Under the pieces are notes generated by a model. It saw only the letters and a program-made list of their open reading frames with translations. It did not search any database and was not told the DNA's origin. Position numbers and translations under genes: made by a program. Source: a virus. Taken from it: a stretch of DNA of 22,950 nucleotides. The stretch lies in IMG/VR virus record IMGVR_UViG_3300025128_000362, positions 1-22,950 of that record. One strand, given 5' to 3'. Shown piece after piece: positions 1 to 22,950 of this stretch; within the stretch, counting starts at the first letter, position 1; each line of letters begins with the position of its first letter.

Positions 1-123
1 CAGGACAGTTACCCTAGCATCATTGCTAGGAGTATTTGATTTTGCAGCTATTTCTGCATTGTCAAATTCTTCATCAACTTTAAAGTTAGCTTCAAAAAAA
101 CTTTCTTTTGTTACTTTGCTCAT
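1..123 (-). CDS. partial hypothetical protein (N-terminal 41 residues)
   Basis: The gene begins with ATG at 123 on the minus strand and runs off the left edge, so only 41 residues are visible. It starts MSKVTKESFF and is polar, rich in Lys, Glu, Asp and Asn, with no signal peptide or membrane segment. The start overlaps the stop of the upstream LexA-like gene in an ATGA arrangement (120-123), which supports both the start and membership in the same minus-strand operon. I do not recognise the family from this fragment. Its place in a recombination/early operon suggests a DNA-metabolism or regulatory role, but that is only context. Confidence 0.7.
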   Translation of the reverse strand, partial: MSKVTKESFFEANFKVDEEFDNAEIAAKSNTPSNDARVTVL

Positions 124-428
124 TTTCTAAACTCCATTGTTGAATAACTTTTATTAACTTTAAGTGTGGGTATTAATTTTAATTGTTTCTTAGATAAGGC
201 AATATTTCTATGAGCCTGGTTGCTTTTGCTTATTAAATTTAATTTACGAAACTCTGCAATCAAAGCACCAGCTCTTGCTCTGGTAAAATTAAATTTTTCA
301 CTAATTTCTTTATAGGTTGGTGCATAGTCATAAGTTTCAATGAAGTGCTTAATAAAATTAAGTACATCCTTTTTAATTTGGCTTAGGTAAATAATCTGAC
401 CATTGCCATTACCATTTTTTAAAATCAT
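120..428 (-). CDS. LexA-type winged-helix DNA-binding protein lacking a peptidase domain
   Basis: This 102-residue protein has a LexA N-terminal-type DNA-binding domain at about residues 15-80. The sequence runs LSQIKKDVLNFIKHFIE, then APTYKEISEKF, a recognition-helix region with RARAGALIAEFRKL, and a wing ending HRNIAL. In LexA the matching elements read roughly QxxVLxFI, PxxREIA and LxxLxxxGLI. The protein stops about 20 residues after the wing, so there is no S24 autopeptidase or Ser-Lys dyad. It would bind DNA but could not self-cleave like LexA. The ATG at 428 overlaps the DUF3310 gene stop (ATGA), and its own stop overlaps the next start. It is probably an operon regulator. Family assignment is by pattern recognition. 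Confidence 0.8.
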   Translation of the reverse strand: MILKNGNGNGQIIYLSQIKKDVLNFIKHFIETYDYAPTYKEISEKFNFTRARAGALIAEFRKLNLISKSNQAHRNIALSKKQLKLIPTLKVNKSYSTMEFRK

Positions 429-718
429 TTCTTATCCTCAAATAAATTTGTTACATTCGCTGTAGTGTTTCGTAAGTCAGAACCATCTTGTTCTAATGCT
501 TTTAAATAATTAATTAATTTTTGCGTAAACCAATTAGATTTTTCTAAATCCATTACTGCTTTTGCAATAGTTTGACCCCCCTTAGCACCAAACCTACTTA
601 GGTATTTCATTGCAGACCCTCTTAAAAAACCTATGTTTTCTTCTGGAGTCATTTGACTCATAATGGCATCACAAGTTTGTATTGCTTTCTGATAATGAGG
701 GGGGTTTTTACTTTCCAT
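425..718 (-). CDS. DUF3310 family phage protein
   Basis: This 97-residue protein has the hallmarks of DUF3310, a common phage family. An NPPHYQ start (residues 5-10) matches the HPxHY motif. An Ile-x-x-Cys-Asp-like segment follows, then FLRGSAMKYLSRFGAKGG (about 31-48), matching the GxxxKYxxRxxxK core. A Lys/Trp helix ending NWFTQKLINYL closes the domain. DUF3310 proteins are sometimes annotated as nucleotide kinases, but to my knowledge the function is unproven. The gene begins one base after the stop of the upstream DUF736-like gene and overlaps the LexA-like gene start by four bases. No clear Shine-Dalgarno is visible, so translation is probably coupled. Confidence 0.85.
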   Translation of the reverse strand: MESKNPPHYQKAIQTCDAIMSQMTPEENIGFLRGSAMKYLSRFGAKGGQTIAKAVMDLEKSNWFTQKLINYLKALEQDGSDLRNTTANVTNLFEDKK

Positions 719-719
719 A

Positions 720-941
720 TTATTTTGCTATTGGGTCTTGTAGTTTAATATTAATATCTGGTTGTCCAGACTTAGCTGGGTCAGTTCCTTTTTCAGTATT
801 AAGCCAAGCCGAAGCATTTTTCTTAACACCATTAATTGTTACATTACCTGTGTAGTGTGGATAAGACTTACCTGGTTGATCATTGTCTTTGGCTTGTCTT
901 TTCCATAACGCACCAGAATTATCAAATTTATTATCTGACAT
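720..941 (-). CDS. DUF736-like small phage protein
   Basis: This 73-residue soluble protein has the pattern GALWKR near residues 10-15, YTGNVTINGVKKNASAWLN at about 30-48, and a terminal INIKLQDP segment. These resemble DUF736-like small phage proteins, in which a Gly-Ala-(Leu/Ala)-(Trp/Phe)-Lys start and an xSAW strand precede a final KLxDP strand. A small beta-rich fold, possibly DNA-binding, is plausible but unproven. The gene overlaps the ERF gene stop by 11 bases. Its position beside the annealase is where phages often place a single-strand DNA-binding protein, and no conventional SSB is seen in this window. That role is inference. Confidence 0.7.
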   Translation of the reverse strand: MSDNKFDNSGALWKRQAKDNDQPGKSYPHYTGNVTINGVKKNASAWLNTEKGTDPAKSGQPDINIKLQDPIAK

Positions 942-1584
942 TTGTACCTCTTGATTGTATTTGTGATTTTAGTTTGTTGTATTCTGTATCAACTCTTAAC
1001 TGTTCTATTGGATCAGTTGCTATTAAAGTTAAATCATCTTTGTATTCATCTCTAATAGGAGTTAAATTTTTTTCAAAATATAATTGTGATTTTGAGTGTT
1101 TAGCTACAGATTGCATTTGATTTATCCAATCAGTAGCAGCAACATTTGTAGATTTTGTATTTTGTTTTATAGGTGCTGTTTTTTTAGCAAAGGGTTTAGC
1201 TTCAACACCATCATCATTATCTAATCCAGTTTTTAAATTAAGTGCATTTAGGAAAGCATATTTTCTTGCATAGCTCATAGCATTACCAGAACCAAACTTA
1301 TCTAGTTTACCCATTGCTGAACAACCATCTATCTCTACAAATTGATTTGGCTCATCAACATCATAAATTTTCATATTACATTCTATAAAAATAAAATTAT
1401 CGCTTACTTGGTTTTTGTAAGTACAAACAGGATATAGCTTATGTTTTCTTAAAGCTGCCATTGCAACCTTTTGAACTGAGTCATGTTCTAAAGGGTTAAA
1501 GTGCATACCTGGAACTTTATCACCTTTAATAACTGGTGCAGCTTCCTCACTTGCTTTGTGTAATTTATCAAAAATATTTTTCAT
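931..1584 (-). CDS. erf: ERF-family single-strand DNA annealing protein
   Basis: This 217-residue protein matches the ERF recombinase type. ERF proteins anneal complementary single strands during phage recombination and genome circularisation or repair. The best marker is residues 103-126, with MSYARKYAFLNALNLKTG followed by LDNDDG; ERF proteins share a (K/S)YARRYAL core followed by an acidic D-x-D-D tail. The N-terminal half has the expected beta-strand pattern (YPVCTYKNQ, IFIECNMKIYD). Residues after about 130 are Lys/Gln-rich and probably form a flexible tail. An AGGAGAG Shine-Dalgarno sits at about 1594-1600, upstream of the ATG at 1584. Together with the RecB-like nuclease upstream it forms an exonuclease/annealase pair. 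Confidence 0.88.
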   Translation of the reverse strand: MKNIFDKLHKASEEAAPVIKGDKVPGMHFNPLEHDSVQKVAMAALRKHKLYPVCTYKNQVSDNFIFIECNMKIYDVDEPNQFVEIDGCSAMGKLDKFGSGNAMSYARKYAFLNALNLKTGLDNDDGVEAKPFAKKTAPIKQNTKSTNVAATDWINQMQSVAKHSKSQLYFEKNLTPIRDEYKDDLTLIATDPIEQLRVDTEYNKLKSQIQSRGTNVR

Positions 1585-1586
1585 TA

Positions 1587-1802
1587 TTAACTCTCTCCTT
1601 TTAATTGTTTTATTTGTTCTGTTAGCTCACCATTTAATTTTTTATGACCAACCTCTACCTCTGTAAGTCTTTTGTTTTCGTCTTGTAATTTTTCAATGAC
1701 ATTTTCTTGGGTAAGAAGCTTTGCATTTTTGTAAACTAATTTTTCTATAAGATCAGCTTTGCTTAATGTTTCGTAGTGATCTATTAAACCTTTAAAGTCC
1801 AT
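1587..1802 (-). CDS. small coiled-coil protein
   Basis: This 71-residue protein is predicted to be almost entirely helical. It has heptad-like spacing of Leu/Ile/Val from about residue 20 to the end (for example LLTQENVIEKLQDENKRL), typical of a dimeric coiled coil. It has no signal peptide, membrane segment or cysteines. It lies between the nuclease, whose stop it overlaps by 11 bases, and the ERF annealase, two bases before the ERF start. This placement suggests a partner or adaptor in the recombination module. I do not recognise a named family. Confidence 0.65.
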   Translation of the reverse strand: MDFKGLIDHYETLSKADLIEKLVYKNAKLLTQENVIEKLQDENKRLTEVEVGHKKLNGELTEQIKQLKGES

Positions 1803-2664
1803 AATAACTTCTAAACCTTTCTATAATTTCTGGACTAATGCCTTTCCACCAAAAACCATCTTTTCTTATTTCACTAAGGTCAGGCTTACATAACATTGCT
1901 AGAACTTTAGGATCTCCATTTGCAAGTTCTAATTTCTTTTCCCAACATTGTTGGTACAGCACAAGCTCCTCATAATAAAATTGTAAACTTTCTTTTCTAA
2001 GTTCTACACAGTTACCTGGTGTAAAAACGACTCTATCGCTATCACTAGCATAAGTTAAAAATGGTTTAAGAGTTGGTAGCAGCTTAGAGTATAAAGCTAT
2101 TTGTAAACAATCAGAATGATATGGAACTTTAGGACATTTTTTTTTGGAATAACTAAAACCTTTTTTTGTTTTTGTTAATGTACCAAATACATTTTTAATA
2201 TCGCCAAAATCTACTTGCCCAACTAAATCTACATAAGCTAAGAAATAAGTTTTAATACCATCTGCCCAATGTGTATATTCTAATTCAGATTGCCACTTTT
2301 GTTTACCTACTTCATTAATATTAGCTAAATGATTATTAACCAAATCTTCCATGTTATCTATTATATAACCAAATTTTAGGTCATCTTTTTCATCAATACT
2401 TACATAGTTAGTTATTCTTTTTTCAACTGCTTTGAGAGCTTGTTCGTAAGTTAAATTTTCACACAATATTTTTTGAATAATTTCATGTGCAATCGTACCA
2501 CCAGTAAAAGAACAGTTACTTGGTAGTGCAGCTTTTTCTTTTGGTGTTAGTACAATGTAATTTCTGAATCTTATATCGTCAGGGATAGTGTTTTGGCTTT
2601 TAGATGTATGAGCCAAATTAAATTTTTTGTAGCAATCTCCTAAAATTTTAGGGTGATTCGTCAT
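1792..2664 (-). CDS. RecB/Cas4-like PD-(D/E)XK exonuclease
   Basis: This 290-residue protein carries the ordered motifs of RecB-type PD-(D/E)XK nucleases. There is a helix with GGTIAHEIIQ (His60), an acidic strand WQSELEY (about 124-130), the catalytic core VDLVGQ (Asp146) followed by GDIKN (Asp155 and Lys157), and a downstream QIALYSKLL helix (Gln188) matching the conserved Q-x-x-x-Y motif. Such phage proteins act as 5'-3' exonucleases that create single strands for annealases, fitting the ERF gene two positions downstream. It is the first gene of the minus-strand operon. Cysteines are present but no clear Fe-S cluster quartet is seen. The start ATG at 2664 has little leader (see the candidate promoter). 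Confidence 0.85.
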   Translation of the reverse strand: MTNHPKILGDCYKKFNLAHTSKSQNTIPDDIRFRNYIVLTPKEKAALPSNCSFTGGTIAHEIIQKILCENLTYEQALKAVEKRITNYVSIDEKDDLKFGYIIDNMEDLVNNHLANINEVGKQKWQSELEYTHWADGIKTYFLAYVDLVGQVDFGDIKNVFGTLTKTKKGFSYSKKKCPKVPYHSDCLQIALYSKLLPTLKPFLTYASDSDRVVFTPGNCVELRKESLQFYYEELVLYQQCWEKKLELANGDPKVLAMLCKPDLSEIRKDGFWWKGISPEIIERFRSYYGL

Positions 2665-2672
2665 ATAATTTA

Positions 2673-2701
2673 TCTATATTATAATTATAAATTTTTTACA
2701 A
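2673..2701 (-). promoter_or_regulatory. candidate promoter of the minus-strand recombination operon
   Basis: On the minus strand, TTGTAA (2701-2696) and TATAGA (2678-2673) are separated by 17 bases. An overlapping TATAAT lies at 2683-2678. Either -10 box would start transcription within about 10-15 bases of the ATG at 2664, and no Shine-Dalgarno is visible. In DNA this AT-rich such matches arise easily, so this is a weak call supported mainly by the divergent gene layout. Confidence 0.3.
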
Positions 2702-2745
2702 CTTTTATATATTATTTGGATAACTAAATTATATTTAAAAATAAT

Positions 2746-2774
2746 TTGTATAGTTTAATTAATTTTAATATAAC
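2746..2774 (+). promoter_or_regulatory. candidate promoter of the plus-strand accessory operon
   Basis: TTGTAT (2746-2751) and TATAAC (2769-2774) are spaced by exactly 17 bases. Transcription would begin around 2781, leaving only a few bases before the ATG at 2786. There is no purine-rich ribosome-binding site. The 121-base divergent spacer is extremely AT-rich, so the match is suggestive only. Confidence 0.3.
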
Positions 2775-2785
2775 AAATCTTACCT

Positions 2786-3106
2786 ATGATTCTGAAAGAG
2801 ATTAAATATCGTAATTTTAAGGTGAAAATCGTTAAATTAACTAGGAAACAAGCCATAAAAGACAATATCTGGGGTTATTACGATACAAACAAATCAGTCA
2901 TAGCTATACAGGAAAATCTAAAAAACATCACTTTGCTAGACACCTTGCTACATGAAATAGCTCACATGATAGCTCATAAGTCAGAGATTCGTTTAAAAAA
3001 TTTAGGTGAGGAGGGTGTAGCTAGTTTTATTGGTTCTGAGTTTTCTAAAGTATTTTTACAAAATCCAAAATTATTAAATTTAATAAAAAGGTGTACTGCC
3101 AAATGA
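2786..3106 (+). CDS. HExxH zinc metallopeptidase-like protein
   Basis: This 106-residue protein has a classic zincin motif, LLHEIAHMIAH at residues 54-64. His56 and His60 are the putative zinc ligands and Glu57 the putative catalytic base. The following EEGVASFIG segment (about 76-84) offers a possible third, acidic ligand. The preceding GYYDTNKSVIAI strand resembles the strand before the HExxH helix in ImmA/IrrE-type and small phage metallopeptidases. The protein is too short to contain additional domains. It heads the plus-strand operon, and its stop overlaps the next ATG. An ImmA-like role in cleaving a repressor is possible, and it is encoded opposite an operon that contains a LexA-type DNA-binding protein, but no substrate can be read from sequence. 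Confidence 0.75.
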   Translation: MILKEIKYRNFKVKIVKLTRKQAIKDNIWGYYDTNKSVIAIQENLKNITLLDTLLHEIAHMIAHKSEIRLKNLGEEGVASFIGSEFSKVFLQNPKLLNLIKRCTAK

Positions 3107-3333
3107 AAGCCTTTTTATTCTTAGTTTTACTTACACAGCAAGGTTTACATTACGAAAAAATACCAATTAAAAATTACACAAATTGTGATGATGCTTATGC
3201 AAGTAAAGCTACCTGGTATGATAACCCTAAATTTAAAGATGGCAATGGTCAGCTTTGGGGTTTTTATATTTACAAAAATAAACAGATAGTAGCTTCTTAT
3301 TGCAAAGACCAAGAGGGTAATTGGTTGCTATGA
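3103..3333 (+). CDS. small exported cysteine-containing protein
   Basis: The best start is ATG at 3103, which forms an ATGA overlap with the preceding stop and gives 76 residues; an upstream ATG at 3091 would add four. It begins MKAFLFLVLLTQQG, a short signal-peptide-like n- and h-region. After that the protein is polar, with two cysteines (in TNCDDAY and SYCKDQEG) that could form a disulphide in the periplasm. A WGFYIYKNKQIVASYC strand pair suggests a small beta domain. I do not recognise the family. Its coupling to a metallopeptidase-like gene and its likely export make a host-envelope role such as superinfection exclusion conceivable, but this is inference. Confidence 0.65.
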   Translation: MKAFLFLVLLTQQGLHYEKIPIKNYTNCDDAYASKATWYDNPKFKDGNGQLWGFYIYKNKQIVASYCKDQEGNWLL

Positions 3334-4160
3334 AAAAATTAAGAATATTAAGTTTAGGTGCTGGTGTTCAAAGTTCTACTTTAGCACTTATGATTCAAAA
3401 AGGTGAAATTGAAAATGTAACTGCTGGAATCTTTGCAGATGTAAAAGGTGAGCCAAAAGCAGTTTATGATTGGTTAGATTATTTGAAGACACAAATTACT
3501 AAATTTCCAATTTACATTGTTACATATAGAGATTTAAAACAAGATATATTAGATGCCTCTAAAGGTGAATTTAAAGCTTTTACAGCTCCATTTTATACAA
3601 AGAATTTAGAAACAGGAAAAAAAGGAATGCTTCGTAGACAATGTACAGCAGACTACAAGATAAAACCTGTACTACAAAAAATAAGAGAACTTCTAGGTTT
3701 AAAAAAAGGTGAGAGAAGAAAAGAGGGTACTGAGGTTGAACTGTTAATGGGCATATCTAAAGATGAAGTTCAAAGAATGAAAATAAATCCAATTAAATAT
3801 ATTAAAAATATTTATCCATTAATAGATAAAGATTTTAGAAGAACTCATTGTTTAACTTGGATGGAAAAAAATAATTATCCTAAACCCCCAAGATCAGCCT
3901 GTACTTTTTGCCCATTTCATTCTGCAAAAGAGTGGCTTGAAATTAAAAACAATAAAGAGGAATGGGATGAAGTTGTTGCCTTAGATAAAGCAATAAGAAG
4001 CCAGGAAAGATTTAAAGAAAAGAATAAAGGATCGGCAACATTAAAAGATGAAATTTATTTACACAATAGTTGCAAACCAATTGATGAAATAGATTTTGAT
4101 CCAAAAACTGATCAATTAGATTTATTTAATAATGAATGTGAGGGTTATTGTGGAATCTAG
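3330..4160 (+). CDS. PAPS-reductase-like PP-loop ATPase with cysteine cluster
   Basis: I chose ATG 3330 (276 residues), which makes an ATGA overlap with the previous stop; a TTG at 3321 is also in frame. The N-terminal SLGAGVQSST (residues 8-17) is the PP-loop of the PAPS reductase/N-type ATP pyrophosphatase superfamily, which activates substrates by adenylation. Cys105 (RRQCTADYKIKP), Cys174, and Cys191/Cys194 (PPRSACTFCPFHS) form a likely iron-sulphur or zinc site, a pattern I know from a widespread phage family annotated as phosphoadenosine phosphosulphate reductase. GISKDEVQRMK at 141 is also typical. The real substrate is unknown. With two DNA methyltransferases in the same operon, a role in nucleic-acid modification is more plausible than sulphate assimilation. 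Confidence 0.82.
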   Translation: MKKLRILSLGAGVQSSTLALMIQKGEIENVTAGIFADVKGEPKAVYDWLDYLKTQITKFPIYIVTYRDLKQDILDASKGEFKAFTAPFYTKNLETGKKGMLRRQCTADYKIKPVLQKIRELLGLKKGERRKEGTEVELLMGISKDEVQRMKINPIKYIKNIYPLIDKDFRRTHCLTWMEKNNYPKPPRSACTFCPFHSAKEWLEIKNNKEEWDEVVALDKAIRSQERFKEKNKGSATLKDEIYLHNSCKPIDEIDFDPKTDQLDLFNNECEGYCGI

Positions 4161-4398
4161 TATTAATTTAAAAAAGTACGAAGAAATAAAAGAAAAAATA
4201 AAAGATTTAGAAGAAATTAATTTTAACCCTAAAGAATACAACCAAATTTTTGAAATGGCAGGATTTGATTTGTTAAGTAATTCTGAAATGAGAAGTTTAA
4301 TCTTAGCATTTTGTGAAAAATTAAATCCAGAACTGTCAGATAGAGAGTTGGAAAAAATTAAATCACATCATCCACATTTAGAAAAAATACCAGATTAA
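4150..4398 (+). CDS. hypothetical small helical protein
   Basis: I favour GTG 4150 (82 residues) because a GAGGG ribosome-binding sequence lies five bases upstream (4140-4144). An ATG at 4132 would give 88 residues but has no Shine-Dalgarno. The start overlaps the stop of the PP-loop gene. The protein is charged and mostly helical, with a Lys/Glu-rich N-terminus (KKYEEIKEKIKDLEEI) and a single Cys. It ends SHHPHLEKIPD, so a metal site is imaginable from the histidines. No family recognised. It sits between the PP-loop enzyme and the nuclease-like protein, with only two bases before the next ATG. Confidence 0.55.
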   Translation: MESSINLKKYEEIKEKIKDLEEINFNPKEYNQIFEMAGFDLLSNSEMRSLILAFCEKLNPELSDRELEKIKSHHPHLEKIPD

Positions 4399-4400
4399 TT

Positions 4401-4910
4401 ATGATAGAAGTTAAATTAGATTTATACGATATTATGGCAGCTTCACAGACTGGGTTGCTTAGAGTTTTTGAGTCATTAAGATTAAAACAAGATTGGGGTC
4501 ATAACTATAAAGGTAGTGTAAATGACCAAATATCAAAATCAATTAGTGGTGCTTGTGCAGAACTTGCAGTTTGTAGGTACTTAGAAACAGAGTTTAACTT
4601 TCATGTTAATCATGGTGGTAAGGCAGATATAATTTGGCATGATGTGCATTTACAAGTTAGATCGCAGCTACCAAAAAGAAATAACAGTCTAATTATTAGA
4701 CCAAAAGGTAGTAAACCTAATGAAATTTACATTTTAGTCATAGATAAAGCACCCATTTTTGAAATACATGGTTTTATAAACAGCACCCATGTTTTAGGCA
4801 CAGATAGATTTTTAACTGACTTTGGTATTACTGACAGACCAAAAGTTCATTCACTAGGATTAGAAACTTTAACACCTATAAAATTTTTAAAGGATGGAGC
4901 ATGGAATTAA
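4401..4910 (+). CDS. PD-(D/E)XK-like phage protein
   Basis: This 169-residue protein has the layout SGACAELAVCRYL (about residues 49-61), GGKADIIWHDVHLQVRSQ (about 72-89), then strands LIIRP, YILVIDKAPIFEIHGFI and a final aromatic/leucine tail. This matches a common phage family in which an E-x-A-V helix is followed by a (P/A)D...VR core, a degenerate version of the PD-(D/E)XK nuclease core in which the usual E-x-K is Q-V-R. Catalytic activity is therefore uncertain. Its last 10 bases overlap the start of the cytosine methyltransferase, a coupling that invites comparison with restriction-modification pairs, but phages often carry this family without restriction activity. Confidence 0.6.
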   Translation: MIEVKLDLYDIMAASQTGLLRVFESLRLKQDWGHNYKGSVNDQISKSISGACAELAVCRYLETEFNFHVNHGGKADIIWHDVHLQVRSQLPKRNNSLIIRPKGSKPNEIYILVIDKAPIFEIHGFINSTHVLGTDRFLTDFGITDRPKVHSLGLETLTPIKFLKDGAWN

Positions 4911-5797
4911 ATGTTCTTGATTTATTTAGTGGCATTGGTGGTTTTAGTGTTGGTCTTGAGTCAACTAATAAATTTAAAACAATTGCCTTTTGTGAGCAAG
5001 ACAAGTTTTGCCAAAAGGTTTTACAAAAGCATTGGAAAGATATTCCGATACATGAGGATATTAAAAAATTAAATGGAACAAAAATTAAAGCAGATGTCAT
5101 TGTTGGAGGATTCCCATGCCAAAGTTTCAGTATTGCCGGTAAACAAAAAGGCAAAGATGATGAACGATATCTCTGGGATGAAATGTTTAGAGTCATTAAA
5201 GAGGTTAAACCCAGATGGATTATTGGCGAAAATGTCCAAAACCTTACTAACATCTCAAATGGAGCAATCTTGCAAGGAATTTACAATGATTTGGAATCTC
5301 AAGGTTACGAAGTCCAAACTTTTAATATTTCAGCTAGTTCGCAAGGAGCATGGCATAAGAGATCAAGAATATGGATCGTTGCTTCCAACACCCAATGCTT
5401 GGGATTCAGCAAGGGGTGCAAGAAGTCAGAAAAATTTAAGGGAAAAAAAACATCAAATAAATATTTTAACAGCAATCAAGGATTACAACTCAGAGCAACC
5501 AGTAATCAAATGGAATTATCCAACACCAAGAGCATCAGACCACAAGGATATGAGCTACAACACAACTTGGAAAATGGGCAAGAACTCACAAAACAGTTGT
5601 GCCAGACAAATACTAAAAAACAACAAACCTGGTGGGAAACTGAATCCAAACTTTCTGGAATTCCTTATGGGATTTCAACAGAACTGGACACAAATAGAGC
5701 TAACAGAATTAAAGCACTTGGAAACTCAATCGTACCACAGATTGTCACCGAAATTGGACAAGCAATCATTAAAGCAGAAGAAGAAATAAATGGATGA
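4901..5797 (+). CDS. dcm: C5-cytosine DNA methyltransferase (Dcm family)
   Basis: This 298-residue protein transfers a methyl group from S-adenosylmethionine to C5 of cytosine in DNA. The motifs are in canonical order: motif I DLFSGIGGFS (7-16), motif IV GGFPCQSFSIAG (69-80) with catalytic Cys73, motif VI GENV (109-112), motif VIII HKRSRIWIVA (152-161), and motifs IX/X NRIKALGNSIVPQ (268-280). A variable target-recognition region lies between about 162 and 262. An AAGGATGGAG sequence precedes ATG 4901. The start overlaps the nuclease-like gene by 10 bases and the stop overlaps the next ATG. No cognate endonuclease is certain, so it is probably an orphan protective methyltransferase. A long +1 frame runs inside it (see separate entry). 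Confidence 0.92.
   Translation: MELNVLDLFSGIGGFSVGLESTNKFKTIAFCEQDKFCQKVLQKHWKDIPIHEDIKKLNGTKIKADVIVGGFPCQSFSIAGKQKGKDDERYLWDEMFRVIKEVKPRWIIGENVQNLTNISNGAILQGIYNDLESQGYEVQTFNISASSQGAWHKRSRIWIVASNTQCLGFSKGCKKSEKFKGKKTSNKYFNSNQGLQLRATSNQMELSNTKSIRPQGYELQHNLENGQELTKQLCQTNTKKQQTWWETESKLSGIPYGISTELDTNRANRIKALGNSIVPQIVTEIGQAIIKAEEEING
5073..5789 (+). CDS. possible overlapping +1-frame gene within dcm
   Basis: A 238-codon frame lies wholly inside dcm in the +1 register. It is the longest unexplained open frame of the window and the only long one on the coding strand of a gene. It reads like protein rather than noise: EFTMIWNLKVTKSKLLIFQL (69-88), YGSLLPTPNAWDSARGARS (100-118), NYPTPRASDHKD (148-159) and GGKLNPNFLEFLMGFQQNWT (187-206). 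I recall these patterns (TWKxKxT, LLFQL, LLPTPxAxD, LNPxFVExLMGFPxxWT) from phage proteins annotated as DNA methyltransferase parts. Possible starts are ATG 5073 or 5094, neither with a strong Shine-Dalgarno. It could be a true overlapping gene, a frameshift product, or the fossil of an earlier frame. I cannot decide from sequence alone. Confidence 0.4.
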   Translation: MEQKLKQMSLLEDSHAKVSVLPVNKKAKMMNDISGMKCLESLKRLNPDGLLAKMSKTLLTSQMEQSCKEFTMIWNLKVTKSKLLIFQLVRKEHGIRDQEYGSLLPTPNAWDSARGARSQKNLREKKHQINILTAIKDYNSEQPVIKWNYPTPRASDHKDMSYNTTWKMGKNSQNSCARQILKNNKPGGKLNPNFLEFLMGFQQNWTQIELTELKHLETQSYHRLSPKLDKQSLKQKKK

Positions 5798-5967
5798 AAT
5801 TAGATATGTTTGGTGATCCTAAAAAAAATTGCTGTGTAAAAGATTGTACAGATGGAGCTGTCTTGTATGAAAACAATAGATATTACTGCCCAGACCATTA
5901 TGCAGAAAAGATATTAGAAATACCATTAAGTGAATTAGGTAAAGGTGGTGAAAAAGATGACGATTAA
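5794..5967 (+). CDS. small zinc-ribbon-like protein
   Basis: This short gene (57 residues) starts at ATG 5794 in an ATGA overlap with the dcm stop and ends at TAA 5965-5967, overlapping the start of the MT-A70 gene. The protein begins MKLDMFGDPKKNCCVKDC and continues with a YYCPDHYAEK segment. The CC-x3-C ... C-x2-H pattern (Cys13, Cys14, Cys18, Cys32, His35) is what a small treble-clef or zinc-ribbon protein would show. The C-terminus is acidic (GGEKDDD). Zinc-finger-like phage proteins of this size often act as DNA- or protein-binding adaptors. No specific family is recognised. The coupled overlaps on both sides support that it is translated. Confidence 0.65.
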   Translation: MKLDMFGDPKKNCCVKDCTDGAVLYENNRYYCPDHYAEKILEIPLSELGKGGEKDDD

Positions 5968-6568
5968 ACTGCCTAATAAAAAATACAATATTATTTATGC
6001 AGACCCAGCTTGGTCTTACAATGGTAAGTTACCACAAAGAGCTAAGGTGCAGCACTATCCTGTAATGCCAATTGAGGATATTTGTTCAATACCAGTTAAA
6101 GATATTACAGCAGATGATAGCATTTTATTTATGTGGGCAACTTTCCCATTACTGCAAGAGGGTTTAGATGTAGTTAAGTCTTGGGGTTTTGAATTAAAAA
6201 CTTGTGCCTTTGTTTGGATTAAAACTAATAAAAGAACTGATGTTAAGCAATCATCTTTTTTTCCAGTAGATTCATTTGATAGTTTTTGGGGGATGGGTGG
6301 TTGGACTAGGTCTAATGCAGAAATATGTTTGCTAGGTACTAAAGGCAAACCCAAAAGATTAGATAAAGGCATACACCAGGTTATTTATGAGCCTATTAGA
6401 GAACACAGTAGGAAACCTGATTGCATAAGGGAAAAAATCGTACAGCTTTGTGGGGATTTACCAAGATTAGAAATGTTTAGCAGAACAGTTACACCAGGTT
6501 GGGATATTTGGGGTAATCAAACAGATAAATTTAAACCTACTGCCGAAAACAAGGAGCTTAGAATTTGA
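5957..6568 (+). CDS. MT-A70-family adenine-N6 DNA methyltransferase
   Basis: I chose ATG 5957 (203 residues), which has an AGGTGG ribosome-binding sequence a few bases upstream; in-frame GTG codons at 5945 and 5948 are alternatives. The MT-A70 signature is clear: YNIIYADPAWSY (residues 10-21), whose DPAW is a variant of the D-P-P-W catalytic motif, then ILFMWATFPLL, a segment around AFVWIKTN, NAEICLLGTKGKPKR, HSRKPDCIREKI and the C-terminal RLEMFSR/PGWDIWGNQ block. Phage members methylate adenine N6 in DNA, protecting against host restriction or altering regulation. The Pro-to-Ala change in DPPW is seen in some active members as far as I recall. It follows dcm in the same operon. Confidence 0.9.
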   Translation: MTIKLPNKKYNIIYADPAWSYNGKLPQRAKVQHYPVMPIEDICSIPVKDITADDSILFMWATFPLLQEGLDVVKSWGFELKTCAFVWIKTNKRTDVKQSSFFPVDSFDSFWGMGGWTRSNAEICLLGTKGKPKRLDKGIHQVIYEPIREHSRKPDCIREKIVQLCGDLPRLEMFSRTVTPGWDIWGNQTDKFKPTAENKELRI

Positions 6569-6972
6569 GTTGGACATTTGAAAAAGTTGATATTGAGCTG
6601 CTAGATAATCTAGTTTTAAATAGCCATGAGAAGCTATTGTATATTTTAATAAGCAGATTCAAAAATTGTAAACATGGTGTAAATGTGTCCAATAAGTATT
6701 TAATGCGAAGAACTGGCATTAAATCTGAGGCTACACTTAGAAAGTATTTAGACAATTTAACTATGTTTGGCTTACTTGCTAGACACCAACCTAATCGTAA
6801 TAGAGCTAATAACTACACATTTGAGAAAAATAAAATGCAACAGATTATACGCATGAATAATGGCAAAAGAAGTAGAATTAGTAAATCTATTAAAGAAAAA
6901 ATACACAGCAAAAAGTTATCACATGAAATTAACAAGGGTACTGTAATTAACCTAAATCCAAAGGTTCGGTAG
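6565..6972 (+). CDS. winged-helix DNA-binding protein, possible replication initiator or regulator
   Basis: The start is TTG 6565, placed by a strong AAGGAGCT ribosome-binding sequence at about 6550-6557 and a TTGA overlap with the methyltransferase stop. The 135-residue protein has a helix-turn-helix at about residues 18-75: NSHEKLLYILISRF, VSNKYLMRRTGIKSEATLRK (recognition region) and LDNLTMFGLLAR. This is the arrangement of helix-turn-helix domains in phage replication proteins and RepA-like initiators (S-x-x-E-K-L-L-L, then a typical ...RTGxSxxTVxRxLxxLxxxGLI). The C-terminal half is strongly basic. Two near-identical 17-base direct repeats follow within 40 bases of its stop, fitting a protein that binds next to its own gene. 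Confidence 0.72.
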   Translation: MSWTFEKVDIELLDNLVLNSHEKLLYILISRFKNCKHGVNVSNKYLMRRTGIKSEATLRKYLDNLTMFGLLARHQPNRNRANNYTFEKNKMQQIIRMNNGKRSRISKSIKEKIHSKKLSHEINKGTVINLNPKVR

Positions 6973-7011
6973 TTAATTTTTTAAGGTCATGGGGGTTAAT
7001 TTTTGTAGGTC
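6972..7011 (+). repeat. pair of 17-bp direct repeats (iteron-like or operator)
   Basis: GTTAATTTTTTAAGGTC (6972-6988) and GTTAATTTTTGTAGGTC (6995-7011) match at 15 of 17 positions, with a 23-base period (two helical turns). The same short core occurs inverted as AATTAAC at about 6927-6933 and 6945-6951, inside the end of the winged-helix gene. The array abuts a gene for a DNA-binding protein, as with iterons at replication origins or autoregulatory operators. Only two good copies are present, so a chance duplication cannot be excluded. Confidence 0.5.
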
Positions 7012-7043
7012 TTAAATAGATAATACTTAATAGAGAATAATAT

Positions 7044-7250
7044 ATGGATCAAAAAGATAAAATTCAAAAAGTAATAGGTAATATGGTTAAGAATACTAAT
7101 TTTTATTACAAAAAAGCTAAAGACAGTAGAATTAAGAACAGAAAACAACATGATCTTAACAAAGAAATAAAAAATAAACAAAAAACACTAAGCAAAGACA
7201 GATTCACACAATACATACAAGGATTGTATAAAAACAATGATAACAGTTAG
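7044..7250 (+). CDS. small highly basic hypothetical protein
   Basis: This 68-residue protein is rich in Lys, Asn and Gln, with an estimated strong positive charge. It begins MDQKDKIQKVIGNMVKN and contains KDSRIKNRKQHDLNKEIKNK. No cysteine, signal peptide or membrane segment is visible. The ribosome-binding site is weak (GAG about ten bases before the ATG). It overlaps the next gene by 14 bases. A nucleic-acid-binding role is suggested by composition only; I recognise no family. Base composition is unusually A-rich even for this genome. Confidence 0.6.
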   Translation: MDQKDKIQKVIGNMVKNTNFYYKKAKDSRIKNRKQHDLNKEIKNKQKTLSKDRFTQYIQGLYKNNDNS

Positions 7251-7653
7251 ACTTACCACAGACCAATTAGATAGATTTTTAGGTATTGCAGCATTTGTGG
7301 ATAATAAAATGCCAAATATTAAAAAACCTAGATGTGTTACTAATTTTGAGCTTTTAGATGTTTCCCCTGATAAAAATAGCTACAAAGATTCGGTAGCTAC
7401 TCCTGCAAGACCAAGAATTATTCCTACTTCTAAACAGTTATCTATATATGATTTTATATTACTACTTTTAATTGATGTTAAAGCAGAACAGAGAGAACTA
7501 ATTTACCTTAGAAACTTTCCCTACAGATCCTTTAGACAGTTAAAAAGATTTTACTTAGATTGGTCACATGAAAAGATTAGGTACAAGTATTACAGAGCAT
7601 TAGTTGATACTTGTGATGTAGCAAATAAAAACTTAAAAAAATATTTGCAATAG
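7237..7653 (+). CDS. phage regulatory-type helical protein (DUF6362-like)
   Basis: This 138-residue protein has an N-terminal segment MITVRLTTDQLDRFLGIAAF and a linker ending ATPARPRIIPTSKQ. The helical C-terminal domain runs from about residue 67: SIYDFILLLLIDVKAEQREL, then IYLRNFPYRSFRQLKRFY and YYRALVDTCDVANKNL. This resembles small phage proteins of the DUF6362 type, with an Arg-Pro linker followed by a two-part helix-turn-helix and a conserved K/R-Y-Y-R-A-L helix. In other phages these sit just before terminase genes and are suspected transcription regulators. Here the gene is also the last before the packaging module. The assignment is tentative. Confidence 0.5.
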   Translation: MITVRLTTDQLDRFLGIAAFVDNKMPNIKKPRCVTNFELLDVSPDKNSYKDSVATPARPRIIPTSKQLSIYDFILLLLIDVKAEQRELIYLRNFPYRSFRQLKRFYLDWSHEKIRYKYYRALVDTCDVANKNLKKYLQ

Positions 7654-7654
7654 A

Positions 7655-7671
7655 TTTGACAAATTATCAAA
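7655..7671. promoter_or_regulatory. imperfect palindrome, candidate operator
   Basis: TTTGACAAATTATCAAA has perfect 5-base outer arms (TTTGA/TCAAA) and is near-symmetric inside. It starts two bases after the stop at 7653. It contains TTGACA, a consensus -35 sequence, but no -10 box at 16-18 bases follows. It may be an operator or a chance dyad. Confidence 0.3.
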
Positions 7672-7690
7672 TAAGTTAGAGAAAAAATTT

Positions 7691-7713
7691 ATACTTAATT
7701 TAAGTGTTTTTTT
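7691..7713 (+). terminator. probable intrinsic terminator of the early plus-strand operon
   Basis: ATACTT (7691-7696) and AAGTGT (7702-7707) form a six-pair stem with one G-U pair and a five-base loop, followed by seven T residues (7707-7713). It lies 38 bases after the last early gene. The stem is weak, as expected in such AT-rich DNA, but this is the only hairpin in the window with a proper U-tract. Confidence 0.45.
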
Positions 7714-7735
7714 ATAAAACTCTTTTTTTAGTTTG

Positions 7736-7803
7736 AATCATATTGTGGGGTGGTTATTCCTTTCTTTCTTTCTCTCTCTCTTAGGTTACACCCCACTATG
7801 ATT
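7736..7803. other. long hairpin with pyrimidine-tract loop
   Basis: AATCATA (7736-7742) plus GTGGGGTG (7745-7752) pair perfectly with CACCCCAC (7789-7796) plus TATGATT (7797-7803), giving 15 base pairs with a two-base bulge (TT). The 36-base loop is dominated by a CCTTTCTTTCTTTCTCTCTC-type tract. No T-run follows on either strand, so it is not a textbook terminator. Its right arm overlaps the stop codon of the antisense gene 7802-7963, placing it between convergent genes, where it could end or protect both transcripts. Confidence 0.6.
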
Positions 7804-7963
7804 ATTTATGTTCTATTGGCTTAAAGTCATGTAATTTAAGCTTATTTAGCTCTTTCCTATTATTTAATGCTGACAAAAACTTATCTTTGTTCTTGTAGTA
7901 TTTAACAATAGGAACTTTAAACATTACAATAGGAGTCTTGAGTATTTTATTTTTATTAAACAT
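7802..7963 (-). CDS. small basic hypothetical protein encoded antisense to the operon
   Basis: This 53-residue gene on the minus strand begins at ATG 7963 with a strong AAAGGAGAG ribosome-binding sequence (about 7968-7976) six or so bases upstream, one of the best in the window. The protein starts MFNKNKILKTPIVMFKVP, contains VKYYKNKDKFLSALNNRKEL and ends HDFKPIEHK; it is Lys-rich and soluble. The stop is TAA at 7804-7802. It fills the otherwise empty gap between the early and packaging modules. No family is recognised. Its orientation against the neighbouring genes suggests independent control, for example early or lysogeny-like expression, but that is inference. Confidence 0.6.
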   Translation of the reverse strand: MFNKNKILKTPIVMFKVPIVKYYKNKDKFLSALNNRKELNKLKLHDFKPIEHK

Positions 7964-7976
7964 ATTTCTCTCCTTT

Positions 7977-8016
7977 GATTCGTTAGAATCAGTTTATAAC
8001 AATAGTAAACACTATC
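7977..8016. promoter_or_regulatory. dyad-rich spacer between divergent small gene and terS
   Basis: Two inverted repeats lie between the antisense gene and terS: GATTC/GAATC with a GTTA loop (7977-7990) and AATAGT/ACTATC with an AAAC loop (8001-8016, imperfect at the outer pair). Both promoters, for 7963 leftwards and 8052 rightwards, must lie here or be replaced by read-through. A protein-binding role is plausible but unproven. Confidence 0.3.
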
Positions 8017-8051
8017 GCTAACAGTATTACAACCTTTAATAAGTAAGAAAT

Positions 8052-8471
8052 ATGGCTAATAAAACCAAGTACAATAAGACTTTAATCAAAGAAATATTAT
8101 CAGAACTAGCTGTTGGAAAATCCATACGAAGTTGTCTGACACCAATAAACAAAGCAAAAGATAGACCATGTTGGGAAACATTTAGAAGCTGGATGAGAAA
8201 AGATCCAGAGCTTAGGCAGCAATATGAAGATGCTAAGACAGATGGTATTGAATATTTGTTATCTGATGCACAAGATTTACTTAACGAAAGTATTGAGAAC
8301 AGTAAGTTTAAAGAAAAAACAGATTTAGGTCAGACTCACTTAATTAAATCATTTGTTGATCTAAGTAAGTGGAAATCTGAACGAATTGCACCCAAATACT
8401 ATGCGAAAAGGGATGCAACTACATTAAATTTTGATAAAAATACACCACTTGTTGTTAAGTGGGATAAATAA
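8052..8471 (+). CDS. terS: terminase small subunit
   Basis: This 139-residue protein recognises the phage packaging site and recruits the large terminase. The visible pattern is an N-terminal helix-turn-helix with ILSELAVGKSIRSC, then WETFRSWMRKDPELRQQYEDA (residues about 37-57), a long helix with YLLSDAQDLLNES, and a C-terminal block with VDLSKWKSERIAPKYYAKR. I recognise this W-x-T-F-x-x-W-x-x-x-D-P-E-L...Y-x-x-A followed by a basic A-P-K-x-Y segment from many phage small terminases. Position immediately before the large terminase region fits. The start ATG has a weak upstream AAGAAAT. Separation from terL by a non-coding region and a small gene is unusual. Confidence 0.82.
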   Translation: MANKTKYNKTLIKEILSELAVGKSIRSCLTPINKAKDRPCWETFRSWMRKDPELRQQYEDAKTDGIEYLLSDAQDLLNESIENSKFKEKTDLGQTHLIKSFVDLSKWKSERIAPKYYAKRDATTLNFDKNTPLVVKWDK

Positions 8472-8814
8472 TACTGCAATAAAAGTATTGTTATTGCTAG
8501 GATAAGTGTAAGATTTTGTAAGTTGCAGATGAAACTAGCACAGCAACACATATAGGTTGGTTGATGTTCTTGTTTTGTTCTTAGAATTATTCTAAACTAC
8601 AGAAAATATTAGAGCTTATCTATACCAAAACTATACCAGGTAATAATAATTATTATTTATCAAGGTTAATAAGCTAAACCAATTGATTACTAATCATTTT
8701 TTAGTTCTATACCTACATTTTGGGGGGTTTTATAGCGATGCCACCCCCAAAGCTATATCGGCAAGTAAAAATAAATTTAGGGATGTTACACACAAATAAA
8801 CAAGGGTTTTTAAT
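8472..8814. promoter_or_regulatory. 343-base gene-free spacer with palindromes and CTATACC repeats
   Basis: I find no convincing gene or tRNA on either strand here. It holds a 15-base palindrome TTAGAATTATTCTAA (8581-8595), three CTATACC boxes (8620, 8631, 8707; the first two 11 bases apart), a perfect 16-base AT palindrome (8642-8657) and the G5/C5 hairpin at 8719-8751. A weak AATACT/AGTATT stem follows the terS stop. In a genome with overlapping genes nearly everywhere else, such a gap next to terminase genes is a candidate late promoter or packaging site. Confidence 0.5.
8719..8751. other. G5/C5 hairpin upstream of the small pre-terL gene
   Basis: TTTGGGGG (8719-8726) pairs with CCCCCAAA (8744-8751), eight base pairs with a 17-base loop. 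No U-tract follows in either direction. It is one of several similar G/C-armed stems in this AT-rich window (also 7736-7803, 14816-14839, 15261-15294). Confidence 0.55.
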
Positions 8815-9006
8815 ATGTTTGATTTTGAAGATGGTAAACAAGGTTATTCAGCAGTTATCTACATAATGGAGTCTACAAATAGTGTTGTAGTACACTTTGG
8901 AGGTTTCAATGACTTAACTGAGTGTAAATACTTTAGCCATCACATCATGGATGATTTAGGAATAGAAAACTTATTAAATGTACCCAGAGGTGTAACAGTT
9001 CACTAA
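8815..9006 (+). CDS. small hypothetical protein before terL
   Basis: This 63-residue protein has alternating hydrophobic residues typical of a small beta-rich fold: YSAVIYIMESTNSVVVHFGGF at the centre, then DLTECKYFSHHIMDDLGI. An AAGGG ribosome-binding sequence precedes ATG 8815. It ends 18 bases before the large terminase ATG. I do not recognise a family. Position between the terminase subunits suggests a packaging or regulatory accessory role, which is inference. It has one Cys and two adjacent His, not enough for a clear zinc site. Confidence 0.6.
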   Translation: MFDFEDGKQGYSAVIYIMESTNSVVVHFGGFNDLTECKYFSHHIMDDLGIENLLNVPRGVTVH

Positions 9007-9024
9007 GGGGGGTTTTGTTTTAAA

Positions 9025-10293
9025 ATGACAAACATAGTCATTCCATACAAGCCAAGAGAATTACAAAATTTTTTGCACAAGAAAATTGATAAGCACCGAT
9101 TTAGTGTTTTAGTGCTACATCGTAGAGCTGGGAAAACTGTAATGACGATTAATCATATGCTGAAAGCAGCTTTGACTAATCCCTTGCCCAACCCCAGATA
9201 TGCCTTTCTATCGCCCACATTCAAGCAAGGAAAGGCGACAGCATGGGATTACATAAAAACCTATGCAGGTAAAATTCCAGGCACTAAATTCAATGAATCT
9301 GAGCTAAGGTGCGATTTACCTAATGGTGCAAGAATTACAATATTAGGTGCTGAGAATGATCAAGCACTTAGAGGTATATTTTTAGATGGGTGTGTTTTTG
9401 ACGAAACACAAGCCATAAAGCCTACCATCTTTCCAGAAGTCATAAGACCAGCTTTGGCAGATAGAAAAGGGTGGTGTGTATTTATAGGTACACCAAAAGG
9501 CAGAAATTATTTTTTTGAATTATATAACCAAGCAAAAGAAACTAAAGATTGGTATGCTTGTGTATTTAAGGCAAGTGAAACTAAAATTTTAGACAAAGAC
9601 GAACTTGAAGCTGCTAAAGCTATCATGTCTAAAGATTTATACGACCAAGAATTTGAGTGTAGTTTTCAAGCTGCAATTACTGGTTCTTATTATGGTGCTA
9701 TCATAGAGGGTCTAGCAAAGGATGGTAGAATTACCGATGTGCCTTACGATGAAAACCTAGATACAGAGGTGTGGTATGATTTGGGTCTTAACGATTCAAC
9801 TGCCATGTGGTTTGTGCAGCATTATAAGGGTGAGATAAGATTAATAGATTACTATGAAAATAGTGGTTATGGTTTAGATCACTATGTAGATATTTTAGAT
9901 CAAAAAGGTTATGAATATTCTAAACACATCTTTCCACATGATGTCCAGGTTAGAGAAATAGGTAACTTTGGTAAATCAAGATTAGAAAGTTTATTAGAAT
10001 TAGGAATAGCTGGTGAAGTAGCTGCAAAGCTGTCAATTGAAGATGGAATTGAAGCAGTACGAAAAGCATTGCCGAATTGTTGGTTTGATAAAGAAAAATG
10101 CAAAACAGGTATTGAGTATTTAAAAGCTTACCAAAAGAGGTGGGATGATAAAAACCAATGCTTTAAAAATAAACCCATGCACAATTTTGCATCCCATTGT
10201 GCCGATAGTTTTAGAACTGGGATAATTGGACAAGGTGCTGAAATTTCAGATTGGAAACAAGAAGTTCCAATTAACACAAATTATATAGTTTGA
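9025..10293 (+). CDS. terL: terminase large subunit (packaging ATPase and nuclease)
   Basis: This 422-residue protein drives DNA into the prohead and cuts concatemers. The ATPase half shows an adenine-binding region PRELQ, Walker A LHRRAGKT (residues 31-38), Walker B CVFDE (123-127) and the coupling motif GTPKG (155-159). The nuclease half shows WYDLGLNDSTAM with Asp252, FPHDVQVREI (Asp306) and HCADSFRTG with Asp394, the expected acidic triad of an RNase H-like fold. Length is typical for short-tailed phage terminases. A long GGGGGG stretch ahead of the ATG (about 9006-9012) can serve as ribosome-binding site. It is followed one base later by the portal gene. Confidence 0.95.
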   Translation: MTNIVIPYKPRELQNFLHKKIDKHRFSVLVLHRRAGKTVMTINHMLKAALTNPLPNPRYAFLSPTFKQGKATAWDYIKTYAGKIPGTKFNESELRCDLPNGARITILGAENDQALRGIFLDGCVFDETQAIKPTIFPEVIRPALADRKGWCVFIGTPKGRNYFFELYNQAKETKDWYACVFKASETKILDKDELEAAKAIMSKDLYDQEFECSFQAAITGSYYGAIIEGLAKDGRITDVPYDENLDTEVWYDLGLNDSTAMWFVQHYKGEIRLIDYYENSGYGLDHYVDILDQKGYEYSKHIFPHDVQVREIGNFGKSRLESLLELGIAGEVAAKLSIEDGIEAVRKALPNCWFDKEKCKTGIEYLKAYQKRWDDKNQCFKNKPMHNFASHCADSFRTGIIGQGAEISDWKQEVPINTNYIV

Positions 10294-10294
10294 T

Positions 10295-12487
10295 ATGGCA
10301 GATAAAGTTACAGAAGAAAAATTAAGAGCAATAATAAACTCAGAGATAAATAACTCTATAGGTTTTATGGGTAGTAATCTTACTTCTCAAAGAAAAAAAT
10401 CTATGGAATACTACATGGGTGATAAGCTTGGCACAGAAATAGATGGTCGTAGCCAAGTGGTAAGTACAGATGTTGCTGATACAGTAGAAACTATACTACC
10501 TAACTTATTAAGAATTTTTACAGCTAGTGATCAAGTAGTTAAATGTGAGCCTGTTAAAAGTGAAGATGTGCCTTTAGCAGAACAAGCAACTAACTATATA
10601 AATTATATTTTTAATAAAGATAATCCTGGTTTTAGTATTTTATATACTTGGTTTAAAGATGCACTTTTAGAAAAAAATGGCATAGTAAAAGTTTATTGGG
10701 ATGACAGTATAAGTGTTGAGCAAGAAACTTACGAAAATTTAAACGATCAAGAATATCAAGTATTAGTAGATGATGATAATGTTGAGATAGTTGAGGAAAC
10801 TTCTGTTGTTGATGAGGGTATGAGAGAAGCTATGAATCTTGTAGCTGCTCAAGCAGAAGCTCAAGGTGAAGTAGTGGGTGAAGAACCTAAGCCGATGTTA
10901 CACAATGTTATTATTAGAAGAACATCAAAAGGTGGCAAAGTTAAAATAGAAAATGTACCACCAGAAGAATTTTTAATACAAAGAACTGCTAAGACAATAG
11001 AGGATGCAACTTTTGTAGCTCATAGAGTTATGAAAACTAGATCCGATTTAATTGAAATGGGATTTGATAGAGAAGTTGTAGAAAACTTACCTACATCAAA
11101 TAATATTTTATTAAACAATGAAAGATTAACTAGACTTAGCGACATAGATCAAAGTCCAATGAATGAGGGCAGTGAGGATGCTACTCAAGATATTGAGATT
11201 TACGAATGTTATGTAAAAACAGATTACGATGGCGATGGGATTGCTGAATTAAGAAAAGTAATTGTTGCAGGTGAAAGTGGATATGAAATTTTGGAAAATA
11301 TGCCTTGCGATAGTATTCCATTTTGTTCATTAACACCTATTCCAATGCCACACAGATTTTATGGCAGATCAGTTTCTGAATTAGTAGAAGATGTGCAGTT
11401 AATTAAATCTACTGTAATGCGACAGTTATTAGACAATATGTATTTGACTAATAACAATCGTATGGCAGTTATGGATGGCATGGTCAACTTGGATGACCTA
11501 CTTACATCAAGACCAGGTGGTGTGGTTAGAACTAAACAACCACCAAGCCAAGTAATGATGCCAATGCAATCTCAAACAATATCGCAACAAGCATTTCCAT
11601 TATTAGAATACTTAGATACTGTTAGAGAAACTAGAACTGGTATTACAAGATACAATCAAGGCTTAGATGCAGATAGCTTAAATAAAACTGCAACTGGTGT
11701 TAATGCAATAATGACTCAATCGCAAATGCGAATGGAGCTTATTGCTAGAGTGTTTGCTGAAACAGGTATTAAAGATTTATTTAGAAGAATATTTGAACTT
11801 ACTTGTAAGTATCAAGACAAAGAAAGAATTGTAGAATTAAATAATCAGTTTGTACCAGTCAAACCTACTGAGTGGAGAAACAGATTTAATATTAGTATTA
11901 CTGTTGGTTTAGGATCAGGTTCTAAAGAGCAGCAGATAATGATGCTTAATAATATTTTAGAAAGACAACTTCAAGCTTTCCAATTGCAAGGCAATAGAGA
12001 GTTTCCAATGGTAAGTCTTAAAAATATTTATAATAGTTTATCTAAAATTATAGAAAATGCAGGTTTAAAAAATGTTGAGAATTACTTTGTTAATCCTGAT
12101 ATGGGTAAAACAATGGTAACTCCACCACCTGAGCCACCACTAACACCAATTGAGAAAATTGAGTTTAGAAGAATTGCTAGTGAAGAACAAAGAAAAATTG
12201 CTGAGCTTGAGATTGAACTGAAAAAAGTTAAATCTGAAAATGCAGAAAATTTAATTAATAACGAAATTAAAATTAAAGAATTAGAGCTTAAATATAATGC
12301 TCAATTAGATTCACAACAAATAAAGGCAGATGCAGACTTAAATAAAATGCTAGTAGCAGAGTCTACAAGTGATTTTAGAAAAGCATCTGAGCAATCGCAA
12401 CAAGTTCAAGATCAGATAAGAGAATTATATGGACAAGGATCAAGAGGGCAAACTCCAAAAGGAACTGAGCCAAGCGAACAAAGCTAA
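10295..12487 (+). CDS. P22-type portal protein
   Basis: This 730-residue protein forms the dodecameric portal at the capsid vertex through which DNA enters and leaves. The N-terminal half has RKKSMEYYMGDKLGTEIDGR, VSTDVADTVETILPNLLRIF and NGIVKVYWDD, all typical of large P22-like portals. Residues about 360-470 include GRSVSELVEDVQLIKSTVMR and the RETRTGITRYNQGLD-...-KTATGVNAIM segment that is a hallmark of this portal group. The C-terminus from about 600 on is a Lys/Glu/Gln-rich coiled coil, like the barrel of P22 gp1. It follows terL directly, in the canonical packaging order. The gene end overlaps the next gene by 59 bases. Confidence 0.93.
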   Translation: MADKVTEEKLRAIINSEINNSIGFMGSNLTSQRKKSMEYYMGDKLGTEIDGRSQVVSTDVADTVETILPNLLRIFTASDQVVKCEPVKSEDVPLAEQATNYINYIFNKDNPGFSILYTWFKDALLEKNGIVKVYWDDSISVEQETYENLNDQEYQVLVDDDNVEIVEETSVVDEGMREAMNLVAAQAEAQGEVVGEEPKPMLHNVIIRRTSKGGKVKIENVPPEEFLIQRTAKTIEDATFVAHRVMKTRSDLIEMGFDREVVENLPTSNNILLNNERLTRLSDIDQSPMNEGSEDATQDIEIYECYVKTDYDGDGIAELRKVIVAGESGYEILENMPCDSIPFCSLTPIPMPHRFYGRSVSELVEDVQLIKSTVMRQLLDNMYLTNNNRMAVMDGMVNLDDLLTSRPGGVVRTKQPPSQVMMPMQSQTISQQAFPLLEYLDTVRETRTGITRYNQGLDADSLNKTATGVNAIMTQSQMRMELIARVFAETGIKDLFRRIFELTCKYQDKERIVELNNQFVPVKPTEWRNRFNISITVGLGSGSKEQQIMMLNNILERQLQAFQLQGNREFPMVSLKNIYNSLSKIIENAGLKNVENYFVNPDMGKTMVTPPPEPPLTPIEKIEFRRIASEEQRKIAELEIELKKVKSENAENLINNEIKIKELELKYNAQLDSQQIKADADLNKMLVAESTSDFRKASEQSQQVQDQIRELYGQGSRGQTPKGTEPSEQS

Positions 12488-12722
12488 ACAGCTTTTTGAA
12501 AATCCTTTATTAAAAGAAAGTTTTGATAAATTAAAAAAACTTTACGCAGACAGTTTATTTAATACTGGTGCTAAAGAAACTGAAACTAGAGAAAAACTTT
12601 GGTTAGCTTACAATGTAGTAGGCAAAGTAGAACAAAATTTATTAGAAATGATTGATACAGGAAAACTAGCTAACAAACAGTTAGAAGATTTTCGTAAAAA
12701 TATCAAAAATCAAAAATTCTAA
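12429..12722 (+). CDS. small post-portal protein of unknown function
   Basis: This 97-residue helical protein starts inside the portal gene (59-base overlap) at ATG 12429. The core KQLFENPLLKESFDKLKKLY, EKLWLAYNVVGKVEQNL and LANKQLEDF resembles proteins found just after portal genes in other podovirus-type phages, where a R-x-x-x-E-A-L-W-L-A-L-K-x-L-x-x-V-x-x-x-L core is common. That core lies entirely after the portal stop, so the true start could be further right if the overlap is not used, though no other good start is visible. Function is unknown; a connector or scaffolding-assist role is possible from context. Confidence 0.65.
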   Translation: MDKDQEGKLQKELSQANKAKQLFENPLLKESFDKLKKLYADSLFNTGAKETETREKLWLAYNVVGKVEQNLLEMIDTGKLANKQLEDFRKNIKNQKF

Positions 12723-12726
12723 TCAC

Positions 12727-12750
12727 TAAGGTTAGGATAAGTCAACCTTA
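12727..12750. other. intercistronic hairpin before the scaffold gene
   Basis: TAAGGTT (12727-12733) and AACCTTA (12744-12750) form a perfect seven-pair stem with a ten-base loop. There is no following T-run. It lies in the 60-base gap that also holds the TAGGAGT ribosome-binding site of the scaffold gene, so it may tune transcript stability or translation. Confidence 0.4.
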
Positions 12751-12782
12751 CACAACAGGAACTTAACTAATAGGAGTACAAC

Positions 12783-13829
12783 ATGGCAGACAATTATGCT
12801 AATCCTTTGCAGGAAGCTGAAACTGACATACAAAAAGCAACAAAAACAATAAGTGGTTTATTAAATCCATTAAATCAAAAAGAAGAAGAAACGATTGGAC
12901 AACAAGAACCACCACAAGAAGAAATTAAACAAAATTCTCCTGAACCTACACAAGAGGAATCTGTAGAAGATCAACCTCAGGAACAGGAAATAAGTGAGGA
13001 AGCTGAATCGCAAGAGGAAGTTTCTGAACAAGAAGTATCTCAAGACGAAGAACAAATTGATACTCAAGAGAAACAAGATTCCCCATTGCATAAAGTCAAA
13101 GTCAATGGACAAGAGTTTGAAGTTACCCTTGATGAGTTGAGAAATGGTTACTCAAGAGATGCCGATTACAGACGAAAGACAGAGGAATTGTCTTATGAAA
13201 AGAAACAATTTATGTCAGAGTCTGAAAAGCAAAGGCAAGACTATTCTGCAAGGCTAAATGAAGCTAGTCAGATGCTGTCTATGGCACAACAACAACTCAA
13301 TTCAGACATTAATTCTGCTGATTTAGAGAAGTTGTACGAAGAAGATCCAACTGAAGCTGCAAGGATTGAACATAGGTTACGAAAAAAGCAAGAAAGAATA
13401 AATTCTGCTGTAGCCAAAAACCAAGCTGAGCAAAAAAAACAGTTTGATGGCTTTTTAAAAGATCAACAAATTAAATTGGTATCAAAAATGCCAGAATTTA
13501 ATGATCCAGAGAAAGCTAGTAAGCTAAAATCTTCTATGAAAACAACTTTAAATGCTTATGGGTTTAACGACACAGAAGTTTCACAAGTTTATGATCATAG
13601 AATAGTAATGTTGGTAAACGATGCTATGCAATTTCGTAATTTACAAAAAGCAAAACCAAATATTGCAAAAAAAATTACAAAACCTGGCAAAGTTTTTACT
13701 TCTGGTGTTAAACAGACAAAATCTGATGTAACTTTAAAAGCTAGAAAAGATAAGTTGAGCCGACTAAAGAAAACTGGCAGTCATAAAGATGCTGCTAGTA
13801 TTTTTTTAGACATGATTAACAATAAATAA
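12783..13829 (+). CDS. capsid scaffolding protein
   Basis: This 348-residue protein precedes the capsid gene, the usual place of a scaffold that shapes the prohead and then leaves. The N-terminal third (about residues 34-100) is extremely rich in Glu and Gln. It is followed by HKVKVNGQEFEVTLDELRNG (about 103-122) and YSRDADYRRKTEEL, a motif I know from many phage scaffolds (VxVDGxExxVTLDELxxGYSRxADYxRKT). A long helical region follows, and the C-terminus is basic (KARKDKLSRLKKTG), as needed to bind the capsid shell. A TAGGAGT ribosome-binding site lies before the ATG. Confidence 0.88.
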   Translation: MADNYANPLQEAETDIQKATKTISGLLNPLNQKEEETIGQQEPPQEEIKQNSPEPTQEESVEDQPQEQEISEEAESQEEVSEQEVSQDEEQIDTQEKQDSPLHKVKVNGQEFEVTLDELRNGYSRDADYRRKTEELSYEKKQFMSESEKQRQDYSARLNEASQMLSMAQQQLNSDINSADLEKLYEEDPTEAARIEHRLRKKQERINSAVAKNQAEQKKQFDGFLKDQQIKLVSKMPEFNDPEKASKLKSSMKTTLNAYGFNDTEVSQVYDHRIVMLVNDAMQFRNLQKAKPNIAKKITKPGKVFTSGVKQTKSDVTLKARKDKLSRLKKTGSHKDAASIFLDMINNK

Positions 13830-13848
13830 CTCAAATAAGGAGAACAAC

Positions 13849-14805
13849 ATGGCTCAAGTAACTAATACATTTAGTGTCTATGACGCAAAGGGTCTAAGAG
13901 AAGATTTATCAGATATAATCTACTCTATAGCACCTACTGAAACTCCATTCATGTCAGGTATCGGCAAAGAAAAAGCAACTGCTGTATTACATGAGTGGCA
14001 AACTGATAGCTTAGCATCTGCTGTAGCTACAAACGCACAAATAGAGGGTGATGAAATCGCTTTCGCTGCACCAACAGCAACAGTCAGAGTAAATAACAGA
14101 ACACAGATTTCAAGAAAATCTGTAATCGTTTCTGGTACATTAGACTCTGTATCTAAAGCTGGAAGAAACAACGAACTAGCATACCAAATCTCAAAAGCTT
14201 CTAAAGAGCTTAAAAGAGATATGGAAAGTTCATTAACTGCAAACAATTCATCTGTAGTTGGTGATGACTCTACTGCTAGAGAACTAGCTGGACTAGCTGG
14301 TTGGATTCAAGCAAACAATGATGCTGGAGCTGGTGGAGCAAATGGTCAAGTATCAAGTGCTGATGTACCTGGTACTGCAAGAACTGATGGAACTCAAAGA
14401 GCTTTCACAGAATCTCAACTTAAAAATGTAATTAAGAAGTGTTGGGATGAGGGTGGCGATCCATCAATGATCATGCTTGGCTCTTTCAACAAACAAGTAC
14501 TATCTGGTTTTACAGGTGGATCAACTAGATTTGACCCTGCTGAAAACAAAAGATTAGTAGCTGCTGTTGATGTATATGAGTCTGATTTCGGTGCAATGAC
14601 TGTTGTACCTAACAGATTCCAAAGAGCTAGAGATGTGTTTGTTTTACAACCAGATATGTTTGCAACTGCTTTCCTAAGGGACTTTAGTCTTATGGATCTT
14701 GCAAAAACTGGAGATGCAACAAAACAGGCATTATTAGCTGAGTACACACTTGTTTCAAGAAATGAAAAAGCAAGTGGTGCTATCTTTGATGTAACTACAT
14801 CATAA
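13849..14805 (+). CDS. major capsid protein (DUF5309/SU10-like)
   Basis: This 318-residue protein builds the icosahedral head. It shows the DUF5309-type layout: FSVYDAKGLREDLSDIIYSI near the start, TPFMSGIGKEKA, HEWQTDSLA, then RVNNRTQISRKSVIVSGT and a central RELAGLAGWI segment. The C-terminal half has DPSMIMLGSFNKQVLSGFTG, YESDFGAMTVVPNRFQRARD and AFLRDFSLMDLAKTGDATK with the YTLVSRNEKA ending common in this family. It has a strong AAGGAGAAC ribosome-binding site. It is followed by a GC-rich hairpin, consistent with a very highly expressed gene that needs transcript control. Confidence 0.93.
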   Translation: MAQVTNTFSVYDAKGLREDLSDIIYSIAPTETPFMSGIGKEKATAVLHEWQTDSLASAVATNAQIEGDEIAFAAPTATVRVNNRTQISRKSVIVSGTLDSVSKAGRNNELAYQISKASKELKRDMESSLTANNSSVVGDDSTARELAGLAGWIQANNDAGAGGANGQVSSADVPGTARTDGTQRAFTESQLKNVIKKCWDEGGDPSMIMLGSFNKQVLSGFTGGSTRFDPAENKRLVAAVDVYESDFGAMTVVPNRFQRARDVFVLQPDMFATAFLRDFSLMDLAKTGDATKQALLAEYTLVSRNEKASGAIFDVTTS

Positions 14806-14815
14806 TCAATTTAAT

Positions 14816-14839
14816 TATAGGGGGAGCAATCCCCCTATA
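14816..14839. terminator. strong hairpin after the capsid gene
   Basis: TATAGGGGG (14816-14824) and CCCCCTATA (14831-14839) form nine perfect pairs around a six-base AGCAAT loop, 10 bases after the capsid stop. There is no U-tract downstream, so it may be a partial terminator, an RNA processing site or a 3'-end stabiliser rather than a full stop. Confidence 0.55.
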
Positions 14840-14854
14840 TCTAATTAACATTTT

Positions 14855-14891
14855 GTTTGGTCTTTGAAGTCAATGACGGAACGAAGCAAAC
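14855..14891 (+). other. weak hairpin in the leader of the decoration-like gene
   Basis: GTTTG (14855-14859) and CTT (14862-14864) can pair with AAGCAAAC (14884-14891), eight pairs with a two-base bulge. It ends just before the AAGGA ribosome-binding site of the next gene and could influence its translation. Chance formation is possible. Confidence 0.3.
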
Positions 14892-14906
14892 TTATAAGGA
14901 AAAAAA

Positions 14907-15254
14907 ATGAGAACTTTAAACGATTACTTTTTAACTGCTGAAATAGAAGATATATCAACTGCATCTTCTACTTTTGTTGCAGTACCTGATGGTGGAAGAA
15001 TAATTAAAATTATTACTGCCTTACAAGGAGCTATCTCTGGTGCTAATGCTGGAATTTCATTTGAAATTGGTGGTACAGCAGTAACTGGTGGTGGCATAAC
15101 TGTAGCACATTCTGGTTCAGCAGCAGGAACTGTTGATACAGCAGAGCCTACAGCAGCAAACTCAGTATCAGAAGATGGAACTATTGAAATTATTACTGAT
15201 GGTGCATCTACAGGATCAAAAAAGCTTTTAGTAACTTTTGTTATTAGAAGATAA
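14907..15254 (+). CDS. probable capsid decoration/head-stabilising protein
   Basis: This 115-residue protein is mostly beta, Gly/Thr/Ala-rich and opens with MRTLNDYFLTAEIEDISTAS and FVAVPDGGRIIKI, a start I recall from proteins encoded directly after DUF5309-type capsid genes. The rest (GISFEIGGTAVTGGGITVAH, GTIEIITDGASTGSKKL) fits a small beta-barrel that could trimerise on the capsid surface. An AAGGA ribosome-binding site lies upstream. It is flanked by G5/C5 hairpins on both sides, so its transcript may be produced or stabilised as a separate unit. Function rests on position and composition. Confidence 0.65.
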   Translation: MRTLNDYFLTAEIEDISTASSTFVAVPDGGRIIKIITALQGAISGANAGISFEIGGTAVTGGGITVAHSGSAAGTVDTAEPTAANSVSEDGTIEIITDGASTGSKKLLVTFVIRR

Positions 15255-15260
15255 CAGAAT

Positions 15261-15294
15261 TTGGGGGATCTTGCCTAGCCGGTACTTCCCCCAA
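15261..15294. terminator. hairpin after the decoration-like gene
   Basis: TTGGGGGA (15261-15268) and TCCCCCAA (15287-15294) form eight perfect pairs with an 18-base loop, seven bases after the stop at 15254. No U-tract follows. It mirrors the hairpin after the capsid gene. Confidence 0.5.
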
Positions 15295-15334
15295 GTACAC
15301 AACAAAATTTATAAACAAATAAAGGAAAATAATT

Positions 15335-15439
15335 ATGCCAATGGGAAAAGGAACTTATGGTTCAAAAAAAGGTAGACCAGCTAAAAAAGGTAAAATGAAA
15401 AAATCAAAAAAAATGAAAAGTAAAAAGGTAAAATATTAA
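15335..15439 (+). CDS. tiny lysine-rich virion-region protein
   Basis: This 34-residue gene starts at ATG 15335 after an AAAGGAAAAT ribosome-binding sequence. The protein opens MPMGKGTYGSKKGRPAKKGK and is about half Lys. I recall the MPMGKGTYG start from many phage genomes, in the same structural region. A histone-like or DNA-condensing role in the virion is conceivable from charge. Its TAA shares a base with the next ATG (TAATG). Confidence 0.75.
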   Translation: MPMGKGTYGSKKGRPAKKGKMKKSKKMKSKKVKY

Positions 15440-15549
15440 TGAAAGGTAAAATGAAAGGCAAAGCAGTTCTTACTGCTAAGCAAAGAACTTTACCTAAAAA
15501 ACTTCAAGCTAAGATTGTTAAATCTAAAATGAAGAAAAAAAGAAAATAA
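15439..15549 (+). CDS. tiny lysine-rich protein
   Basis: This 36-residue gene is coupled to the previous one through a TAATG overlap. It starts MKGKMKGKAVLTAKQRTLPK and ends in a run of Lys/Arg. The LTAKQRxxLPKxLQxxI core resembles small basic phage proteins, in which it is followed by a basic tail, as here. It is probably a virion-associated or DNA-binding protein, on composition and place only. Confidence 0.7.
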   Translation: MKGKMKGKAVLTAKQRTLPKKLQAKIVKSKMKKKRK

Positions 15550-15562
15550 GGAGAAAACTAAG

Positions 15563-15838
15563 ATGGCTTATAATTATGGATTATTTCCAATTAAGACACA
15601 AAAGGTTACATCAAGTGGATCAAGTGCAGCAACAACTGATGCTGTATTAGCTCATACTCAGTTTGTAAGACTTGTAGCTTCTGCTAATGGTCATGTTGCT
15701 TTTGGTGGATCACCAACTGCTACTACATCTTCAATGTATATACCTGCTAATGATATTGAAATAATAAAAATTAGACCAGGTGAAAAAGTTGCATTTATAG
15801 GTAGTGGCGATTTATATGTTACTGAATTAAGTGGCTAA
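15563..15838 (+). CDS. small beta-rich structural protein
   Basis: This 91-residue protein opens MAYNYGLFPIKTQKVTSSG and continues with strands FVRLVASANGHVAFGG, TTSSMYIPANDIEIIKIRPG and EKVAFIGSGDLYVTEL. This pattern of a beta sandwich with a pre-terminal R-P-G-E-K turn is common in small virion proteins whose exact role is unassigned. A strong AAGGAGAAAAC ribosome-binding site lies before ATG 15563. It sits between capsid and adaptor genes, so head decoration or a head-vertex role is likely. Confidence 0.65.
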   Translation: MAYNYGLFPIKTQKVTSSGSSAATTDAVLAHTQFVRLVASANGHVAFGGSPTATTSSMYIPANDIEIIKIRPGEKVAFIGSGDLYVTELSG

Positions 15839-15968
15839 GAAATTTAAAGATTTTGTTGCACATGAACCTGTGCATCACAAAACATCAATTGGTCGTTATC
15901 CAAGTCTTTGTAAAATGAACAAAAAAAAACGAAAAAATTTTAAAGCCTACAAAGGGCAAGGTCGTTAA
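15831..15968 (+). CDS. tiny basic phage structural-region protein (HKTSIG...KGQGR type)
   Basis: This 45-residue gene starts with GTG 15831, overlapping the previous stop by eight bases. The protein has HHKTSIGRYPSLCKMNKKKR and ends FKAYKGQGR. I recall this H-x-T-S-I-G ... N-K-x-K-K-R-x-x-K-x-Y-(R/K)-G-Q-G-R pattern as a recurrent small protein near adaptor genes in marine podoviruses. Its stop shares a base with the next ATG. The role is unknown; the basic C-terminus suggests contact with DNA or RNA. Confidence 0.72.
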   Translation: MAKKFKDFVAHEPVHHKTSIGRYPSLCKMNKKKRKNFKAYKGQGR

Positions 15969-16303
15969 TGTCAAAGAGTGTAGAAAATAATGGTTTAATA
16001 AGTGATGTGTTTACAGACACAGAAAAAGGTGTTGTGCATGAAAGAAAAATTAATCACAAACCAATATTAGATCATAATAAAAAATTATATACTCAAAACG
16101 ATGGCTACAGTCCAGATAAAGGTCTTAAAAGAGTTGCGTCTATACCAATTCTAGTTTTGGAAGTTTGGGCAAAAGAATACAACAAAGATCAAAACAATGG
16201 TAACTGGTTTGCATTACCTAAAGATGTGCAAACAAAAATATTAAAAGAAAAATTAAATAGTTCTGATTATAGATATTTTAGAACTGCACCAGGTAAATTT
16301 TAA
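15968..16303 (+). CDS. conserved phage protein of unknown function
   Basis: This 111-residue soluble protein ends with a distinctive block: GLKRVASIPILVLEVWAKEY, a short linker, then LKEKLNSSDYRYFRTAPGKF. I know this A-x-I-P-x-x-V-x-E ... L-N-x-x-x-x-R-x-F-R-T-x-P-G-(K/R) signature from proteins encoded just before the head-tail adaptor in podovirus-type genomes; none has an assigned role to my knowledge. It is coupled on both sides by TAATG-type overlaps, so it is expressed with the adaptor. Confidence 0.7.
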   Translation: MSKSVENNGLISDVFTDTEKGVVHERKINHKPILDHNKKLYTQNDGYSPDKGLKRVASIPILVLEVWAKEYNKDQNNGNWFALPKDVQTKILKEKLNSSDYRYFRTAPGKF

Positions 16304-16977
16304 TGGCACTTACAAATTATACAACTTTAAAAACATCTATTGCAAATTGGTTAAACAGATCAGACTTATCTAGTGAGATAGCTGATGATTTTATTGTACT
16401 TACAGAAGCTGATTTTAATTCTAAACTTAGAGTTAGAAAAATGATTGCACAATCAACTTTTACAATAGATACAGAAACAGAAGCTTTACCAACTGGTTTT
16501 TTACAAGTTAGAGATTTATACATATTAAGTGGTAGTACAAAACATCCTTTAAGATACATGACTCCTAGCCAAATGGATCAAGTAAAAGGTACTTCACAAA
16601 CAGGAATACCACAAGCTTATACAATTTTAGGTGATACTTTTAGATTTATGCCAAAACCAGATAGCTCATATTCTGGTGTTTTAAATTTTTACAAAAAATT
16701 TGATGCTTTGTCAGACACAAACACAACAAATTTTATATTAACAGACCATCCTGCAATTTATTTGTATGGTTCGTTATTTCATGCTGCTAATTTTTTAGGT
16801 GGTTATAATCCACAACAAATACAAACATGGCAACAAATGTATGCAACAGCTTTAGAAAGATTAGAATTAAATGATAGAGAAGATCAGTTTAGTGGATCAC
16901 CTCTACAAATAAGAAGTGAAGATACAGTATCATCACCTTTTAAAGATATTTCTATAGCAACAACTAATTCGGCTTAA
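16303..16977 (+). CDS. head-tail adaptor protein (SU10/P22 gp4-like)
   Basis: This 224-residue protein joins the portal to the tail nozzle. The pattern is YTTLKTSIANWLNRSDL, a helix with IADDFIVLTEADFNSKLRVR, then LPTGFLQVRDLYIL, the P-Q-A-Y-T-I-L-G-D-x-F-x-x-x-P strand (QAYTILGDTFRFMPKPDSS), VLNFYKKFDAL and LTDHPAIYLYGSLFHAANFL. This matches adaptor proteins of the SU10 type (small N-terminal helix bundle, beta insert, helical C-terminus). It begins in a TAATG overlap with the preceding gene and is followed two bases later by the gp10-like protein, its expected neighbour. Confidence 0.82.
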   Translation: MALTNYTTLKTSIANWLNRSDLSSEIADDFIVLTEADFNSKLRVRKMIAQSTFTIDTETEALPTGFLQVRDLYILSGSTKHPLRYMTPSQMDQVKGTSQTGIPQAYTILGDTFRFMPKPDSSYSGVLNFYKKFDALSDTNTTNFILTDHPAIYLYGSLFHAANFLGGYNPQQIQTWQQMYATALERLELNDREDQFSGSPLQIRSEDTVSSPFKDISIATTNSA

Positions 16978-16979
16978 TT

Positions 16980-18464
16980 ATGCAATTACCTTTTGGAGAA
17001 TGGCTACCTGATCAACCAGATCACTTAAATCCTGGTGCTACTGTGGCGACTAATGTCTACCATGCTCAGACTTCATATAAGCCTGTAAAAGGTTTAGTTG
17101 CTTATAGTGGTGCATCTAATGTTACACAAAATGCAAAAGGTGCAGGAAGTTTTAGAGATAACCAAAATACAGTTTTTACATTTGTTGGTACAAAAGATAA
17201 TATTTATAAATTAACATCTGGTACTTTTTCTAGTGTTAAAGGATCATGTACTGTAAGTGGTGGTGATACAGATTTTTTTACATTTACACAATTTGGTCAA
17301 TTTGTAATAGCTAGTAATGGTGTTAATGCTCCAATGTATTACGAAATGGGTACTTCAACTAATTTTGCAACTTTGCAAAGCTTAGTTACAAGTAGTGGCT
17401 CAGGTACAGTACCAGCTAAATTTAGAGTAAGTGGTGTTATAAGAGATTTTTTAGTGACTGGTAATATAGAAAATGCAAAAAACAGAGTTGCTTGGTCTGG
17501 TTTAAATGACATAAGCACTTGGGAAGCTGGAGTTAAATCTAGTGATACTCAAGACTTACCAGGCTCAGGTGGACAAATTGTTGCCATAACGTCTGGTGAA
17601 ATTGGATATGTTTTTAGAGAAGATCAAATCATACGTCTTGATTTTGTGGGTGGTAACGTAGTATTTAGATTTTCAGTTATATCACCTAACAGGGGTGCAG
17701 TATTAGGACAAACAGTTTGCCAAGACAATAGACAAGTTTTCTTTTACGCATCAGATGGATTTTTTCAAATTAATGGGGATCAGATTTTACCTATAGGAGC
17801 TGAAAAAGTTAATAGATTTTTTGATGGTGATTTAAACAAAGCTTACACAGATAGAATAACTGCTGCTGTAGATCCATTTAATACTTTAGCTATTTGGTTA
17901 TATCCAAGTAAAGATAATCCAAACACTACTGGTATATGTGATAAATTATTAATTTATAATTATGTAACTCAAAAATGGTCAGTTGCTAAAGTAAAAGCAT
18001 CACAAATATTTAAACAATTTGTAGTAGCCAACACAGTTGAGTTAATGGATATAATTAGTGAAAACTTAGATGATATTAATATTTCATTAGACACAGCATT
18101 TTGGACAACAGGACATTTATATTTGGGTGCTATAGATGAAAATTTTAAAGCAGCTATTTTTTCTGGAAAAAATTTAGAAGCAGAATTAGAAACAAAAGAA
18201 ACAGAATTGTTTCCAGGTCTTAGAGCCAACATAACAGGTGTAAGACCATTAGTAGATGCTTCCTCTAATGTAGTTGTAAAAACTAGAGATAAACTTGCAG
18301 ACACAGTTACAAGTTCATCATCAAGTACAATGAATACTACAGGCATAGCACCAGTTAGACAAAGTGGTAGATATTTTAGAGCAAATGTAAAAATACCAGC
18401 AGAGAGCATTTGGAATAATGCACAAGGAATTGACTTAACTGCTGTGCAAGGTGGTTCTAGGTAA
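16980..18464 (+). CDS. tail nozzle/DNA-stabilisation protein (P22 gp10-like)
   Basis: This 494-residue protein would plug the portal-adaptor complex and keep DNA inside. It opens PFGEWLPDQPDHLNPGATVATNVYH-like (positions 3 on) with YKPVKGLVAY, and shows repeated beta-propeller-type blades: DNIYKLTSGTF, QFGQFVIASNGVNAPMYY, NRVAWSGLNDISTWE, EIGYVFREDQIIRLDF and DNRQVFFYASDGFFQINGDQ. These patterns are typical of P22 gp10-like stabilisation proteins. The context, directly after the adaptor and before fibres, fits. Its TAA overlaps the next ATG. Confidence 0.83.
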   Translation: MQLPFGEWLPDQPDHLNPGATVATNVYHAQTSYKPVKGLVAYSGASNVTQNAKGAGSFRDNQNTVFTFVGTKDNIYKLTSGTFSSVKGSCTVSGGDTDFFTFTQFGQFVIASNGVNAPMYYEMGTSTNFATLQSLVTSSGSGTVPAKFRVSGVIRDFLVTGNIENAKNRVAWSGLNDISTWEAGVKSSDTQDLPGSGGQIVAITSGEIGYVFREDQIIRLDFVGGNVVFRFSVISPNRGAVLGQTVCQDNRQVFFYASDGFFQINGDQILPIGAEKVNRFFDGDLNKAYTDRITAAVDPFNTLAIWLYPSKDNPNTTGICDKLLIYNYVTQKWSVAKVKASQIFKQFVVANTVELMDIISENLDDINISLDTAFWTTGHLYLGAIDENFKAAIFSGKNLEAELETKETELFPGLRANITGVRPLVDASSNVVVKTRDKLADTVTSSSSSTMNTTGIAPVRQSGRYFRANVKIPAESIWNNAQGIDLTAVQGGSR

Positions 18465-18610
18465 TGAGTGATAAAATTGACATAGACAATATTAGATACA
18501 GTTTTGAAGCAAATGAATTGTTTCAAAGACAAGTAGAAGAAGCTGTAAATACATTAGTTAATAAAAACAATACTGAAAGCGATAAGGCTTTTAGTTGGTT
18601 TATGAATTAG
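18464..18610 (+). CDS. small helical protein before the tail fibre
   Basis: This 48-residue gene starts in a TAATG-type overlap with the gp10-like gene and ends seven bases before the fibre ATG. The protein begins MSDKIDIDNIRYSFEANELF and is acidic and helical (RQVEEAVNTLVNKNN), ending AFSWFMN. It is too short for a confident family. A role as an assembly factor or minor tail protein is possible. The overlap and the AGGAGTAAC ribosome-binding site that overlaps its own stop and serves the next gene support its existence. Confidence 0.6.
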   Translation: MSDKIDIDNIRYSFEANELFQRQVEEAVNTLVNKNNTESDKAFSWFMN

Positions 18611-18617
18611 GAGTAAC

Positions 18618-20648
18618 ATGACAACAAACATAAAAGATTATTCAACTACACAAGCAAGTAACACTACATTAAACTCTATTGATGTTAATGAGGGTATGCT
18701 ACCAAGCAATCTCAACAATGCCATCAGAGCATTGATGAAGAATACTAGAGATTGGTTTAATGATGCACAATGGATTGAATATGGTGATGGTTCTGGTGCA
18801 TTTACTGCTGCTTATGCTTCAGCTACCTCTTTTACAATCGCTGGTGCAAATGTAACTTCTGTTTATCATGCTGGAAGAAGAATTAAATTAACAGCATCAA
18901 CACCTGGTACAATTTTTGGAACAATTGTTAGTTCTTCATTTTCTACAAACACAACAGTCAATGTTACTTGGGATAGTGGTTCTTTGGCTAGTGAAGCAAT
19001 TACAAATGTTTATGTTGGTGCTTTATCAAAAACAAACTCATCTATACCAGAGGGCATAGTTGTAACGGCAACTCTTGCTGATGGTTCAGTTACACTTGCT
19101 AAACTTGCAGCAGATTCTGTAAATGGAACTAAAATTGCAGATGACAGTATAGACTCAGAACACTATGTAGATGGTTCAATAGACACAGCTCATATTGCTG
19201 ATGCACAAATTACAACAGCTAAAATTACTGATGGTAATGTAACCCTTGCTAAACTAGCTGCTGACTCAGTTGATGGCACAAAGATAGCTGATGATAGTAT
19301 TAACTCAGAGCATTATGTTGATGGAAGTATTGATACTGCACATATAGCAGATTCACAAATCACAACTGCTAAGATCGCAGATTCACAAATCACTTCTGCT
19401 AAAATAACAGATGGTGCAATTGTTAATGCAGATGTAAATGCTTCTGCTGCAATTGATGCAACTAAAATACATGATGGCACAATCTCTAATACAGAGTTTG
19501 GTTATCTAAATGGTGTAAGCTCAAATATTCAAGATCAAATAGATGCTAAAGGTGCTTCTAATGCTAACCTAACAGCGATTGGTAATCTTGCAAATACAGA
19601 TGGTAATTTTATAGTTGGTAGTGGTTCAACATGGGTAGCTGAAAATGGTGGTACTGCTAGAACTTCTTTAGGACTAGGAACTATCTCAACACAAGCTGCG
19701 AATAGTGTAGCCATATCTGGTGGTACGATTACAGGGCTTGGTTCTCCATCTGCTAGTTCAGATGTTGCAACAAAAAATTATGTAGATAATTTAGTTACAG
19801 GATTAAAAACAAGAATTATTACAAGAGTAGCAACAACAGGAAATATTAATTTAACAAATGCTTTAGAAAATGGAGATACACTAGATGGTATTACACTTGC
19901 TACAGGAAATAAAGTTTTAGTAAAAGATCAAACAGATGCTACAGAAAATGGTATCTATGATGTAGTGGCTAGTGGTGCAGCTTCAAGAAATACAGATTAC
20001 AATACTGTTGCAGAACTTGCTGGACAATTAGTAATTGTTCAAGAGGGTTCAACTAATGCAGATAAAATATTCTTATGTACAACAGATAACTCAGGATCTA
20101 TTGGCTCTGTTAATATTGTATTTACAGTTGTAGTACCATCTAATGTTGGTGATGTAACTTTAAATGGTGTTCAAACATTAACGAACAAAACTTTAACATC
20201 ACCAGTAATATCTGACATTGTATCAGTATCTAATGGAAATATTAATTTAACACCAAATGGAACTGGTAAAGTTGTTGTTAAAGGTAATACAAATCCTGGA
20301 ACAGTTGTATTTAATTGTGAAAGCAATTCACATGGTCAAACAGTTAAATCTCAACCACATAGTGCTAGTGTTACAAACGTACTAACATTACCTCCAGGTG
20401 GAGATCAAGAAATAGTTGGAACTACAGCTACACAAACTTTAACTAATAAAACATTAGGAATAACATCTCTTGATATAGATGGTGGCACAGATATTGGAGC
20501 AGATTTAACTACATCTGATTTAATAATAGTAGATGATGGAGCTGGTGGTACAAACCGAAAAGCAGCTTTATCAAGAGTAGTAACCCTAATGTCAGCACAA
20601 GGATTTTCAACAGACGATCCAACAGCTTTGGCAATAGCTTTAGGTTAA
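18618..20648 (+). CDS. tail fibre protein with recoded tandem repeats
   Basis: This 676-residue protein is the main tail fibre. The N-terminus (YSTTQASNTTLNSIDVNEGM, then NLNNAIRALMKNTRDWF) is a tail-attachment module common in marine podovirus-type fibres. Residues about 155-270 are a shaft of DGS(V/I)TxAKIADxxI-type repeats, and 159-203 recurs at 209-253. The central part has SDVATKNYVDNLVTGLK and TGNKVLVKDQTDATENGIYD, a known fibre module. Two QTLTNKTL segments follow, and the end has LIIVDDGAGGTNRKAALSRV. There is no obvious enzymatic domain. Receptor binding may be delegated to the next fibre genes. Confidence 0.85.
   Translation: MTTNIKDYSTTQASNTTLNSIDVNEGMLPSNLNNAIRALMKNTRDWFNDAQWIEYGDGSGAFTAAYASATSFTIAGANVTSVYHAGRRIKLTASTPGTIFGTIVSSSFSTNTTVNVTWDSGSLASEAITNVYVGALSKTNSSIPEGIVVTATLADGSVTLAKLAADSVNGTKIADDSIDSEHYVDGSIDTAHIADAQITTAKITDGNVTLAKLAADSVDGTKIADDSINSEHYVDGSIDTAHIADSQITTAKIADSQITSAKITDGAIVNADVNASAAIDATKIHDGTISNTEFGYLNGVSSNIQDQIDAKGASNANLTAIGNLANTDGNFIVGSGSTWVAENGGTARTSLGLGTISTQAANSVAISGGTITGLGSPSASSDVATKNYVDNLVTGLKTRIITRVATTGNINLTNALENGDTLDGITLATGNKVLVKDQTDATENGIYDVVASGAASRNTDYNTVAELAGQLVIVQEGSTNADKIFLCTTDNSGSIGSVNIVFTVVVPSNVGDVTLNGVQTLTNKTLTSPVISDIVSVSNGNINLTPNGTGKVVVKGNTNPGTVVFNCESNSHGQTVKSQPHSASVTNVLTLPPGGDQEIVGTTATQTLTNKTLGITSLDIDGGTDIGADLTTSDLIIVDDGAGGTNRKAALSRVVTLMSAQGFSTDDPTALAIALG
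19092..19376 (+). repeat. 150-base tandem repeat in the fibre gene, conserved in protein only
   Basis: Codons 159-203 and 209-253 of the fibre encode 45 residues with 42 identical. By direct count only 13 of 45 codons are identical, so 29 of the 42 identical residues use different codons, including a Ser TCA/AGT switch. The repeat is therefore visible in protein but hardly in DNA. Confidence 0.85.
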
Positions 20649-20676
20649 ATAAATAATAATAAGGAGAAAATAAGAA

Positions 20677-21042
20677 ATGGCAAATACGTTTAAGGCAATA
20701 AATTTTGCAGCAGAACCAGCTAGTGCTGGAACTCCCTATGTTATGTACACAGCAGCTGGAAGTACAACTACTGTAGTTCTTGGTCTTATACTTGCTAACA
20801 TACATACAACTGCTGTAACAACAGAGGTAGAATTAGTTTCTACAACATCAAATAGAGGTGGTGCTAACAATGTGGCTAATGGTACATCAATGTTAGTTAA
20901 AGATGTGAGCATCCCAAGTGGATCGTCACTTGAGATTTTATCTGGCTCAAAAGTTATTTTAGAAGCTGGAGATAAAATACAAATTGATTGTTCAGTAGCT
21001 GATAAACTTTCTGGTACATTATCAGTAATGGAAATAACATAG
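20677..21042 (+). CDS. small beta-rich tail/virion protein
   Basis: This 121-residue protein starts MANTFKAINFAAEPASAGTP and carries YTAAGSTTTVVLGLILANIH, a long beta strand with VTTEVELVS, then LVKDVSIPSGSSLEILSGSK and VILEAGDKIQIDCSVADK. This is a common small virion protein layout in marine phages, with an I-P-x-G-x-S-L-E-x-L core and an L-x-x-G-D-x-I strand. It is placed between two fibre genes, so it is probably part of the tail tip or fibre collar. An AAGGAGAAAAT ribosome-binding site lies upstream. Confidence 0.68.
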   Translation: MANTFKAINFAAEPASAGTPYVMYTAAGSTTTVVLGLILANIHTTAVTTEVELVSTTSNRGGANNVANGTSMLVKDVSIPSGSSLEILSGSKVILEAGDKIQIDCSVADKLSGTLSVMEIT

Positions 21043-21051
21043 GATTTATAA

Positions 21052-21918
21052 ATGTATATTGGAAATACACCAGCAGAAAATTATGCTAGTTTTTTAACTG
21101 AAACTTTTACAGTTTCGGCTACAGCTAGTTATACTTTATCTCATGCAGTAGCAAATGAGAATGATATTAGATTAGTTATTAATGGAGTAGTTCAACAACC
21201 TGGAAGTGGTAAAGCATACACAGCTTCTGGTACTACACTTACATTATCTAGTGCAACAGCATCTGGAGATGTAATGTATGCAGTTTATCTTGGCAGAGCT
21301 TTACAAACTGTTAATCCACCAAACGCATCTGTTGGATCAGCTCAAGTTGCAGATAGTTTAATTTCTGGTAAAACTGCTTTAGGTGCAACACCAGCAGATA
21401 CAGATGAACTGTTAATTTCTGATGCTGGAACATTAAAGAGAGTAGATTATAGTTATTTAAAATCTGCTAACACTCCATCTTTTTTAGCAAATAGAAGTGG
21501 CTCAGATCAAAGTATTACTAATAACACAAATACAACAGTAATTTTTGATAATGAGGTTATTGATACAGATAGTGGTTATGATACATCAACAGGAATTTAT
21601 ACAGTTCCAAGTGGCAAAGGTGGAAAATATTTTATTTGTGCAGCACCTACATTAACAGCAACAGGTGGTGCTACAATTTATAGAACTTTAATTACTAAAA
21701 ATGGAACAAGTACAGTAGTTGCAAGAGGAGATATAAGATTAGACTATGCTAGTGGTTTTGGAGAAAATACACCAGCTTGTAGTGCTATACTTGATTTATC
21801 AGCAGGAGATACTTTAAGAGTATTAGCAAGATTTGAAGGTCAGAATGGTGGAGCATTAAGTATTTCTAATTCTAGTAGTGGTTCACATTCACAATTTTTT
21901 GGATTTAAATTAATATAG
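21052..21918 (+). CDS. tail fibre with YIGN-type head and C1q-like C-terminal domain
   Basis: This 288-residue protein begins MYIGNTPAENYASFLTETF and has a beta module with NDIRLVINGVVQQPGSGKAY and SGDVMYAVYLGRAL (to about residue 90), a phage fibre base type. A linker with DTDELLISDAGTLKRVDYSY follows. From about 145 it has a C1q/TNF-like jelly-roll layout: FLANRSGSDQSITNNTNTTV, IFDNEVIDTDSGYDTSTGIY, TVPSGKGGKYFICAAPTL and a C-terminal FFGFKLI strand. Such trimeric heads commonly bind host receptors. It is the first of a series of fibre paralogues in this cluster. Confidence 0.75.
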   Translation: MYIGNTPAENYASFLTETFTVSATASYTLSHAVANENDIRLVINGVVQQPGSGKAYTASGTTLTLSSATASGDVMYAVYLGRALQTVNPPNASVGSAQVADSLISGKTALGATPADTDELLISDAGTLKRVDYSYLKSANTPSFLANRSGSDQSITNNTNTTVIFDNEVIDTDSGYDTSTGIYTVPSGKGGKYFICAAPTLTATGGATIYRTLITKNGTSTVVARGDIRLDYASGFGENTPACSAILDLSAGDTLRVLARFEGQNGGALSISNSSSGSHSQFFGFKLI

Positions 21919-21926
21919 GATAAATT

Positions 21927-22427
21927 ATGGCAATAGATAAAATACAATCAGAATCAATTAACCTTGCAGATAACTTTGCATTTACAGGAACTGTAACTGG
22001 TGCTGGTGAAAGTAATGTACCAATTTTTCATATTGAAGGGTCATCATTAAGCATTGCTACAAATACTCTTAGCAAAATAACTTATGATAGTGAAGTTTAT
22101 GATGCTAGTAATGTTTGGAATACAAGTACAAGTAAACTAACTTTACCAAGTGGAAAATTTTTAATTAATTTTTATTGTACTCACTATGGTAGTAGTTATT
22201 CAGAGGGTGCTAATATTTATATTTACAAAAATGGCTCACAGCATGGTATGCCATTTTCTGATTTTCATAGAAATTCTGATTTACCAAATTCTCATCATGC
22301 TTCTTTGTGGGGTGCAAATATTGTTGAAAGTGATGGAGATGATGAATTTGAAATTTATGGATACTTTAGAACAGATACAGGAAACAATACTGTAACTTAT
22401 TTAAAAATACAAGGCTTTAAAATTTAA
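21927..22427 (+). CDS. short fibre protein with C1q-like head
   Basis: This 166-residue protein begins MAIDKIQSESINLADNFAFT with GTVTGAG, a short attachment peptide typical of phage fibres. From residue about 32 it resembles the C-terminal domain of the preceding gene: P-I-F-H-I-E ... NTLSKITYDSEVYDASNVWN, then LTLPSGKFLINFYCTHYG, IYIYKNGSQ and a final YLKIQGFKI strand. This is again a C1q-like jelly roll. It may be a second receptor-binding head. The gene follows nine bases after the previous one, and ribosome-binding is weak (AGGAT). Confidence 0.7.
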   Translation: MAIDKIQSESINLADNFAFTGTVTGAGESNVPIFHIEGSSLSIATNTLSKITYDSEVYDASNVWNTSTSKLTLPSGKFLINFYCTHYGSSYSEGANIYIYKNGSQHGMPFSDFHRNSDLPNSHHASLWGANIVESDGDDEFEIYGYFRTDTGNNTVTYLKIQGFKI

Positions 22428-22446
22428 AATAAAGGAGAAACAAACT

Positions 22447-22776
22447 ATGGCAAATCTATCAACTAAAATTAAAATGTACTGCGAAGCAAATGGTGTTTCA
22501 AATGTAGATTTTATTAAAGATGTTTTGGTGCAAGACGATAGTGATGGCAATGGTGCTTACATTAAGGAGTGGAATTTAGATATTGCACAACCTACTGACG
22601 CACAATTATCAGCACAAGAATCAGCAGCAGATACAGAAGAAGCCAATAACGAAGTAAGAGCTACAAGAAAAGCTGCTTATGGTAATATTGGAGAACAGCT
22701 AGACGAAATCTATAAAGATATAGATTCTTGGAAAGCAAGAATTAAATCAATTAAAGACGCAAACCCAAAGAGTTAA
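22447..22776 (+). CDS. probable fibre assembly or tail accessory protein
   Basis: This 109-residue helical protein has an acidic centre (VLVQDDSDGNGAYIKEWNLD, then PTDAQLSAQESAADTEEANN) and ends RKAAYGNIGEQLDEIYKDID, SWKARIKSIKDANPKS. The final YxxIGxQLDxIYxDI...W...I...K...P pattern recurs in phage tail-region proteins, some annotated as XkdW-like or tail-fibre chaperones. The AAAGGAGAAAC ribosome-binding site is strong. Its place between fibre genes supports an assembly role, which is inference. Confidence 0.62.
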   Translation: MANLSTKIKMYCEANGVSNVDFIKDVLVQDDSDGNGAYIKEWNLDIAQPTDAQLSAQESAADTEEANNEVRATRKAAYGNIGEQLDEIYKDIDSWKARIKSIKDANPKS

Positions 22777-22779
22777 TTA

Positions 22780-22950
22780 ATGGCATACATAGGTAATAAA
22801 CCAACAGTAGGAAATTTTCAGATTTGTGATGCAATATCTGTAGTTAATGGTCAAGCTGCATACACAATGCAAGTAGGATCAGTTAATGTAATTCCTCAAT
22901 CTGCTAATCACATGATTGTATCTCTAAATGGTGTAATACAAAAACCAGGT
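22780..22950 (+). CDS. partial tail fibre, YIGN-type N-terminus (runs off the right edge)
   Basis: The gene starts at ATG 22780, three bases after the previous stop, and continues past the window, so 57 residues are visible. It opens MAYIGNKPTVGNFQICDAIS and continues AAYTMQVGSVNVIP and HMIVSLNGVIQKPG. The YIGN-x-P start and the V-x-LNGV-x-Q-x-PG block match the gene at 21052, so it is a paralogous fibre base. The C-terminal part, probably a receptor-binding head, is outside the window. Confidence 0.75.
   Translation, partial: MAYIGNKPTVGNFQICDAISVVNGQAAYTMQVGSVNVIPQSANHMIVSLNGVIQKPG

Follow-up and report, generated by a model that had tools for sequence, protein, structure and literature searches.

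The dcm gene of the virus record IMGVR_UViG_3300025128_000362 very probably codes, from one stretch of DNA, for a two-subunit C5 methyltransferase in which a second, overlapping reading frame (B) would choose the site to be methylated. The whole stretch analysed, 22,950 nucleotides long, is called here the window. Frame A, the dcm gene itself (4901-5797, + strand), gave a product of 298 amino acids in the ORF list of the window and matched Pfam DNA_methylase (1e-48) and the PHROG family phrog_363 (9e-73). Frame B lies in the +1 register within it on the same strand (5073-5789), codes for 238 amino acids with a conserved core at about 5160-5699, and is predicted to give the beta chain. Searched alone, the B translation proved to have a family of its own, phrog_1008 'DNA methyltransferase' (E=8e-24), and showed no significant match in Pfam and NCBIfam.

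An earlier note on this DNA had pointed to a 238-codon +1 frame at 5073-5789 as more open than an unused frame should be; the two ORFs are as it described them, and the openness is far above chance. The third frame of the window holds 24 stops across the B stretch. When the A protein was fixed and its codons were resampled from the phage codon usage, B received 15.2 stops on average and was open in 0 of 20,000 draws, and shuffling of the synonymous codons of dcm itself gave a mean of 5.2 stops with P(open)=1e-4. From sequence analysis, frame B is a selected overlapping gene; in its last 30 codons (about 5700-5789) it shadows motif X without constraint of its own. Directly 3' of dcm, we found also an MT-A70 family methyltransferase gene (window 5945-6568, Pfam 2.5e-26), so that the phage codes for two adjoining kinds of DNA methylase. 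A PAPS-reductase-like gene adjoins this type of dcm repeatedly in unrelated phages; it was recognised by eye in the window (3321-4160) and is annotated in L005 (2438-3112), L145 (3492-4364) and L146 (3303-4208).

The distribution of the C5 methyltransferase motifs between the two frames was then unequal. The catalytic core with motifs I-VIII, including PCQ, ENV and a QxRxR-like motif VIII, is in frame A (4901-5383, + strand; profile match at 4907-5383), with an AlphaFold pLDDT of mostly about 90-98. A phmmer search of the PDB with frame A gave matches to M.HhaI and M.HaeIII that cover residues 3-162 only, and residue 162, at which they end, is where the frame of interest changes. Motif X with its GNSIVP is again in frame A (NRIKALGNSIVPQIVTEIGQAIIKAE, 5702-5779, + strand), with a profile match, substitutions dominated once more by A third positions and a pLDDT of about 92-96. 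Motif IX was not found in frame A and is carried by B (LNPNFLEFLMGF). The main frame, described before as a coherent methyltransferase, thus has motifs I-VIII and X and lacks motif IX, and frame A alone does not provide one chain with both a conserved recognition domain and motif IX.

Two predicted recognition modules of frame B, at 5379-5516 (LLPTPNAWDSARGARSQKN..., + strand) and 5517-5639 (YPTPRASDHKD..., + strand), each begin with [LWY]PTPxAxD and change mostly at A position 1, which is B position 3. They are followed by motif IX (LNPNFLEFLMGFQQNWT, 5640-5690, + strand), identified by a profile match and conserved in B as LNPxWVEWLMGFPxGWT. The best PDB match of a profile of the beta C-terminus was the C5 DNA methyltransferase 4onq/4onj, a weak one (E=0.037), whose alignment places the B motif on motif IX and the next motif on motif X. 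In seven split loci (L048, L049, L051, L073, L110, L124 and L199), A stops shortly past motif VIII and motifs IX and X are both in B; the L048 B matches phrog_1008 (5.5e-31) and its end matches the A-family phrog_363. The earlier note was correct to see two known C-terminal types as frame-shifted forms of one another. Wherever motif X sits, A and B jointly carry one complete C5 methyltransferase motif set.

Some loci depart from this arrangement. L034 and L038 have the A segment that precedes motif X (EPDxxRVAxGxKNR) after motif IX and without overlap, so loci differ also in whether motif IX overlaps the pre-X segment. A Paenibacillus polymyxa plasmid (L149, 2685-2945) carries two motif-IX repeats in B, like a duplicated end of a beta gene. 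Some B ORFs hold or run into additional sequence, ..TTIEHWFRKDK.. and then a stretch like EDWNKIK or ESWNIIK (L051 in frame B, L020 past motif IX), possibly a domain inserted among the recognition modules.

The layout was followed in 55 viral dcm relatives, annotated phage loci and 80 bacterial genome loci, these last picked solely by the B motif WVEWLMG (374 stretches, 324 confirmed), and three profiles (catalytic domain, motif X, B motif) were run over the loci. At 125 of 127 loci, B was in the +1 register of the catalytic domain. Stops in the +1 frame of relatives, which the earlier note had named as evidence against a gene, were rare, B being open at 124/127 loci and at 77/78 in a second set (80 IMG/VR loci, taken later by the B motif only); all 78 classifiable loci of this later sample had B in +1. 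Over the 17,686 recognition-region codons of the 127 loci, the third frame showed 1069 stops, A 127 (nearly all from a few split loci) and B 12; the later sample gave 951, 12 and 2, respectively. B without an adjoining catalytic domain was not found among the 127 loci and the later 78.

The bacterial carriers belong to Bacteroidota, Bacillota, Proteobacteria, Planctomycetes, Spirochaetes, Acidobacteria, Verrucomicrobia and others, and the same layout is present in E. coli Kagunavirus phages, in Bacteroides and Komagataeibacter phages and on a Paenibacillus plasmid. Among 5,426 E. coli genomes, 68 match on the chromosome; the three that were read (L151-L153) have the layout, L152 being a prophage copy (WP_001213771), and the annotation of the chromosomal copies shows frame A only. 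The phage phiEc3 (L143) carries the gene pair as well. Several Paenibacillus phage annotations give both frames as cytosine methyltransferases. Five copies of one locus (L101-L105) lie at different places of the Roseovarius chromosome OX638333.1. In-frame A-B fusions are known from Bacteroides; none was found among the loci, and the Bacteroides phages L145 and L146 keep B in +1. L136, L093 and L120 look like frameshifted copies; together with L053 and L001 they have a frame shift within A or B and are probably decayed genes or sequencing errors. Literature searches returned no description of the overlapping A/B family. The view of the earlier note that this could be an overprinted gene conserved in phages is thus supported by the family of its own, the openness and the selection described below.

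Comparison of the window with its close relatives showed that up to about 5170 the A third positions are the ones that change, that 5171-5350 is nearly unchanged at every codon position, that from 5351 to 5710 the A first positions (B third positions) change, and that past 5710 to 5797 the A third positions change again. The rates by codon position pooled over 37 disjoint pairs (A1/A2/A3) were.139/.077/.359 5' of the B start,.149/.084/.208 in the overlap segment,.279/.089/.066 in the recognition region with motif IX, and.150/.080/.340 in motif X. Synonymous variation, whose reduction the earlier note expected of an overprinted gene, therefore decreases at A third positions from 0.36 to 0.21 at the B start and to 0.07 in the recognition region. 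The 34 pairs of the later sample gave the same pattern, with A1>A3 in 33/34 in the recognition region, and a finer substitution profile located the two frame switches where motif VIII and motif IX end. By this pattern, the coding passes from A only to both frames (B start to motif VIII), then to B only (target-recognition region and motif IX) and back to A only at motif X. Across the window's close relatives and 71 pairs overall, the substitutions indicate that purifying selection on B is ongoing, and the fossil of a past frame switch suggested before is ruled out by it.

In the putative dual-coding segment (5163-5380, + strand; A to motif VIII and the N-terminal region of B; A3 rate 0.208 vs 0.359 upstream), the synonymous codons of A are frozen. 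For 62 non-redundant loci across phyla, this freezing was confined to the overlap, with a mean of 0.51 vs 0.16 bits per column (p=1.8e-4). The frozen codons are Leu 5171 (CTC, 50/61), Leu 5270 (CTC, 46/53), Leu 5291 (TTG/CTG, 54/60) and Ala 5333 (GCT, 56/62), which argues that B is also translated 5' of motif VIII.

We then examined the converse constraint, on frame A, in 76 non-redundant loci by resampling the synonymous codons of one frame. With A resampled, 114 B stops were expected and 0 seen, B being open in 76/76 loci. With B resampled, 555 A stops were expected and 1 was seen, A being open in 75/76 loci vs 0.4 expected. The A amino acids at 5384-5699 show no selection or conservation; A is kept open through the recognition region all the same, which argues that it is translated there although its amino acids are unconserved. 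The AlphaFold model of full-length A is confident in the core, M.HhaI-like by Foldseek (E=1e-14), and in the motif-X helix; its residues 172-228 and 232-241 stay under a pLDDT of 50. Frame A across the recognition region (5384-5699, + strand; pLDDT<50, 75/76 open) is thus predicted to be a linker, disordered where a recognition domain would sit.

Two candidate starts were considered for B on the + strand, ATG 5073-5075 and ATG 5160-5162, and either of them may be used. ATG 5073 has a strong Shine-Dalgarno in the sister phages L021, L022 and L025 and a weak signal in the window, just GAGGA about 14 nt upstream. ATG 5160 is preceded by AAAAAGG, and 48/53 loci use GAT for the A codon Asp 5159, which preserves this ATG. 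It was favoured at first because the third-position changes of A vanish there in the window's clade; as the sole start it was rejected, the cross-phylum Shine-Dalgarno data favouring 5073. Many relatives have a strong Shine-Dalgarno and an ATG or GTG about 90 bases upstream of the DDR codons, for example 'gtaaggaggataaATG' in L021 (window's clade) and 'acaaaggaggatttttATG' in L094. A Shine-Dalgarno of at least 6 bases was found at 10/43 candidate B starts vs 0.4% of the other ATG/GTG codons of the same genes, and one of at least 5 bases at 21/43 vs 3.6%, counts that take the best of few candidates per locus and somewhat inflate the enrichment.

In the two-subunit reading, one mRNA would have two starts, with B initiating internally in +1. 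Frame A would give an alpha chain in which the disordered linker joins the SAM-binding and catalytic core (I-VIII) to the motif-X helix. Frame B, presumably translated in the window's phage, would give a beta chain in which an N-terminal segment precedes the target-recognition modules (one to several) and motif IX, the modules and motif IX forming a small domain that reads DNA. We infer that alpha and beta would assemble on DNA, beta selecting the site and alpha transferring the methyl group, and that the unconstrained linker would let the motif-X helix of alpha reach its place. The AlphaFold model of B alone (pLDDT 64.5, pTM 0.28) is confident only in a hairpin and in the motif-IX helix, and a PDB profile search and Foldseek with B gave no match, so that the assignment of a recognition domain rests on the position between VIII and IX, on modularity and on motif logic. 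A chain that needs its partner to fold may give a poor model alone, and this is in itself no evidence. Masking of the phage's own DNA from host restriction is our guess for the role of the enzyme.

Among the other explanations, an independent overprinted gene, for instance anti-restriction or regulatory, beside an A that is the whole enzyme would agree with a B that folds poorly in the model and is without a solved homologue. We hold it very improbable, since A is without motif IX and its recognition region is unconserved and predicted disordered, B carries motif IX, with motif X in addition in the seven split loci, and B is never found without an adjoining catalytic domain. Programmed frameshifting, raised before as a possible source of a second specificity, would have the ribosome read A to motif VIII, slip +1 into B and return to A for motif X, so that a single chain results. 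The selected frame does change precisely where motif VIII ends and reverts where motif IX ends, and the composite would be a standard one-chain C5 methyltransferase. Such slippage needs no open A, yet A is open far beyond expectation (75/76 vs 0.4); B before motif VIII would be unconstrained, yet the synonymous sites of A are frozen there; many relatives' B has its own Shine-Dalgarno and ATG, and the A of the split loci ends just past motif VIII. Own starts, constraint before motif VIII and an A open throughout leave this reading disfavoured and, to us, very improbable.

The idea that B is a shadow, kept open and protein-like by A residues and codon bias, is hardly credible. A conservation does partly constrain the +1 frame, about 20/76 loci being open by chance given A; B is, however, open in 76/76, the recognition-region changes fall on B third positions (33/34 of the later pairs) and start signals are enriched, the codon-position test already refuting it. 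We give as little credence to a decaying B without present double use: a few loci (L136, L093, L120 and L053) look frameshifted or decayed, and the ongoing purifying selection in the window's relatives and in the 71 pairs already refutes it.

We therefore return to the two-subunit enzyme, whose layout turns up repeatedly in E. coli prophages as well as in phages of marine, gut and soil habitats, in databases that mostly list only one of the two overlapping proteins. It would explain the low-complexity middle of many phage 'Dcm' proteins, correct many gene annotations and offer a natural system for the joint optimisation of two frames in one DNA. To our knowledge, long conserved same-strand overlaps in which one frame is a mere spacer and the other the specificity of its partner are rare. 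We think it rather likely that for a large class of 'Dcm' proteins, in phages, prophages and bacteria, the A-frame recognition region is a non-functional disordered linker and the true specificity lies in a modular +1 beta. If so, beta could be exchanged, act in trans or give one alpha several specificities, and specificity predictions and annotations based on frame A would be wrong for the whole class.

Among known systems, M.HhaI and M.HaeIII resemble the window in the catalytic core, since A residues 3-162 align with them (2e-24) and the model fits; unlike the window, they have the recognition domain and motifs IX and X in one chain and one frame. The PHROG table lists phrog_1008, the B family, as a separate methyltransferase family, its +1 position in dcm (phrog_363) being unmentioned. 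For EcoHK31I, Lee, Kam and Shaw reportedly described in 1995 a small chain in an alternative frame within the large-chain gene, and both chains are said to be required for activity. In the window, too, the gene of the large chain harbours the small chain in a different frame. Two C5 methyltransferases, M.AquI and M.EcoHK31I, are made of two polypeptides each, and fragment complementation has a precedent among these enzymes (PMC3404938). In M.AquI (CYCGRG), alpha holds motifs I-VIII and part of the variable region and beta holds the rest with IX-X, and in M.EcoHK31I (YGGCCR) the large chain has I-VIII, X and a predicted recognition domain and the small chain IX only (PMC3404938). The M.AquI division resembles the split loci L048, L051, L073, L124 and L199, with motif X in B, and differs from the window, whose alpha carries motif X and whose frames share about 540-715 bases. 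Like M.EcoHK31I, the window has I-VIII and X in the large chain and IX, by a weak match, in the small one; unlike M.EcoHK31I, where the recognition domain is predicted in the large chain, its recognition region is under frame B selection, and it belongs to a family that is spread widely over phages and bacteria, has modular arrays and in some members places motif X in B. Should specificity lie in beta throughout the class, the 1995 view that EcoHK31I has its recognition domain in the large chain may have to be revised. The window thus appears to be a variant of the M.EcoHK31I kind, likened to it by the description of that enzyme, with the breadth, the evidence for specificity in B and the motif-X swap being new here, and M.EcoHK31I would turn from an isolated oddity into a widespread enzyme architecture.
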